From the NCBI RefSeq assembly GCF_013315815.1, contig NZ_CP046051.1, positions 1,611,501 through 1,675,500 of the forward strand: a DNA stretch of 64,000 nt, in the 5' to 3' direction. The translations under genes were made by a program, and so were the position numbers. Origin of the DNA: Caproicibacterium lactatifermentans (GTDB taxonomy: Bacteria > Bacillota > Clostridia > Oscillospirales > Acutalibacteraceae). Positions 1 to 64,000 of this stretch are shown here, one piece after another. The first letter of the stretch is position 1. The number at the start of each line of letters is the position of its first letter. Below the pieces are notes generated by a model. That model did not search any database. It had not been told where the DNA came from and saw only the letters and a list, made by a program, of their open reading frames with translations.

Positions 1-72
1 GCTGTTAATAATCCCCTGGGTAAGATACCCGGAGTAACAGGCCCTTTTTGTTTGCCGCCAGGACCCTTGCAT
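1..72 (-). CDS. MFS transporter, N-terminal fragment cut by window edge
   Basis: Only the first 24 codons are visible; the gene continues beyond position 1. The start ATG is at 72, preceded by a good ribosome binding site (AAGGAGGG, reverse strand). The peptide has a short basic head followed by YSGYLTQGIINS, which resembles the beginning of transmembrane helix 1 of many major facilitator permeases. It lies downstream of larC on the same strand and could be a transporter tied to the Lar pathway, but its substrate cannot be seen. Confidence is limited by the short fragment. Confidence 0.5.
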   Translation of the reverse strand, partial: MQGSWRQTKRACYSGYLTQGIINS

Positions 73-97
73 AGGCTTCCCTCCTTCCATAATAAGT

Positions 98-106
98 ATT
101 ATACCA
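98..106 (-). promoter_or_regulatory. Extended -10 promoter before the MFS gene
   Basis: The reverse strand reads TGGTATAAT, an extended -10 element, about 25 bases upstream of the ATG at 72. No convincing -35 box is present, as is usual for extended -10 promoters. It would let the transporter be transcribed separately from larEBC. Confidence 0.4.
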
Positions 107-181
107 TATTATTGAAGGCGGTGCCGTTTTGTTACCTTAGAAAATAAAGAAGAGTGGATAAAATTCTATCTTTCCGCAAGT

Positions 182-231
182 AGCAGACAGCAGAAACAGC
201 CGACAAACTCCGGCCGTTTCTGCTGTCTGCT
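182..231 (-). terminator. Long hairpin after larC
   Basis: Arms 182-197 and 216-231 form a 16-bp perfect stem, extended inward by a GC-rich segment. There is no clean U tract right after it on the minus strand (ACTTGCGG follows), so it is either an imperfect terminator of the lar operon or an mRNA-stabilising hairpin. Confidence 0.5.
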
Positions 232-250
232 GTGCGGAAAATTATTTATT

Positions 251-1465
251 TTATTCCAAATTGTTTTGTACCAGCTTGCTTGCCTCGGTCAGGGAACAGC
301 CATGTTCCCGCGCAATGCGTGCCAAATCCTCGTACTCTACTTTTTGGCGATGGACGCCCCAGCCCGTTGCCGCTTTCACGTGCACAGGACCATACACAGT
401 ATTGGCGGCCCGCTCCGTACGAGACAGCGTACAGCGGCGGCACAGTGTTTCCCTCACCCCCAGCGTTGTCGTATATTCAAACAGCAAATGTATCATTTCG
501 CTGCGCATTTCCGGACGGCACAGGCAGGTCAGCAGCACCGCAGAGCGGTTTTTCTTCATTCCGATGGCTGTTGTATAGACGTCAAGCGCACCGCCTGCCA
601 GCAGACGTTCCTGGGCAAAACCGAGTGCTTCCGGTGTCATATCATCTAAATTGCAGCGAAGCTCCAGCACTTCTTCCTTGCTGTCCGCCGCTTCACCCAG
701 CATGGCACGCACACAGTTTGCCTGTGAAAAGTCTTTTGTGCCCATGCCGCAGCCAATTTTACTGACCTGCATAACTGGCATATCGCCAAAATCGTTGACG
801 AAGTATTTCAGCAGGGCTGCTCCAGTTGGAGTACACAGTTCCCCTTGTACACTGCCTCCGTATATCGGAATGCCACGCAGCAAAAACGCGGTTGCCGGTG
901 CCGGGACCGGCAGAATGCCGTGTGCACAGTGTACCTCCCCACTGCCAACGTGCACTGGTGACGCTGTAACATGGTCCGGCGCCAGCATATGCATCAGCAG
1001 ACAGACGCCTGTAATGTCCGCTACCGCGTCCATCATGCCAACCTCATGGAAATGGATCTCACTAACCGGCTGACCATGCGCATGGCTTTCCGCCTCTGCC
1101 AGCAGGTCATATACTGCCAGCACGTCTTTTTTAACCGCCGCCGGCAGGTTCAGCCCATTTATCATTTCCTGAATTTCCTGCAGCCTGGTATGATGATGAT
1201 GTTCTTCCTGTGAGCAGTGTGTGGCCGGTGTACTGCCTGCCGGAACATCTTCTGTTTTTTCCTCTTCACCATGAATGGTTACCCGCATATGAGTGCCGGT
1301 AATCCCGCACTTTTCGGCTGGAACAGCTTCCACATGTACACCGGGCAGCCGCAGGCTGTTCATCTTGTCCAGAAACTTCCGCGGCTCCGGCAGCAGTTCC
1401 AGCAAAGAAGCCACAAGCATATCTCCCGCCGCACCCATTGTGCACTCCAAATACAGTGTTTTCAT
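251..1465 (-). CDS. larC: LarC nickel insertion protein (nickel-pincer cofactor biosynthesis)
   Basis: LarC inserts nickel into pyridinium-3,5-bisthiocarboxylic acid mononucleotide, the last step in making the nickel-pincer nucleotide (NPN) cofactor of lactate racemase LarA and relatives. The 404-residue protein has the family start (MKTLYLECTMGAAGDM), a His-rich insert near residues 88-93 (CSQEEHHHH) and the C-terminal segment with ELRCNLDDMTPE. Start ATG 1465 follows GGGAGG. It overlaps larB by four bases. In Lactiplantibacillus plantarum larC is two reading frames joined by programmed frameshifting; here it is one unbroken frame. No larA is in the window. Confidence 0.93.
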   Translation of the reverse strand: MKTLYLECTMGAAGDMLVASLLELLPEPRKFLDKMNSLRLPGVHVEAVPAEKCGITGTHMRVTIHGEEEKTEDVPAGSTPATHCSQEEHHHHTRLQEIQEMINGLNLPAAVKKDVLAVYDLLAEAESHAHGQPVSEIHFHEVGMMDAVADITGVCLLMHMLAPDHVTASPVHVGSGEVHCAHGILPVPAPATAFLLRGIPIYGGSVQGELCTPTGAALLKYFVNDFGDMPVMQVSKIGCGMGTKDFSQANCVRAMLGEAADSKEEVLELRCNLDDMTPEALGFAQERLLAGGALDVYTTAIGMKKNRSAVLLTCLCRPEMRSEMIHLLFEYTTTLGVRETLCRRCTLSRTERAANTVYGPVHVKAATGWGVHRQKVEYEDLARIAREHGCSLTEASKLVQNNLE

Positions 1466-2229
1466 TTGTGTCCTCCCATATGATTTATCATACTGGCAAG
1501 ATAGCCTGCACCAAAACCGTTGTCAATATTGACAACACTGACACCGCTTGCACAGGAGTTCAGCATAGACAGCAGTGCAGAAAGTCCGCCAAAAGACGCC
1601 CCGTAGCCAACACTGGTAGGCACGGCAATAACTGGGCAATCCGCAAGACCGCCAATCACGCTTGCCAGTGCCCCCTCCATACCGGCAACAGCGACAATGA
1701 CATACGCGCTCATAATTTCATCCAAATGTGCCAGCAGTCTGTGCAGTCCGGCAACGCCGACATCATATAAACGGTCAACATGGTTTCCAAGGACCTCAGC
1801 TGTCAGAGCCGCTTCTTCTGCAACCGGCATATCGCTGGTCCCACCAGTTGCCACAAGCACGGTGCCCGTTCCGTCTGGTTCCGGTAGTTCCCCAAGGTAG
1901 CCGATACGGCTCATTTCGTCATAATGCAGAGGAAGCGTCTGGCTTAAAATTTCCGCTTTTTCTTTGTCTAGGCGGGTAATCAGAATGTTTTTCTGCCCCG
2001 CTTTCAGCATTGCCTCAGAAATGCCGGCAATCTGCTCCGTTGTCTTTCCGGCCCCGTAAATGACTTCTGCGATTCCCTGCCGCAGACCGCGGTGATGGTC
2101 CAACTTGGCAAATCCCAAGTCCTCAAACGGTTCCATTTTCAACTGCAGCATGGCTTCATCCACACTCATGCTGCAGTTTTGGACATCATGTAAAATGCTT
2201 TGTATCTTTTCTTTGTCCAAAAGTCTCAC
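1462..2229 (-). CDS. larB: LarB, nicotinate-adenine dinucleotide carboxylase/hydrolase
   Basis: LarB carboxylates and hydrolyses nicotinic acid adenine dinucleotide to give pyridinium-3,5-biscarboxylic acid mononucleotide, the first step of NPN cofactor synthesis. The 255-residue protein has an N-terminal helical part and a PurE/AIR-carboxylase-like C-terminal domain with PTSVGYGASFGG. Cys226 in NSCASGV probably corresponds to the catalytic cysteine (C221) of the L. plantarum enzyme. The start is GTG 2229, overlapping the larE stop; TTG 2220 is an alternative. Overlaps with both neighbours indicate translational coupling. Confidence 0.93.
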   Translation of the reverse strand: MRLLDKEKIQSILHDVQNCSMSVDEAMLQLKMEPFEDLGFAKLDHHRGLRQGIAEVIYGAGKTTEQIAGISEAMLKAGQKNILITRLDKEKAEILSQTLPLHYDEMSRIGYLGELPEPDGTGTVLVATGGTSDMPVAEEAALTAEVLGNHVDRLYDVGVAGLHRLLAHLDEIMSAYVIVAVAGMEGALASVIGGLADCPVIAVPTSVGYGASFGGLSALLSMLNSCASGVSVVNIDNGFGAGYLASMINHMGGHK

Positions 2230-3008
2230 CTTCCCGCGAGGTCCAGCAGGACAGTCTGAAAATATGGATTCAGCTGCCGGCGAATATCCGCTCGCTTCTG
2301 TACCGCACGCGTCATCTGGTCCTGCGGGAACTGCAGGCGGGCAGCGTCCGCATACAGACGGACACGAAAATCTGTAAAGCCAAGTTTAAACAGCGCATTT
2401 TCAGCCCCCTCCACGCGCCGCAGCAGTTCGGCTGTAATCTGCCGGCCGGCCGGAAAGCGAGTTGCCATGCATGCATATGCCGGCTTGTTCCAAGTGAAAA
2501 GTCCCGCTTCCCTAGAAAGCTCCCGAATCTCCGGCTTCGTCAGTCCACACGCCCGCAGCGGGGAACAAACGGAAAGTTCCTGCAGTGCCTTCATGCCCGG
2601 ACGGTCCGCTACCTGATCCGAAGCGTTTGTGCCGTCTATCAGCAGCGGGCAGCCGTCCGCTTTTGCCCGCTCTTTCAGCACTGTAAACAAAGACTTCTTA
2701 CAGTAATAACAGCGGTTCTTCGGATTGTCCGTTACCTCCGACCGGGAAAGCAGGTCCAAATGCAGCACCGTAAGCGGTACGTTCAGCTGCTGTGCCAGCC
2801 GCTCAGCATCGTCCACCTCAAACTGGGGCTGAAATGCCGTTTTTATAAAATATGGGTGTACTTCCGCACCCGCCTGCACGGCCGCGTACAGCAGATAGGA
2901 AGAATCGGTTCCCCCGGAATAGGCCAGCGCGCACTTGGGATGTTCCTTGAAGAACTGCTGCAGTTTCCTGCTTCCGTCTTGTTCCGTCTTTGTTTGCTCG
3001 TCAATCAT
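2226..3008 (-). CDS. larE: LarE, ATP-dependent sulfur transferase of NPN cofactor synthesis
   Basis: LarE adenylates the biscarboxylated nucleotide from LarB and replaces both carboxylates with thiocarboxylates. The 260-residue protein has the PP-loop SGGTDSS at residues 31-37. Three cysteines, C100 and C103 (RCYYCK) plus C180 (AYACMATR), match the three-cysteine LarE type known to hold a [4Fe-4S] cluster, rather than the single sacrificial-cysteine type. ATG 3008 was chosen because it follows GGCGGAG and because the extra 38 upstream codons are unlike the family and include the leader terminator. It is the first gene of larEBC, behind a 200-base leader. Confidence 0.93.
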   Translation of the reverse strand: MIDEQTKTEQDGSRKLQQFFKEHPKCALAYSGGTDSSYLLYAAVQAGAEVHPYFIKTAFQPQFEVDDAERLAQQLNVPLTVLHLDLLSRSEVTDNPKNRCYYCKKSLFTVLKERAKADGCPLLIDGTNASDQVADRPGMKALQELSVCSPLRACGLTKPEIRELSREAGLFTWNKPAYACMATRFPAGRQITAELLRRVEGAENALFKLGFTDFRVRLYADAARLQFPQDQMTRAVQKRADIRRQLNPYFQTVLLDLAGR

Positions 3009-3088
3009 TTGTAACTCCGCCTTTCTTTTTTGCAGTGATTCAGCGGATGCAAAGAGCTGCTTTTTCGTATTCCGCGGCCGCATAAAGC

Positions 3089-3119
3089 AAAAAAACCATA
3101 CCCGTTTCTGCGGATATGG
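3089..3119 (-). terminator. Intrinsic terminator inside the larE leader (attenuator)
   Basis: On the minus strand an 8-bp stem (CCATATCC / GGGTATGG, arms 3112-3119 and 3096-3103) is followed by seven U residues (3089-3095). It sits between the promoter and the larE start, so transcription must read through it. The loop and 3' arm contain GAAACGG (3102-3108), which can instead pair with CCGTTTC earlier in the leader (3171-3177), a plausible antiterminator. Confidence 0.75.
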
Positions 3120-3215
3120 CAACCTTCCTGGTTACACACGTGATGAAAAAGCAATTCTTTCTTTTCCATGGAAACGGCTTCTGCCATTTGCAGCTGATTC
3201 TTTCAGCTATCTGCG

Positions 3216-3244
3216 AGTATAGCATTTTGTTGCGGTTTTGTCAA
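3216..3244 (-). promoter_or_regulatory. Sigma-A promoter of larEBC
   Basis: Consensus TTGACA (3239-3244) and TATACT (3216-3221) separated by 17 bases, on the reverse strand. Transcription would start near 3209, giving a leader of about 200 bases. Confidence 0.85.
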
Positions 3245-3319
3245 TAAAATTTACAGAACAGATCACAAATTCCTGTATAAATTCACCGATTTTAAAGAAG
3301 GTCTTTTCGCTGCTCCTGC

Positions 3320-3348
3320 TTGTGTTTTCCTGCAATCCATGCTATGAT
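3320..3348 (+). promoter_or_regulatory. Probable sigma-A promoter of hydE
   Basis: TTGTGT (3320-3325) and TATGAT (3343-3348) are 17 bases apart. The predicted start near 3355 gives a leader of about 147 bases before hydE. Confidence 0.6.
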
Positions 3349-3380
3349 TTTATTGTACTGTAGTATGTAAATAAAATAAA

Positions 3381-3475
3381 AAGCCGTTTCTGACGCCAAA
3401 ACAAAATTGAGGCGAAAGCAGGGCATTGCTACTCGGAACGATAGCCATATCCTGCACACTGGAGGATATGGCTAT
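3381..3475 (+). promoter_or_regulatory. Structured leader of hydE
   Basis: Three inverted repeats are visible: CGCC/GGCG (3394-3397, 3411-3414), AGCA/TGCT around 3417-3430, and a perfect 13-bp stem, 3441-3453 with 3463-3475. The blocks AAGCCGTTTC (3381-3390) and GCCATATCC (3444-3452) also occur in the same order, with similar spacing, in the divergent larE leader. No known riboswitch consensus was recognised. Confidence 0.5.
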
Positions 3476-3501
3476 TGTTAAAACAAGGAGTACGACAGGA
3501 C

Positions 3502-4548
3502 ATGACAAATCGGGAGCGAATTGATAATCTAAACCAAAAAAAAGCACTGCCGCGGACAGCATGGGTCACACTTCTGTCCACCTTTACGGCGGAAGACCAG
3601 GAATATGCGCGCACGCTTGCCCAGACACTTGCCGTCCAAAAATTTGGGAAACAGATTTTTTACCGCGGCATTATCGAATTCACAAATATCTGTAAAAATG
3701 ACTGCATTTACTGTGGCATCCGGCGCTCCAACACGGCCGTTTCCCGCTACCGCCTGACCAAAGAGGACATTCTCGCCTGCTGTGCGGCGGGGTACGAATA
3801 TGGGTACCGCACCTTTGTCCTGCAGGGCGGCGAGGACGTCTACTTTAATGACGACCGTATGACAGATATTGTCAGCAGCATTCATAGTGCTTACCCTGAC
3901 TGTGCCATTACGCTTTCGCTGGGAGAACGCAGCCGTGAAAGCTACCAGAAGCTTTTTGACGCGGGTGCCGACCGCTATCTGCTGCGCCATGAAACGGCCA
4001 ATAAAGCCCACTACGGCAAGCTGCACCCTGCACAGATGTCCTTTGACCACCGAATGCAGTGCCTGCGGGAACTCAAAGAAATTGGCTACCAAACCGGCTG
4101 CGGCATGATGATTGGCTCTCCATACCAAACTGCAGAAGACCTTGCGGAGGATATGGCATTTCTTTATGACTTTCAGCCGGAAATGGTGGGTATGGGACCG
4201 TTCATTCCTCACAAGGACACGCCGTTCCGTGACTATCCGGCGGGCCGGCTGGACTTGTGCCTGTTTTTGCTGAGCCTTACTCGTCTGATGCTGCCGGACG
4301 TCCTGCTGCCCGCCACAACAGCGCTTGGCACCATTCACCCACAGGGTCGAGAACTTGGCATTCTCTCCGGTGCCAACGTCATTATGCCGAACCTCTCTCC
4401 CACTTCTGTGCGGAAGCAATATATGCTTTACAACAATAAAATCTGTACCGATGAGGGCAGCGGACAGTGCCGTTTCTGCCTTGGCAGACGGTTTTCATCC
4501 ATCGGTTATCAAACTGTTGTTTCCCGCGGCGATTATCAAAAGCAATAA
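3502..4548 (+). CDS. hydE: [FeFe]-hydrogenase H-cluster radical SAM maturase HydE
   Basis: HydE is a radical SAM enzyme that acts with HydG and HydF to build the di-iron subcluster of [FeFe]-hydrogenase. The 348-residue protein has the radical SAM motif C64-x3-C68-x2-C71 (CKNDCIYC), the GPFIPH and LPATTALGT segments typical of HydE, and a second cysteine group near the C-terminus (C315, C323, C326). ATG 3502 follows AAGGAG; a TTG at 3475 lies inside the leader hairpin and is unlikely. No hydF, hydG or hydrogenase gene is nearby, so it is a detached maturase gene or a HydE-like paralogue. Confidence 0.87.
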   Translation: MTNRERIDNLNQKKALPRTAWVTLLSTFTAEDQEYARTLAQTLAVQKFGKQIFYRGIIEFTNICKNDCIYCGIRRSNTAVSRYRLTKEDILACCAAGYEYGYRTFVLQGGEDVYFNDDRMTDIVSSIHSAYPDCAITLSLGERSRESYQKLFDAGADRYLLRHETANKAHYGKLHPAQMSFDHRMQCLRELKEIGYQTGCGMMIGSPYQTAEDLAEDMAFLYDFQPEMVGMGPFIPHKDTPFRDYPAGRLDLCLFLLSLTRLMLPDVLLPATTALGTIHPQGRELGILSGANVIMPNLSPTSVRKQYMLYNNKICTDEGSGQCRFCLGRRFSSIGYQTVVSRGDYQKQ

Positions 4549-4586
4549 AAGGAGCTGCCTTTTGTGGGCAGCTCCTTTTATTTTAT
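4547..4586 (+). terminator. hydE terminator
   Basis: A 13-bp stem (AAAAGGAGCTGCC and its complement, 4547-4559 with 4567-4579) is followed by a T-rich tract. It marks the left limit of the accessory island. Confidence 0.9.
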
Positions 4587-4676
4587 ATTGGTTGCAATCA
4601 GCGGCAGATACAAAGAAAGGCCGTACACAGAAACACGTTCTGCTGTACAGCCTTTGCCTTGATGTGAGTGTCCTTA

Positions 4677-5035
4677 TGGCGTTTATTCAAAAAGGCGGCG
4701 GCGGTAAAATGTACGTCCACCGCACCAGCAATGGTAAGCATATTCCGCAGTACACTTGCGGAGCGTACAGCAAAACCTCCGTTGGTACGCGCTGCCCCAC
4801 CCAGCACCGCATTAACGCCTAGGTTGTGACAACCCTCATTTCCGATACGCTCCGCGCTATCGCGGACTACTCCAAAAATGACCAGCCCGAGTTTATTAAG
4901 GCTATGCAGAAAACGCAAGGCCAACGGAGCACAAAAACGATATGAGGACCAAAATCAAGGCGGTGAAAAAGGCCGTTCTACGCGCCGAGGATACGGCAAA
5001 AGGGGAATTTATCCCTGTTGGTAGCCTGCCTTAGG
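4677..5035 (+). pseudogene. Serine site-specific recombinase remnant
   Basis: The translation around 4700-4820 (YTCGAYSKTSVGTRC) matches the zinc-ribbon/recombinase region of large serine recombinases of clostridial transposons. The same frame continues past a TAG near 4820 into LRAIADYSKNDQPEF, then breaks down. The catalytic N-terminal domain is absent. It is a decayed integrase fragment of a lost or degraded conjugative element. Nothing else is seen between the hydE terminator and the TetR promoter. Confidence 0.65.
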
Positions 5036-5133
5036 GAACCACAAATAGCCGCAAATCACCCCCCATGCCGCCACCCTGCACGTTCTTTGTAATTAAAATG
5101 CTTCAAAGTAAATGTAAATTTTATACTCCCCCA

Positions 5134-5162
5134 TTGACATAGATGTTTATTTGCGATATACT
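5134..5162 (+). promoter_or_regulatory. Sigma-A promoter of the TetR gene
   Basis: TTGACA (5134-5139) and TATACT (5157-5162) with a 17-base spacer. The -10 box touches the palindrome that follows. Confidence 0.85.
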
Positions 5163-5186
5163 AAACGCGTATTAAACGTGTTTAGT
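5160..5186 (+). promoter_or_regulatory. Palindromic operator, probable TetR autoregulatory site
   Basis: ACTAAACGCG (5160-5169) and CGTGTTTAGT (5177-5186) form an imperfect 10-7-10 inverted repeat with one mismatch. It covers the end of the -10 box and the start site, the usual position for TetR-family self-repression. Confidence 0.75.
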
Positions 5187-5202
5187 ATGGAGGGAGCTTT
5201 TT

Positions 5203-5760
5203 GTGGAAAACGAGAGCGTAAAAGAACAGCTTATTCAAGCAACTGTCAAGTTGCTGCTTGAAACAAATGATGCAAGCAAAATAACGGCACGGCAAATTGC
5301 ATCAGAGTCCAAAGCAAATTTAGGAATGATAAACTATTACTTCACCTCTAAAGATGCACTTGTGCATACCGCAGTCAATCGTCTGATAGAAGAAAGAGGA
5401 ATTCAGTTAAAGGAGATTATGAACGGCGATACCCCATCCAAGCAAAAACTAATTGATTTCTTAATAAAATTGTCTGATATAACCATTGAGTATTCACAAT
5501 TTACCAAGGCAACGATTCCTTATACTTTGTTGAAACGTGAGATTGAGGAACCATACTATATTCTTCCGATGATTAAGGATTGCTTTGGTGACAGGAAATC
5601 AGAAACAGAGTGCAGAATTATTGCTTATCAACTAACGTCATTTTCTCAAGTGGTTTTTTATCGGTCAACTGATTTTAAGAAATATACCGGCATCGACATT
5701 ATGGATAAAGTACAAAGAGATGCTTTGTTTCATTCACTTATCAACATTTTCGGTCTTTAA
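5203..5760 (+). CDS. TetR/AcrR family transcriptional regulator
   Basis: A 185-residue DNA-binding regulator. The N-terminal helix-turn-helix (about residues 25-48) contains ITARQIASESKANLG followed by INYYFTSKDAL, the family hallmark; the remainder is a helical ligand-binding domain of unknown specificity. Start GTG 5203 is seven bases after GGAGGGA. A consensus promoter and a 27-bp palindrome immediately upstream suggest it represses itself and the small membrane protein gene 15 bases downstream. Codon and base usage are AT-richer than the flanking core genes, consistent with transfer. Confidence 0.88.
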   Translation: MENESVKEQLIQATVKLLLETNDASKITARQIASESKANLGMINYYFTSKDALVHTAVNRLIEERGIQLKEIMNGDTPSKQKLIDFLIKLSDITIEYSQFTKATIPYTLLKREIEEPYYILPMIKDCFGDRKSETECRIIAYQLTSFSQVVFYRSTDFKKYTGIDIMDKVQRDALFHSLINIFGL

Positions 5761-5775
5761 GGAGAACTAATTATT

Positions 5776-5946
5776 ATGAAAAGTATGGGTATTATTTCAA
5801 TTCTTTTGATTGCGTGTGCAATGCTATGTGGACTTTGGATGAAATTCGGTCCTGGCGAAAAAGACGCAAGTTTTCATGGGTTACTTTCGATTGGAACACT
5901 TGTGTTTTGCCTTGTAACAATCATTCTTTTTATGTTTAAAAGATAG
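5776..5946 (+). CDS. Small two-helix membrane protein
   Basis: A 56-residue protein starting at ATG 5776, behind AAGGAG that overlaps the tetR stop. Two hydrophobic segments (about residues 4-20 and 37-53) flank a short polar loop (KFGPGEKDASFHG), so it should sit in the cytoplasmic membrane. It is co-transcribed with the TetR gene and is presumably under its operator. I do not recognise the family. Its size and position suggest a regulated membrane-stress or transport accessory peptide, which is inference only. Confidence 0.6.
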   Translation: MKSMGIISILLIACAMLCGLWMKFGPGEKDASFHGLLSIGTLVFCLVTIILFMFKR

Positions 5947-6291
5947 GAATCAATCTGGAGGTGTGCCATGAACGTAGATGATATGTCAGTTATCCAAGAG
6001 CCAGACGCACAGACACAGAGCCGATAACCAATGAGAATGATACTCGTGGTTGTCGGCTCTTTTTCGTAGAAGGATTGCCATGTTTTCAATGCTTTCAAAA
6101 ACTGTCCAATTGAAAAAGGACTATATTATCACAATTTGCCTGTAATGCGGTAACTTTTTGTTACGGCCAAATACAAAAATACAGCTATGCCCGATTGAGA
6201 TTTAATGAATTTCAGTCGGGCATAGCTACATATATAGACCCTCGTTGCCGTTCCCCCATTCAGACCCAAAAATCCGAATGGAGGAACGGTT
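5947..6291 (+). other. Island spacer with terminator and short remnants
   Basis: Contains a 19-codon frame at 5968 with a GGAGG site that ends at once, and the terminator at 6017-6065. The remainder to 6291 has no supported gene and looks like leftover conjugative-element sequence. Confidence 0.4.
6017..6065 (+). terminator. Terminator in the island
   Basis: A 14-bp stem with one G-U pair (6017-6030 with 6047-6060) is followed by five T. It probably ends the TetR/small-protein transcript. Confidence 0.8.
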
Positions 6292-6610
6292 ATGGAGATA
6301 ACCATAAAAATTGACGGATAAGTTCTGTCCGTAGAAGTATCCGTTAAGGTCTATGAATATCTTGACCAAGCCAAGCACAAACAGCGCCGCCATTGGGACG
6401 GACGCGAGTTTGACGAATACATTGCCGCCTATGAGTGCAGCCAGAGCTACTACGAAACACCGGAGGATTGGTTCTATCGGAAAGAAGCCATGCATGGAAA
6501 TTCAATGCCAACGTTTTCCACTTTTTACTCTGGACGGACTAAGCTATTCTGATATTGGGAAGCGGTACGAAAGAAGTGTAAAGATTTTTTTTGAAAACAC
6601 GGCTCCACAG
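6292..6610 (+). pseudogene. Degraded sigma-70-like regulator of a conjugative element
   Basis: ATG 6292 opens MEITIKIDG and hits an in-frame TAA after nine codons; the same frame then continues with KQRRHWDGREFDEYI and, after rearrangement, EAVRKKCKDFF. These are recognisable pieces of the short sigma-70-like proteins encoded in clostridial integrative conjugative elements. The premature stop, the missing centre and the frame break show it is dead. Confidence 0.55.
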
Positions 6611-6704
6611 AACATAAGTTTTAGGGCTAACCAAGTGAAGGACATTTGCCCTATCACATAAACAAACGAGGCAGACAGTTTTAAGCTGTCTGGAGGTTTG
6701 CCGT

Positions 6705-6905
6705 ATGCCCACCATCAATCCGCGCAAGCATTATCCGTTTCTCAATGAGGACTGTTTCGTTGAGGTCAGCGACGAAGTTACCGAAGCCTTTCTTTTAAGC
6801 TACTCGTCAGGAAAACGATTACCACCAAAGGACATATCGGCACAAAGCCTACTATTCTCTGGACCACAGCGACGGTATATGGTAATTTTTCGCTGGGCAA
6901 GTTGA
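6705..6905 (+). pseudogene. Frameshifted conjugative-element sigma-like gene, N-terminal part
   Basis: The frame from ATG 6705 gives MPTINPRKHYPFLNEDCFVE and then VSDEVTEAFLL, which resembles a second common regulator of conjugative elements. Around 6800 the similarity shifts to another frame (HKAYYSLDH), so the protein is frameshifted, and it ends early at 6905. Confidence 0.55.
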
Positions 6906-7241
6906 ATATATCATGTAAAGGAGCATATTCCTTTCCACAAATCTGCCGTTTAATAAAACGACATCATTCATAGACGTGGAATTACGGCTGAAGAGCGGAA
7001 AGGCTATTAGTAGAGCTGGAACATATAAAATTATGCAAAAAACATGCTTAGCTTACTATTGATTTCTTTGAGCGATAATACTATAATTATGTTAATCTTC
7101 CATAATTAAATAGGCATTTTCCCTAAAATCAAGCCAAAAATTATTTAATTTAAATCGGGTGTACTCCTGAAAATGTGGCACACTGATAAATGCCGCAAAT
7201 CTGGATTACCATAATAGATCCTTTTAAAGGAGGTCAAATTT
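6906..7241. other. AT-rich gap without a gene
   Basis: No open frame with a ribosome binding site and no clear structure. The end carries the Shine-Dalgarno AAAGGAGG (near 7228-7235) of the next gene. Confidence 0.5.
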
Positions 7242-8474
7242 ATGAATAGTCCCGAAAAAAGCAAAAAGTATCTGCTTGGCACGGACGAGTCACAGCAATG
7301 GATGAAAAAGTATTTTTTCAATCCAAGAGGTATCGGCTTCCTTGAACCCGGTTTGGATGCATTGGACAGTGCAGCGCTAAGTGCCTACAACATTGCCAAA
7401 TCGTCCTATCAGATTCATCCTGAGGTTTTCAACATGGAATACCTATCTAAAACCCTTTCAATTAGTAAGGACGAAATCATCAAACGGATGAAGCGAATGT
7501 ATCAGGATCGCCTGATTATGTTCGTGATGAATCCGGCTGTTCAGGTCAGCGGTTGGGGCTTGTATTATTGGATCGTAAAGCTGCACGATGGCACTTCTCC
7601 GGAAACAAAAGAAAAATTGGCCAACTGGTTTCAGAATAAAGATGATATCTGCACAGGGTATCAGACAAAAGGCGACTTTGATTTCTTCAACGGCAATCAT
7701 ATGAGGGTATTGGACAATCTGCTTTCCGATGTTATTGAGCCGTGGAGGCATAATCCCGAAGTCGAGTACGTGCATCTTTGTCCGGTCAGAAGAGACTTGA
7801 GAGAAAGTCATATCAACATGTGGGATGCACCGGATGACGATTACCGTGAGTGCGTATTCGGAGACGGGCAGCTCGAAAAGTTAGCGAAAATCCAGAATAA
7901 AATGGATCTTACCGATCTCAAAATAGTGGCGGCGTTGAATGCCAAGAGACCAATGGAGCAGGTCTATGATTTCAATGTACTGTCGGAGATTTCCGGGCTT
8001 GATCCTAAAGATATGCTCACCGGCATCAAATCGATTGTCGAGGACAAACGTACTGTTCTTCCTCTGTTCTATCTGGATTATGCCAACCTCGGGCTTACAA
8101 ATCATATGTTTGTAATTCGTACGTTCCAGAATCTCCCGTGCGTCCGCAAGGCCGAAATAGCGGACGAACTGTCGAAGATTAAGGAATTCAATACGGTGCT
8201 TGAATTTACGGATTCGTTCTATGATATATCCGTTTGGGCCTATAACGAGATATCCGATATCAAGGCACTCCGAGAAAAGCTGTATTCTTACAGCGAGATT
8301 GAAACCGTATTGGAAGCCGACAGCGACAGGCAATTCAGAAGATGGGTCTGCAGGCTGGATAATAAAGACGACCTTTGGGAAGAGTGCGTTTTCACCGATG
8401 ATTTTCTTGAAGACAGGACAGTTAAAAATAATAATTGTGCCTGCCGCTTTCTAAGCAAAGAGGAGGAAAAGTAA
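7242..8474 (+). CDS. Tandem Lrp/AsnC-like winged-helix regulator
   Basis: A 410-residue protein built from two similar halves. Each has a winged-helix segment (about residues 65-98, with LSISKDEIIKRMKRM, and about 222-266, with LSEISGLDPKDM) followed by a region resembling the Lrp effector-binding fold. Such doubled Lrp-like proteins occur as regulators and in Ahb-type proteins. ATG 7242 follows AAAGGAGG. The stop abuts the next gene start, so the two are one operon; control of, or partnership with, the acyl-CoA synthetase is the natural reading. Exact family and effector are not known to me. Confidence 0.6.
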   Translation: MNSPEKSKKYLLGTDESQQWMKKYFFNPRGIGFLEPGLDALDSAALSAYNIAKSSYQIHPEVFNMEYLSKTLSISKDEIIKRMKRMYQDRLIMFVMNPAVQVSGWGLYYWIVKLHDGTSPETKEKLANWFQNKDDICTGYQTKGDFDFFNGNHMRVLDNLLSDVIEPWRHNPEVEYVHLCPVRRDLRESHINMWDAPDDDYRECVFGDGQLEKLAKIQNKMDLTDLKIVAALNAKRPMEQVYDFNVLSEISGLDPKDMLTGIKSIVEDKRTVLPLFYLDYANLGLTNHMFVIRTFQNLPCVRKAEIADELSKIKEFNTVLEFTDSFYDISVWAYNEISDIKALREKLYSYSEIETVLEADSDRQFRRWVCRLDNKDDLWEECVFTDDFLEDRTVKNNNCACRFLSKEEEK

Positions 8475-9896
8475 ATGAAAATCGAGAATGCGCGCAAATA
8501 TGTTGTTGACAACTTGAAATATGCGTTGAACCCTTCCTCTATTGCGGTTGTCGGTGCCTCAAGGCATACAGGCAAGGTCGGTTATAAAGTGATTGAAGGC
8601 CTTCAGAAATGGGGATACAAAGGAAAAATCTTTCCCGTCAATCCCAGGGCCAACTACATAGCGGGATTGAAGGCGTATCCGACCGTTTCCGACATTCCCG
8701 AGCCGGTGGACTTGGTATTTGTCGCAGTGCCGGCGCATCTTGTCAAAATGATCCTTGAGCAAACAGTTGCTAAAAAAGCGAAAATGGTAGTTATTGCTAC
8801 CAGTGCATTCAAGGAAATTGGAAGAGGTGATATGCAGAATAACCTCACCGAATACTGCCGCACTAATAAGCTTCCGATGATAGGTCCTAATCTCGTCGGC
8901 ATGGGGAGTCCGTATCTGCACTTTAACTGCGGCTTTATTCCTTATCTTCCGGTGAAGGGCCCGGTGGCAATGATTTCACAGTCGGGAGCCAACCTGCTGG
9001 CGGCGTTGGGTACATCCCAGATGCTTCATTACGGAATGAGCTTTTTCGTAGGCCTTGGGAACAAAGCGGATGTCGATTTCTCCGAATTTATCATGTATGC
9101 CAAGGATGACAAGCAGACAAAATGCCTGGCAACATATATTGAAGGGCTTGATTCCCCTGAGGCTTACATCAAGGCCTGCAACGAGGTCGTACCATACAAA
9201 CCTGTCGTCGCGATAAAAGTCGGTGGATCAAAGATTGGTGTCAAGGCTGCGTTTGCTCATACGGCATCTGAAAATGAGGGTACAAATGACGAATACTATG
9301 ATAAAATCTTTGAAAAGGCAGGTGCCATTCGGGCGACAACATGGCAGGAATATCTTGATATTTCGCTGGCTCTCGGATTACAACCTGCGCTAACAAGCGA
9401 TAACGTCGTGATGATTACAAACGGAGGCGGTTCCGGCCTGCTTTCCTGCGACCACTTTGAAAGATGCGGCATGCCGATGCGGGAGCTGAAGGACATCTCA
9501 CCCATGCTTGTGGACCGTATCCGGGCTTATATGCCGATGTTTGGCTCACCGCTCAACCCTGTCGATATCTCAGGAACCGCTTCTCCAAAGCAGTATAAGG
9601 GCGCTATCACGCAGGCAATTTGCGACCCGAATGTCAGTTGCGTATACGGCTCCATCTGCCCTACCGCTGTAACGGACGTCGACGCCGTGACGGATATTTA
9701 TATCGATATTTACAAACAGTATAAGCATTTGGGCAAGCCACTTATCATGGAGTGTCAGGGCGGCGAAGAATGCAGCAAATCTATTATAAAACTGAGAGAT
9801 AACGGAATTCCTGCTTATCCAACTGCTGAGCAGGCGGTTAATGCAATCGTAGCGCTTCGGAAATATGCAAAGATCAAGGAACGCTTTGCAAAATAG
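8475..9896 (+). CDS. NDP-forming acyl-CoA synthetase, alpha-type protein
   Basis: A 473-residue protein with an N-terminal CoA-binding Rossmann domain (SSIAVVGASRHTGKVG near residues 18-33), a succinyl-CoA-ligase-like domain with MISQSGAN, and the conserved phospho-histidine region FAHTASENEG (His262). These enzymes interconvert an acyl-CoA plus NDP and phosphate with the free acid plus NTP. The ATP-grasp beta domain is missing and no beta gene is nearby, so it needs a partner elsewhere or does something else. AHTAS departs from the usual SHTGS. The gene starts one base after the Lrp-like gene ends and is followed by a terminator. Confidence 0.78.
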   Translation: MKIENARKYVVDNLKYALNPSSIAVVGASRHTGKVGYKVIEGLQKWGYKGKIFPVNPRANYIAGLKAYPTVSDIPEPVDLVFVAVPAHLVKMILEQTVAKKAKMVVIATSAFKEIGRGDMQNNLTEYCRTNKLPMIGPNLVGMGSPYLHFNCGFIPYLPVKGPVAMISQSGANLLAALGTSQMLHYGMSFFVGLGNKADVDFSEFIMYAKDDKQTKCLATYIEGLDSPEAYIKACNEVVPYKPVVAIKVGGSKIGVKAAFAHTASENEGTNDEYYDKIFEKAGAIRATTWQEYLDISLALGLQPALTSDNVVMITNGGGSGLLSCDHFERCGMPMRELKDISPMLVDRIRAYMPMFGSPLNPVDISGTASPKQYKGAITQAICDPNVSCVYGSICPTAVTDVDAVTDIYIDIYKQYKHLGKPLIMECQGGEECSKSIIKLRDNGIPAYPTAEQAVNAIVALRKYAKIKERFAK

Positions 9897-10029
9897 CGGT
9901 TTAGTGCTATGGGCAAACTGAACATTTCGGAGATAAGCTTGATTGTTCATTATGCCTATACCCTGTTGCTGCTGAGTTTTTAACTGTCTATAGGTTTGGC
10001 TAGGTCTACAAATAAAAATACACAAATAC

Positions 10030-10078
10030 AAAGCTCTGTAACGGCAATGCTTTTATGCCGTTGCAGGGCTTTATATTT
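10030..10078 (+). terminator. Terminator after the acyl-CoA synthetase gene
   Basis: A stem of about 17 pairs with a few G-U pairs (10030-10046 with 10055-10071) is followed by TATATTTT. It ends the two-gene operon. Confidence 0.8.
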
Positions 10079-10129
10079 TGATAAAAAAGTCCTTGACAAT
10101 TCGTCTCTGGCAAGACAGTAAAGCGGCGC

Positions 10130-10752
10130 AAGAATAGCCCCGTTCGACATTCAGGAGTTGCGTGACCTGGCGGCTTATAACGAGTCGGATCTGGACACGC
10201 TGGGCGACCGCAAGACCACCCTGTTCATCATTATCTGAGATAACGATGACACCTTTAATTTTTTAGTTTTGATGGCCTATACACAGCTTTTCAACCTGTT
10301 ATGCGAAAAGGTGGACGGCGTGTACGGCGGGCGCTTGCCCGTCCATGTCCAGTGCCTGCTCGACGAATTTGCCAACATTGGGCAGATCCCCAAGTTTGAA
10401 AATCTGACTGCCACCATCCGCAATCGTGAAATCTCGTCCTGCCTTGTTTTGCAGGCGCAGAGCCAGCTCAAGGCCCTGTACAAAGACAACGCCGACACGA
10501 TCATTGGAAACTGCGACAGTACCATCTTCCTCAGCGGTACGTGCATTCTCCAGCTTCGCGGCGTCCGGCTCTTCCTTTCGGACAAGTACGACATCACAAA
10601 GCATCCGAACTACAAGTACCTGTCCGACTATGATCCCCACAATGCTTTTCCTATCGAAAAGTTTCTGTCCACCCAATTAAAAACCGAAACCGGACGATGT
10701 GTTCAACACGTATTCCGTTGACCTCTCCGGGCACCTGAAAGCCGCAGAATAG
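10130..10752 (+). pseudogene. TraG/VirD4 type IV coupling protein remnant
   Basis: The sequence encodes pieces of a conjugation coupling ATPase: FDIQELRDLAAY, then a TGA near 10238, then LLDEFANIGQIPKFENL (about 10357-10405) and LVLQAQSQLKALYKDN. At about 10530 FLSGT jumps directly to CILQLRGVRLFLSDKY, showing an internal deletion, and after 10680 the match changes frame (DDVFNTYSVDLSGHLK). The Walker A part is absent. This is the clearest evidence that the island descends from a conjugative element. Confidence 0.75.
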
Positions 10753-10881
10753 CGGCTTTTTCATATATGCAACTTAAAAAAAGAGGTAATATAATGGGCA
10801 AGTTCTATAGGGAAACAAGTAATAGTCTAAAGACAGACAGTCAACAGAGTGGTAATGGTCAGGAAACGAGGCTAAAAGGAC

Positions 10882-10910
10882 TTGACATCCGCACTACAAT
10901 AAGCTATCCT
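10882..10910 (+). promoter_or_regulatory. Promoter of the padR-like operon
   Basis: TTGACA (10882-10887) and TATCCT (10905-10910) are 17 bases apart. The sequence just downstream (ACTATGCA...ATGTAGT) has partial dyad symmetry and could be the PadR binding site. Confidence 0.7.
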
Positions 10911-10947
10911 ACTATGCAGTGCAATGTAGTTGAAAGCAGGTGGTAAA

Positions 10948-11277
10948 GTGTTTGACAAATCACAGCTTATGCGGGGAACATTGGAGGGCTGTATCTTAAA
11001 GATTACCAGCCTCAAAGCGACATACGGATATGAGATAATGGAGAATTTACGTTCTTTTGGTTTTGATGAAATAAAGGAAGGTACAATATATCCTTTACTC
11101 ATCCGATTGGAAAACAAAAGCTATATTACATCTGAATTTCGGTCATCTCCGCTGGGGCCAAACAGAAAATATTATTCCATTACATCGGAAGGCGTTCATT
11201 ATTTGCATGACTTTGAAAAATATTGGGGTCGCGTTTCTATATCAGTCAATAAAATATTGAATTGGGAGGCAATGTAA
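10948..11277 (+). CDS. PadR family transcriptional regulator
   Basis: A 109-residue winged-helix repressor. The core reads LMRGTLEGCIL, ATYGYEIMENL and EGTIYPLLIRLENK, the usual PadR signature. The start taken is GTG 10948, behind AGGTGG, giving the common MFDKSQ beginning; TTG 10930 is possible but lacks a better site. The next gene starts one base after its stop, a typical PadR plus membrane-protein pair in which the regulator controls its own operon in response to a membrane-active compound. Confidence 0.85.
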   Translation: MFDKSQLMRGTLEGCILKITSLKATYGYEIMENLRSFGFDEIKEGTIYPLLIRLENKSYITSEFRSSPLGPNRKYYSITSEGVHYLHDFEKYWGRVSISVNKILNWEAM

Positions 11278-11278
11278 T

Positions 11279-11968
11279 ATGAATCTGGAAAAAGAGCTTA
11301 GAAAAGAAAATAACAAAAAAGATAAGCTACTGACGAAGGAGAACGACAGATTATTAACAGATATTATTGTTTATCTCCATTCGGGAAATCTATGCGAATA
11401 CGACATTGAAATCATTCGCAAAGAGCTACTTGGAATGGCCTTGGAGGCACAGGTGCGAAATGACGATTTAAGAAATGTTGTCGGGGAGAATTACAAAACA
11501 TTTTGTGATGAACTCATGAAAAGTGGACGGCAAAAAACAAAATACGAAAAAGCGTTAGAATGGTCATATATTTTAGTTTCCGGTATTGGTATCCTGTTCC
11601 TGTATGAATTTATTTCTGCTGGAATACTGGTAGGAATAAAAACAGGATGGAACAATCTTACTTTGGAAATGCCTGTATCATGGGGCTTTGCATTATCTAC
11701 CGCCTGCTGCGTGCCTGCCGCGTTCATGATTTTCTACTTTATCAGCAGAAACTCGTTTGATATGAACTTATGGAAATATAAGATTCTATTTGGCTGCCTT
11801 GTGGGGTTCTCCTTTGCCGCTATCCTGCTCATCAGAATTTTTATGGGTAAAATGCTTTTATGCACAGTCAATGTTATTTATCCGTTAATACTAATCGCCG
11901 CCCTATATGTTCTAGTCAAAATTCTGGAAACAAGGCATACCAACTATCTGGCACAAACGCATAAATAA
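11279..11968 (+). CDS. DUF1048/DUF1129-like membrane protein, PadR partner
   Basis: A 229-residue protein. Residues 1-90 are soluble and charged, with DIIVYLHSGNLCEYD and NVVGENYKTFCDEL, similar to the DUF1048-type proteins found beside PadR regulators. Residues about 97-215 form four hydrophobic helices. The function of the family is not established. The one-base gap to padR means co-transcription. I am fairly sure of the general class and unsure of the exact family number. Confidence 0.65.
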   Translation: MNLEKELRKENNKKDKLLTKENDRLLTDIIVYLHSGNLCEYDIEIIRKELLGMALEAQVRNDDLRNVVGENYKTFCDELMKSGRQKTKYEKALEWSYILVSGIGILFLYEFISAGILVGIKTGWNNLTLEMPVSWGFALSTACCVPAAFMIFYFISRNSFDMNLWKYKILFGCLVGFSFAAILLIRIFMGKMLLCTVNVIYPLILIAALYVLVKILETRHTNYLAQTHK

Positions 11969-12368
11969 TGCAGTTGAAAGGAAAATTCCACTTTCCGCGG
12001 ACAGTCAGGGACAAACAGAGGAAATCGGTGAAGGCTTTCCGGATATAACTATTCTTCCGGCTCTTGCGGAAGCTCTAAAATGCCAAGTTCAAAAAACAAA
12101 TTAAGCAGTAAGAGACGAAAATCACTCAGGACATGGCAAATATAAGAGTATGTCTTGTCAAACAAAAAGCACAGGTTTGGTGGGATACTTTCCCTATTGT
12201 AAAAGTTGCAGACATGATCCTCCAAGCTTGTGGACCTTTTCCAGAAGGACACGGAGCTGCACCGCGTCATGACCGCCAAGCCGCAGGAAGTAACAAAATA
12301 GTCTATCCGTGTATTCTGTTTTTCATGCGAGAGTGATATAATGGAAAAAATCACTGCGAGGTGTTTTT
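11969..12368. other. Decayed segment with helix-turn-helix fragment
   Basis: Around 12009-12080 the + strand encodes EEIGEGFPDITILPALAEAL, like the middle of an XRE-type helix-turn-helix regulator, without start or end. The remaining sequence to 12330 is interrupted in every frame. An extended -10 box (TGATATAAT, 12334-12342) lies just before the next gene. Confidence 0.4.
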
Positions 12369-12719
12369 ATGCCATATCCAGAATTGAAGCATTGGAAAGC
12401 GCTGCTTATCGTTACATCCATTCTTTGTGTCATTCCTTTGATTTTAAGCCTATTTCTTTGGAATCAGCTCCCCGACCCTTTACCGACCCATTGGTCAAGC
12501 ACCTGGGTTCCCGATTCGTGGAATGCAAAAGCTCCCTATCTGTTTCGAGTTTCGGCAGCTATGCTCCTTTTCAATGTGCTGTTTAATCTCGGAGCCAACC
12601 AATATTATAAAAAAGGAGATTTTTCAAAGGTACTCGCTTACATTTTCTGCTTTATAATCCCGGTCGTTTCCGTCATGCTCGTTGGCAGTACGCTATATTT
12701 CTCTTTAAAAATCACATAA
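12369..12719 (+). CDS. DUF1648-type membrane protein (SdpI-like N-terminal unit)
   Basis: A 116-residue protein with three hydrophobic helices (about residues 9-29, 60-78 and 88-110). Between the first two lies LPDPLPTHWSSTWVPDSW, the P-x-HW motif of DUF1648, the unit found at the start of SdpI immunity proteins. It is shorter than full SdpI. ATG 12369 follows GCGAGGTG. It stands alone behind an extended -10 promoter and is closed by a terminator. A role in membrane or bacteriocin resistance is only a guess from the family. Confidence 0.7.
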   Translation: MPYPELKHWKALLIVTSILCVIPLILSLFLWNQLPDPLPTHWSSTWVPDSWNAKAPYLFRVSAAMLLFNVLFNLGANQYYKKGDFSKVLAYIFCFIIPVVSVMLVGSTLYFSLKIT

Positions 12720-12730
12720 TTTCAGATTTG

Positions 12731-12755
12731 ACCCGCCTATTGTGGCGGGTTTTTT
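12731..12755 (+). terminator. Terminator after the DUF1648 gene
   Basis: ACCCGCC and GGCGGGT (12731-12737 with 12744-12750) around a six-base loop, followed by a run of T. Confidence 0.9.
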
Positions 12756-12769
12756 CATGCCCAAAAGGA

Positions 12770-13171
12770 GGGACGTGCCGACCCTGTATTAAAAGAGTCT
12801 ATCTGCAGAGTGCAAAAAGAGGCGGTAAAAGCTGATCGCACACAGGTGAAAATCCCGAAAAAGACTGTTTTCAAGCGACACGCTGTTGACCCAGCGGCAA
12901 GGTCACGATGCACCTGAAACTTGAGGAAGATTTGTCCCATCTTCCCATTTCCATTATGAACGAAGATCAGGTCGGCGTGTACTCGATGTACATGTCCACG
13001 CTCTGCAACCGGCCCGACCTGTTCCCTTCGTTGGTCTATCCGAACGCATCCACCGTCAAGAAACCCACGGAGTACGACATTCCCCCGGATGCGACGGCGG
13101 ATGCGCGGTTTGCCGCCATGGTCATGGACACGATAGCATACCGGCTTGTTTTGAATAAGTCGGTATGTTAA
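12770..13171 (+). pseudogene. Conjugative-element gene fragments, function not recognised
   Basis: GC-rich sequence unlike its AT-rich neighbours. A frame at 12908-13171 gives LCNRPDLFPSLVYPNAS and TADARFAAMVMDTIAYRL without a convincing ribosome binding site, and the preceding 130 bases encode a related-looking stretch (KADRTQVKIPKKTVFKRHAV) in another frame. This pattern suits a frameshifted mobile-element gene. I cannot name the family. Confidence 0.4.
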
Positions 13172-13220
13172 AATATTTCATATTACGGTTTTCCGTTTAT
13201 GGACGAGAAGGTGAATTAAT

Positions 13221-13673
13221 TTGAATTTGAGATTGGCTAATATTAGCGATTTACCGAAACTCAAAGCTGTGTATGGAAACATAATTGATAATATGAACAG
13301 AAACAACATATCAATTTGGGACGATATCTATCCATGCGAGTTTTTTAGCGATGATATTGAAAATAATCGCCTTTATCTATTGGTCGAGGAGCATGACATT
13401 ATAGTTGCAGCGTTCGCATTGTGTGAATCAAATGCCGGAGAAGGTTATGTGAAATGGGAAAACACCCATAGCAAAGCATTATATCTTGATCGCCTTGGAG
13501 TCAATGTTGATTATTCAAGGCAGGGAATCGGCAGCATGATGCTTAAGCACGCTATTATGCTCACTAAGCAAAAAAATGCACTGGTACATCCGGCGCGTCA
13601 GCAAAGGGAGAGCGCGGTTGCGGCGGCGCTCTCCGACCAAAACCGTGTTATCCTCGCAAAGTTCAAGAAATAA
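13221..13673 (+). CDS. GNAT acetyltransferase with replaced C-terminus
   Basis: A 150-residue protein. Residues 1-117 look like a normal GNAT N-acetyltransferase: RLANISDLPKLKAVY at the start and the acetyl-CoA loop VDYSRQGIGSMMLKHA near 95-110. After MLTKQKNA the expected last strand is missing and about 30 unrelated, Ala/Arg-rich residues follow (ARQQRESAVAAALSDQ), which read like the end of a mobile-element gene. It is probably a fusion made by deletion, perhaps inactive. Start TTG 13221 follows AGAAGGTG. Confidence 0.6.
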   Translation: MNLRLANISDLPKLKAVYGNIIDNMNRNNISIWDDIYPCEFFSDDIENNRLYLLVEEHDIIVAAFALCESNAGEGYVKWENTHSKALYLDRLGVNVDYSRQGIGSMMLKHAIMLTKQKNALVHPARQQRESAVAAALSDQNRVILAKFKK

Positions 13674-14227
13674 GGTGGCATATTATGGTTGACATGACCC
13701 TGCTTGGGCAACTTAGAATGCTGTGCAGCTGTCCGGCATGATTATCCCCGATACTTCACGCTATTGGCTGCGGCTGGCGGCTATGGTGCGCCCTACCGCT
13801 TCCTATATTGTCAAAGGAGGGTGGACATACCATGCTGACATAAAGCGCTTATACGCTGGCACAGGCCATAAAACGTTGGGGCAAAGACTTCACCATCGCA
13901 CGCTTCGGCACAAACGAATACGGGTAGCCCATCGGAAATATTCCGGTGGGATTTTTTCGCGGGCTCTAAGTTATGAGGCCCCGTCCACACAAGATAAAAA
14001 TATGTGGTGAATATTCACATTAGAGGTAATACAAAGTAACCCCCAGCAGGCAACTGTTTTCAAGCCGTCCACTGAGGGCATTTTTTATGTATTTTTTCAA
14101 AAAAACCCTGTCCCGACCTCCCCGGCGGTGTCAGAACAGAATTCGAGTTGCATTTGATGTTTAAAACGGTGTATTCGTGGTATTGATGCGAGTACTAAAG
14201 TACAGCATTCTGTACTCAAAAAGGCAG
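13674..14227 (+). other. Right end of the island: remnants and hairpins
   Basis: About 13830-13930 encodes YTLAQAIKRWGKDFTIARFG, a short piece of a conjugative-element gene with no intact frame around it. A stem with one G-U pair (13928-13937 with 13942-13951) followed by TTTTTT is terminator-like. From 14040 to 14227 there is no gene. GAGTAC and GTACTC form a small inverted repeat near 14190-14218. Confidence 0.45.
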
Positions 14228-14266
14228 AAAAAATGCGGCCTCACGGGAAAATCCCATGAAACCGCA
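14228..14266 (-). terminator. tRNA-Leu terminator
   Basis: On the minus strand a 14-bp stem with mismatches (14253-14266 with 14234-14247) is followed by U6 (14228-14233), just after the tRNA 3' end. Confidence 0.85.
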
Positions 14267-14276
14267 CTTTCTATCT

Positions 14277-14363
14277 TGGTGCGAGGGGAGGGACTTGAAC
14301 CCTCATGAAATTGCTTTCACATGGACCTGAACCATGCGCGTCTGCCAATTCCGCCACTCTCGC
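14277..14363 (-). tRNA. tRNA-Leu (anticodon CAG)
   Basis: An 87-base class II tRNA including encoded CCA. The acceptor stem GCGAGAG pairs near the 3' end, the anticodon stem CATGG/CCATG encloses loop TTCAGGT (anticodon CAG), a long variable arm follows, and the T arm contains GGTTCAAGTCC. Its 3' end faces the accessory island, so it may have served as an integration site, but no duplicated tRNA end was found at the left border. Confidence 0.95.
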
Positions 14364-14481
14364 ATCTTATTCGCCCTTCGTGCCGACGACTTATATATAA
14401 TATCACAGGCTTTTTGTATTGTCAACTATTTTTTTGAAAATTTTTGTCGCAAATTCTTTTTACAAATTTTATGAAAAAGGC

Positions 14482-14510
14482 TTTACAAATGTTAAAACAC
14501 GTGGTATAGT
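14482..14510 (+). promoter_or_regulatory. cspA promoter
   Basis: TTTACA (14482-14487) and TATAGT (14505-14510) with a 17-base spacer. The transcript would begin near 14517, about 140 bases before the start codon. Confidence 0.75.
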
Positions 14511-14540
14511 AAATCCAGTATTTTAAAGCACGATTTGATT

Positions 14541-14596
14541 CACATGGTATTGTAAATCAACGTTCGTTTTTGATTTACGGTCCATGTGTTTTTTTC
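14541..14596 (+). terminator. Terminator-like hairpin in the cspA leader
   Basis: CACATGG (14541-14547) plus GTAAATCAA pairs with TTGATTTAC plus CCATGTG (to 14588), leaving a small internal loop, and is followed by seven T. Being between promoter and gene, it would act as an attenuator or a cold-responsive structure. Confidence 0.65.
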
Positions 14597-14656
14597 TTTG
14601 CAGAGAAATACAGACGCTAATTAACTAGTCAATTTTGTCAAGGAGGTACCTCAATA

Positions 14657-14875
14657 ATGGGTGCAAACACTGGTACAGTAAAATGGTTTAACGAAGCTAA
14701 GGGCTATGGTTTCATTTCTAACGACGACGGCAGCGGCGATGTATTCGTACATTTCTCCGCTATCCTCGGCGAAGGATTCAAAACTTTGACCGAAGGCCAG
14801 AAGGTTTCTTATGACATCGAGCCTGATCCGAAGAACAGCAGCAAGTCCCGCGCTGCTAACGTTCAGCCTCTGTAA
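14657..14875 (+). CDS. cspA: Cold-shock protein CspA/CspB family
   Basis: A 72-residue single-domain nucleic-acid chaperone of about the usual size. It has both RNA-binding motifs, KGYGFI (residues 15-20) and DVFVHF (28-33). It binds single-stranded RNA and DNA and melts mRNA structure at low temperature. ATG 14657 follows AAGGAGG. The long leader with a hairpin and U tract is typical of temperature-controlled csp mRNAs. It is monocistronic with its own promoter and terminator. Confidence 0.95.
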
Positions 14876-14890
14876 GGTCGACACCATTTA

Positions 14891-14924
14891 CGGCGGAAGG
14901 CGAAAAGCTTTCCGCCGTTTTTTT
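14891..14924 (+). terminator. cspA terminator
   Basis: CGGCGGAA pairs with TTCCGCCG (14891-14898, 14910-14917) and is followed by seven T. Confidence 0.9.
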
Positions 14925-15037
14925 GTGTTTTTTCCAGCAAAGCACTACAAAAGCAATCCCTCTTTTCTTTTTTACAAAAATCCAGTATACTAAGAAGAAA
15001 CAGCAGACGAAGTCCGTCCTGCAAAGGGGAAAAAGAA

Positions 15038-15859
15038 ATGGTTGGTTCTATTCTGGGGGATATTGCCGGCTCCCGCTTTGAGTTCAGCCGTCCCTCCGGC
15101 TTTAACTGGCGCACGGAAAAACTGTTCGTTCCGGAGTGTCGCTATACAGACGACACCGTTATGACCGTTGCCAGCAAATACGCAATTTTAAACGGCTGCA
15201 GCTTTTCCAGCGCATACCACACCTTCGGAAAACGGTATCCGCACGCCGGTTACGGCGCTATGTTCCAGGACTGGCTCACTTCCGCCGCACGGCGTCCCTA
15301 CCTAAGCTGCGGCAATGGCTCCGCCATGCGTGCCGGTGTTATCGGTGAATTTTACGATACTCTGGAAGAAGCAGAGGCCAAGGCCGCCGAAAGCGCCGCC
15401 TGCACCCATAACCACCCGGAAGGCATTAAGGGCGCTGAAGCCGCTGCCGTCGGTGTTTTTCTCGCACGAAAAGGATTTCAAAAATCGGAGATTCGCCGCA
15501 CGATTCAAAAGCGATACGGCTACTGCCTATCCATTCCGCTGGCTGTACACCGGCCGTTCAGCCGCATTCGTCTTACCTGCCAAGCCACCATGCCGCTGGC
15601 TTTTACCTGCTTTTTGGAAAGCACCAACTATGAAAGCTGCATTCGGAATGTATTCAGCTGCCTGTGTGATACGGACACCGTTGGCTGTATTGCGGGCGGC
15701 ATAGCAGAAGCCTACTATGGCACAACCGGCTTTGATGACAGCCGCCTGCTGCGCCAATACCTGCTGAAACCCGGGCGAGACGGACAGATTGACACATTCC
15801 TGTATCACTGGGCAGTTGCCGCCCTGCCCGGTGGCCCAAAGGAGGACCAAACATCTTGA
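15038..15859 (+). CDS. ADP-ribosylglycohydrolase family protein
   Basis: Enzymes of this family (DraG/ARH) remove ADP-ribose from modified proteins, nucleic acids or small molecules using two Mg ions. The 273-residue protein keeps the metal-binding motifs: GDIAGSRFE (residues 7-15), YTDDT (36-40), CGNGSAMR (91-98), HNHPEG (124-129) and DTDTVG (211-216). ATG 15038 is used. Its stop overlaps the start of a DUF3841-like gene by four bases, so the two proteins are made together. The substrate is unknown. Confidence 0.85.
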   Translation: MVGSILGDIAGSRFEFSRPSGFNWRTEKLFVPECRYTDDTVMTVASKYAILNGCSFSSAYHTFGKRYPHAGYGAMFQDWLTSAARRPYLSCGNGSAMRAGVIGEFYDTLEEAEAKAAESAACTHNHPEGIKGAEAAAVGVFLARKGFQKSEIRRTIQKRYGYCLSIPLAVHRPFSRIRLTCQATMPLAFTCFLESTNYESCIRNVFSCLCDTDTVGCIAGGIAEAYYGTTGFDDSRLLRQYLLKPGRDGQIDTFLYHWAVAALPGGPKEDQTS

Positions 15860-16362
15860 TTATTAAAACCTATCAATCTGAGGCAGTCCTCAAAATACTG
15901 CAGCAGGGCCGCACCTACCACGCGCATAGGAACCTGCGGCTTCAGGCCGCCTATCAGGGACTGATTCACCTGCTGGGTCTGCACTGCGAAGCACCGGTGT
16001 TCGGCTATCTAAGGGGGCACAAAGGCTGTACAAACGGGAAAATCAGCGGCAGTATCCTGCTGACACTGAAAGTACCGGCCGACTGCGTATGGCTGACCGA
16101 ATACAGTGTCTGGGCCGACTATATGTATTGTGTTCTGCACTATGCCTCCCAGAATTACACGCACTTGCTTCCAAATGAAGAGTTTACAGCACGTCAGTTT
16201 CATGACCTGCAAATACAGCTGAAAACGCAGCGCAGTCCCTCCAATTATCAGGTGCCGCAGGCGATTTTGGAAAAAATAAAGCCGGAGTGGCTGGTCAGCT
16301 ATATTGACTGTCGCCGGCTGCCGCCGCTGCGTCGTTTTTTGCTGAAATTGCTTCACCGCTGA
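15856..16362 (+). CDS. DUF3841-like protein coupled to the ADP-ribosylglycohydrolase
   Basis: A 168-residue soluble protein starting at TTG 15856, inside the stop region of the upstream gene and behind AAAGGAGGA. Visible features are the N-terminal IKTYQSEAVLKIL, a central VFGYLRG...SILLTLKVPADCVWL and then SVWADYM, a pattern (P-x-W/Y, acidic-aliphatic VP, then a Trp) that resembles DUF3841. The C-terminus is basic (RRFLLKLLHR). The family has no function known to me. Tight coupling to an ADP-ribose hydrolase raises the possibility of a modifier/eraser or toxin/antitoxin pair. Confidence 0.55.
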   Translation: MIIKTYQSEAVLKILQQGRTYHAHRNLRLQAAYQGLIHLLGLHCEAPVFGYLRGHKGCTNGKISGSILLTLKVPADCVWLTEYSVWADYMYCVLHYASQNYTHLLPNEEFTARQFHDLQIQLKTQRSPSNYQVPQAILEKIKPEWLVSYIDCRRLPPLRRFLLKLLHR

Positions 16363-16456
16363 TGAGATGATTTGTTTGCTTTAAAATTTTGACAGCAGCT
16401 TTTTAACTATGTCACCATTTTTGGTGCAAAACTGCTGTTCCCCGTTTTCACCCAAC

Positions 16457-16506
16457 AAAAAAGGGCACCCAGCTGCCGTAACGGCAGCACCGGGTACCCT
16501 TTTTAT
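16457..16506 (-). terminator. rpsB-tsf terminator
   Basis: Minus-strand stem built from GGGTACCC...GCTGCCGTTACGGCAGC...GGGTGCCC (16457-16506) ending in U6. Confidence 0.9.
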
Positions 16507-16526
16507 TCTGCACAAGAGACAAAAAT

Positions 16527-17441
16527 TTATTTTACCATGCTTGCAACTTCTGCTGCAAGGTCATCTTTGCGCTTTTCAATGCCTTCACCTGTTACAAAGC
16601 GGGCGAAATCACTGATTGCAATCTTGCCGCCCAAAGTCTTGCCAACGGAAGCAACATACTTGCTGACAGAGGTTTTGCTCTCCTTGACATATTCCTGGTC
16701 AACCAGGCAGATTTCCTTGAGAGCCTTCTTCACCTTGCCGGTAATCATTTTTTCAATGACATTGTCCGGTTTACCAGATTCAGCAGCCTGCTCACGGGCA
16801 ATCTTTGCTTCACGGTCCAGAACGCTCTGTGGAACATGGGCGTCGTCCAGGAACTGCGGATTCATAGCAGCAATCTGCATACCGATGTTCTTGCCCATTT
16901 CGGCGAATTCCGGCTTAGCAGCAATTTCATCTGTCGTGTCAAAGTTGACAAGAACACAAATCTTACCGCCTGCATGAATATAGGAAGCAACGTGTCCCTC
17001 CATGCGGACAAAGCGGCGGACCTTGATGTTTTCGCCGATAGTCAAAATCTTTTCTTTCAGGATTTCATCGACTGTCTGGTCGCTGCCAGCAGCCTTGCAC
17101 TTCATCAGAGCATCCACATCTGCCGGATTCTCCTTCAGAATGGTATCCGCGCAGATATTGACAAACTCCTGGAAAGAAGCGTTCTTAGCCACAAAGTCGG
17201 TTTCTGCATTTACTTCAACAGCGACACCGGTTTTGCCGTCTGCACTGGCCTTGGCAAAAGCCATGCCTTCAGCAGCAACACGGTCCGCTTTTTTGCTTGC
17301 AGTTGCCAGTCCTTTTTCACGCAGGAAATCCAGCGCTTTTTCCATATCTCCGTCGGAAGCGGTCAGTGCCTTTTTGCAGTCCATCATGCCGCAGCCGGTT
17401 TTATCACGCAGTTCTTTTACGTCCTTTGCTGTAAAAGCCAT
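16527..17441 (-). CDS. tsf: Elongation factor Ts
   Basis: EF-Ts recycles EF-Tu by exchanging GDP for GTP. The 304-residue protein has the N-terminal UBA-like region (VKELRDKTGCGMMDCKKAL) and the core domain with AAEGMAFAKAS and VNAETDFVAKN. ATG 17441 has a nearby GGAGGATG. It follows rpsB by 55 bases and the pair ends at the terminator near 16457, the standard rpsB-tsf arrangement. Confidence 0.97.
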   Translation of the reverse strand: MAFTAKDVKELRDKTGCGMMDCKKALTASDGDMEKALDFLREKGLATASKKADRVAAEGMAFAKASADGKTGVAVEVNAETDFVAKNASFQEFVNICADTILKENPADVDALMKCKAAGSDQTVDEILKEKILTIGENIKVRRFVRMEGHVASYIHAGGKICVLVNFDTTDEIAAKPEFAEMGKNIGMQIAAMNPQFLDDAHVPQSVLDREAKIAREQAAESGKPDNVIEKMITGKVKKALKEICLVDQEYVKESKTSVSKYVASVGKTLGGKIAISDFARFVTGEGIEKRKDDLAAEVASMVK

Positions 17442-17496
17442 ATTGATTCATCCTCCGATTGATTATTGAGAAAATAAACGGTTCCAAAAAGGAATT

Positions 17497-18243
17497 TTAC
17501 TTTTCAGCAGCCTTGGAGGCCTGTGCAGCCGTATCCTTGTCTTCTCCGTCCTTGCCCTGCTGGCCCTCGTGGCCTTCCAGAATGGCGTTGGCCATCGTCG
17601 CGGAAATCAAACGAACCGCACGGATAGCATCATCGTTGCCCGGGATAACATAGTCAATTTCGTCCGGGTCACAGTTGGTATCAACAATAGCGATAATCGG
17701 GATATGCAGCTTGCGTGCTTCTGTAACAGCAATATGCTCTTTGCGCGGGTCAACAATAAACAGGGCACCCGGCAGAGTCTTCATATCTTTAATACCGCCC
17801 ATAAACTTTTCCAGTTTAGCGATTTCCAGTGTCAGCTTGGCAACTTCCTTCTTCGGCAGCAGGTCGAAAGTACCGTCTTCCTTCATAGCCTGCAGCTGAT
17901 TCAAACGGTCAATGCGGCGGCGAATGGTACGGAAGTTCGTAAGCATGCCGCCCAGCCAACGGGCATTCACATAGAAAGCGCCGGCACGCTCTGCTTCCTC
18001 GCGGATAGAGTCCTGTGCCTGTTTCTTTGTGCCGACAAACAGCACACTCTTGCCCTGTGCGGAAAGCTCACGGACAAAGTTGTAAGCTTCTTCCAGCTTG
18101 CGAACGGTTTTCTGCAGGTCAATAATGTAGATACCATTGCGCTCGGTGAAGATGTAAGGCTTCATCTTTGGGTTCCAACGACGGGTCTGATGGCCGAAAT
18201 GGACACCGGCTTCGAGCAGTTGTTTCATAGATACGACTGACAT
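17497..18243 (-). CDS. rpsB: 30S ribosomal protein S2
   Basis: S2 binds the small-subunit head/body junction and helps S1 docking and initiation. The 248-residue sequence begins [19 protein letters not shown] and contains [12 protein letters not shown] and DPRKEHIAV, as expected. ATG 18243 follows AAGGAGG. The alanine/lysine-rich C-terminus is variable in the family. A leader of about 125 bases with GC-rich hairpins precedes it. Confidence 0.97.
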
Positions 18244-18374
18244 AATTTGTTTCCTCCTTGGTTATTCCTCCGCTGCGCTTTTCGTGCAGAGTATCTGCCG
18301 ACCGGCAGACACCGCTCCACACAGCGTACAGCGTGCGAATTAAAAAAATTTTTCTGCATTCGCAGACAAAATAT

Positions 18375-18403
18375 AGTATAACAGAATCCGGCAAAAAATA
18401 CAA
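18375..18403 (-). promoter_or_regulatory. Promoter of rpsB-tsf
   Basis: TTGTAT (18398-18403) and TATACT (18375-18380) on the reverse strand, 17 bases apart. The leader from about 18368 has GC-rich pairings (CTGCCGGTCGGCAG) that may be the S2 autoregulatory site; this is not proven. Confidence 0.65.
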
Positions 18404-18493
18404 GAAAAATGTGTGTTTGATTCCACCATGCAAATAGAAAAAAGGACAGCGACAAAAGATACTGTCCGCCGCCCCCTGTCATGCTCTCTTTGT

Positions 18494-19093
18494 TTAGGTT
18501 GTACATCCATCTTTGACTGGTGCCAGCAGAATCGGCTCCATTTGGCGGCCGTGCAGTGCCGCTTCCACCGCCCGCGGCAGCAGTGTAAAATCCGCCACCA
18601 CGGAAGATGGTTTTTTCTCGTGGTCATCCTGCCGGAAAGGTGTAAAATACACATATTTTACGTTCAGCAGACGACCGATATTTTGTGCGGAGGCCGCCAG
18701 CGCGTCATTGGTTGCAATGGTCAACAAAACCGGACGGTGCACCCGCAGATTAGACTTTGCTGCCATGGTAACCGCTGTGTCGGTAATTCCGTTTGCCAGC
18801 TTCGCCAGCGTATTTCCTGTACATGGTGCTATAACCAAAAGGTCCGCCATCTTTTTCGGCCCAATTGGTTCCGCAGCCGGAATCGTGCGAATCGGTTCCC
18901 TTCCGGTAATGTCCTTTACCTGCTGCAAAAAGTCAGTGGCTTTTCCAAAGCGGGTGTCCGTGCCGGCTGCTGTTTCACTCATAATGGGCAGAATTTCATA
19001 TCCCAATTCCTTTAAAACACGCATCTGTTCCAAAGCACGGCTGAATGTGCAGAAAGAGCCGCACATGGCGAACCCTAAAACAGTCTTCCCCAC
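18494..19093 (-). CDS. dpaB: Dipicolinate synthase subunit B (SpoVFB)
   Basis: With DpaA it makes dipicolinic acid from dihydrodipicolinate in the mother cell during sporulation. The protein is about 199 residues, flavoprotein-like, with FAMCGSFCTFSRAL at the start and PCTGNTLAKLANGITDT in the middle, both typical of DpaB. Start GTG 19093 is preferred because GGGAG lies eight bases upstream; GTG 19102 would overlap the dpaA stop. It directly follows dpaA. Presence of the pair indicates an endospore former. Confidence 0.93.
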   Translation of the reverse strand: MGKTVLGFAMCGSFCTFSRALEQMRVLKELGYEILPIMSETAAGTDTRFGKATDFLQQVKDITGREPIRTIPAAEPIGPKKMADLLVIAPCTGNTLAKLANGITDTAVTMAAKSNLRVHRPVLLTIATNDALAASAQNIGRLLNVKYVYFTPFRQDDHEKKPSSVVADFTLLPRAVEAALHGRQMEPILLAPVKDGCTT

Positions 19094-19098
19094 TCCTC

Positions 19099-19965
19099 TC
19101 ACTCCCTCATCATCTGATAAACCGTCTGTTTGATAATCTCTCCTGCGGCACGCGGTGCCACCTTTGCCGGCAGGGAGAACGCATGGAGCGCGCGCAACCC
19201 TAATTTTTGTGCTGCCGGCATATCAACACCGCCCGGCGACGAAGACAAATCAATCAGAAGCATACCGTGTGGAAAAGCCGAAAGCACATGGCGGGTAAAA
19301 ATCAGTGCCGGAACCGTATTGAATACAATGTCATAGCTACCGCCGTCCTCCAGCTTTTCAATCGGCACAGGACGGCAGCCGGCGGCCTCCACCAGCGCGG
19401 CTGTTTCTGACCGGCGAACCGTCACGGAAACCGTGGCTCCCAGCGCCCGCAGGCGCGGTGCCAGTTGGCTGCCGATGCGCCCAAAACCGGCCACCAGACA
19501 GCGGCTGCCGCAAAGCGTGCCTGGATATTCCCGCATAGCAAACTCCAGCGCACCCTCAGCCGTAACGGCCGCGTTGCGCAGGGCAAAGTCCTCCCTTGCA
19601 TAGTAGTCCTCCATAGGAACGTCCTCCAACTGTGGGCAGGCGGCCAGTGCGCGCCCCAGCATTCCTCCATACACCCGGTGTCCTTCCAGTGCTTCCACAA
19701 AAGTTTCGTCCAGTGGAATCGGATACTCAGCGTATTCGGCTTTTACATTCTTGCCGTCAATCGTGACCGGCAGGGGCAGCAGCAGTGTACCGCACATGGC
19801 TGCTGTACGGCGCAGGTCTGCCTTTTTGATATCTGTATCTAAAAATTCTGCATTCTCAAATCCGCAGGTCACAACCGTGAATCCATCGCCAGCGATGGAT
19901 TCCGCCAGAGCAAGCTGCCGCCGGTCGCCGCCCAGGATACCAAAACTGCTACTATTAATTCTCAT
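19099..19965 (-). CDS. dpaA: Dipicolinate synthase subunit A (SpoVFA)
   Basis: The NAD(P)-dependent dehydrogenase-like subunit of dipicolinate synthase. The 288-residue protein has the N-terminal GILGGDRRQLALAE and a Rossmann motif VAGFGRIGSQLAPRLRALG near residues 155-173. ATG 19965 follows GGAGGG. A sporulation-type promoter may lie upstream (19993-20017). It is first in the dpaA-dpaB operon and divergent from murC. Confidence 0.93.
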   Translation of the reverse strand: MRINSSSFGILGGDRRQLALAESIAGDGFTVVTCGFENAEFLDTDIKKADLRRTAAMCGTLLLPLPVTIDGKNVKAEYAEYPIPLDETFVEALEGHRVYGGMLGRALAACPQLEDVPMEDYYAREDFALRNAAVTAEGALEFAMREYPGTLCGSRCLVAGFGRIGSQLAPRLRALGATVSVTVRRSETAALVEAAGCRPVPIEKLEDGGSYDIVFNTVPALIFTRHVLSAFPHGMLLIDLSSSPGGVDMPAAQKLGLRALHAFSLPAKVAPRAAGEIIKQTVYQMMRE

Positions 19966-19992
19966 AACGGATTCCCTCCAGATTCATGTACC

Positions 19993-20021
19993 ATAGTATG
20001 GAAACAGCAGAAGGATTGTGC
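19993..20021 (-). promoter_or_regulatory. Candidate mother-cell sigma (SigK/SigE) promoter of dpaAB
   Basis: On the reverse strand CATACTAT (19993-20000) resembles the SigK/SigE -10 (CATAnnnTA or CATACANT), with CACA about 16 bases upstream fitting the short SigK -35. No SigA-type promoter is seen here. Confidence 0.4.
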
Positions 20022-20162
20022 CCAGCGGAAATAGGAAAACCGCATTTTCCTGCAGATTGTAGCTTGCAAAAAGGGTGGAAAATGGTTATGATAAGAAAGG
20101 TTTTTGACCATGTTCGCAATCCATGTTTCCCGCTTACATATTTAAAGGAGTTGTTCATTCCC

Positions 20163-21560
20163 ATGAAGGAGATTCACGATATACTTTCTCAGGTTAAAAA
20201 AGTCCATTTTGTCGGCATCGGCGGCAGCGGCATGTGCCCGTTGGCAGAAATTCTCATTCACCGCGGTTATGAAGTTTCCGGTTCTGACAACGCGGAATCC
20301 GATACCCTGCAGCGCATTCGCTCTTATGGCATTCCGGTATATATGGGACAAAAAGCGGAAAATGTGCAGGGAAAAGAATTGGTCGTCTATTCGGCAGCTA
20401 TCAAGTCGGATAATCCGGAACTGGCCGCTGCCCGCAAGCTGAACATTCCCTGCATTGAGCGCAGCGTTCTGCTGGGCATGGTAACCAGCCGCTACCCTAA
20501 AAGCATCTGTGTGTCCGGCACACACGGCAAAACGACCACCACGGGACTGATTACCTCTGTTCTGCTGGATGCAGGAGCGGACCCATCCGCTGTCATTGGC
20601 GGCAATCTGCCGAAAACCGGCACCAATGGCCGTGCCGGTTCCTCTGATAAAATTGTTGTCGAGTCCTGCGAGTATGTCAACACTTTTCTGCAGCTGCACC
20701 CCTACCTTGCAGTTATCCTGAATATTGACAATGACCATCTAGATTACTTTAAGACGGTTGACAACATTATCCACTCTTTCCGTCAGTTTGCAAAGCAAAC
20801 CTCCGATGTACTGGTTGTCAACGGTGATGACGCCAACACACGCAAGGCAGTCGAAGGCCTGACGCATGCCAAAATCATCACTTTTGGCAAGGGGGAACAC
20901 TGCGACTATCGCGCCGTCAATATTCAGGACACCAAAGCCGCACGGGAACGTTTTGATGTCATGAAGGACGGAAAAATCATCAATGAAATTACGCTCTCCA
21001 TTCCCGGCAAGCACAACATTTATAACGCACTGGCTGCCTACGCCGTGTGTGACCTAATGGGCATTCCGGCTGAACAGCTGCAAAAGAGCCTGAAAGCCTT
21101 TACCGGTGTGCACCGCCGGTTCGAGATGCTGGGTACATATGAAGGTGTCACCGTTGCGGACGATTTCGCCCATCATCCCACAGAACTGACCGCTACGCTG
21201 ACTGCTGCTATGCACATGGGCTTCCACAATGTATGGGCGGTTTTTCAGCCGCACACCTACAGCCGCACGGCGCTGTTGTTGGACGACTTTGCCAAGGCAC
21301 TGACCATTCCTGACCATGTGATTATTTCCGAAATTCTGGCTGTACGTGAAACCAACACATACAACATCTATGCGGAAGACCTTGTGAAAAAGGTACCGGG
21401 CGCTGTCTACCGTAAAACATTCCCGGAAATCGCCGACTATGTGATGGAACACGCAAAGTCCGGCGACCTGATTCTCACTATGGGCGGCGGGAATGTCTAT
21501 CAGTGTGCAAATTTGATTGTGGACCGCTATAAATCCCGCCAGACAGCTGCAGAAAAATAA
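20163..21560 (+). CDS. murC: UDP-N-acetylmuramate--L-alanine ligase
   Basis: MurC adds L-alanine to UDP-MurNAc in peptidoglycan precursor synthesis. The 465-residue protein has the N-terminal UDP-binding motif VHFVGIGGSGM (residues 13-23), the ATP-binding loop CVSGTHGKTTT and DDFAHHPTE near the C-terminal domain. ATG 20163 lies 12 bases after AAAGGAG; this is long, but starting further upstream adds residues foreign to the family. It is monocistronic and divergent from dpaAB. Confidence 0.96.
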   Translation: MKEIHDILSQVKKVHFVGIGGSGMCPLAEILIHRGYEVSGSDNAESDTLQRIRSYGIPVYMGQKAENVQGKELVVYSAAIKSDNPELAAARKLNIPCIERSVLLGMVTSRYPKSICVSGTHGKTTTTGLITSVLLDAGADPSAVIGGNLPKTGTNGRAGSSDKIVVESCEYVNTFLQLHPYLAVILNIDNDHLDYFKTVDNIIHSFRQFAKQTSDVLVVNGDDANTRKAVEGLTHAKIITFGKGEHCDYRAVNIQDTKAARERFDVMKDGKIINEITLSIPGKHNIYNALAAYAVCDLMGIPAEQLQKSLKAFTGVHRRFEMLGTYEGVTVADDFAHHPTELTATLTAAMHMGFHNVWAVFQPHTYSRTALLLDDFAKALTIPDHVIISEILAVRETNTYNIYAEDLVKKVPGAVYRKTFPEIADYVMEHAKSGDLILTMGGGNVYQCANLIVDRYKSRQTAAEK

Positions 21561-21561
21561 A

Positions 21562-21612
21562 AGAAAAGAAAAGGCCGGCAGGAAATAATATTTCCTGCCG
21601 GCCTTTTCTTTT
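21562..21612. terminator. Bidirectional terminator between murC and the MreB paralogue
   Basis: A near-perfect stem AAAAGGCCGGCAGGAAA and its complement with a five-base loop, flanked by A-rich and T-rich ends so that it works for both convergent genes. Confidence 0.92.
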
Positions 21613-22648
21613 AGTAAACGATTGTCAAAGGGTTAATCACACCATATACTTTATGTTCGGCAGCATCGATAAACTCAATTGCCTGTCCCGCGCCAATCGC
21701 CACACAGGTGGCTGGGTCCGACGCAACATGAACCGGCATTTTTACCTTATCTGCAATCAAATCACTCAGGCCATACAATTGTGAAGTACCGCCGGTCATA
21801 ACAATGCCATCCATATAGATATCCCCCAAAAGTTCCGGAGGTGTTTTCTCCAGCATTTCCTGCAGGACACGCGCAATCTCCGTTGCGGGGTCCAGCATTG
21901 GCGCAACCAGCTCTTCACTAGTGATATCCACCCATGCGGGCAGGCCTGTGTTGGCATCTCGGCCTTTAATCCGGCAGGTCAGCGGTTCCGGCCGCTGCGC
22001 AACGCCGCCAACCGCAATCTTACAGCTTTCCGCCATACGTTCCCCAATAATCAGGTCGTATTTATTGCGTACATAATGAATAATTGCCTGGTCGAAGGCA
22101 AAACCTGCCACTTTAATAGAGCGTGCAATCGACAGCCCACCCAGCGAAATAACGCCCATATCCGTGGCGCCGGCACCAACATCAATAATCAGTGCACCGT
22201 GCGGATTCGCAACATCAACACCCGCGCCCATTGCCGCTGCAACCGGTTCATCAATAGAATACAGCCGGCGCACACGGGCACTGATAATGGATTTGTTGAC
22301 TGCCAGCCGCTCCACACCGGTAATCTGGCAGGGCACACTTTCCACCACACGCGGCATAACACGGGAATGCAGGAACCGGCCGCTGCCAAGCTGCTGAAAA
22401 TAATAGTCCACCAAATAGCTGGCCCACCGGAAATCGGAAATAACGCCTTTCACCAGCGGCCGAACAACCTTTACGTTGTCACTGGTACGACCCAGCATGG
22501 CAAATGCCTTACTGCCGACCGCCATCACTTCTTCTGTTTCCCGATTAACTGCTACAACAGAAGGTTCATTTACGACAATGCCTTTACCGGCTACAAAAAT
22601 TTTAATCGCGTATGTACCAAGGTCGACTGCAATATCGATACCAAGCAC
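21611..22648 (-). CDS. MreB/Mbl-like actin homologue
   Basis: A 345-residue actin-fold protein of the rod-shape family. It has phosphate-1 IAVDLGTYAIK (residues 6-16), the phosphate-2 region LIIDVGAGATDMGVISLGG and the adenosine motif VMTGGTSQLYG. It organises cell-wall synthesis at the membrane. It is diverged from classic MreB (YAIK in place of TANT/TNTL in the first loop) and lacks mreC/mreD neighbours, so it is better seen as an Mbl/MreBH-like paralogue. Start is GTG 22648 with a weak GGATGTGG site; an upstream in-frame stop excludes a longer form. Confidence 0.88.
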   Translation of the reverse strand: MLGIDIAVDLGTYAIKIFVAGKGIVVNEPSVVAVNRETEEVMAVGSKAFAMLGRTSDNVKVVRPLVKGVISDFRWASYLVDYYFQQLGSGRFLHSRVMPRVVESVPCQITGVERLAVNKSIISARVRRLYSIDEPVAAAMGAGVDVANPHGALIIDVGAGATDMGVISLGGLSIARSIKVAGFAFDQAIIHYVRNKYDLIIGERMAESCKIAVGGVAQRPEPLTCRIKGRDANTGLPAWVDITSEELVAPMLDPATEIARVLQEMLEKTPPELLGDIYMDGIVMTGGTSQLYGLSDLIADKVKMPVHVASDPATCVAIGAGQAIEFIDAAEHKVYGVINPLTIVY

Positions 22649-22783
22649 ATGACCACATCCATTTCTCTAATTTAAAATCGAGCCTATTTTGCTTTAGAAA
22701 TTTGCAGGTAAATATGGAATAATATGTATTCTTTTATCCTTGTACAGTTCATTATAATATAAACCCGTGCTTTTTTCAATGCT

Positions 22784-23437
22784 TTATCTGTCGGGTTCTG
22801 GTGCAAGGGCAACTGCCGCACACAGTACACTCTGTGCACCCTCCCGCAGCAGTACACGCGTACATTCAGCCAAGGTAGCACCCGTAGTGGCAATATCATC
22901 TATCAGTAAAATTCGTTTCTGCTTCGCAGCTGGTTTTGCCGCAAAAACGCCCTGCACATTGCGGAACCGTTCCACCGCCGACAGCCGATGCTGGGTACGG
23001 TTTTTCTTTGCCTTATACAGCAGTGTCCGATACGGCAGCCCCAATTCCGCGGCCGCCGCCCGGGCTATACGCTCGCTTTGATTATAGCCGCGCTTCCTTT
23101 TATGCAGGCGGGACATTGGCACCGCTGTAACAACGTCCGGCTGAACTTCTGTCGGCAGCTGCTGTGCCAATTTCCGCCCAAAAAAGGGCGCCACAGACGG
23201 TTCATCTGCAAACTTCATCCGCAGGATAGCGTCCCGTACTCTTCCCTGATATACATAAATTGCATAGCAAAACGGTGCACCGCCATTTTTCAACGGCAGT
23301 GCCTTTTTCATCAGTTTCGGCTGAAGGTCCGCACAAGACGGACAGGTTCCTTCTCCATGACGAATAACCTTTCCACAAAATGGACAGCACGGTGGAAAAA
23401 AGAGGTCCGCCAAAAAGGACCACTCAGGATGCATCAT
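22784..23437 (-). CDS. comFC: ComF family phosphoribosyltransferase-like protein (ComFC)
   Basis: A 217-residue protein with two zinc-binding pairs, CPFC and CPSC (about residues 18-36), and a type I phosphoribosyltransferase domain with AVPMSRLHKRKRGYNQ and the PRPP loop ILLIDDIATTGAT. ComFC assists DNA uptake and processing of single-stranded DNA during natural transformation. Its start overlaps the recD2 end by 14 bases, so both are in one operon. No comFA helicase gene precedes it; recD2 takes that place. Confidence 0.9.
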   Translation of the reverse strand: MMHPEWSFLADLFFPPCCPFCGKVIRHGEGTCPSCADLQPKLMKKALPLKNGGAPFCYAIYVYQGRVRDAILRMKFADEPSVAPFFGRKLAQQLPTEVQPDVVTAVPMSRLHKRKRGYNQSERIARAAAAELGLPYRTLLYKAKKNRTQHRLSAVERFRNVQGVFAAKPAAKQKRILLIDDIATTGATLAECTRVLLREGAQSVLCAAVALAPEPDR

Positions 23438-25646
23438 TGGGAACAGCCTCTCCCGTCAGGAAATCGCGCAGACCAGAGTAGCGGCGCATACGGCGGTCGT
23501 TGCTCACCATCATCTGCACTGTGCGCTGGGTGCCAACCAAAATCAACAGTTTGCGTGCACGGGTAATCGCTGTATAAAATAAGTTGCGGTAATACAGCGG
23601 CCGCGGGCCGGGGTACATGGGCATGATGACTGCCGGGAACTCACTGCCCTGACTTTTATGGACCGTCAGTGCATAAGCAAGCTCCAAATCTGTCGCCGTT
23701 TCCAATTCATAAGAAACAATGCGGCCGTCCATATCCACAGTGATTGTGGAACCGCCGCGGTCAACTTGCCTTAAAATACCAATGTCTCCATTAAAGACGC
23801 CTTCCCCCTCGGAGCCGTCCTCTTTTTCCCATGTCAGTGTATAGTTGTTTCTCGTCTGCATAACTTTATCGCCCTCGCGGAACAGACGGCCGTTTATCTT
23901 GATTTCTTTCTTTCCGTGTTCGCGCGGATTGAGGGCATTTTGCAGCAGCGTATTGAGCTGTACTGTGCCCAGCTGGGTTTTCCTTGTCGGCGAAAGTACC
24001 TGAATATCCGTCATTGGCGACAAATCATAGCTTGCCGGCAGACGCACCGCACACAAGTCCCGAATGGTCTGCGCAATCTGTTCCGGCTGGGAGCGCTGCA
24101 TAAAGAAAAAGTCGTGGGTACAATCATTAAGTACCGGCATTTCACCGGCCAAAATGCGGTGTGCGTTGGTTACAATTAAACTTTGCATGGATTGACGGAA
24201 GATGCGCTGCAGCTGCACCACCGGCAGCATTCCGGAAGCAATCAGATCCCCCAATACATTGCCTGGCCCGACACTGGGCAGCTGGTCACAGTCGCCTACC
24301 AGCACCAGCCGGCAGCCCATGGGCAGCGCCCGCAGCAATGCCTCGAACAAGGAAATATCCACCATAGAAAGTTCGTCAACAATCAGTGCATCGCACTCCA
24401 GCGGTTTCTGTTCATTGCGGGCAAAAGTCGGGCTGTCTGTTTCGTCCCACTCCACCTGCAGCAAACGGTGCAGTGTTTTGGCCTCTTCTCCTGTCAGCTC
24501 GCTCATTCGCTTAGCCGCACGGCCGGTCGGTGCCGCCAGCAGGACCTTTTCCCCTTTTGCCTGCAGAATACGAATAATTGCATTCAGGGTGGTCGTTTTG
24601 CCTGTGCCCGGCCCGCCGGTCAAGACCAGCATACCGTGCGTCAAAGCGGTAATAATAGCTTCTTTCTGTTCATCTGCATAGGAAATGCCGATTTTGCTTT
24701 CGAACTCCTCCACTGCCTGCTGTGCATCGGGAATCGGCTGTGAGGGGTAATCCATCATCATCTGCAGCCGCTGTGCCGCAAACACTTCCGCCCGGTACAA
24801 CCGCGGCAGATAAGCGGCAGTACGGTCCTGTATGGTACAGATAATGACGCTGCCCTCCTGTACCATTTGTGAAAAGACCTCATCCAGCAGCTCCTGCGGC
24901 AGGCCAAGCATACGCGCGGCGGTCGGCAGCAGTTTTTCTTTTGGCAGACAGGTATGTCCATTGTTTACATTATGCTGCAGAACATACAAAATGCCTGCGC
25001 GCACACGACATGGGTCGTCAGCTGGATGCTCCAGCGTTTCAGCAATGCCATCCGCACGCTGAAAGCTGAGGCCCACGTCGTCTTCACACAGGCAGTACGG
25101 GTCACTGCGTACCTGAGAAACAGAATCTGGACCGAACGTGCGGTAAATCCGTACAGATTCCTCCGGTTTCATGCCAAATTCTTTCAGGCCCAGAATCACC
25201 TCACGAATGCCAAGCTTTTTTCGGTACTCCTGCCCGATTTGTTCCGCCTTTCGCTGCGAAATGCCACTGATTTCAGCCAGCCGCAGCGGTTCCCGTTCCA
25301 TAATCTGCAGGGACTGACTGCCAAAGATGCTGACAATTTTTTTTGCCATCGCCCGCCCAATTCCGCGTACCGCACCGGACGAAAGGTACAGCAGAATGGA
25401 CTCGGTTGTCGCGGGCGGCATTCGCTCATAAATGCTGGCACTGAACTGCCTGCCAAAGGAGGGGTGCTCCGTCCACTGTCCCACTACATGAAGCTCATCT
25501 CCCGGCTCCGCTGTAGGCATGGAACCGACCACTGTCACCAGCTCTTCCCCGTTGTTCAGTTCCAGTACGGTGTACCCGTTGCACTCATTGCGAAACGTAA
25601 TATGTTCAACCGTACCCGTCATTTCCAGCAGCGTCTGCGCTTCCAT
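23424..25646 (-). CDS. recD2: RecD2-type ATP-dependent DNA helicase
   Basis: A 5'-3' superfamily 1B helicase that works without RecBC, important for repair and replication-fork maintenance. The 740-residue protein has an N-terminal OB-like domain, helix-hairpin-helix segments (RGIGRAMAKKIVSIFG, LAEISGISQRKAE), Walker A GGPGTGKTT, Walker B DELSMVDISL and motif VI YTAITRARKLL. ATG 25646 follows GGAGG. It is co-transcribed with comFC, which suggests a shared role with DNA intermediates. Confidence 0.95.
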   Translation of the reverse strand: MEAQTLLEMTGTVEHITFRNECNGYTVLELNNGEELVTVVGSMPTAEPGDELHVVGQWTEHPSFGRQFSASIYERMPPATTESILLYLSSGAVRGIGRAMAKKIVSIFGSQSLQIMEREPLRLAEISGISQRKAEQIGQEYRKKLGIREVILGLKEFGMKPEESVRIYRTFGPDSVSQVRSDPYCLCEDDVGLSFQRADGIAETLEHPADDPCRVRAGILYVLQHNVNNGHTCLPKEKLLPTAARMLGLPQELLDEVFSQMVQEGSVIICTIQDRTAAYLPRLYRAEVFAAQRLQMMMDYPSQPIPDAQQAVEEFESKIGISYADEQKEAIITALTHGMLVLTGGPGTGKTTTLNAIIRILQAKGEKVLLAAPTGRAAKRMSELTGEEAKTLHRLLQVEWDETDSPTFARNEQKPLECDALIVDELSMVDISLFEALLRALPMGCRLVLVGDCDQLPSVGPGNVLGDLIASGMLPVVQLQRIFRQSMQSLIVTNAHRILAGEMPVLNDCTHDFFFMQRSQPEQIAQTIRDLCAVRLPASYDLSPMTDIQVLSPTRKTQLGTVQLNTLLQNALNPREHGKKEIKINGRLFREGDKVMQTRNNYTLTWEKEDGSEGEGVFNGDIGILRQVDRGGSTITVDMDGRIVSYELETATDLELAYALTVHKSQGSEFPAVIMPMYPGPRPLYYRNLFYTAITRARKLLILVGTQRTVQMMVSNDRRMRRYSGLRDFLTGEAVPNDAS

Positions 25647-25681
25647 TTCTCTTTCTACCTCCGGCCCCGGATTGACATTCC

Positions 25682-26035
25682 TTAATCTATTTCAGTATAC
25701 TGCAATGCCTGCATATTTGCAAATTCCTCCCTGCTGCAGTAGGATACGCCCGGCGTTTTGTACAGAAAGCACCGGCACAGTTCCCGTGTCTCGCTGTCCA
25801 TGCCGTCGTCCACCAACAGCAGGCGCTTCTGCTCAAATCCTTCCGTTTCACGCAGGCGGTCGCGGGCACAGCGCAGCTCATACTCAATATCTTCCCTGTG
25901 CCCAGAAAGATGCAGTACCAGTACCAGTGTGCCAAAATCTTTGCCAGAGCGGTACAGCATATGCAACATCAGCTGCATCAGGGCACACAGGCCCAGAACA
26001 GCCAACAAAATAATAATTACCTGACCTGCGCCCAT
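25682..26035 (-). CDS. Membrane-anchored small protein with GT-A-like segment
   Basis: A 117-residue protein with one N-terminal transmembrane helix (about residues 5-28) and a cytosolic part. The latter reads LVLVLHLSGHREDIEYELR, then KRLLLVDDGMDSETRELC, then PGVSYCSREEF, which resembles the first half of a GT-A glycosyltransferase fold (nucleotide-binding strand plus VDDGS-like motif) but is far too short to be a full enzyme. ATG 26035 follows AAAGAGGTG. It lies 35 bases before recD2 and is probably in its operon. Function unknown. Confidence 0.6.
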   Translation of the reverse strand: MGAGQVIIILLAVLGLCALMQLMLHMLYRSGKDFGTLVLVLHLSGHREDIEYELRCARDRLRETEGFEQKRLLLVDDGMDSETRELCRCFLYKTPGVSYCSREEFANMQALQYTEID

Positions 26036-26126
26036 AAAAAATCACCTCTTTACAGAATATGCAAAGAGGTGATGGACTGCGCACTTTATTTTGGCACAGC
26101 AGAATATTTTTAACGAATGGGAACCT

Positions 26127-27308
26127 TTAGACCAGCGCTTTCTTCAACTCGTCCGCACGGTTAGTCTTTTCCCACGAAACGCCGAGGTCCTCACGGCCCA
26201 TCTGGCCATAGCTTGCCAGCTTGCAGTAAATCGGCTTACGCAGGTCCAGTGTACGGATAATCGCTGCCGGACGCAGGTCAAAGACTTTTTCGACCGCCGC
26301 AGCCAGCTGCTCATTGGTATAGGAAGAAGTACCGAATGTTTCTACCATGATAGATACCGGATGCGCCACACCAATTGCGTAGGCCAGCTGTACCTCGCAG
26401 CGCTTTGCCAGACCGGCGGCAACGATATTCTTTGCCACCCAGCGTGCAGCATATGCTGCTGAGCGGTCAACCTTCGTCGGGTCCTTGCCGGAGAAAGCAC
26501 CGCCGCCGTGACGGCCATATCCGCCGTAGGTATCCACAATAATCTTGCGGCCAGTCAGTCCGGAGTCGCCGACCGGGCCGCCGATAACAAAACGGCCGGT
26601 CGGATTGACGTAATACTTTGTATTTTCATCCAGCCATTTTGCTGGAATTGTCGCCTTAATGACCTTTTCAATCATATCTTTCCGAATCTGTTCCAGTGTG
26701 ACATCCGGGTCATGCTGTGTAGAAAGAACCACTGCATCCACACGCACCGGTGTGTCCCCGTCATATTCAACGGTAACCTGTGTTTTTCCATCTGGACGCA
26801 GATATGAAATACTGCCATCTTTACGCACAGCGGCCAGCTTCTTTGCCAGCTTGTGTGCCAAAGAAATGGCAAGCGGCATTTTTTCCTTCGTTTCGTCACA
26901 GGCATAGCCAAACATCATACCTTGGTCGCCCGCACCAATGAGGTCATCCGCATCGGAAGCGCCATTTTTTACTTCATAGGACTGGTCAACACCCATTGCA
27001 ATATCCGGGGACTGTGCATCAATGGAGGTCAGCACGCCGCAGGTGTCGCCGTCAAAACCATAAGCCGGATTGTTGTAACCAATCTCGTTAACAACACGGC
27101 GTACGGTAGCGGGAATGTCCACATAGCACTCCGTGGAAATTTCGCCCATAACGTGCACAATACCCGTACAGGCTGTTACTTCACAGGCAACATGTGCCTG
27201 CGGGTCTTTGGCAATAATATCATCCAGAATGGCATCTGCAATCTGGTCACAGACCTTGTCGGGGTGCCCTTCGGTAACGGATTCAGATGTAAAGAAATGC
27301 TTTGCCAT
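26127..27308 (-). CDS. metK: S-adenosylmethionine synthetase
   Basis: MetK makes SAM from methionine and ATP. The 393-residue protein has [17 protein letters not shown] at the start, [12 protein letters not shown] in the middle and the [16 protein letters not shown] loop, all standard. ATG 27308 follows AGGAGGC. It is preceded by a SAM-I riboswitch with terminator, so it is switched off when SAM is plentiful. Confidence 0.97.
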
Positions 27309-27355
27309 AGAAAAAAGCCTCCTGTGTAAATTCCCCCTATCTGCGGCGGACTAAC

Positions 27356-27390
27356 AAAAAAACGCAGCCCGGTGAAATGCGGACAGCGTT
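27356..27390 (-). terminator. SAM riboswitch expression-platform terminator
   Basis: Minus-strand stem ACGCTGTCCG / CGGGCTGCGT (27362-27389) followed by seven U, directly downstream of the aptamer. Confidence 0.9.
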
Positions 27391-27512
27391 TATCTCTCGA
27401 TACCTCATCTATCGGCTTCACCGCAGGATTTGGCACCCTACCCAGCCAAAACGGGCTGCGCGGGTTGCCGGACATCATCGGGCCTGTTCCCTCCGCCACT
27501 CTTGATAAGGGG
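27391..27512 (-). promoter_or_regulatory. SAM-I (S-box) riboswitch
   Basis: Minus-strand hallmarks in order: CTTATCAAGAGTGGCGGAGG, GGCCCGATGA, CCGGCAACC, GGTGCCAAATCCTGC and GAGAGATAA. It binds SAM and promotes termination upstream of metK. Confidence 0.96.
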
Positions 27513-27540
27513 TGATATGTAGTTTTTGTTTACGCCTGCT

Positions 27541-27569
27541 AGTATAGCATAGCCGCCCGACAGCGTAAA
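27541..27569 (-). promoter_or_regulatory. metK promoter
   Basis: TTTACG (27564-27569) and TATACT (27541-27546) on the reverse strand with a 17-base spacer, just ahead of the riboswitch. Confidence 0.75.
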
Positions 27570-27640
27570 TAAACAAAAACAGGAATTTGTCTAAAAAAGC
27601 GACAAACTCCTGTTTTTACCTAAAAAGAATTTTCTGTATT

Positions 27641-28282
27641 TCAGCGCCTGCGGCCATGCAGCACCGGGCTGACATATTTGTACAGCGCAAATGTAATAAT
27701 GGACACCAATACCGCCTTAATCAGGTTCAGCGGTGTTGTAGCGAACAAAACGAATGTTGTCATGTTGTTGATGCTCGCGTTGATTTTTGTGCCCATCCCG
27801 ATAATAGCATTCAGCGGCATATGGAAAGCGGCTGCGTAAATCGGCAGCAGCAGGAATGCGTTCATCAGTCCGCCGACAACTGCCATCAGCACTGTGCCGA
27901 CACCCATGCCGACAACCGCTGTTTTCCGTGCTTTATGGTAGCGGTAAATGAGAGCTGCCGGTACGACCAGTGAGCATCCAATGATAAAGTTCGCCAGTTC
28001 ACCAATGCCGGCTGTCTGTGAGCCGCCGCCAATCAGCATATGCAGAATAACTTTCATGGCTTCTATCACGGCTGCAGCAGCGGGGCCAAGTGCAAAACCA
28101 CCCAACAGTACCGGAACTTCACTGAAGTCCAATTTGTAAAACGCCGGAAGGAACGGCAGCGGGAACTCGAACGCCATAACAACGGCTGACAGCGCCCCTA
28201 AAATGCCAATGACGGCAATGCTGCGTGTGCTGGTCAATTTTGCTGTTTTTTTCAGGGTAGTAGCTTGCGTTTGTGTCGCCAT
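27641..28282 (-). CDS. ribU: Riboflavin ECF transporter S component RibU
   Basis: RibU is the membrane subunit that binds riboflavin and works with the shared ECF energy-coupling module, encoded elsewhere. The 213-residue protein has about six hydrophobic helices; EFPLPFLPAFYKLDFSEVP after the first helix is characteristic. ATG 28282 follows AAAGGAG. A longer reading frame upstream is only riboswitch sequence. The FMN riboswitch ahead of it confirms the substrate class. Confidence 0.93.
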   Translation of the reverse strand: MATQTQATTLKKTAKLTSTRSIAVIGILGALSAVVMAFEFPLPFLPAFYKLDFSEVPVLLGGFALGPAAAAVIEAMKVILHMLIGGGSQTAGIGELANFIIGCSLVVPAALIYRYHKARKTAVVGMGVGTVLMAVVGGLMNAFLLLPIYAAAFHMPLNAIIGMGTKINASINNMTTFVLFATTPLNLIKAVLVSIITFALYKYVSPVLHGRRR

Positions 28283-28312
28283 AATTTCTCCTTTTGAGAC
28301 ATGGAATGGATT

Positions 28313-28350
28313 TAAAAAGCGCCCCAGTGCACAAAACGGCACAGGGGCGC
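28313..28350 (-). terminator. FMN riboswitch terminator
   Basis: Minus-strand stem GCGCCCCTGTGC / GCACTGGGGCGC (28319-28350) followed by U5. Confidence 0.9.
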
Positions 28351-28360
28351 AGTTCTTTCC

Positions 28361-28493
28361 ATATCTTCTACCATCCGGACTATACCGTCGGCTCCGGAAT
28401 CTCACCAGAATCTTGCGGTTTGACGACCGCTCGCGGGCTAACAGCATCTGCTGCATCACCGCCGGTGGGGAATCACACCCCGCCCCGAAGAAT
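28361..28493 (-). promoter_or_regulatory. FMN riboswitch (RFN element)
   Basis: Minus-strand signature: TTCGGGGCGGGGTG, ATTCCCCACCGGCGGT, AGCCCGCGAGC, GATTCTGGTGAGATTCCGG, GCCGACGGTATAGTCCGGAT and GAGAAG-like end. It represses ribU when FMN is abundant. Confidence 0.96.
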
Positions 28494-28511
28494 TATTCAA
28501 TTCTATTACTA

Positions 28512-28540
28512 AGTATATGAATATTTGCAGGAATTGTCAA
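28512..28540 (-). promoter_or_regulatory. ribU promoter
   Basis: TTGACA (28535-28540) and TATACT (28512-28517) on the reverse strand, 17 bases apart. The -35 box overlaps the stop codon of the upstream capA-like gene. Confidence 0.85.
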
Positions 28541-29793
28541 GTCCAATCCTGATATTTTTGTGGAATACTCTTATTAACGACCTTTTTCGCATAATTCGGT
28601 GTAAATTCACCGCTGGTGATTTCCCATGTCCGGCTCTTCTGCGCCATGGCATTTGAAAAGTCTTTCAGCATGACAACATGGACATTTTGTCCGCCCGCCT
28701 CGTAGTACGTAACTGAAGGCTTAAATTTCATGCCGGAGAATGTGACTTTTCCCTTTTCATCTTTTTTATAGGTTACTGTCAGCTGGCCGCTGACCAGATT
28801 TTGGGATTTGCGCTGCGTGGAAATCAGGTTGCCGAACGCGTACATGACTGGACACACCGCACCGTCACTTTTGCGTGTCAGCGTGGTCAGCTGCTGCAAA
28901 ACATGCGGGTGATTTCCTAAAATAACGTCCGCGCCCCAGTCCACCATATCTTGTCCCAGCTTTTTCTCGGTATCCGAAAGAGTATACTGGTCTTCTTCCC
29001 CCCAATGGGCTGAAACTACAACAACATCTGCCAAAGAACGTGCCTTTGTAATCAGTTTTTTAATCTCATCGCGCTGGGAAGTGTAGACAATCTTCATCGG
29101 GCTGTCGGACGGCAGCGAAATATCATTCGTCATTTCCACAACACCAATCCATGCTGTTTTAATGCCGTTTTTCTCCACAATACGGATATTGTCAAGGTCA
29201 GCCTGGTTGCGATAGGCACCAACGACCTGAATTCCTTTTTTACTTTTCCAGTAGTCCAATGTGGCCAGCAGTCCCTTTTGTCCCATATCCAGCATATGGT
29301 TGTTGCCTTGGCTGATAACGTCAAATCCGGTATCTACCAGTGCGTCGCCAACTTGTGTGGGAGAATTAAAGCACGGATAGCCGGACAGTGCCCCAACAGA
29401 TGGTGCCATGACTGTTTCCTGATTGACAAAAGCGACATTTGCCGCTGAAACATTTGATTTGATTTGCTTATAGACCGGACGGAAATCGTATCCGCCGCTA
29501 GAAGTAGCGCAGGATTTATAAATGGAACTGTGAATCAAGTCATCGCCTGTACCGAGAATGGTAATTTGTGACGATTTTGTTTCTGCCTTCGCAGATGATG
29601 CACTAACAGAGGAACCGCTGCCCGAAGATGCTGCTGTCTTGGGGTGCAGGTTCTGCAGAAGGGCAGCCAATCCCATTGTCAGCAGGCAGATTACCAATAC
29701 GCTGGACGTTACTATAATGATGCGGTTACGCATCATACGATACCGTCTGGAACGGTGTTTTGGATGTGGTGTACCATGATTATCTTTTTGCAT
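28537..29793 (-). CDS. CapA family protein (poly-gamma-glutamate capsule type metallophosphatase fold)
   Basis: A 418-residue protein with one N-terminal membrane helix (about residues 25-45), a Ser/Ala/Lys-rich linker, and an extracytoplasmic PGA_cap domain: LGTGDDLIHS, SQGNNHMLDMGQKGL, VSAHWGEEDQY and GNHPHVLQ, the metal-binding motifs of the calcineurin-like fold. CapA proteins take part in poly-gamma-glutamate export or related envelope steps, but many, like this solitary one, are uncharacterised. ATG 29793 is preferred over ATG 29799 because GGAGG is too close to the latter. Confidence 0.88.
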   Translation of the reverse strand: MQKDNHGTPHPKHRSRRYRMMRNRIIIVTSSVLVICLLTMGLAALLQNLHPKTAASSGSGSSVSASSAKAETKSSQITILGTGDDLIHSSIYKSCATSSGGYDFRPVYKQIKSNVSAANVAFVNQETVMAPSVGALSGYPCFNSPTQVGDALVDTGFDVISQGNNHMLDMGQKGLLATLDYWKSKKGIQVVGAYRNQADLDNIRIVEKNGIKTAWIGVVEMTNDISLPSDSPMKIVYTSQRDEIKKLITKARSLADVVVVSAHWGEEDQYTLSDTEKKLGQDMVDWGADVILGNHPHVLQQLTTLTRKSDGAVCPVMYAFGNLISTQRKSQNLVSGQLTVTYKKDEKGKVTFSGMKFKPSVTYYEAGGQNVHVVMLKDFSNAMAQKSRTWEITSGEFTPNYAKKVVNKSIPQKYQDWT

Positions 29794-29859
29794 ACACATT
29801 CCTCCTGTTTTCCTGCTGTATTGTATCTAAGTATAGCAGAAAAACAAAAATAAGCAATA

Positions 29860-29889
29860 AAAAAGGTCCTGCCCAAAAGGGCAGGACCC
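29860..29889 (-). terminator. tuf terminator
   Basis: Minus-strand stem GGTCCTGCCC / GGGCAGGACC followed by a T run at the end of the rpsL-rpsG-fusA-tuf unit. Confidence 0.92.
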
Positions 29890-29901
29890 GTAAAAGACAA
29901 A

Positions 29902-31104
29902 TTAGTCACAGATGTCGGAAACAACGCCGGAACCAACGGTATGACCGCCTTCACGAATGGAGAAGCGGAGGCCCTTTTCAATAGCGATTGGGGCAATCAG
30001 TTCAACGGACATTTCAACGTTATCGCCAGGCATGCACATCTCAGTGCCTTCCGGCAGAGAGATAACGCCGGTGACATCAGTTGTACGGAAATAGAACTGC
30101 GGACGGTAGTTGTTGAAGAAAGGAGTATGGCGGCCGCCTTCATCCTTAGTCAGAACATAAACCTGACCTCTGAACTTGGTATGCGGATGAATAGTGCCAG
30201 GCTTTGCAATAACCTGTCCACGTTCGATGTCTTCACGCTGAATACCACGCAGCAGAGCACCGATGTTATCGCCAGCCTCTGCGTAATCCAGAGTTTTGCG
30301 GAACATTTCCAGACCGGTGATAACGCTCTTCTTACGCTCATCAGTCAGACCGATGATTTCAACTTCATCGCCGATTTTAGCCATACCACGCTCAACACGG
30401 CCAGTAGCAACAGTACCACGGCCGGTGATGGTGAATACGTCTTCAACAGGCATCAGGAACGGCTGATCAGACTTACGGTCAGGAGTCGGGATGTAGTCAT
30501 CGACAATGTTCATCAGGTCAACAATGCTCTTGTACTCCGGTGCATTGATATCTTTGGAATCGCACTCCAGAGCTTTCAGTGCAGAACCGCGTACGATTGG
30601 AGTAGTGTCTCCCGGGAAGCCGTACTCGTTGAGCAGGTCACGAATTTCCATTTCAACAAGGTCCAGCAACTCAGGGTCATCAACCTGGTCGCATTTGTTC
30701 ATATAGACAACGATATAAGGCACACCAACCTGACGGGCAAGCAGGATATGCTCACGGGTCTGCGGCATCGGGCCATCAGCAGCGGAAACAACCAGAATAG
30801 CACCATCCATCTGTGCAGCACCGGTAATCATGTTCTTGACATAGTCAGCATGGCCGGGGCAGTCAACATGAGCGTAGTGACGCTTATCTGTGGTGTACTC
30901 AACATGAGCCGTGTTAATGGTAATGCCGCGCTCACGCTCTTCAGGAGCGGAATCGATGCTGGCATAATCCTTGAAGCTTGCTTCACCTTTCAGTGCAAGC
31001 ACCTTGGTAATCGCAGCAGTCAGGGTTGTTTTACCATGGTCAACATGGCCGATGGTACCAATGTTCACGTGTGCCTTAGATCTGTCGAATTTTTCCTTCG
31101 CCAT
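29902..31104 (-). CDS. tuf: Elongation factor Tu
   Basis: EF-Tu carries aminoacyl-tRNA to the ribosome with GTP. The 400-residue protein starts [20 protein letters not shown], with G1 [10 protein letters not shown]3 DCPGHADY and G4 NKCD all intact. ATG 31104 follows AAGGAGG. It lies 95 bases after fusA and ends the str operon. Confidence 0.98.
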
Positions 31105-31199
31105 TGGAAGTATCCTCCTTTATTTTTCAGTTCAGTTTCCCTATTTAACGCAAATTTATTTTAGCAAGAATACAGGGAAAAATCAAGCAGTATTTACGT

Positions 31200-33317
31200 T
31201 TACTCGCCCTTCTTGGTACGAGTGGAAACAATCTTTTCAGAAATGTTCTTCGGTACCTCGGCATAATGGTCGGGTTCCATGGTGAACTGGCCACGACCCT
31301 GCGTTTTGGAACGCATATCCGTCGCATAGCCAAACATCTCTGCCAGCGGGACCATTGCATGAATCTGCTGTGCACCATTAATAGCATCCATGCCACCAAT
31401 CATGCCGCGGCGAGAGTTCAGGTCACCGATAACATCGCCCATATACTCATCCGGAACCGTAACGGTAACTTTCATGACAGGCTCCATGATGACCGGGTCA
31501 GCCTTGCGCATAGCATCTTTAAATGCCATGGAACCGGCAATCTTAAATGCCATCTCGGAGGAGTCAACTTCATGATAAGAACCATCATACAGCTCAACCT
31601 TGACATCGACTACATTGTAGCCGGCGACAACGCCGCTCTGCATAGCACCCTGGATACCGGTATCAACAGCCGGGATATATTCCTTCGGGATAGAGCCGCC
31701 GACGGTGACGTTGTCAAATTCGTATCCCTTGCCGGGGTTCGGGAATATACGAATCTTAACGTGGCCGTACTGGCCTTTACCACCGGACTGGCGAACATAC
31801 TTGCAGTCCACATCAGCTGGCTTGCGAACGGTCTCTTTATAAGCGACCTGCGGCTTGCCAACATTCGCTTCCACGTGGAATTCACGCATCAAGCGGTCAA
31901 CAATGATTTCTAGATGAAGTTCGCCCATGCCAGCGATAATGGTCTGGCCGGTTTCCTCATCGGTATAAGCCTTAAAGGTCGGGTCTTCTTCAGCCAGTTT
32001 TGCCAAAGCGACAGTCATCTTTTCCTGACCAGCCTTTGTCTTTGGCTCAATGGCAACACGGATAACCGGGTCCGGGAAGTCCATGGATTCCAGCACGACC
32101 GGATGCTTTTCATCACACAGAGTATCGCCGGTCGTAGTGTTTTTCACACCGATAGCAGCGGCGATATCACCTGCATACACGGTTTCCAAATCCTGACGGT
32201 GGTTTGCGTGCATCTGCAGGATACGGCCAATACGTTCGTCACAGTCCTTGGTGGAGTTATACACGGTCTGGCCTGCGTTCAGCTTACCGGAGTAAACGCG
32301 GAAGTAGCACAGTTTGCCGACAAACGGGTCAGTTGCAATCTTAAACGCCAGTGCAGAGAAAGGCTCATCATCAGAAGCATGGCGGTCCTCTTCCTCACCA
32401 GTATCCGGATTGGTGCCGCGGATAGCCGGAACATCAGTTGGTGCCGGCATATAGTCAATAATAGCATCCAGCAGTTTCTGTACGCCCTTATTGCGGTAAG
32501 AAGTACCACAGGTGACCGGAACCAGCTTGTTGGCAATGGTTGCTTTACGCAGTGTAGAAACGATTTCATCGTGGGTCAGTTCTTCACCGGAGAGATATTT
32601 CTCCATCAGTGCGTCATCCTGCTCGGCGACCGCTTCCAACAGCTCGGTGTGGTATTGTTTTGCCTTTTCAAGCATATCCGCAGGGATTTCTTCCACACGC
32701 ATATCATTGCCCATATCATCATAATAGACATCTGCCTTCATGGTGACCAGGTCGATAATGCCATGGAAAGTATCCTCAGCGCCAATTGGCAGCTGAATCG
32801 GCACCGGGTGACAGTGCAGACGGTCCTTCATCATGTCGATAACTCTGTAGAAGTTAGCGCCCATGATATCCATCTTGTTGACATAAGCCATGCGCGGCAC
32901 GCCAAATTGTTCTGCCTGGCGCCACACGGTTTCGGACTGAGGCTCAACGCCGCCCTTTGCACAGAAAACGGTTACAGAGCCGTCCAGCACACGCAGGGAA
33001 CGTTCCACCTCAACCGTAAAGTCAACATGGCCGGGAGTATCAATAATATTGATACGATAATCTTTGTTCTTTTCAGGTTCGTTAAAATATTTGCTGTGGG
33101 TCCAGAAACAGGTGGTAGCAGCAGAAGTAATGGTAATACCACGTTCCTGTTCCTCAGCCATCCAGTCCATTGTGGCCGCGCCGTCATGTACCTCACCAAT
33201 TTTATGGTTAATACCGGTGTAGTACAGGATACGCTCGGTCGTAGTCGTTTTACCGGCATCGATGTGTGCCATGATACCGATATTACGGGTTTTTTCAAGT
33301 GGTACCTGCCTAGGCAT
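31200..33317 (-). CDS. fusA: Elongation factor G
   Basis: EF-G drives translocation. The 705-residue protein begins [20 protein letters not shown], has G1 AHIDAGKTT and DTPGHVDF, and the five-domain length expected. ATG 33317 follows GGAGG; the eight codons upstream are not family-like. The long antisense open frame opposite it is a codon-usage shadow. Confidence 0.98.
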
Positions 33318-33353
33318 ACTTTTCCTCCATTCGTTCGGCACAAACTTGCCGCA

Positions 33354-33824
33354 TTACCATCTGTAATGAGCAAATGCGCGGTTAGCCTCAGCCATCTTAT
33401 GCGTATCGTCACGCTTCTTGGCTGCGCCGCCGGTGCCGTTTACAGCATCCATAATTTCAGCTGCAAGCCGCTCCTTCATTGTGCGCTCGGAACGCTGGCG
33501 GGAATACGTTGTCAACCAGCGCAGGCCCAGTGTCTGGCGCCGCTCAGGACGCACTTCCATAGGCACTTGGTAGGTAGCGCCGCCAACACGGCGGGCTTTT
33601 ACTTCCAGCGAAGGCATAACATTCTCCATGGCAGCCTCAAAGACTTCCAGGGGTTCCTTGCCGGTTTTTTCTTTAATAATATCGAAAGCGCCATAAACGA
33701 TCTTCTGGGCAACGCCCTTCTTACCGTCGATCATGATATTATTGACAAGGCGTGTGACTAATTTGGAATTATACATTGGATCGGGCAGAACGTCCCGCTT
33801 CGCAATATTGCCTCTTCTTGGCAC
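33354..33824 (-). CDS. rpsG: 30S ribosomal protein S7
   Basis: S7 nucleates assembly of the 16S 3' domain. With GTG 33824 as start (AAGGAGG upstream) the protein is 156 residues, the usual size, beginning [15 protein letters not shown] after the initiator and ending [13 protein letters not shown] start further upstream would add six atypical residues. Confidence 0.97.
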
Positions 33825-33894
33825 TTTACTTCCCTCCTTCACAATTAAAATGATATCATCGGTACTCGAAAATAAAACTTCCCGTCAGGCCAGC

Positions 33895-33955
33895 AAAAGG
33901 CGTTTATAAAAACGCCGCTAAAAGCCCCCACTTTTCGGCGGGGGCTGCAGCCGTA
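33895..33955 (-). terminator. Hairpins between rpsL and rpsG
   Basis: Minus-strand stem AGCCCCCGCC / GTGGGGGCT followed by TTTT, then GGCGTTT/AAACGCC followed by TTTT (near 33896-33920). They may be a partial terminator or the S7 feedback site; the operon continues through them. Confidence 0.5.
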
Positions 33956-33984
33956 AGGTTTTTGTCAGATTCTCGGTTCCTATC

Positions 33985-34413
33985 TTACTTGGCAGCCTTT
34001 CCTGCCTTGGGGCGCTTTGCGCCGTACTTGGAGCGAGCCTGCATACGCTTGTCAACGCCCTGGGCATCCAATGTGCCGCGGATGATATGATAACGTACAC
34101 CAGGCAGGTCCTTTACACGACCGCCGCGGACCATGACAACAGAATGCTCCTGAAGGTTATGGCCGACGCCGGGGATATAAGCGGTAACTTCCATTCCGTT
34201 GGAAAGACGCACACGTGCAATCTTACGCAAAGCAGAGTTTGGCTTTTTCGGGGTAGCGGTCTTTACTGCGGTGCAGACACCACGCTTCTGCGGGGAGTTC
34301 TGGTCAATGGCAGCGCGCTTCTTGGCATTCCAGCCTTTCAGCAGTGCCGGGGCCTTTGCCTTCTTTTCGGCAACTTCACGGCCTGTGTGAACCAGTTGGT
34401 TAAATGTGGGCAT
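33985..34413 (-). CDS. rpsL: 30S ribosomal protein S12
   Basis: S12 shapes the decoding centre. The 142-residue protein begins [14 protein letters not shown] and contains [15 protein letters not shown] and [15 protein letters not shown]. The lysines that change in streptomycin resistance (in PKKPN and RVKDLP) are wild type. ATG 34413 follows AGGAGG. It has its own promoter at the end of rpoC. Confidence 0.97.
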
Positions 34414-34586
34414 AATACACCTCCTAACTCAAATTTATAGAATTTATGTTATGCGGCAGTGCCGCCTAACAGCAGGGTTAGACATACTGAATCCCACCCC
34501 ACCCGCAAAAGCTGGGCAGAGGTGGGAAAAGTATGCGGTTTTATGTGAAAGCGGCGGCGGACTGCCGCAGACTATCACAATTTGTA

Positions 34587-34616
34587 ATTATACAGCTATA
34601 CCGCTGTATTTGTCAA
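34587..34616 (-). promoter_or_regulatory. Str-operon promoter overlapping the rpoC stop
   Basis: TTGACA (34611-34616) and TATAAT (34587-34592) on the reverse strand with an 18-base spacer. The -35 box encodes part of the last codons of rpoC (Asp-Leu-Thr). It drives rpsL-rpsG-fusA-tuf. Confidence 0.85.
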
Positions 34617-37600
34617 GTCTTCCTTTTTTTCGTCCGACGCTGTTTTTTCCAGCTGCACGTTTGCATAATGTTTCATGCCGGTGCCGGCAGGAATCAGCTT
34701 GCCGATAATGACGTTTTCCTTCAGGCCCATCAGCGGGTCAACCTTGCCCTTGATAGCGGCATCGGTCAGTACACGGGTTGTCTCCTGGAAAGATGCGGCA
34801 GACAGGAAAGATTCTGTTGCCAAAGCCGCCTTTGTAATACCCAGCAGCGTAGGCTTACAGGTTGCTTCCCGCAGTGTCTTTTCGCCGTTGGCAATGCGGT
34901 CGCAAATCTGCTGATTGGCCGCCTCAAATTCGGTCTTTTCCACCATAGAGCTTGGCAGGAAGTCAGTATCGCCGGCATCGTCAATGCGCACTTTCTTCAT
35001 CATCTGGCGCACAATGACCTCGATGTGCTTATCGTTGATATCCACGCCCTGCATCCGGTATACACGCTGTACCTCTTCAATCAGATAATCCTGCACAGCC
35101 TGCACACCGCTGATAGCCAGCACATCATGCGGGTTGACAGAACCCTCGGTCAGGCGGGTACCCGCTGTAATGCGCTGTCCCTCCTGCACGGTTACGCGGG
35201 AACCGAACGGAATCAAGTAGCTCTTGGACTGACCGTCGTCGCTGGTAACTACCACATGGTGGTTTTTCTTGATTTCTTCAAAGCCGACAACACCGTCCAG
35301 TTCGCTCAGGATAGCCAGATGTTTCGGTTTGCGTGCCTCAAACAGTTCTTCGACACGCGGCAGGCCCTGCGTAATATCTTCAGCTGTTGCAACACCGCCG
35401 GTATGGAAGTTACGCATGGTCAGCTGTGTGCCAGGTTCACCAATAGACTGTGCAGCCACAATGCCAACCGCTTCACCGACGGATACTTCTGTGCCGGTAG
35501 CCAAGTTCAGTCCATAGCACTTCTTGCACACACCGTGCTTGGAATGGCATGCCAAAATAGAACGAATCTTAATGCGTTCCACACCATGGTTCACAATAAT
35601 ATCCGCATCGTCGTCTGTCATCATCTTGTGTTTGCTGACCAGCACTTCACCGGTCTTATCATCCACAAAATTGTCAACCAAATAACGGCCAACCAGACGT
35701 TCATGCAGTGATTCGATAACCTGATTGCCTTCCTTAATGTCGTAAACTTCCAGACCATCTGTAGCATCGCAATCGTCCTCACGAATGATAACTTCCTGCG
35801 ATACATCAACCAGGCGGCGTGTCAGATAACCAGAGTCAGCGGTACGCAGTGCGGTATCGGTCAGGCCTTTACGGGCACCACGGGAAGAAATGAAGTATTC
35901 CAGAATGTTCAAACCTTCACGGTAATTTGCACGGATTGGAACTTCAATAGTTTCACCGGACGTATTTGCAATTAGTCCACGCATACCGGCCAGCTGACGA
36001 ATCTGGCTCATAGAACCACGGGCGCCGGAATCCGCCATCATAAAGATTGGGTTATAGCGGTCGAGGTTCTTCTGCAGAGCAGTGGAAACATCATCGGTTG
36101 CTTTGTTCCATGTAAAAATGACGGCTTGATGACGTTCTGCATCAGACAGAAATCCGTTCTTATATTCATCGGAAATCAGGTTGATTCTCTCATCAGCCTT
36201 TTCCAGAATTTCTTTCTTCTGCGGTGGGATGGTCGCATCGGATACAGCTACGGTAATGCCGGACAGGGTGGAATACTTATAGCCCTGTGCCTTAATGCAG
36301 TCCAGCACTTCACTGGTCTTTGGCGTACCGTGCACTTTAATGCATCTTTCTATAATATTGCCCAGTTGTTTTTTGCCAACCAGGAAATCAATTTCAAACT
36401 TAAAGAGGTTCTCCGGTTTGCTTCGGTCAATAAAACCGAGGTCCTGCGGAATCGGCCGGTTGAAAATAATCTTACCGACAGTTGTATCCACCAGTGCATG
36501 GATCTTTTCGCCGTTAATCACTTTTTCGCGGCGGACCTTAATCTTGGCGTGCAGCTCAATGACTTTGGCGTCATAGGCCATAATTGCTTCGTCAATATCT
36601 TTAAAGACTTTGCCCTCGCCCTTTTCGCCATCGCGGTCCAGTGTCAGCCAGTAGGAACCCAAAATCATATCCTGTGTCGGCACCGTGACTGGCTTGCCGT
36701 CAGACGGTTTCAGCAGGTTGCCAGCGGCCAGCATTAGGAAGCGGGACTCCGCCTGTGCTTCACTGGAAAGCGGCACATGGACAGCCATCTGGTCACCATC
36801 GAAGTCGGCATTGTAAGCGGTGCAGGCCAGCGGATGCAGCTTCATGGCACGGCCCTCAACCAGCACTGGTTCAAATGCCTGAATACCCAAACGGTGCAGA
36901 GTAGGCGCGCGGTTCAGCATAACCGGGTGATTGCGGATAACAATTTCCAGCGCATCCCAAACTTCCGGTTTTGCGCGTTCCACTGCTTTACGGGCAGCTT
37001 TGATATTGCCTTCCACGCCGGTTTCGACCAGCCGTTTCATGACGAAAGGCTTAAAGAGCTCCAGGGCCATTTCCTTCGGCAGACCGCACTGATACATTTT
37101 TAGTTCCGGACCAACAGCAATAACAGAACGGCCGGAATAGTCAACACGTTTGCCCAGCAAGTTCTGACGGAAACGTCCCTGTTTGCCCTTCAATAAATCA
37201 GAAAGGGATTTCAGCGGGCGGTTGTTCGGCCCCGTGACTGGGCGGCCGCGGCGGCCGTTATCAATCAGGGCATCTACAGCTTCCTGCAGCATCCGCTTTT
37301 CGTTGCGGACAATAATGTCCGGTGCATGCAGTTCCAGCAGACGGGACAGACGGTTGTTTCGGTTAATGACACGGCGGTAAAGGTCATTCAGGTCAGATGT
37401 AGCGAAACGGCCACCGTCCAGCTGAACCATAGGACGCAGATCCGGCGGAATGACCGGAATGACATCCAAAATCATCCACTCCGGGCGGTTGCCGGACTTC
37501 CGGAATGCCTCAACGACTTCCAGACGTTTCAAAATACGGACACGCTTCTGGCCGGAAGCGTTGGTAAGCTCTGCCTTCAAATCTTTGGACTCTTTGTCCA

Positions 37601-38150
37601 AATCGATTTCCTGCAGCAGTGTTTTAATTGCTTCGGCACCCATGCCAGCCTGAAAATCATCGTCGTACTTTTCACGCAGGTCACGGTATTCTTTTTCAGT
37701 CAGCAGCTGCTTTTTCTGCAGCTCCCGCACATTGCCGGAGTCTGTTACAATGTAACTTGCAAAATACAGAACTTTTTCCAGCATACGCGGAGAAATATCG
37801 AGCATCAGTCCCATACGGGACGGAATTCCCTTAAAGTACCAGATATGAGATACCGGCGCGGCCAGCTCAATGTGTCCCATTCGTTCACGGCGGACCTTAG
37901 CGCGCGTAACTTCAACGCCGCAGCGGTCGCATATCTTGCCCTTATAACGAATACGCTTATATTTGCCGCAGTGACATTCCCAGTCCTTTGTCGGCCCAAA
38001 AATGCGTTCGCAGAACAGACCATCGCGTTCCGGTTTCAGCGTGCGGTAGTTAATGGTTTCCGGTTTCTTCACTTCGCCGTGGGACCACTCACGGATTTTT
38101 TCAGGAGAAGCCAGGCCAATTTTAATTGATTCCAGTGTATTAAATTCCAT
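34596..38150 (-). CDS. rpoC: RNA polymerase beta' subunit
   Basis: The largest RNA polymerase subunit, 1184 residues, close to other Clostridia. It begins [19 protein letters not shown], has the zinc finger [20 protein letters not shown], the catalytic loop [14 protein letters not shown] with the three Mg-binding aspartates, and the trigger-loop region. ATG 38150 follows GGGGG. It lies 17 bases after rpoB. Confidence 0.98.
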
Positions 38151-38167
38151 GCAGCACAATCCCCCTG

Positions 38168-41100
38168 TCAGTCTGCCGAATCGGTATTATCCAGTGAACC
38201 GTCCGGTCCATCTGTGTCCGGATTATCCGTATTTGCCGTGTCTGCACTGGCTTCGTAATTGTCGGGGCCGTCATACAGGGCTTTGTCGGCATCGTCCACG
38301 GTGTAGCCTTCCAGATTATCCGCAACATTGGGTTCATCAAAGTTGCTCTCGTTTGGTGCAAAGCCGGCGTCATCGTCATCATCAAAGGTCTGGCGCAGGT
38401 CAATTTCATTATTGTCTTTATCCAGTACCTTCATGTCAAGGCACAGGCTCTGCAGCTCTTTGATTAGGACCTTAAAGGATTCCGGAATGCCTGGTTTCGG
38501 AATATTCTGTCCCTTGACGATTGCTTCATAGGTCTTTACACGGCCTACAACATCATCGGACTTAACCGTCAAAATCTCCTGCAGGGTATAAGCAGCGCCG
38601 TATGCTTCCAGCGCCCAAACTTCCATTTCACCGAAACGCTGGCCGCCAAACTGTGCTTTGCCGCCCAGAGGCTGCTGCGTAACCAGAGAATATGGGCCAG
38701 TGGAACGGGCGTGCATCTTATCATCAACCAGATGATGCAGTTTCAGGTAATACATAATGCCAACGGTGACACGGTTATCAAAGCGCTCACCAGTACGGCC
38801 GTCACGCAGCTGGAACTTGCCATCCTCTGCGATTCCGGCTTTCTGGAACAGCTCGCGGATATCCTCTTCGTGGGCACCATCAAAGACCGGCGTCATTACT
38901 TTCCAGCCCAGTGCCTTTGCCGCCATGCCCAAATGCACTTCCAGTACCTGTCCGATATTCATACGGGACGGCACACCCAGCGGGTTCAGCACAATATCCA
39001 GCGGCGTGCCATCCGGCAGGTACGGCATATCCTCTACAGGCAAGATACGGGAAACAACGCCCTTATTGCCGTGACGGCCGGCCATCTTATCACCAACAGA
39101 AATTTTACGCTTCTGCGCAATATAGCAGCGCACTACTTTATTGACGCCGGGGCTGAGTTCATCGCGGCTGTTTTCACGGGTAAAGACCTTGACGTCCACC
39201 ACAATGCCGTATTCGCCGTGTGGCACACGCAGCGAGGTATCACGCACTTCACGCGCTTTTTCACCGAAGATAGCACGCAGCAGACGGTCCTCGGCGGTTA
39301 GTTCCGTTTCGCCCTTCGGGGTAACCTTGCCGACCAGGATATCGTCCGCATGGACTTCCGCACCCACACGAATAATGCCATTGTCATCCAAATCGCGCAG
39401 CATTTCCTCGCTGACGTTTGGAATATCGCGGGTGATTTCCTCCGGTCCGAGCTTCGTGTCACGAGCTTCTGTTTCATGCTCTTCAATATGAATGGAAGTG
39501 AACATATCGTCACGCACAACTTTTTCGCTGATAAGGACAGCATCTTCGTAGTTGTAGCCTTCCCATGTCATAAAGCCAATGAGCACGTTTCTGCCCAGTG
39601 AAATCTCGCCGTCTTTGGTTGCCGGTCCGTCAGCGATAACATCACCGACATTGACGCGGTCATTGCGCTCCACAACCGGCACCTGATTAAAGCAGGTACC
39701 AGAGTTGGAACGCAGGAATTTAATAATCGGATACACATCCGTACCGCCCTCGTCGGCATCCACACGGACCTCGTCCGCGCTGACACTGTGCACCACACCG
39801 GCGCGCTTGCACAGTACACAGGCACCAGAGTCGACGCCGGCCTTGTATTCCATTCCGGTGCCGACAATTGGCGAATCTGTCTTAATCAGCGGCACAGCCT
39901 GCCGCTGCATGTTGGAGCCCATCAGTGCACGGTTAGTATCATCATTTTCCAGGAAGGGAATCATAGCCGTAGCAACGGAAACAACCATTCTCGGAGAAAC
40001 ATCCATATAGTCCACTTTCTCGCGTTCCACCACTACGAACTGGTCGCGGTGACGGCCGTTGACTTTGGCATTCTTGAAATGTCCCTCTTCGTCCAGTGGT
40101 TCGTTCGCCTGGGCAACAATGTAATTGTCTTCCACGTCCGCAGTCATATAGACCACATCACGGGTAACAACACCGGTCTCCTTGTCCACTCGGCGGTACG
40201 GCGCCTCAATAAAGCCATACTTATTGATGCGCGCAAAGGTAGCCAAATAAGAAATCAGACCGATGTTCGGGCCTTCTGGCGTTTCGATTGGGCACATACG
40301 GCCGTAATGACTGTAATGCACATCTCGTACCTCAAATCCTGCACGGTCACGGGACAGACCGCCGGGTCCCAAAGCGGACAGACGGCGCTTATGCGTCAGT
40401 TCTGCCAGCGGGTTTGTCTGGTCCATAAACTGGGACAGCGGAGAAGAACCGAAGAATTCCTTAATTGCCGCTACAACCGGACGAATGTTAATCAGGGAAT
40501 GCGGCGTCAGTGCTTCCAGGTCCTGTGACTGCAGCGTCATGCGTTCACGAATCACACGCTCCAAGCGGGAGAAACCGATACGCACCTGGTTCTGCAGCAG
40601 TTCACCGACAGAGCGAATGCGGCGGTTGCCCAAATGGTCAATATCATCTATGGTACCGAGACCTTCCTGTAGGTTGCACATATAGCTGATGGAAGCAAAA
40701 ATATCATCAATAATAATATGCTTTGGAACCAGCTCTTCCACATGGGTACGCAGCAGGTCTTTCAGGGTATCTTCATCGCCGCCGGCCTGCTCCACCAGCT
40801 CCGCCAAAACAGAGTAGCGCACACGTTCCTGGATACCGCACTCTTTTTCAGCGTCGAAATCCACGAATTTGCTGATGTCCACCATGCCGTTGGAAATAAC
40901 CTTTGCTTCACGTTCGTTTACTGTCACATAAACAGCCGATACACCGGCATCATCCATCTGACGGGCTTGCTCATGTGAAACGACGTTGCCAGCCTCTGCC
41001 ATCAGTTCCCCTGTGGAGGGGTTGATGACCGGGCGGCTGAGGACCTGTCCGGTAATGCGGCCGGCAAGGTTCAGTTTTTTATTGTATTTATAACGGCCAA

Positions 41101-41914
41101 CACGGGAAAGATCATAACGGCGGGAGTCGAAGAACAGGCTGTTCAAATGGGACTGGGCACTTTCCAAAGTCGGCGGCTCACTTGGGCGCAGCTTTTTGTA
41201 TACCTCAAACAGAGCTTCTTCCGTATTTTTGCACGGGTCCTTTTCCAGCGTTGCTTCCAGCAACGGGCTGTAGCCAAAGTAATCCCGAATTTCCTGCTCG
41301 GTGCCAAGGCCCAGCGAACGAATGAAAATGGTAACCGGCAGCTTGCGGTTTTTATCAATACGCACATAAAAAACATCGTTGGCGTCATTTTCGTATTCCA
41401 ACCATGCACCGCGGTTTGGGATAACGGTAGTGCTGTACAGTTCCTTACCGGTCTTGTCGTATTCCATTTTATAGTATACGCCCGGGGAACGCACCAACTG
41501 GGAAACAATGACACGTTCTGCACCGTTAATAACAAAGGTGCCGCTTTCCGTCATCAGCGGGAAGTCGCCCATAAAGACGTCAGATTCCTTAATTTCGCCG
41601 GTTTCCTTATTGAGCAGACGCGCCTTCACGCGCAGCGGAGCCGCGTAGGTGGCGTCACGTTCCTTACATTCCTTGACCGTATAGTTTGGATGTTCCACAT
41701 CCAATTTATAGTCAACAAAATCCAGAACCAGGTTACCTGTGTAGTCGGTAATACCGGAGACGTCCTTAAAGACCTCCTGCAGGCCTTCATTCAAAAACCA
41801 CTCGTACGAGTTCTTCTGGATTTCAATGAGGTTTGGCATGGGCAGAACCTCATCAATCTTAGAAAAGCTCATCCGTGTGTTTTTGCCCACCTTTACCGGT
41901 TTGACATTCACCAT
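38168..41914 (-). CDS. rpoB: RNA polymerase beta subunit
   Basis: The 1248-residue beta subunit, beginning [20 protein letters not shown]. The rifampicin-pocket region ([20 protein letters not shown]) is wild type at the classic positions. The C-terminal tail is long and acidic, rich in Asp and Asn, a variable extension. ATG 41914 gives the family-standard beginning; GTG 41926 with AAAGGA is a possible alternative adding four residues. rplJ/rplL are not upstream; an Rrf2 gene is. Confidence 0.98.
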
Positions 41915-42069
41915 TGGCTCAATCACTCCAATCCTTTATTTAAGAGCCGACTATCCGCAAACGTTCTCAGCAGTCATATTGTCAGGCGCCCTATTGCCTT
42001 TTCAAACAGAATGTGCTATGATAAGGAAAGTAAAAAAGGGCGCACGAATCTATGATGATGCAGTTTAAT

Positions 42070-42098
42070 ATTGTATTCCTTTTTACACGGTTTGTCAA
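42070..42098 (-). promoter_or_regulatory. rpoBC promoter
   Basis: TTGACA (42093-42098) and TACAAT (42070-42075) on the reverse strand, 17 bases apart, with a leader of about 150 bases before rpoB. Confidence 0.8.
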
Positions 42099-42159
42099 GG
42101 CAATCCTTCCAGAATGCTTTGGCTTTTTTCTTTTTCCGCCTAAAAATAATGGTTCCGCA

Positions 42160-42218
42160 CAAAAAAGCTGCCGTATCCGGCGCAGGAATGCGCTTTTCCG
42201 GGATACGGCAGTTTTTTA
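42160..42218 (-). terminator. Terminator after the Rrf2 gene
   Basis: Minus-strand stem CTGCCGTATCC / GGATACGGCAG enclosing a smaller hairpin, followed by U6. It separates the Rrf2/sigA block from rpoBC. Confidence 0.9.
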
Positions 42219-42674
42219 TGCTTTTACGCTGTTTTTCGGGGCAGATTCCTCATTCGATCCGACAGAACCTCTGCCCTGCGGAAGGACATCCGCAAATGTA
42301 TAGGAGCTCAGTTTGTCGCGCACCAGAACGGTCACTTCATTATATATCTCATGAAAACGGCAGCTGCTGGTGCCGCTGTGGTCACAGCTGTACGCCTTCT
42401 GCTGGCAGCGGCTGAACATATACGGCCCCTCCACTGCCTCAATGACTTCCAGCAGTGTAATCTGTTCAGAAGCCTTTGCCAATGTATAGCCGCCGTGGGC
42501 CCCTTTAAAAGAAACCACCAGTCCGGCCGTAACCAGCTTGTGCAGAATTTTCAGCGTAAATCGCTGTGTTACCATGGCCTTTTCCGCAATGGTGCGGGCG
42601 TCCACTTTGCTGTTCTCCGTAGCCAGCACTTCCATGATTCGCACGGCATAGTCTGTTTCCAGTGTAATCACCAT
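42216..42674 (-). CDS. Rrf2 family transcriptional regulator
   Basis: A 152-residue winged-helix regulator starting MVITLETDYAVRIM. The helix-turn-helix spans about residues 27-50 (RTIAEKAMVTQRFTLKIL) and the wing has FKGAHGGYTLAK. Three cysteines (C90, C97, C105) match the iron-sulfur ligand set of IscR/NsrR-type members, so it probably senses iron-sulfur status or redox stress. No suf or isc genes adjoin; it follows sigA by 13 bases and may be transcribed with it. Confidence 0.88.
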   Translation of the reverse strand: MVITLETDYAVRIMEVLATENSKVDARTIAEKAMVTQRFTLKILHKLVTAGLVVSFKGAHGGYTLAKASEQITLLEVIEAVEGPYMFSRCQQKAYSCDHSGTSSCRFHEIYNEVTVLVRDKLSSYTFADVLPQGRGSVGSNEESAPKNSVKA

Positions 42675-42687
42675 GGTACCGTGCCCC

Positions 42688-43875
42688 TTAATCCAAAAAG
42701 TCTTTTAGCTTTTTGCTGCGGCTGGGGTGACGCAGCTTACGCAGGGCTTTGGCCTCTATCTGGCGGATACGTTCACGTGTAACATTGAATTCCTTTCCGA
42801 CCTCTTCCAAGGTGCGGGAACGGCCGTCCTCCAAACCGAAACGCAGGCGCAGCACTTTTTCCTCACGGGGCGTCAGTGTATCCAGTACTTCGTTAAGCTG
42901 CTCTTTCAGAAGCGTGTGGGAAGCCGCATCCTGCGGGGCCGGCGCGTCATCGTCGGGAATAAAGTCGCCCAAATGGCTGTCCTCTTCTTCGCCGATTGGC
43001 GTTTCCAGGGAAACTGGTTCCTGTGCGACACGCAGAATTTCACGCACTTTTTCCACCGGCATACTCAGTTCCGCACTGATTTCCTCTGCCGACGGCTCAT
43101 GGCCATTGGTATGCAGCAGCTGGCTGGAAACTTTTTTTACTTTGTTAATTGTCTCTACCATGTGCACGGGAATTCGAATGGTACGTGCCTGGTCCGCAAT
43201 AGCGCGTGTAATTGCCTGCCGAATCCACCAAGTAGCGTAGGTGGAAAACTTAAAGCCCTTGGTATAGTCGAACTTTTCCACTGCTTTAATCAGGCCAAGG
43301 TTGCCTTCCTGAATCAGGTCAAGGAACTGCATTCCACGCCCGAGGTAACGCTTTGCGATACTGACGACTAAGCGCAGGTTTGCCTCCGCCAAATGTTTTT
43401 TTGCTTCCTCGTCACCCTCTTTAATCCGTACGGCAAGGTCGATTTCCTCTTCCGGTGTGAGAAGCGGCACCCGGCCAATTTCCTTCAGGTACACCTTTAC
43501 CGGGTCATCTATGGCAACGCCGTCCGTGTTGACGCCGGCGTCCAGACCATCATCACTGTTTTGTTTTGTGCTGGCCGTTTGTAATTCCTTTATAGAATCG
43601 TCATTTCCAAGGTCATCAACAATTTCGATTCCCTGACTTTCCAGTTGGTCATAGAATTTTTCGATTTCTTCCGGTTCAATGTCCAGTTCACCGATTGCGT
43701 CCAGAATATCTTTAGTAGAAAGGAAGCCTTTTGCTTTTCCCTGTTCTATTAAATCATGCAGAATAGTCTTTCTGTCTGGTGTATTCTCCGCAGCCTTCAC
43801 AGTCTTTGCAGTTCCCGATGCCTTTGCTGTTTTTGCTGCACATTTTGGCGCGTTTGTTGATTTCGCTACTGCCAT
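42688..43875 (-). CDS. sigA: Primary sigma factor SigA (RpoD)
   Basis: The housekeeping sigma factor, 395 residues. Region 1.1 follows a basic Ala/Lys-rich N-terminus; region 2 has [17 protein letters not shown]; region 4 ends [20 protein letters not shown]. It recognises the TTGACA/TATAAT promoters found across this window. It is downstream of dnaG with an 11-base gap, the classic macromolecular-synthesis operon order. Confidence 0.97.
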
Positions 43876-43886
43876 AGAGTGACCTC

Positions 43887-45644
43887 CTATTTTTTCTGCG
43901 CACGCAGTTCCTGCAGGTAACGGCTGATGTCGCTGTCACTGCCGGCCCGCACGTTTTGCTTATCATTTTCCTCCAGAAGAACGCGGATATAAGAATCCAC
44001 TTCCGGCCGGCCAGCCGGAACGCCCGCATGTCTGGCACAGTACCCGGCCACCTTCCCCATTTCGTCTTGGGAAAGGCTGTCCACCAGGTCTGTAAGGCCT
44101 ACTGCCTTACCATCTTTCATTTTACCCACGATTAAGGTATATACACGGCGGTTAAAAGCCGTAATCCATTTTTCCGGCGAAAGTTTTTCCGCTGCATAGG
44201 CTGCATTTTCCGGATAATCCAGAATGGCCCCCAAAAGCTCCTCTTCTGCACGGGCCGCCCGCAGATTCTGGTACTTGTCCGGATTCAACCGGTCCTGTGC
44301 GCCGGTACTTTGGCGACGAAAAGTACGAAATTCTTTTTTCTGCCGCCGCCGCTGTTTCTTTTTGCGGACGGACTGGACCTGCTGCAGCAGTGCAGCACGC
44401 TGAATGCCCGCTTCTTCCGCAAGACGGCCGGCATATACTTCCCGCTCAATCTCATTGTCGAGCGCCGCCAGTACCTCCGCCGCTGCGTTGAGGTACTGGA
44501 TTTTTCCGTCCGGCGTCTTTAGGTCAATTCCCTTTTTCAGCTTCTGCAGGCGGTACTCCACATCGTTGCCGCAGCTGTCCAAAAGCTGCTGAAAACGGGC
44601 ATGTCCGTTTTCTCCGTGCGAGCGGATAAACTCGTCCGGGTCCTTGCCGTCCGGCACCACCAAAATCCGCACATTCAGGCCTGCCTGCCGCAGCAGCGGA
44701 ATACTGCGGGAAGCCGCCCGCTGTCCAGCCGTATCCGCGTCATACGATGCAATCACTTCGCCGGTATAATGTGCAATCAGCCGTGCCTGCTCCGGTGTCA
44801 GTGCTGTTCCCAACCCGGCCACCGCATTTTGAAAGCCCGCCTGATGCAGCGCAATAACGTCCATATATCCCTCGCATAGGATGAGCCCCTGTGCCGCTGT
44901 ATCTTTTGCAAAGTTCAGCGCAAACAAATTTCTGCCTTTGCTGAAAATCGGGGTATCACTGGTATTCAGGTACTTTGGCTCGCCCTGTCCCAGCACCCGT
45001 CCGCCAAACGCAACGACATTGCCGCGCAGGTCAATAATGGGAAACATGACACGATCGTGGAAGCGGTCCACCGCGTGGCCGTTCCTGCTGGAAAAGGCGG
45101 TGTTTGCCTGTATCATTTCCTGGTCACTGTAGCCCTTTTGATGCAGATAATCGACCAGCGCAAATCGGGACGGCGGCGCATATCCAAGCCCAAAATGTGT
45201 AATGGTCTGCCGGGTAAGCGCACGCCGGGAAAAATACTCCATGCCGACAGCGCCCTGTGGGGAAAGCAGCACCCGGTGGTAAAAGCGGGCCGCGTCCCGG
45301 TTCAGCGCATATAGGCGCATCCGCAACTTCGCAAGACCGCGGTCTTCCTCGCTTTCCGGCACCGCCATGCCGGCGCGCTGGGCCAGTGAACGTACCGCTT
45401 CCATATAATCTAAATTTTCTATTTTTTCTATAAATGTAATGATATCTCCGCCGGCCCCACACCCAAAGCAGTAGAAAGAACCGTTGTCCGGATACACCGT
45501 AAAGGAAGGCGTCTTTTCGCTGTGGAACGGGCACAGTCCCACCATCGTCCGGCCGCGTCGTTTCAGGCTGACATAGCTTGAAACGACGTCTTCAATACTG
45601 CTGCGGGCTTTGAGTTCTTCAATGAATTCCTGCGGTAGAGGCAT
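43887..45644 (-). CDS. dnaG: DNA primase
   Basis: DnaG makes RNA primers at the replication fork. The 585-residue protein has the CHC2 zinc finger ([11 protein letters not shown], then [11 protein letters not shown]), the Toprim core ([25 protein letters not shown]) and a C-terminal helicase-binding domain. ATG 45644 follows GGAGG. It lies between dgt and sigA. Confidence 0.97.
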
Positions 45645-45676
45645 GGACTTCCTCCTTCCCTTGTACAAAACACCGA

Positions 45677-46699
45677 TTACATATGCCGCCACGCGTGGGG
45701 GACATATACCTGCTGGAAAAGCTCAACCGCATACGGGTCCGTCATACCGGCTATGTAATCCACGGCCGCCCGTCGGGGACCGTCCTGTGCCGCTATTTTT
45801 TGTAGATGCTCCGGCAGGTTTCGGCTGTCCAGCGCATATTCGTACAGTTTTTCCAGCACCATCGGTACTTTGCGTTCTTCGCTCTTGGCACTTGGGTTCA
45901 CATACACGGAGCGATACATAAAATCATTCAGTTTATCGAAAGCCGTTTCCACCTGTGGCTCCATACGCATGATACCGTCACCGCTGCAGCGTACAACCGA
46001 GCGCACCAAACAATCAATGCGCTGACTTTTTGTATGTCCCAACACCGCGGTAACCTCCTGCGGCAGGTCGCTTTCCTTTAAAATGCCGGCACGCTCCGAA
46101 TCGTCAATATCGTGATTGATATAAGCAATCCGGTCCGCCATCCGCACAATGTGTCCTTCCGGTGTATGTGCCTGTTCCCCGCAGGTGTGGTGCAGAATGC
46201 CGTCCCGCACCTCTGCCGTCAGATTGAGGCCCCGGCCCTCTTTTTCCAGCCGTTCCACAATGCGCACACTTTGCTCATAGTGGTGAAAAGCGGTGCTGCC
46301 GTCCTCCAGCGGGTGTTCCTGACAAATGTCGTTCAGGGCACGCTCCCCCGCATGGCCAAAGGGTGTGTGGCCGAGGTCATGCCCTAGAGAAATGGCTTCC
46401 GTCAGGTCTTCATTCAGACGCAGGCAGCGCGCAATCGTCCGCGCAATCTGGTCCACCTCCAGCGTATGTGTCAGCCGTGTGCGGTAATGGTCGCCTTCCG
46501 GTGAAAGGAAAACCTGTGTCTTTCGTTTCAGGCGGCGAAACGATTTGCAGTGAATGATGCGGTCACGGTCCCGCTGAAAAGCAGTGCGCAAATCGTCCTC
46601 TTCCTCCGGATATTGCCGACCGGCAGTATCACAGGCATGGGTTGCTGTGCTGGAAAGTATATTCCGTTCGATTTCTTCGGTCTGTTCACGAATATTCAA
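45677..46699 (-). CDS. dgt: Deoxyguanosinetriphosphate triphosphohydrolase-like protein
   Basis: An HD-domain dNTP triphosphohydrolase, which lowers dNTP pools by releasing tripolyphosphate. The 340-residue protein has RRLKRKTQVF, the metal site HDLGHTPFGHAGE and YINHDIDDSERAGIL. Start TTG 46699 is preferred because GGGGAG lies eight bases upstream; TTG 46720 lacks a site. Placement ahead of dnaG-sigA is common in Clostridia. Confidence 0.93.
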   Translation of the reverse strand: MNIREQTEEIERNILSSTATHACDTAGRQYPEEEDDLRTAFQRDRDRIIHCKSFRRLKRKTQVFLSPEGDHYRTRLTHTLEVDQIARTIARCLRLNEDLTEAISLGHDLGHTPFGHAGERALNDICQEHPLEDGSTAFHHYEQSVRIVERLEKEGRGLNLTAEVRDGILHHTCGEQAHTPEGHIVRMADRIAYINHDIDDSERAGILKESDLPQEVTAVLGHTKSQRIDCLVRSVVRCSGDGIMRMEPQVETAFDKLNDFMYRSVYVNPSAKSEERKVPMVLEKLYEYALDSRNLPEHLQKIAAQDGPRRAAVDYIAGMTDPYAVELFQQVYVPHAWRHM

Positions 46700-46761
46700 T
46701 GCAAAGCTCCCCTCTTTCAATGGTCAGAGCATATGAAGGAACCACTCGAAGATATATACGC

Positions 46762-46803
46762 AAAAAAAACGGTTTCTCCTGCAAAGACAGCAAAAGAATC
46801 CGA
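46762..46803 (-). terminator. Probable terminator after the YigZ family gene
   Basis: Minus-strand CGGATTCT pairs with AGAAACCG (one A-A mismatch) and is followed by eight T. It separates the gene from dgt. Confidence 0.6.
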
Positions 46804-46808
46804 TTTTT

Positions 46809-47459
46809 TCACGGAGAAAGCGCTTCCTGTGTGGAATGGACCGGAAGCGGATAATAAGCTTCGTCCAGCTTTTCCGGGCAGACACTGCCGCCGGTGGCGT
46901 CTGCCAGCGCAGTAGTCAGCGGCGGCAATTTTTCCTCGGTGATATGGAAATGAATGAGGACCTTGTCCGTAAAGAAAGTGTTGTCGACAGCGGCACCGCT
47001 GGCCGGCAACAGCGCCGCCACTTTTCCGTACTGGCTGTATGTGCAGGCTGTCTGCATTTGCAGGCACGGTTTCATACACAAAAGTCCTGCCGCAGCAAGG
47101 CCCAGCGATGCACCGTGCGAGTAAGCCCGCACCAGCCCACCGGCTCCCAACAGTACCCCGCCAAAATAACGTGTTACGACAACAGCGGCATCCGTTATAC
47201 CGTTTTTCAGCAAAACGTTTAAAACCGGCACACCGGCGGTTCCCTGTGGTTCTCCATCATCCGAGCAGTGCTGCTGGCCGTTTTGCAGAACATAGGCTGA
47301 AACATGGTGTTTGGCGTCCCAGTATTTTTTCTTCTGCGCGGCAAAAAACTCCAGCGCCTGCTGTTGTGTCTGCACAGGCGCAGCGCAGCCCAGAAAGCGG
47401 GACTTCTTTTCCGTAAAAGAATCCGTTCCCTCCGTCCGCAGCGTTAAGTACTGCTTCAC
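46809..47459 (-). CDS. YigZ/IMPACT family protein
   Basis: A 216-residue member of the conserved YigZ (UPF0029/IMPACT) family. The N-terminal domain carries KKSRFLGC, KHHVSAYV and SDDGEPQGTAGVP, then VVTRYFGGVLLGAGGLVRAY, the family signature; the C-terminal domain is ferredoxin-like. The bacterial role is unclear, with links to translation or nucleotide metabolism. GTG 47459 is the likely start, nine bases after GAGGGGG. Confidence 0.92.
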   Translation of the reverse strand: MKQYLTLRTEGTDSFTEKKSRFLGCAAPVQTQQQALEFFAAQKKKYWDAKHHVSAYVLQNGQQHCSDDGEPQGTAGVPVLNVLLKNGITDAAVVVTRYFGGVLLGAGGLVRAYSHGASLGLAAAGLLCMKPCLQMQTACTYSQYGKVAALLPASGAAVDNTFFTDKVLIHFHITEEKLPPLTTALADATGGSVCPEKLDEAYYPLPVHSTQEALSP

Positions 47460-47575
47460 AGGCACAGGCCCCCTCTCATCTGCTGTAAAAAAGAGTAAGA
47501 AAAAAGGCCGCCGCAAGTCAGGCCCTTTTCAGGTCCCTGCTGTACAGCAGTCTTTACATTCCAGAGAAAAGCGAA

Positions 47576-47779
47576 TCATTTGGATATGCCGTAACGCTTT
47601 TTGAACATATCGACACGGCCGCTGCTGTCCACCAGCTTCTGTTTGCCAGTGAAGAACGGATGGCACTTTGAGCAAATTTCAACGCGGATATTCTCTTTTG
47701 TGGAACGCGTATGGATCACATTGCCGCAGGCACATGTGATGGTAGTGTCCTTATACTGAGGATGGATACCTTTTTTCAT
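47576..47779 (-). CDS. rpmE: 50S ribosomal protein L31 (zinc type)
   Basis: A 67-residue L31 with four cysteines in the zinc-binding arrangement (TCACGN and CSKCHPF), so it is the zinc-containing form. It begins [15 protein letters not shown] 47779 lies behind a GAGGTGAC site. It sits alone between the YigZ gene and the VanY-like gene. Confidence 0.97.
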
Positions 47780-47915
47780 GGAGTTGTCACCTCTTTCAGC
47801 AAAAGCTGTAGCATCGGCCCGATGCCCAAAAAGGCGCAGACAGGCCCTAAACATCTGCATTTTACCACAAGTACGGGCAAATTGCAAGTTTTTTATGCGG
47901 ATCAAACCGCTTTGT

Positions 47916-48716
47916 TCAGCTGCCGGAACTCTGGCGTTCCACATAAACCGCGTACTCTTCCAGGCACAAACCCAGCCGACGCATATTCTTGGCATTGCGG
48001 GTACCTACATAGCGAAAATGGCTCGGGTCGTCCTTGAGGCCAGTGCGGCCCTCTTTGCTGTCGGTATAGTGGCGCACAAAGCCGTACTCCACGCAGTGGT
48101 TCAAAAGCCAGTGATAACCGTCACTGGAAAGGAACGTCTGGTCTGACGGAAACGTTACAGCCATACCGGTCTGGTTCTCGCTGCACCCGCCCGGCGGCAC
48201 CAGCGCCGCGGCATCGCTTTCCGCAATGGCACATGTCTTGCCCTGCTGCATCAGCGTTTTAATTTTTGCCTGATACTGGCTTTCCTGCATCTTTGCATCA
48301 ACATATCCCTGCTTGACGGACAACGTATAGCCGGCTGCCTTTGCATCGTCCAGCATTTTCTGCAGAGAAGGCACAATGCGCTGGTCCACCTGCACATTCC
48401 CAAAACTTACTAGCTGCGGTGAAAAGCTGCTGCTGATTTTCCGGTCCTGCGAAACAACAGTCAGTGCCCAGCTGTCGTCCGGTTCTGACAGCACTTCCGT
48501 ACTTTGTGCGGCCAGCGCCGCGGCCGAGCCAGCAGAAGATGACTGCCCGTTTGTTTTTGGCATATAATATTTCCAGACAAGAACGCCCAGCAGAACAGCC
48601 AGCACCAGAATGGCTGCCAATACCACCCGCATCCAGTTTTTTAAGTGCCGGACACCTGCGACACTGCCGCGTGGGCTGTCTTCGTCCAGAATTTGTTCCT
48701 GACGGGATTTACGCAT
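47916..48716 (-). CDS. VanY/M15-like extracellular protein with degenerate active site
   Basis: A 266-residue protein with one N-terminal membrane anchor (about residues 29-49), an Ala/Ser linker and a D,D-carboxypeptidase-like domain. Active members have SEHQTG-x2-VD and EPWH; here the residues are [11 protein letters not shown] (N181 for the zinc His, T188 for the zinc Asp) and DPSHFRYVG (D230 for Glu, S232 for Trp, H233 kept). Two of three zinc ligands are lost, so it should not hydrolyse peptide stems and may only bind wall material. ATG 48716 follows AAAGGAG. Confidence 0.82.
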
Positions 48717-49016
48717 ATTCGTTCTCCTTTCCCGGTTTAGTTCTGCACCTCCGGTTGGGTTTTTACCTGCTTTTTCAGTCGTGAAACCGGTCATTTTTTT
48801 ATTTTAAGCCTACAGGCAATACTTTGCAAGCAGTTTTCTTGACACACTCCGTGGAATGCTGTTGCATTTTAAAGATAAATACTGTAATATTAACGGTGGT
48901 AAAATAAAAATGTTATTTTGGAATACAAATCTTACTTTTTTTCACCGCTGAAACGATACTGCGCTTCAGCGGTTCCTGTTTTGCCGATACTTTGTAGAAA
49001 TCGAGGTCATTTGTTT

Positions 49017-50774
49017 ATGCGTAAAACAAAAATCATCTGTACGCTTGGACCTGCCACGGACGATAAGAAAGTGCTGCGTGAGCTGATGCTTTCCGGCATG
49101 GATGTGGCGCGCATCAATTTTTCCCACGGCACCCATGAGGAGCAGCTTGTTCGCATCAATGCCGTGAAAGAACTCCGCCAGGAACTGGATTTGCCGGTAG
49201 CACTGCTGCTGGACACCAAGGGACCGGAAATCCGCACACGCGAATTTGAAAAGCCGGTGAACCTAGTGGATGGACAGCCCTATACATTAACGACTCGGGA
49301 CATCACGGGTGATGACAAACAGTGTGCAATCACGTTTGCCAACCTGCCTAAAGAGGTGACTCCCGGTACAAAAATTTTGATTGATGACGGCCTCATTGAA
49401 CTTCGCGTTGACAAAACAAATGATACAGACATTCTGTGTACAGTGATGAACGGCGGTCCCATCACCAAACATAAAGGCATTAACATCCCGGGCTCCACCC
49501 TGTCCCTGCCGTTTTTGAGTGAACAGGACAAGTCCGATATTGCCTTTGGTGTGGAACAGGACTTTGACATTATTGCCGCTTCCTTTTCCCGCAGCGCGGA
49601 TGATATTCTTTCCCTGCGCAGTGAACTGGAAAAGAACGGCAACCACGACATCCAAATTATCAGCAAAATTGAAAGCACGGGCGGTGTGAAAAACATCGAC
49701 GAAATTATCCGTGTATCCGACGGCATCATGGTTGCCCGCGGCGACCTTGGTGTTGAAGTCCCTATGGAAGAAGTTCCGATTCTGCAGAAAAAGATTATCA
49801 CCAAAGTACACGCTGCCGGAAAGGTTGCCGTTACCGCTACCCAAATGCTGGATTCTATGATTCAGCACCCGCGTCCCACCCGTGCAGAAACAACGGATGT
49901 AGCAAATGCTGTATTCGACGGTACCAGTGCCATTATGCTTTCCGGTGAAACGGCTGCCGGCAAATATCCGGTGGAAGCCGTGCGCACCATGGCGTGCATT
50001 GCGGAACATACGGAACGGAACATCGACTACATTAGCCGATTCCGCAGCGCGGACTGGACGGAGAAAAAGGACGTCACTTCTGCCATTTCTCACGCAACCT
50101 GCACTACTGCACACGACCTGGGCGCCGTTGCCATTATGACTGTCACACAGTCCGGCCATACCGCGCGCACCATTTCCAAATATCGTCCAGCCTGTCCCAT
50201 TATCAGCGGCACGACCAACCGCAAGGTTTGGTACCAGATGAATCTGTCCTGGGGCGTTATTCCGCTGATGGTGGAAGAAAAGGACAACACCGATGAACTT
50301 TTCGAGCACGTTGTCAATGTTGCCCGTGACCACGGATTGGTACAGAATGGTGACCTGACTGTCATTACAGCCGGCGTTCCCCTCGGCGTTTCTGGCACGA
50401 CCAACCTGCTGAAAGTACAGCTGGTTGGTGATGTCTTGGTAACCGGCGACGGAATTTCCCTCGGCAGCGTATGCAGTAACCTGTGTGTCTGCAGAAATAT
50501 CGATGACCTGCACCAGAACTTCCAGACAAATGATATTATCGTAATTCCAAGCACCAATAATTCCATGATGCCGTATATGCGCAAAGCTTCCGGTATCATC
50601 ACCGAGGAAAAGGGCCTGAACTCTCATGCAGCCATTGTAGGCCTGTCCCTCAATAAGCCGGTCATTGTCGGCGCGCGGAACGCTACCAAAATTCTGCGCA
50701 GCGGCGTAACCATTACGCTGGATTCCGACCGCGGCATTGTATATGCCGGTGTAGCCGTCAACGAAAACGCATAA
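49017..50774 (+). CDS. pyk: Pyruvate kinase with C-terminal PEP-utilizer domain
   Basis: Catalyses the last glycolytic step, PEP plus ADP to pyruvate plus ATP. The 585-residue protein has RKTKIICTLGPAT, the catalytic MVARGDLGVE and TQMLDSM loops, and after residue about 475 an additional domain with GLNSHAAIVGLSLNKPVIVG, the PEP-utilizer mobile domain found on Bacillus-type enzymes. ATG 49017 follows GAGGTC. Monocistronic. Confidence 0.96.
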   Translation: MRKTKIICTLGPATDDKKVLRELMLSGMDVARINFSHGTHEEQLVRINAVKELRQELDLPVALLLDTKGPEIRTREFEKPVNLVDGQPYTLTTRDITGDDKQCAITFANLPKEVTPGTKILIDDGLIELRVDKTNDTDILCTVMNGGPITKHKGINIPGSTLSLPFLSEQDKSDIAFGVEQDFDIIAASFSRSADDILSLRSELEKNGNHDIQIISKIESTGGVKNIDEIIRVSDGIMVARGDLGVEVPMEEVPILQKKIITKVHAAGKVAVTATQMLDSMIQHPRPTRAETTDVANAVFDGTSAIMLSGETAAGKYPVEAVRTMACIAEHTERNIDYISRFRSADWTEKKDVTSAISHATCTTAHDLGAVAIMTVTQSGHTARTISKYRPACPIISGTTNRKVWYQMNLSWGVIPLMVEEKDNTDELFEHVVNVARDHGLVQNGDLTVITAGVPLGVSGTTNLLKVQLVGDVLVTGDGISLGSVCSNLCVCRNIDDLHQNFQTNDIIVIPSTNNSMMPYMRKASGIITEEKGLNSHAAIVGLSLNKPVIVGARNATKILRSGVTITLDSDRGIVYAGVAVNENA

Positions 50775-50791
50775 TATTTCTTGAAACATAT

Positions 50792-50837
50792 CAAAAACAG
50801 CCTCTGTGGGTCAAAACCTACAGAGGCTGTTTTTAAT
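50792..50837. terminator. Bidirectional terminator between pyk and yitT
   Basis: AAAACAGCCTCTGT pairs with ACAGAGGCTGTTTT around a loop, with T and A tracts on either side. Confidence 0.92.
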
Positions 50838-50848
50838 ACGCCTGTCTG

Positions 50849-51706
50849 TCAGTTGACACCGCGGAAGCCTTTCCCAATAATCTCACTGCTGTTGGTAATC
50901 ATAATGAACGCACCCGGCTGGTTTTCACGGATAAAGCGGCGCAGACGCACCGCCTGACTGCGCCGCATAACTGTCAGAATGATTTTTTTTTGATTATGCA
51001 GGTAACTGCCCTCCGCACTGAAAACAGTGGCACTGCGTTTCAGTTGCTCGTGGATAAAGTCACAGATAGGAGTCGGGTTATCACAGACAACCGTAAAGTA
51101 TTTGCACAGGTTCATGTTTTCAATCACGCCGTCAATCACCAGCGTTTTGCTGAGCAAACCGGCAAAGGAGAACAGGCCTGTCTTTGGTCCATACACCAAA
51201 AATGCCGCCACCGTGATGAACACATCCACCAGCATTAGGGTAACGCCAATATTCAGGCTGGTATATTTTTTAAGAATCATCGCCAAAATATCCGTTCCGC
51301 CGCCAGAAGCGTCCATATCAAACAGAATCGCCGAACCCAATGAGGGCAGAAACACCGCAAACATAAATTCCAGCACCGGTTCATCTGTAAGCGGCCGTAT
51401 CATAGGATATACTTTTTCCAGCACGCTCAGCCCAACGGACATCAGTACACTGACGTACACGGTTTTAATGCCAAAGTTCTTTCCTAAGAACAGAAAGCCT
51501 GCCCCCAACAATACCATGTTGATAATAAAGGTATAACTGGAGGCACTCAATTTCATAAAGCCGCTTAACAGCACTGCTATGCCAGTCACGCCGCCAAAAC
51601 AAAAATGGTTTGGAAATTTAAAGAAATAGATGCCCACGACCATAATCAGCGTAGCCACAGTCAGCCGTGTGTACTCCCCTGCCACAGAGAAAACCTTTTG
51701 TTTCAT
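50849..51706 (-). CDS. YitT family membrane protein (DUF161/DUF2179)
   Basis: A 285-residue protein with five or six hydrophobic helices containing FGGVTGIAVLLSG and FDMDASGGGTDILAMI, then a C-terminal soluble DUF2179 domain (ICDFIHEQLKRSATVF...). The family is widespread in Firmicutes, sometimes many copies per genome, and its function is not settled. ATG 51706 follows GGAGGG by 11 bases; the ATG at 51739 has no ribosome binding site. Confidence 0.9.
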   Translation of the reverse strand: MKQKVFSVAGEYTRLTVATLIMVVGIYFFKFPNHFCFGGVTGIAVLLSGFMKLSASSYTFIINMVLLGAGFLFLGKNFGIKTVYVSVLMSVGLSVLEKVYPMIRPLTDEPVLEFMFAVFLPSLGSAILFDMDASGGGTDILAMILKKYTSLNIGVTLMLVDVFITVAAFLVYGPKTGLFSFAGLLSKTLVIDGVIENMNLCKYFTVVCDNPTPICDFIHEQLKRSATVFSAEGSYLHNQKKIILTVMRRSQAVRLRRFIRENQPGAFIMITNSSEIIGKGFRGVN

Positions 51707-51770
51707 ACTTTTCTTCACCCTCCGGAATCTTTCAAGCATTCGGGGGCCTATTGCTGCCGCCCGAAAGAAT

Positions 51771-51798
51771 AGTATAGCCGATTCCGTACAAAAAGCAA
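51771..51798 (-). promoter_or_regulatory. Probable promoter of the yitT gene
   Basis: TTGCTT (51793-51798) and TATACT (51771-51776) on the reverse strand with a 16-base spacer. Confidence 0.6.
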
Positions 51799-51837
51799 AT
51801 AATTATTCCCCGTTTTGTCATAAAAGAATCGAAAACG

Positions 51838-51869
51838 GGGCTGCCACTTTCCGAAAAAAGCAACAGCCC
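51838..51869 (-). terminator. Possible terminator after the amino-acid ABC operon
   Basis: Minus-strand GGGCTG and CAGCCC close a stem with a GC/GC inner pair, followed by CGTTTTCG. The U tract is weak. Confidence 0.45.
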
Positions 51870-51890
51870 TGCGAAAAATATTTTTATGTT

Positions 51891-52625
51891 TTACAGCACT
51901 TTATTCAAAAAATCCTGCAGACGGGGGGATTTTGGGTGTCCAAAAAAAGTGTCCGGGTCGGCCTCTTCCAGCACCTTGCCGCCATCCACAAACAGGACAC
52001 GGTTCGCCACTTCACGGGCAAAAGCCATTTCGTGGGTAACAACTACCATGGTCATGCCCTCTTCGGCCAGCTCCTTCATAACCTGCAGCACCTCGCCGAC
52101 CATTTCCGGGTCCAGCGCACTGGTAGGTTCATCAAAAAGCATCACGTCCGGTTCCATTGCCAGCGCACGAACGATTGCGATACGCTGCTTCTGTCCGCCG
52201 GAAAGCTGGCTTGGATAAGCGTCCGCCTTGCTTTCCAGATTTACGCGCTTTAAAAGTTCCAGTGCACGCTCGTTGGCTTCTTCCTGGGACTTCAGCTTCA
52301 GGGTAACCGGTGCCAGCGTGATATTCTGCTGTACCGTCAGATGCGGAAATAGGTTAAAATGCTGAAACACCATGCCGATTTTACGGCGCAGGCCATCCAC
52401 ATCAAAACCGGGCACATTGATTTGCTGTCCTTCAAACCAGATTTCGCCGCTGGTCGGCTGCTCCAGCAGATTCAGACAGCGCAGGAAGGTACTTTTTCCG
52501 GAGCCAGACGGCCCAACAATAACGACCTTCTCGCCTTTTTCAATTTCCTGGTCGATGCCCTTCAGCACTTCTACGGTACCATTCAACGTATGAAAACTTT
52601 TATATAGGTTTTTAACGGTAATCAC
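51891..52625 (-). CDS. Amino-acid ABC transporter ATP-binding protein (GlnQ-like)
   Basis: The 244-residue ATPase of a polar amino-acid importer. It has Walker [10 protein letters not shown], the signature LSGGQKQR, Walker [13 protein letters not shown] and the switch His in [11 protein letters not shown] 52625 follows AAAGGAGG. It overlaps the permease gene by 14 bases and is the last gene of the operon. Confidence 0.95.
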
Positions 52626-53343
52626 TTCTGCGCATCCTCCTTTCGGCCTTGGACAGCAGCGCACTCAGCGCAATGACAATCACCAGATACACAGCGGCGG
52701 TGGCTAACAGAGGCAGATACGGCTGATAAGTAATGCTGCGGATAACATCGCCGCCCTTTGTCAGGTCCTGAATGCCGATGTAGCCGGCAACGGAAGTTTC
52801 CTTCAACAGGGAAATAAACTCGTTGCCGATAGCCGGCAGCACATTTTTCACTGCCTGCGGGAAAACAATCTTCACCATAGTTGTACGCTGTGACAGGCCA
52901 AGAGAACGGCCCGCTTCGGTCTGCCCACGGTCTACAGACATGATGCCGCTGCGGATAACTTCCGCCACATAGGCCCCGGAATTAATGCCAAAAGCAAGAA
53001 TTGCCGTACCAATATCATTGATGGCAGTCCCTACAATAATAATATAGTACATAATCATCAGCTGTACAAGCACAGGTGTACCGCGGATAACGGTAAGGTA
53101 CACCGAGCAGATAGCGTTCGGGACACGCATCTTTTTGGGGTCGTTCTGATGGGCGGTTTTAACCAGTGCCACCAGTGTACCCAGCACCACACCGATGAGT
53201 ACCGCAAATACGGTAATCAATAGGGTATTTCCGAGGCCCGTTACAATGTACATATAGCGGTTTTCTTTAATGAGACATTCATAAATCTGGTCTTTCAGTA
53301 CAGAAAAGAAAGACATGGATACTGCCGGAAACGTAAAATTCAT
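52612..53343 (-). CDS. Amino-acid ABC transporter permease
   Basis: A 243-residue His/Glu/Gln/Arg-type permease. Several membrane helices and the EAA coupling loop [22 protein letters not shown] are clear; [15 protein letters not shown] is typical. A likely homodimer. ATG 53343 follows GGGAGGG. It lies between the binding-protein gene, with a terminator in the gap, and the ATPase gene. Confidence 0.95.
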
Positions 53344-53367
53344 GGTCGCCCTCCCTATGAAAAGAAA

Positions 53368-53408
53368 AGCGGCAGGGAGTGCATATCCCCCTCCCTACCG
53401 CTTTCTGT
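53368..53408 (-). terminator. Leaky terminator between binding protein and permease genes
   Basis: Minus-strand AAAGCGGTAGGGAG pairs with CTCCCTGCCGCTTT, followed by TCTTTTC. In such operons partial termination keeps binding protein in excess of permease. Confidence 0.75.
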
Positions 53409-53421
53409 TTCAGTCAGTTTT

Positions 53422-54231
53422 TCAATCGCTTTCCAGAGCCGACTTATATTTGTTGATGATTTTGTCCAGTTCGCCGTTGGACTTCATATTCTTCAGGACA
53501 CCATTGATGGTACTGACAAGCTGGGTGTTGCCTTTCTTTACGGCAATGGCATAATGCTCCACCGTCAGCGCATCCGAAAGCTTCTGTACCTGATTGGCGT
53601 TCTTCGCAACAAATTTCTGTGCCGAATAGTCGTCAATGACGACCGCATCAATACGCTTGGAAATAAGGTCCGAAATGGCGTCCGCGCCCTTATTGTAGCG
53701 CTTCGGAGGTGTATCTTTATAATTTTTGGTGCAGTAGTCGTCGCCCGTTGTGCCCTGCTGTACACCAATCTTTTTGCCCTTTAAGTCCGCCTTGCCCTTA
53801 ATGGTGCTGCCCTTCGCAACAATAATTGCCTGTGCCGCATCAAAGTATGAATCCGAGAAGTCCATGTTCTTTTTACGGTCATCCGTAATCGTCATGCCTG
53901 CCGCGACGAAGTCGCACTTGCCAGCGGTCAACTCTGCCGGCAGCGAATCGAACGCAACATCACGCACCTGCAGCGTCTTACCAAGCTTTGCAGCAACCTT
54001 ATTGGCAATATCTACATCGATACCGACAATTTTGCCGTTTGCCTTGTACTCAAATGGTTCAAACTCGGCGTTGGTGGACATGGTCACATTCCCGCCGGCT
54101 GTGCTGGCCGCCGCTGTACCGGTTGTACCGCTGGCCGTGCCGGACGAGGTGTCAAAGGATGCACATGCTGCCATAGGGACCAGCATGGATACCGCTAACG
54201 TTGCTGCCAAAAACATTTTTACCTTTTTCAT
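53422..54231 (-). CDS. Amino-acid ABC transporter substrate-binding lipoprotein
   Basis: A 269-residue exported lipoprotein: signal peptide with lipobox PMAAC (Cys23), a Ser/Thr/Gly linker, then a type II periplasmic-binding fold with FEPFEYK, VGIDVDIANKVAAKLG and AGMTITDDRKKNMDFS. It captures an amino acid for the permease downstream; the exact ligand cannot be told. ATG 54231 follows GGAGAGAG. First gene of its operon. Confidence 0.95.
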   Translation of the reverse strand: MKKVKMFLAATLAVSMLVPMAACASFDTSSGTASGTTGTAAASTAGGNVTMSTNAEFEPFEYKANGKIVGIDVDIANKVAAKLGKTLQVRDVAFDSLPAELTAGKCDFVAAGMTITDDRKKNMDFSDSYFDAAQAIIVAKGSTIKGKADLKGKKIGVQQGTTGDDYCTKNYKDTPPKRYNKGADAISDLISKRIDAVVIDDYSAQKFVAKNANQVQKLSDALTVEHYAIAVKKGNTQLVSTINGVLKNMKSNGELDKIINKYKSALESD

Positions 54232-54302
54232 AAGTTCTCTCTCCTTTACCATTCGGCCAATCCTCATGCAGTCGCCGGTATTTCTTTTTTGAAAGTGGCT
54301 TT

Positions 54303-54331
54303 ATTGTAATACTTCAATATGCAGAAGTCAA
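54303..54331 (-). promoter_or_regulatory. Promoter of the amino-acid ABC operon
   Basis: TTGACT (54326-54331) and TACAAT (54303-54308) on the reverse strand, 17 bases apart. Confidence 0.75.
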
Positions 54332-54748
54332 GTATTAAACGAATATTTTTTCACTTTTATCGCAATATGTCAGGATAATACACGGATATGCATTTATTTA
54401 TGCATATATATGTGCATATTTTTACGAAAGCACATTGCTTTCCCCCGGTGCAGACCGCGGTAAATGCTGTCTTAGGCGGTGTGTCGGTACTTTGGCCGCC
54501 GCCCGGTGGTTTTCCGGTCCCCTGTCTGCTCCTGATAAAGATGCACAGCCTCCTGCAAAACGTCTGCACCCATAGTTTCCCCGCACGAATCCGCCCCTCT
54601 AGGCCAGCCGTTCTGCCATAAACGTGTACTTCGGGCATCTGGCCCGCTAAAAGCCCTTTCATGACATTTTCCCCATCCCTTTTTATTTAAAATCTATTGT
54701 ATGTGGTAAATCATGGAAATACAAATCCTCTGTTGAAAGGCATTCATG
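54332..54748. other. Intergenic stretch without a convincing gene
   Basis: A minus-strand open frame at 54357-54662 (101 codons) begins MKGLLAGQMPEVHVYG behind only a weak GGGGA site, is Cys-rich near its end and resembles nothing I know. I see no other structure here. It may be a gene remnant. Confidence 0.35.
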
Positions 54749-54777
54749 TTGACACCCGCATGAAGCCGGTGTAAAGT
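54749..54777 (+). promoter_or_regulatory. Promoter of the nitroreductase gene
   Basis: TTGACA (54749-54754) and TAAAGT (54772-54777) with a 17-base spacer, just ahead of the Shine-Dalgarno. Confidence 0.7.
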
Positions 54778-54800
54778 GGCTGCAAAAGGAGCTGTTAAAA

Positions 54801-55295
54801 ATGGATTCTATTTTTATGCGCACTAGTATCCGAAACTATCAGGTCAAACCGGTGGAACCGGAAAAACTGGAGCAGCTTTTAAAAGCTGGTATGGCGGCAC
54901 CCTCTGCATGCAACCAGCAGCCATGGGGATTTTATGTAGTGCAGGACACCGTCACCCTGCGGAAGCTGTCCGAATGCAGTCCCTACTCCGCCTGTGCGGC
55001 ACACGCCCCCGCCGCACTTGTACTTTGCATCCGCCGAGAAGGGCTTGTTTATGCAGAAGACGCTCCACTGGATATGAGCGCCTGCTGTGAAAATATCTTG
55101 CTGGAGGCGGCACAGCTTGGCCTTGGTGCTGTCTGGCTGGGCGTTTACCCGCAGCGGGACCGGATGCTTTCCGTAGCGAATGCCCTGCATCTTCCGGATA
55201 CGCTGGAATCCTTTGCCATCGTGCCGGTGGGATATCCAACGGCGACCGCGGTGCAACAGGACCGTTTTGACCGTACCCGGATACACATTGTTTGA
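54801..55295 (+). CDS. Nitroreductase family flavoprotein
   Basis: A 164-residue NAD(P)H-dependent FMN enzyme of the short nitroreductase class. It has the FMN-binding MRTSIRNYQ start (RTSIR), APSACNQQPWGFYVV and the late GLGAVWLGVYP followed by IVPVGYP. It reduces nitro groups or quinones; the natural substrate is not known. ATG 54801 follows AAAAGGAG. The next gene begins 39 bases later and may share the transcript. Confidence 0.93.
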   Translation: MDSIFMRTSIRNYQVKPVEPEKLEQLLKAGMAAPSACNQQPWGFYVVQDTVTLRKLSECSPYSACAAHAPAALVLCIRREGLVYAEDAPLDMSACCENILLEAAQLGLGAVWLGVYPQRDRMLSVANALHLPDTLESFAIVPVGYPTATAVQQDRFDRTRIHIV

Positions 55296-55334
55296 CTGAA
55301 ACATATAAGAACAGCCGAAGGGAGGCCAGCAGAT

Positions 55335-56090
55335 ATGCAGTCAAGCACTGCTCTTTTTCATTTGTTTTTCACCTATGAATCAGACCTGCCGGCAGGCTGT
55401 GGTTTTGCCCATTTCGGGTCGGCACATCTTTTGTGGCTGGGAATACTGGCAGCCGGCGGTGCCTTGTTTGAACACTGCTTTTCCCACCGGAACAGCCATT
55501 GGCGGACAATCGTTTCCCGCATCCTTGGTGCCGCGCTGGTACTTCTCATTGCTTTGCGTCTGCTGATTTTACAGCGAATCGGTCACCTGACTGTTTATGA
55601 GCTGCCGCTGCATTTGTGCAGTTTAGCGGGTATTTTATGTCTGCTGCACGCCTGTACCAGCTGGGATTGGCTGGGTCAGACTTTGTATGCGCTGTGTCTT
55701 CCGGGAACGCTTGCCGCACTGCTGCTGCCCAACTGGAATAGATATCCACCTCTTTCCTTTATCAGTATCCAAAGTTTTCTGTTTCACGGTTTGATTGTCC
55801 TATATGTACTGTGCCAGCTGCGTCAAGGAACCATTCACCCACAGCTTCAATATTTCTGGAAACCGCTTGTTTTTCTCATCATTCTTGTTCCGCCCATGTA
55901 CCTGTTTAACCAGCATTTCGGGGCAAACTATCTTTTTATCAATGTACCGGAACCGGGAACACCTTTGGAATGGCTGGCTGGTTTTCTCGGAAATCCGGGT
56001 TATCTATTCGGCTATGCTGTACTGGTTCTGTTGGTAATGCGAATCATGTACCTGCTTCCGGCCGGACATAAAGAGAGTGCCCCTGGCTGA
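55335..56090 (+). CDS. YwaF/TIGR02206 family integral membrane protein
   Basis: A 251-residue protein with six or seven transmembrane helices. ELPLHLCSLAGILCLL and LFNQHFGANYLFIN-P are the usual marks of the YwaF family. Function unknown. ATG 55335 follows AGGGAGG. It is probably co-transcribed with the nitroreductase gene; a hairpin follows at 56076-56107 (GTGCCCCTGGCT / AGCCAGAGGCAC) without a U tract. Confidence 0.85.
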   Translation: MQSSTALFHLFFTYESDLPAGCGFAHFGSAHLLWLGILAAGGALFEHCFSHRNSHWRTIVSRILGAALVLLIALRLLILQRIGHLTVYELPLHLCSLAGILCLLHACTSWDWLGQTLYALCLPGTLAALLLPNWNRYPPLSFISIQSFLFHGLIVLYVLCQLRQGTIHPQLQYFWKPLVFLIILVPPMYLFNQHFGANYLFINVPEPGTPLEWLAGFLGNPGYLFGYAVLVLLVMRIMYLLPAGHKESAPG

Positions 56091-56171
56091 TTGGGGAGCC
56101 AGAGGCACACTACGCAAAAATACGCAGCAAAAAAAGAGAAGCTTTGTATGTAGAAAAAACTTGTAAGCAAA

Positions 56172-56208
56172 ATCAAAAGAGGCGCTGTGCTCATAATGAG
56201 TACAGCGC
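56172..56208 (-). terminator. Terminator after the UPF0340 gene
   Basis: Minus-strand GGCGCTGTACTC pairs with GAGCACAGCGCC around a short loop and is followed by TCTTTTGATTTT. Confidence 0.75.
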
Positions 56209-56278
56209 CTTCGCCGCAATATTAAATTATCGCTGGTATAGAAGGCAGGCAAAGCTTTATCAATCGTTCTTTCAGAAC

Positions 56279-56839
56279 TTACAGAAGGTTTTCATCATAG
56301 TGGGCGCGCACGCCGCCGACAAACTTCGGCCGAGTACGTGCACACAGCAGTACCGCCTCACCGATATGGTCCATAGAAAGGCGCACCGGAACGGCCACTT
56401 CTTTTAAATGCATACCAATCAGCGTACCGCCGATATCCATGCCGCAGTCCGCACGCACATGTTCCACCGCAACCGGGTCGCTGAACCGCGCATAGGCTGT
56501 GGTGCCAAAAGAACCGCCGGCTTTGGGCTGCGGCACTACATTGACCTGTTCATATCCGAATTTTTCCGCAGCCTCGCGCTCAATAATCAGCGCACGGTTC
56601 AAATGCTCACAGCACTGCGCCGCCAGGAACAGGCCGCGCTTTTTTACCTGCTCATAAATGCCGTCAAAAAGCGCGGCAGCGGTTTCCACATTGCTGTCCG
56701 TGCCAATGCGATGCCCGCCGACTTCGCTGGAAGAGCAGCCTACGACCATCAGCTGTCCGGGGCGGACTTTTGCCTTATCCAGCAGCTCACCCGCGGCTTT
56801 CCCCGCCAGTGCACGCAAATCTTCCAAATTTTCGACCAT
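56279..56839 (-). CDS. UPF0340/TIGR01440 family protein (YwlG-like)
   Basis: A 186-residue protein. VVGCSSSEVGGHRIGT near residues 32-47, CCEHLNRALIIERE and GMDIGGTLIGMHL are conserved in the YwlG family, which has a Rossmann-like fold and no established function. ATG 56839 follows AGGGAGG. It stands alone with a terminator. Confidence 0.92.
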   Translation of the reverse strand: MVENLEDLRALAGKAAGELLDKAKVRPGQLMVVGCSSSEVGGHRIGTDSNVETAAALFDGIYEQVKKRGLFLAAQCCEHLNRALIIEREAAEKFGYEQVNVVPQPKAGGSFGTTAYARFSDPVAVEHVRADCGMDIGGTLIGMHLKEVAVPVRLSMDHIGEAVLLCARTRPKFVGGVRAHYDENLL

Positions 56840-57011
56840 AAAAGAACACCCTCCCTGCAGCTGTTACGGAATCAATTTTATGTTTTTATGAATACAGTAT
56901 AGCACAAAGTACACCAAAGCGCACCCCTTTTCCTGTATTTTCACCGGCTGAGCATACGCCTGCCCAGCTGGGGCGCACAAAAAGACAGTTCTTTCTCTCT
57001 GCTTGCGGCCA

Positions 57012-57041
57012 TTGAACTTTCTGCCCCGGATATGCTATAAT
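57012..57041 (+). promoter_or_regulatory. Promoter of the flippase gene
   Basis: TTGAAC (57012-57017) and TATAAT (57036-57041) with an 18-base spacer. Confidence 0.7.
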
Positions 57042-57089
57042 AGGGGACGATTTTATGCTTTTCGATTTTTTGGACAGGAGAGTTAAATT

Positions 57090-58778
57090 TTGAACAAATA
57101 CAAAAGGCTGTTGTCTAATACCCTGATTTTTGCGATTGGTACTTTCAGTTCTAAAATTCTTACCATACTAATGACGCGCTTCACGACCAGCGCGCTGGGC
57201 AGTGATTTTAACGCAGCCAGCAATATGCAGGATATCGGCAACGTGCTGATTCCTTTGTTTTCCCTGCAGATTGTCGATGGCGTTACCCGCTTTGGTCTGG
57301 ACCGTCGATACAACAAAAAAGATGTTTTTACCGTTAGCCTGATTGTCACCTGTCTGGGCTCTCTGGTCCTGCTGTTTCTGTCACCGTTTCTGGAAAACAT
57401 CTCCTGGTTAAGCTTTATGAAGGGGCGCAGTACGCTGGTGGCCGTTTTTGTGTTCACCTCTTCCCTGCGCAATATGTGCAGCCAGTTTGTACGGGCCCGA
57501 AATATGGTAAAGCTGTACGCGTTTGAGGGCATCTTTACGACCTTCACCACGGTTCTGTTCACACTGCTATTCCTGTATCCGCTGAAAATGGGCATTACCG
57601 GATTCATTCTGGGGATTATCATTCCGGACCTCATCGGCGCACTGCTCCTGTTCTGGGTTGCAGGGCTAGGAAAGTTTGTCCGCTTTAAGGGACTAAACCG
57701 TCTGACCGCTGCCCAAATGCTGAAATATTCCGCCCCGCTAATTCCCAACAAAGTCGCTTTTTGGCTGACAAACAGTTCCGACCGTATTATGGTTGGTCAT
57801 TATCTGGACAAAGTAACTGCCAGTGCCTTTACCGGTGCCTACAAAATTCCAAACCTCATTTCCCTAGTCGTCAGCGTTTTCCTGGATGCCTGGCAGATGT
57901 CCTCTATTACAGAGGAAAAGGGCCGTGCGCGGTTCTTTACACAGGTGTTTCACGCGATGTCGGCCATTGTATTTGTCGGCAGTGCACTGGTCATTCTGCT
58001 GTGCCGGCCGCTTATGTCACTGCTGACGGCGCGCGGTTTCCACCAAGGCTGGGTATATATCCCCATTCTGGTGCTGTCTACGGCATTTTCCTGTCTCGCC
58101 AGTTTTCTCGGCACTGTTTATATGGTGGAAAAACGCAGCGTGAACAATATGATTACCACCATCATTGCGGCTGTCATCAACATTGTGTTAAACTTAATGC
58201 TGATTCCGCCCTATGGACCGCAGGGTGCCGCCATGGCTACGCTGGCCGCTTATGTGATTATGTTCCTAATACGTACAATTGATACCCGCCGCTTCATTCG
58301 TATTCATTTCAGTCCGCTGCGCCTGCTGGCAGAAAGCGCCCTGCTCGGTGCGGAAGCCCTGCTGATGATTCAAAGCGTCCGGCACAGCATCCTCTGGTGC
58401 AGCCTTCTCACACTGGTCATGCTGATTATCAACTACCGTCCGCTGGTGCAGTCGATGTGCAAAGTCCTTCCGGAAAAAGTAACGGACAAACTGCCGAACT
58501 GGGTTCTGTGCCGCAAAACACCGGCACGGCATTTGGCTGAGCCGAATACCAAAGCTCCGGCCGTACAGCGGAACTCCCACAGCCGCCGGGCCTTTGCACA
58601 GGATGAAGAATATGCTCGCAGCAGAACGGAAAAACGTCCCTCCCCACCAGCAGACCGTGACGGCTCCGTTCATGGGTCTTCCAAAAATATAATAGATGGT
58701 TTTGATTATGAAGCATATCTGCGTGATGAAGTAGAGAAAGAGGAAAAAGAGTTCTCCCACGACCGCTACCGTCACTGA
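57090..58778 (+). CDS. Polysaccharide biosynthesis (Wzx-like) flippase with long cytosolic tail
   Basis: A 562-residue MOP-superfamily lipid-linked polysaccharide flippase. Residues about 1-470 form roughly 12-14 helices with MLKYSAPLIPNKVAFWLTNS and SDRIMVGHYL, the usual RfbX/Wzx landmarks. The last 85 residues are hydrophilic, rich in Arg, Glu and Pro (YARSRTEKRPSPPADRD), and look disordered; few flippases have such a tail. Start TTG 57090 follows AGGAG. No glycosyltransferase genes are next to it. Confidence 0.85.
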   Translation: MNKYKRLLSNTLIFAIGTFSSKILTILMTRFTTSALGSDFNAASNMQDIGNVLIPLFSLQIVDGVTRFGLDRRYNKKDVFTVSLIVTCLGSLVLLFLSPFLENISWLSFMKGRSTLVAVFVFTSSLRNMCSQFVRARNMVKLYAFEGIFTTFTTVLFTLLFLYPLKMGITGFILGIIIPDLIGALLLFWVAGLGKFVRFKGLNRLTAAQMLKYSAPLIPNKVAFWLTNSSDRIMVGHYLDKVTASAFTGAYKIPNLISLVVSVFLDAWQMSSITEEKGRARFFTQVFHAMSAIVFVGSALVILLCRPLMSLLTARGFHQGWVYIPILVLSTAFSCLASFLGTVYMVEKRSVNNMITTIIAAVINIVLNLMLIPPYGPQGAAMATLAAYVIMFLIRTIDTRRFIRIHFSPLRLLAESALLGAEALLMIQSVRHSILWCSLLTLVMLIINYRPLVQSMCKVLPEKVTDKLPNWVLCRKTPARHLAEPNTKAPAVQRNSHSRRAFAQDEEYARSRTEKRPSPPADRDGSVHGSSKNIIDGFDYEAYLRDEVEKEEKEFSHDRYRH

Positions 58779-58806
58779 TACGCCGCTTGGACCACAACAA
58801 AATCAG

Positions 58807-58850
58807 AAGCCGTTAGCTGCAGAATATCTGCGGCCAACGGCTTTTTTTGC
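58807..58850 (+). terminator. Flippase terminator
   Basis: AGCCGTTAGCTGCAG pairs with CTGCGGCCAACGGCT (58808-58822, 58828-58842) with an internal mismatch and is followed by T7. Confidence 0.88.
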
Positions 58851-58864
58851 ATAGAATAGATAAG

Positions 58865-58891
58865 AAAAGGGGCGGCTCAAAAGCCGTCCCC
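58865..58891 (-). terminator. trpXYZ operon terminator
   Basis: Minus-strand GGGGACGGCT pairs with AGCCGCCCC around TTTG and is followed by TTTTC. Confidence 0.85.
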
Positions 58892-58906
58892 GGGAAATGA
58901 ACTTAT

Positions 58907-59713
58907 TTAGTTTCCGTCTTCTACACTGATTTCATCAAAGCGGTTTGTCAGGTCACGAACGTCCAGCACCTTCTTGTCCTCACCGGCGGCGTCCAGCATA
59001 ATATGGCCGCGGTGCATCATCAGCAGCCGGTCACCGTAGGCCACCGCAAACTTCAGATTATGGGTAACCATCAGCATCGTCACATGCTTTTCTTTTGCCA
59101 CACGCTGTGTCAGTTCCATCACATTTTCACTGGAATGCGGGTCCAGCGCCGCCGTATGTTCGTCCAGAATCAGCAGGTTGATTGGCGACATCGTCGCAAT
59201 CAGCATTGCCAGCGCCTGCCGCTGCCCACCGGAAAGGCTGCCGACCTGCACACCCAGTTTATCTTCCAGTCCCATATGCAGCAGGGAAAGCTCCTCCCGA
59301 TAATGCTGTGTCCTGCGGCGGTTGACACCCCGCTGCAGCAGAAACGAGCTGCCTTTGTTGTCCGCAAGAGCCATATTCTCCAGCACCGTCAATGAGGGGC
59401 AGGTCCCCATGGAAGGGTCCTGAAATACACGCCCGATAAATCGGGAACGCTCATATTCTTTCATCTTCGTAACCTGCCGGTCCCCCACATAAATCTCGCC
59501 GGAACCCAGCGGCAGGCTGCCGCACAGCAGGTTTAAAATTGTTGTCTTGCCGGAGCCGTTGCTGCCAACCACTGCCACAAAGCTTCCCTCTGCAATTTGC
59601 AGGTTAAAATCCTGAAACAGCACCACTTCATTGACAGAACCGGGATTGAAGGTTTTATAAATGTGCTCCATACGCACCAGCGGCTTTGCTTCAGGTGCGG
59701 TCAATTGTGACAT
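58907..59713 (-). CDS. trpZ: Tryptophan-type ABC transporter ATP-binding protein
   Basis: A 268-residue ATPase. Walker A is GSNGSGKTT, the signature LSGGQRQ and Walker B LLILDEHTAALD, with His in VTHNLKF. ATG 59713 follows GGGAGGGGG. It overlaps the permease gene by 23 bases. Assignment to the TrpXYZ system rests on the tryptophan T-box ahead of the operon and the family of the binding protein. The symbol follows that usage. Confidence 0.8.
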   Translation of the reverse strand: MSQLTAPEAKPLVRMEHIYKTFNPGSVNEVVLFQDFNLQIAEGSFVAVVGSNGSGKTTILNLLCGSLPLGSGEIYVGDRQVTKMKEYERSRFIGRVFQDPSMGTCPSLTVLENMALADNKGSSFLLQRGVNRRRTQHYREELSLLHMGLEDKLGVQVGSLSGGQRQALAMLIATMSPINLLILDEHTAALDPHSSENVMELTQRVAKEKHVTMLMVTHNLKFAVAYGDRLLMMHRGHIMLDAAGEDKKVLDVRDLTNRFDEISVEDGN

Positions 59714-60602
59714 AATGCTTCCCCCTCCCGGACGCAAATCGGCTTGCAACCAGTGCGATAACAAAGATAATGGACATCAGCATCTTGAGCCAGTTGGTAT
59801 CCAGCCCCAGCTGCATGGCGACCGTCAGGCAGGCTCGGTACAAAATCATGCCGATAACGGCCATCATGGTCGGCCGCATCCGCTTCACACGGCTAAACAG
59901 CGATACGCCGATAATGACCGCCGCCAGCGACATAACCACCATGCCGGTGCCGGAAGTAACATCCGCGCTCTCCTTTTGCTGTGCCAGTACACAGCCGGAA
60001 AGGGCGGTCAGGCCGTTGCCTAAAATCAGACCCAAAATTTTCATGCGACCCGGGTCCTTGCCCAGCGAAACAACAAACTGAGAATTGCTGCCCGCTGCCC
60101 GCAGGAGCAGTCCGGAACGCGTTTTCAGGTAAATGTCGACGACCCATTTGACAACCATACATACGAGGAACGCCATGATGACCCAGCCCCATTGTCCAAG
60201 GGCATCATGCAGGGCACCACCCAGTCCGCTGCTGAAAATAGTTGGTGCATCAAAGAAGGAAAGTACTGCTTTTTTCCCTGTAATGGCCATATTGACGCTG
60301 TACAGCGCGGTCATTACCAGAATACCGGAAAGCAGGTCTGTAATATGCAGCCGTACATGCAGCAGTCCCGTCACAGCACCTGCGGCGGCACCCACCCCAA
60401 AACAGATAAGGCAGGCAAGCCATGGATTAACGCCGGCAGTAATTAGAGCAGCGGCACTGCACGCACCCAGCGGAAACGAGCCATCCACCGTCAGGTCCGG
60501 AAAATCCAGCACCTTATAGGTAATGTACACCCCTACCGCCATAATGCCATAAATAAAACCCTCACGCAGCACCACCTGCAAAAGGCCTAGAAAGATGTCC
60601 AA
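59691..60602 (-). CDS. trpY: Tryptophan-type ABC transporter permease
   Basis: A 303-residue permease of the branched-chain-type (BPD_transp_2) family with about eight or nine helices. Landmarks are DFPDLTVDGSFPLGAC near the N-terminus and GLILGNGLTALSGCVLAQQ. Start TTG 60602 lies nine bases after GAGGGGG. It sits between the binding-protein and ATPase genes of a T-box(Trp)-controlled operon. Confidence 0.8.
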   Translation of the reverse strand: MDIFLGLLQVVLREGFIYGIMAVGVYITYKVLDFPDLTVDGSFPLGACSAAALITAGVNPWLACLICFGVGAAAGAVTGLLHVRLHITDLLSGILVMTALYSVNMAITGKKAVLSFFDAPTIFSSGLGGALHDALGQWGWVIMAFLVCMVVKWVVDIYLKTRSGLLLRAAGSNSQFVVSLGKDPGRMKILGLILGNGLTALSGCVLAQQKESADVTSGTGMVVMSLAAVIIGVSLFSRVKRMRPTMMAVIGMILYRACLTVAMQLGLDTNWLKMLMSIIFVIALVASRFASGRGKHYVTIDRT

Positions 60603-60650
60603 AGTTCAAGTCCCCCTCTATTCTTGTCAAAGCGGCCGGAAAAATCTGTC

Positions 60651-61688
60651 TCAGGCCGACTTCGTTGTCGTCGTTTTGGCAGCATCTTTGTATGCGGCAG
60701 GTACAGTCAGCTTCAGCTTTGTCAGCACATCGGTATTATAAATTGGTGTGCCGGTCTGTGTGGTGTACACCTTTGTGTCCTGCGGCTTCGCTTCCCCCTT
60801 CAGAATTTTGCCGGCAATTTTGCCGGTTTCTTCGCCCAGCGCTGTATAGTCAATACTGACCGAGCCGAGGCAGCCGCCGCGCACCTGTTCCTCTTCAGAG
60901 CCAAACACCGGAATGCCCGCCTTATTGGCCGCCTGCAGCTCACTCTTCATGTTATTGACGACATTGTTGTCCGTAAAGTTATTAAAGCAGTCCACACCTT
61001 TGGCGACCAATACCTGTGCGCCGGATGCCACTTCGCTGTCGTTGGTGACGCCCTGACCGACAACCTCAAAGTTGTATTTCGGGGCAATTTTTTTCAGGCG
61101 TTCCAGTGTGGAAACGGAGTTCGGCTCACTGGTCGTGTAAAGGACGCCAATTTTCTTTGCTTTCGGCAGGAACGCACGAATCATTTTAACCTGTGCCTCC
61201 AGCGGAAGCTGGTCGCTGCTGCCGGTCGCCACACTGCCGGGATGGTCCAAGCTCTTCACCAATTTGGCCGATACCGGATCGCTGACCGCGGTGAACACCA
61301 CCGGAATATCGTTGCTCTTTGCCGCCGAATAGGCACTCATGGCCGCCGGTGTTGCAATCGCCCCGAGTAAATCGTATTTTTTGTTTGCCATTGTCTGCGC
61401 CTGTGTGTCCGCCGTTGCCGTTTCGGCCTGTGCGTTCTGGAAATCAATGGTCAGATTTTTGTCTTTCACAAAACCTTCGTCCTGCAATCCCTTTAAAAAT
61501 CCCTTATAGCAGTTGTCCAGTGAAGGAACCGTGGTGAACTGAATAACACCAATTTTTTTGCTGCCCTCTGCCGTACCGGCAGAACCGGATATACCAGAAG
61601 TACCGCTTCCTCCGCAGGCTGTACAGGCCAGTGCCATGGCACCTGCAAGAGCTGCCGCCAGAAAACGTTTCCCATACTTTTTCATCAT
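60651..61688 (-). CDS. trpX: Tryptophan-type ABC transporter substrate-binding lipoprotein
   Basis: A 345-residue lipoprotein of the ABC_sub_bind (PF04392) family. After the signal peptide (lipid-attachment Cys near residue 25, CTACGGSG) come IGVIQFTTVPSLDNCYKGF, DLLGAIATPAAMSAY, KKIGVLYTTSEPNS and VPVFGSEEEQV-like segments. The leader is a tryptophan-specific T-box, so tryptophan or a precursor is the likely ligand. ATG 61688 or 61685 may start; both follow GGGAGG. Confidence 0.85.
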   Translation of the reverse strand: MMKKYGKRFLAAALAGAMALACTACGGSGTSGISGSAGTAEGSKKIGVIQFTTVPSLDNCYKGFLKGLQDEGFVKDKNLTIDFQNAQAETATADTQAQTMANKKYDLLGAIATPAAMSAYSAAKSNDIPVVFTAVSDPVSAKLVKSLDHPGSVATGSSDQLPLEAQVKMIRAFLPKAKKIGVLYTTSEPNSVSTLERLKKIAPKYNFEVVGQGVTNDSEVASGAQVLVAKGVDCFNNFTDNNVVNNMKSELQAANKAGIPVFGSEEEQVRGGCLGSVSIDYTALGEETGKIAGKILKGEAKPQDTKVYTTQTGTPIYNTDVLTKLKLTVPAAYKDAAKTTTTKSA

Positions 61689-61744
61689 AAATGCCTCCCT
61701 ATTCTCTCTTTTGTGAAAATGACTGCGGAAAATGTACGGACAGA

Positions 61745-62045
61745 TAAATAAAAAAGCTCCTGCCCCTGCTGTAAAAACAGGGACAAGAGCTGATAAATGA
61801 CAAACTCCTGCGGTACCACCCGGATTGGCGCTGCCTCGCGGCCGCGCCCGCTTTGCCGCACACAATATGTATGTGCGCTTTCCTTGTAACGGGGAAAGGT
61901 TCCGTCGCCCCTACTGGGCCCAAGGCCGTTCGGTTTGCCCTCAAAAGTCCATTCCGCCCGCTGTGACCATACCACGCTCTCAGCTCTGCGCAGTTCTCTG
62001 TAATGGCACCTGCCGGCGTACTCGTCTTTCTCTTAGGTTTCATCT
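61745..62045 (-). promoter_or_regulatory. T-box leader, tryptophan specifier
   Basis: The conserved T-box sequence GGGTGGTACCGCAGG (reverse strand, 61807-61821) precedes a terminator AGCTCTTGTCCCTG / CAGGGGCAGGAGCT with U6 (61748-61791). Stem I contains GAATGGACTTTTGAG, giving TGG (tryptophan) as specifier codon at 61949-61951. Uncharged tRNA-Trp should stabilise the antiterminator and switch on the transporter genes. Confidence 0.92.
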
Positions 62046-62065
62046 ATTTCATTTTGATTAGATTT

Positions 62066-62094
62066 ATCATAGAACAGTCCGGCATATTTGTCAA
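62066..62094 (-). promoter_or_regulatory. trpXYZ promoter
   Basis: TTGACA (62089-62094) and TATGAT (62066-62071) on the reverse strand with a 17-base spacer, ahead of the T-box. Confidence 0.8.
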
Positions 62095-62154
62095 GCATCA
62101 ATTTCAACACAGCAGCGCTTTTTAGTGGAAAATCCTTTGTGTTCCGCTTGAAAT

Positions 62155-62183
62155 TTGACATTTTGCACGATATGGTATATAAT
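62155..62183 (+). promoter_or_regulatory. Promoter of the cytidylate-kinase-like gene
   Basis: Perfect consensus boxes: TTGACA (62155-62160) and TATAAT (62178-62183), 17 bases apart. Confidence 0.9.
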
Positions 62184-62229
62184 ATATAAAATATTTTTGT
62201 ATTATTTTATAGAGGAGAGGTGTGTCTTT

Positions 62230-62844
62230 ATGCAAAACATCATTACCATTTCTCGCCAATACGGCAGCGGTGGCCGGCAAATCGGCCAGGAACTCGCCAA
62301 ACGGCTGCAGGTTCCCTATTATGACAAGCAGCTGGTGGCACTTGCCGCCAAACGAAGCGGTATCAGCGAAACATTTTTTCATTCCGCGGACGAACGGCAC
62401 GCCAGCAGTCTGCTGTATTCGCTGGTCATGGGCAATTACTGTTTCGGAATGCCCAGTGTAACCACCAACCTGCCGCTTAACGACCAGCTCTTCCTTTTGC
62501 AGGAACAAATTATCAAAGAGGCTGCACAAAAAGGTCCCTGTGTCATTGTCGGCCGCTGTGCGGATTACATTCTGCGTAGTCACCCGCATGTGTTCCGCGT
62601 ATTTTTGCACGCTGACCGTGATTTCCGTATTCAGCACGCAATTAATGACTATGGAATCAGCCCCCAAAAAGCGCCGGAAACCATTGATAAAATAGACAAA
62701 GAGCGCGCCGCCTACTGTAATTTTTACACAAGCCAGCGCTGGGGCAATGCCGCGAACTATGACCTATGCCTCAATACCACCCATATTGGTTTGGAAGGTG
62801 CGGTACAGCTGATTATCGACGCCAGCAATATGAATCAGGACTAA
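62230..62844 (+). CDS. Cytidylate kinase-like family protein
   Basis: A 204-residue P-loop kinase of the cytidylate_kin2 type. The N-terminus reads ITISRQYGSGGRQIGQELA, a variant P-loop; VGRCADYIL and VFLHADRDFRIQ follow in the positions of the nucleotide and lid motifs. True Cmk is shorter in this region, and the substrate of the family is not established. ATG 62230 follows AGGAGAGG. It converges with the AlkD-like gene, overlapping it by four bases. Confidence 0.85.
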   Translation: MQNIITISRQYGSGGRQIGQELAKRLQVPYYDKQLVALAAKRSGISETFFHSADERHASSLLYSLVMGNYCFGMPSVTTNLPLNDQLFLLQEQIIKEAAQKGPCVIVGRCADYILRSHPHVFRVFLHADRDFRIQHAINDYGISPQKAPETIDKIDKERAAYCNFYTSQRWGNAANYDLCLNTTHIGLEGAVQLIIDASNMNQD

Positions 62845-63539
62845 CGAGGCTTTCGCTTCATGGCCCGCACCGCGGTTTTCTGCTCCGGCGTTGCCCGACG
62901 GGACTCGATTATTTTTTGTAATGCCTGATTATAAACCGCATCGCTTAAATGACTGTGCCGCAGATATTCTCCAGTTATCTCCGGACAGTGTACATAAAAA
63001 ACCGACACCGCCCACGCTGCCGCCATACCAGCATAATATGCTGTGCTGCGCATGTTGTCCAACAGCTGAAGCGCCTTTCCGGCGTATTCCGGTGCGGCAA
63101 AATGGTCCAGCAGCATGACGGCACCAAAGCGGGCAAAATATTCCCGCTCACTCCGTACATAAGGTGTTACGAACCGCCACATCTGCTGCGGGTACCGGTT
63201 CGCAACTTTCAGCCCAACACAGAAGCTGTCGCATATTGACCAGTTGTCGATTTTTGGAAGGAACTGCTGAATCCACGGTATGGCCTCCTCCGGCGTTTTC
63301 GCCGCACGGCCAATGACCATTCCCTGCAGCATGATTTCTTCAAACCACCGGTCCGGGCAGGTTTGCAGGAACGCCTGCCAATCCCCTTTCGATATTTTTC
63401 CGGCCATCTGCCGCAGCTTTGGAAGGCGGACACCCAGCATCCCTTCGGCCGCAGCCTGCGGCAGCAGCCGGCTGGAAAAGTCTCGATACTTTGGCTCCGC
63501 CATACACTGCAGTTCCTCTTCTATTTCCGGTATGGTCAT
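62841..63539 (-). CDS. DNA alkylation repair protein (AlkD-like)
   Basis: A 232-residue HEAT-like repeat protein of the AlkC/AlkD family of alkylpurine glycosylases. GVRLPKLRQMAGKI, then IDNWSICDSFC and SEREYFARFGAVMLLDHF are family landmarks; the NW-x2-CD segment is the typical active-site neighbourhood. It overlaps ogt by four bases, giving a coupled alkylation-repair pair acting on N-alkyl and O6-alkyl lesions. Confidence 0.9.
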   Translation of the reverse strand: MTIPEIEEELQCMAEPKYRDFSSRLLPQAAAEGMLGVRLPKLRQMAGKISKGDWQAFLQTCPDRWFEEIMLQGMVIGRAAKTPEEAIPWIQQFLPKIDNWSICDSFCVGLKVANRYPQQMWRFVTPYVRSEREYFARFGAVMLLDHFAAPEYAGKALQLLDNMRSTAYYAGMAAAWAVSVFYVHCPEITGEYLRHSHLSDAVYNQALQKIIESRRATPEQKTAVRAMKRKPR

Positions 63540-64000
63540 AAGGACTGCGCCTCTTTCTTTTCCATTTGCAGCAAGAAGGCCTTCGCGTCAAGGCCGGCAC
63601 CAAAACCGGTCAGGCTGCCGTTCTGCCCAATCACACGGTGACACGGCACCACAATCAGCAACGGGTTGCGGTGACAGGCCATTCCCACCGCCCGACAAGC
63701 ACGTGGTTGGCCGACCGCCTGTGCCACCTGTCCATAAGTCCGTGTTTCACCATATGGAATTTTCCGCAGAGCTTCCCACACGTCCCGCTGGAACGCCGTT
63801 CCCTCGGGGGAAAGAGGCAAAGAAAACATCTTTCGTCTGCCCGCGAAGTAGTCCGCTATCTGCCCCGCTGCCGTTTGCAGCAGGGGCGTTTCTTTTTGTG
63901 TGCAGCCATTCGGAAGTATATTCGTTAGGGATACCCCGCACAGACCCGCATCATTTGCCGTCAGCAGCAGTGGGCCAATGGGACTTTTACAAAAAGCAGA
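63536..64000 (-). CDS. ogt: Methylated-DNA--protein-cysteine methyltransferase, partial at window end
   Basis: O6-alkylguanine-DNA alkyltransferase. The 154 visible residues start inside the N-terminal domain (SPIGPLLLTANDAGLCGV) and include the whole catalytic domain: IPYGETRTYGQVA, the helix-turn-helix PRACRAVGMACHRNP and the acceptor cysteine in IVVPCHRVIG. The frame stays open to 64000, so the true start is outside the window; an internal ATG at 63829 would lose the N-terminal domain. Confidence 0.95.
   Translation of the reverse strand, partial: SAFCKSPIGPLLLTANDAGLCGVSLTNILPNGCTQKETPLLQTAAGQIADYFAGRRKMFSLPLSPEGTAFQRDVWEALRKIPYGETRTYGQVAQAVGQPRACRAVGMACHRNPLLIVVPCHRVIGQNGSLTGFGAGLDAKAFLLQMEKKEAQSL

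Follow-up and report, generated by a model that had tools for sequence, protein, structure and literature searches.

Protein-controlled attenuators and leader RNAs include TRAP at trp, PyrR at pyr, LicT at RAT, and the leaders of ribosomal-protein genes, and metals and metal cofactors are served by riboswitches such as NiCo (czcD), Moco/Tuco, cobalamin, and Mn (yybP-ykoY). For the hydrogenase-maturation genes, none of the titles and abstracts listed in our searches describes a hyd or TM1266 leader RNA, and these literature searches found no account of how bacteria set the levels of the HydE, HydF, and HydG enzymes. The small protein hyd_TM1266 (TIGR03959, PF21699) is annotated as an "iron-only hydrogenase system putative regulator," and the descriptions of these two families give neither a target nor a mechanism for it. 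A passage of one paper mentions tandem Wco riboswitches before ferredoxin hydrogenase (PMC9481103).

We analyzed a 64-kb stretch of DNA, here called the window, from a genome of 1.99 Mb assembled as a single contig, in which larE and hydE are read from opposite strands (Table 1). The hydE leader is, as judged from its sequence, a member of a cis-regulatory RNA hairpin family absent from Rfam 15. Our main reading, to which we give a probability of roughly 0.6, is that this hairpin would control a regulon of hyd_TM1266, hydE, hydF, and hydG by attenuation, with the TM1266 protein as its likeliest effector. Such an element resembles protein-controlled attenuators in its leader hairpin, its choice between antiterminator and terminator, the small-protein gene in the operon, and the copies placed at translation initiation, but differs from them in its hydE/F/G and TM1266 regulon, its pseudo-two-fold core with a double GA/AA loop, and its lack of any Rfam 15 family at threshold. 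It shares with metal-cofactor riboswitches the leader location, the attenuator form, and the metal-cofactor genes downstream, whereas its hairpin core is only about 30 nt long and has no multi-helix junction. It offers a concrete, testable answer to how HydE, HydF, and HydG levels are controlled and to what TM1266 acts upon.

The initial annotation had recognized no known riboswitch in either leader, and the Rfam 15 scans bear this out, with no family at threshold on either one. At the gathering threshold, the whole window matched only FMN, cspA, SAM, and tRNA models, all away from the leaders. Between 2900 and 3700, at E up to 10, five matches were all below threshold, the best being a Streptococcus sRNA model at 3047-3166 (+), opposite larE (E 0.0048, 19.2 bits against a threshold of 72). 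The loci of 29 relatives, searched at E up to 1, gave none at threshold on the element, and the NiCo, Moco/Tuco, cobalamin, and Mn riboswitch models were absent among the matches for the window or these 29 loci. In one relative, a sub-threshold L10_leader match overlaps the element (L036 1017-1137 (+), 30.5 bits against a threshold of 44, E 0.52) and is probably due to chance.

Table 1. Features of the larE and hydE leaders, in window coordinates
Feature	Position	Strand	Basis or remark
larE	2226..3008	-	TIGR00268, 243 bits; first gene of larE-larB-larC
lar operon promoter-like site	3216..3244	-	TTGACA-17-TATACT, 11/12; consensus match only
larE-leader hairpin AAUGGC-AGAA-GCCGUU	3173..3188	-	3' arm in block A
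larE-leader intrinsic terminator	3090..3120	-	block B is the 5' arm
Block A, AAGCCGTTTC, larE leader	starts 3180	-	
Block B, GCCATATCC, larE leader	starts 3120	-	
Block A, hydE leader	3381..3390	+	5' flank; only the last two bases in the core match
Core of conserved hairpin, hydE leader	3389..3420	+	R1 and R2 matches; covariation
Core P1	C3390-G3418, U3391-A3417	+	pairing in core
Core outer loop	G3392 A3393 / A3415 A3416	+	2x2 internal loop
Core P2	3394-3397 with 3411-3414	+	CGCC/GGCG, fully paired
Core inner loop	A3398 A3399 / G3409 A3410	+	2x2 internal loop
Core P3	A3400-U3408, A3401-U3407	+	pairing in core
Proposed antiterminator 5' side, GCAGG	3418..3422	+	complement at 3451-3455
Terminator-type hairpin, hydE leader	3437..3479	+	folds; holds block B
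Block B, hydE leader	3444..3452	+	
hydE	3502..4548	+	TIGR03956, 561.5 bits

The family was found by way of a hydE search of 60 relatives, which matched 38 genomes and gave 30 loci whose upstream regions we read. A CUGA...AAAG hairpin recurs in many of these loci, directly 5' of hydE or of a TM1266 gene that precedes hydE. The consensus core is 5'-CUGA-NNNN-AARR-loop-YYGA-NNNN-AAAG-3', pseudo-two-fold symmetric, in which two 2x2 GA/AA internal loops flank a covarying helix of 4 bp; each strand reads, 5' to 3', CUGA-NNNN-AA and then AG-like purines. Among 41 members, conservation is close to complete at C2 (41/41), U3 (40/41), A5 (41/41), and A11 (41/41) of the 5' side and at G34 (40/41), A41 (41/41), and G43 (40/41) of the 3' side, with G4 at 34/41 and A35 and A40 each at 35/41. 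The window sequence has the pattern CUGA-N4-AA / GA-N4-AAAG with complementary N4 and lies 82 nt upstream of the hydE start. It scores 34.1 bits (E 8.8e-6) with the model R1, whose seed includes it, and 35.3 bits (E 6.8e-7, whole genome) with the model R2. Several leaders carry tandem copies about 40-50 nt apart (L036 at 979 and 1030, L056 at 1501 and 1550, L062 at 1540 and 1501, L158 at 177 and 227, L115 at 3849 and 3890, and L154 at 3837 and 3886). We also considered a K-turn (box C/D-like), which has a 3-nt bulge followed by tandem G.A and A.G pairs, and rejected it; both loops are symmetric 2x2 loops, with AA (35/41, 41/41) where the second strand of a K-turn outer loop has GA.

The pairing is borne out by covariation. 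The seed comprised nine members with a 4-bp P2, picked by eye for the pattern; first MAFFT alignments had misaligned the members with a 3-bp P2, and the remainder were added by way of the model. Within the seed, all seven P2 and P3 pairs vary on both sides, and 90.5% of cells pair, against 60.5% when shuffled and at most 50.8% when slid. Because these nine were hand-chosen for the pattern, the later searches are the stronger evidence. R1 gave 41 matches at E <=0.5 in 37 selected sources, and in these 41 sequences, with the outer CU/AG pairs included, 92.6% of cells pair (67.6% shuffled). The outer P1 pairs are nearly invariant, so covariation says little about P1. For 59 R2 matches from named genomes the figure is 94.4% (70.1% shuffled), in an alignment made by the model, which favors structure.

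Both models match before hydE, hydF, hydG, and hyd_TM1266, mostly in clostridial records. Applied at E <=1 to 80 TM1266 loci from named genomes, R2 gave the 59 matches in 42 loci (39 of them at 20 bits or more), every one on the sense strand. The next gene is hyd_TM1266, the annotated putative regulator, for 34 of them, hydG for 17, hydE for four, hydF for one, and another gene for three, which places 56 of 59 before the maturation set. R2 found nothing in the other 38 loci; inspected by eye, several resemble variants, others lack any recognizable leader, and some are truncated. Across 200 genomes of the taxonomic family, R1 matched in 70 at E <=1, and among the best 26 matches (at least 24.8 bits) 25 precede TM1266, hydE, hydF, or hydG, with hydF confirmed downstream at L047; the exception, L068, has none of these downstream. 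Across 398 genomes of the phylum, R2 matched in 65 at E <=0.3. Thirty of these loci were examined: 22 lie before hyd_TM1266 or hydE/F/G, two lie before ABC transporter genes and were counted separately (L088, FecCD; L105, NMT1-type), and six look false. We treated as false L068, L072-L076, and L081-L083 in the R1 set, L102, L104, L106, L108, L111, and L112 in the R2 set, and the matches in genomes G137 and G178, which lie before a DAHP synthase gene, in alaS, and, for a third of 17.1 bits, where no hyd gene was recognized downstream. Of the false matches, only L102, an intragenic repeat with 30.7 bits, reaches 27.5 bits.

The source genome carries the element before hydE and, elsewhere, before TM1266-nifH-like genes. 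In a genome of the same genus (G007) it stands at separate loci before TM1266-hydF and before hydG, with no R2 match at the hydE of that genome. The family also has members in the cultured Loigolactobacillus rennini DSM 20253 (L190) and in records whose titles name Desulfovibrio (L151), Alphaproteobacteria (L174), Lentisphaeria (L181), Erysipelotrichaceae (L166), and Acidaminococcaceae (L127); the MAG assignments among these could reflect contamination. These distributions support the hydrogenase-maturation genes as the predicted regulon of the hydE-leader hairpin.

It is very likely that the hairpin is an RNA element with an attenuation mechanism. A terminator-like hairpin with a T run lies within 160 nt after 66 of the 71 leader-type copies listed, a raw count uncorrected for background. 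An initial test for an antiterminator, with a short query against shuffles, reached p <=0.05 in 15 of 66 leaders. A second test, designed after that result, lengthened the query to include P2 and used the terminators of other leaders as the control. In it the 3' strand of the core scores a mean of 16.5 for pairing with its own terminator (5' arm or loop), against 13.1 with those of others (0 of 5000 permutations); the 67 leaders, among them that of the window with a hand-placed terminator, are related to one another, which keeps the permutation result from being a formal probability, and eight of the 67 rank worse than the middle. Before hydG, 16 of 17 copies end no more than 20 nt from the start codon (L187 was judged by sequence, and L183 is 101 nt away), and most of them end in AAAGAA-AGG, running into the ribosome-binding site.

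Since the 3' strand of the core serves as half of both structures, core and antiterminator would be mutually exclusive. Stabilization of the core would make the GAAAG strand unavailable to the antiterminator, let the terminator form, and turn the gene off, and an unbound core would leave the antiterminator to keep the gene on. In copies just 5' of hydG, a stabilized core may instead block the adjacent ribosome-binding site. Given the terminator layout together with the layout at the hydG ribosome-binding site, a stabilized core is expected to repress, and the family thus probably switches hydrogenase-maturation genes off. The signs are weaker in the window copy. Its antiterminator (GCAGG/CCUGC) has 5 bp and a rank of 0.30 for this leader, and its terminator is a strong hairpin whose short, interrupted U tract is paired into the stem; automatic calling missed it. 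The minimum free energy is -40.0 with core and terminator together and -29.5 with the antiterminator enforced. Compared with shuffles, both leaders fold better, with z scores of -3.5 for larE and -6.5 for hydE.

The TM1266 protein is our leading candidate for the effector, at about even odds. TM1266 is present in 48 of 49 selected element-bearing genomes, a co-occurrence that is partly automatic, as many elements adjoin TM1266. It was found in 24 of 24 genomes of the taxonomic family with an associated element, against 94 of all 200 over the cut-off, and in 24 of 25 phylum genomes selected from the 65, a selection in which two genomes (G283 and G250) have ABC transporter genes downstream of the element and two more (G458 and G349) were taken for their congeners with downstream genes unseen. 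The exception (G495) has the element before hydE and no TM1266 in a 94%-complete assembly; two of its congeners have TM1266. Seven of the 200 genomes have hydE and lack TM1266 (one of them, G143, has a fragment at a contig edge), and R1 found an associated element in none of them. R2, run on six of these and G128, whose hydE is below the cut-off, matched only at the three sites in G137 and G178, where no hyd gene was recognized downstream. The comparison, 23 of 88 genomes against 0 of 7, is not significant (Fisher p 0.19).

The TM1266 protein scanned here has 96 aa and the TM1266 domain only, and a relative has a solved structure (2NZC). We take its fold class to be ACT/NikR-like, resembling the ligand domain of the DNA-binding regulator NikR. 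All four ABC ATPases scanned in element-bearing clusters have a TM1266-like domain at the C-terminus, which suggests a ligand-sensing domain, and the two-fold symmetry of the core suits an oligomeric protein. The core, with CUGA-NNNN-AAAG on both strands, would most likely be bound by a TM1266 oligomer that may itself sense a metal, a cofactor precursor, or a related signal, and the whole would form an autogenous repression loop for metal-cluster assembly. A more tentative proposal is that TM1266 might be a ligand- or metal-sensing RNA-binding repressor of a two-fold symmetric RNA duplex that, by way of scattered leader hairpins, coordinates H-cluster assembly, associated ABC uptake systems, and an uncharacterized pathway of HydE and nitrogenase-like proteins. 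If true, TM1266 and the hairpin would be, as far as our searches show, the first regulator and the first regulatory RNA described for H-cluster maturation.

As an alternative to a protein effector, the hairpin itself could be the aptamer of a riboswitch for a metabolite or metal (for example, iron, a cyanide/CO-iron intermediate, SAM, or a related cofactor), with TM1266 merely co-regulated. We regard this as a lesser but real possibility, in keeping with the compact core and its near-invariant unpaired A and G, the tandem copies, the attenuator architecture, and the one genome that has the element where TM1266 was not found. Small aptamers exist, but the near-invariant positions here are almost only the two GA/AA loops and the CU/AG pairs, leaving little room for a pocket, and a riboswitch needs neither two-fold symmetry nor near-universal co-occurrence with one small protein gene. 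The same anatomy would serve equally for binding by HydE, HydF, or HydG, an Fe-S protein, or a general RNA-binding protein, and hyd genes adjoin most elements; against this, a 94%-complete genome (G192) has the element and TM1266 with no hydE over the cut-off, the source genome has the element and hydE with no hydG over the cut-off, and the hydE genomes without TM1266 have no associated element by R1 (0/7, not significant), which makes another protein improbable. That the element works as a double-stranded DNA operator is very improbable. The N4 arms do make a small inverted repeat, and TM1266 resembles the ligand domain of NikR, but the constant flanks CTGA and AAAG are direct, not inverted, repeats, which is not the arrangement expected for a symmetric dimer on DNA. 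Moreover, the 59 matches share one orientation, the cores are complementary to their own terminators, and the TM1266 protein scanned shows no other domain.

The reading that had drawn attention to the locus, that a single RNA element and a single ligand are common to the larE and hydE leaders, is now barely credible. The initial annotation had described two colinear blocks, and both are present exactly where it placed them, in the same order, 63 nt apart in hydE and 60 nt apart in larE, with AATTG between them in both leaders; it was right also that block B forms the 5' arm of the terminal hairpin in both, as the folds confirm. The 10-mer of block A is the longest exact word common to the two leaders. 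To gauge chance, 20,000 pairs of dinucleotide-shuffled leaders were compared; 2,180 pairs had a common 9-mer and 610 a common 10-mer, and in seven there were two colinear 9-mers whose spacings agreed to within 5. This last frequency, about 3.5e-4, speaks for a shared element before correction for choice, but it applies to one pre-chosen leader pair, and the actual pair and blocks were picked after reading the 64-kb window. Block A occurs in the genome at background frequency (16 copies against 15 for the reversed control). The structural contexts of the blocks also differ, as block A carries the 3' arm of a small hairpin in larE and is the flank immediately 5' of the conserved core in hydE. 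The core shares 2 bases with block A and none with block B.

Conservation, the check that had been proposed, turned out negative: a scan reaching from 60 nt upstream of the core to 120 nt downstream found each block in one of 41 family members, that of the window. In the same-genus genome, neither block lies in the 200 nt upstream of hydE, and its lar leader retains block B. Covariation is strong in the hydE-leader family. In the larE leader of the source genome neither R1 nor R2 matched, nor did R2 in that of its congener, so that the same core is not found in both leaders. On these grounds a shared larE/hydE element was rejected. Because the blocks are absent around the 40 other members and their contexts differ, chance is the best reading, and the likeness of the two leaders is probably accidental. 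What survives of the suggested common RNA control is the hydE half, a structured cis-regulatory RNA of a hydrogenase-maturation regulon, without larE as a sharer of the element or its regulator.

The larE leader is predicted to be a separate attenuator. Like intrinsic-terminator attenuators of lar operons, it has a promoter-like site, small hairpins, and a terminator, and its conserved parts are common to leaders of G007 and a further relative (G152), not to hydE leaders. The arms of its small hairpin are AAUGGC/GCCGUU here; G007 has AAUGAC/GUCAUU, G152 has AAUGGC/GUCAUU, and all three leaders retain the terminator arm GCCAUAUCCGC. In G007 the related leader precedes the gene of a 151-aa membrane protein followed by larE, larB, and larC; in G152 it precedes a homologous membrane-protein gene. 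As a DNA query against 300 genomes of the taxonomic family, the larE leader matched 265 at E <=1, nearly all short and weak, the best non-self matches being in G152 (5.9e-6) and G693 (1.3e-4). A literature search on larE returned nothing relevant.

Two further features of lar loci were seen. Two lar leaders (L202 and L206) share AUGCC-AGGAA-GGUAUCCGC, and in these and two others (L199 and L203) the terminator contains, or is immediately preceded by, a similar small hairpin, (G/A)CC-AG(G)AA-GG(C/U), which could be a separate lar regulatory RNA. The small membrane-protein gene (MACF...IEHIWHGEVVPW...; L080 4259-4714 (-)) that precedes the lar genes in G007 has homologues in G152 (L244, about 1540-2020 (+)) and, by reading, beside larE in G093 (L204). 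The protein is possibly a lar-associated uptake or accessory protein.

No hydG was found in the source genome over the cut-off, the sole TIGR03955 match being hydE itself (63 bits). The second element copy (L077 2125-5769, C1:1738624 onward) is followed by TM1266 (106.5 bits), a NifH-like gene, an unassigned gene of 441 aa, and a NifD/NifE-like gene. Since the source genome has no hydG over the cut-off, the window hydE probably serves a nitrogenase-like pathway, as judged from the neighborhood. At eight named loci (L190, L189, L186, L178, L161, L137, L132, and L166), the element and TM1266 occur with ABC transporter genes (a FecCD-type permease and an ATPase). HydE follows in four of them (L190, L161, L132, and L166) and a NifH-like gene in all except L132; neither hydG nor hydF lies in the fetched pieces. 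Family scans identified the FecCD-type permease at L190, the ATPases at L190, L189, L132, L161, and L166, HydE at L190 and L161, and the NifH-like proteins at L190, L189, L186, and L161, and the remaining assignments were made by reading. The ATPases with the C-terminal TM1266-like domain are those of L189, L132, L161, and L166. It is possible that this recurring cluster of element, TM1266, ABC transporter, and HydE and/or NifH-like genes represents an uncharacterized cofactor pathway; a lactic acid bacterium, Loigolactobacillus rennini, is among those that carry the cluster. That the same RNA groups hydE, the NifH/NifD-like set, and ABC transporters of the FecCD and sulfonate types points to a use of HydE without HydG.

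At four other loci (L049, L146, L168, and L127), the element and TM1266 are followed by NitT/TauT or sulfonate-type ABC transporter genes, by family scan for L168 and by reading for the others. Elsewhere in the window, Rfam places an FMN riboswitch at 28359-28496 (-) with 104.8 bits and a SAM riboswitch at 27402-27511 (-) with 69.7 bits. The cspA thermoregulator match at 14486-14921 (+) scores 78.4 against a gathering score of 78 and is present in the same-genus genome too.
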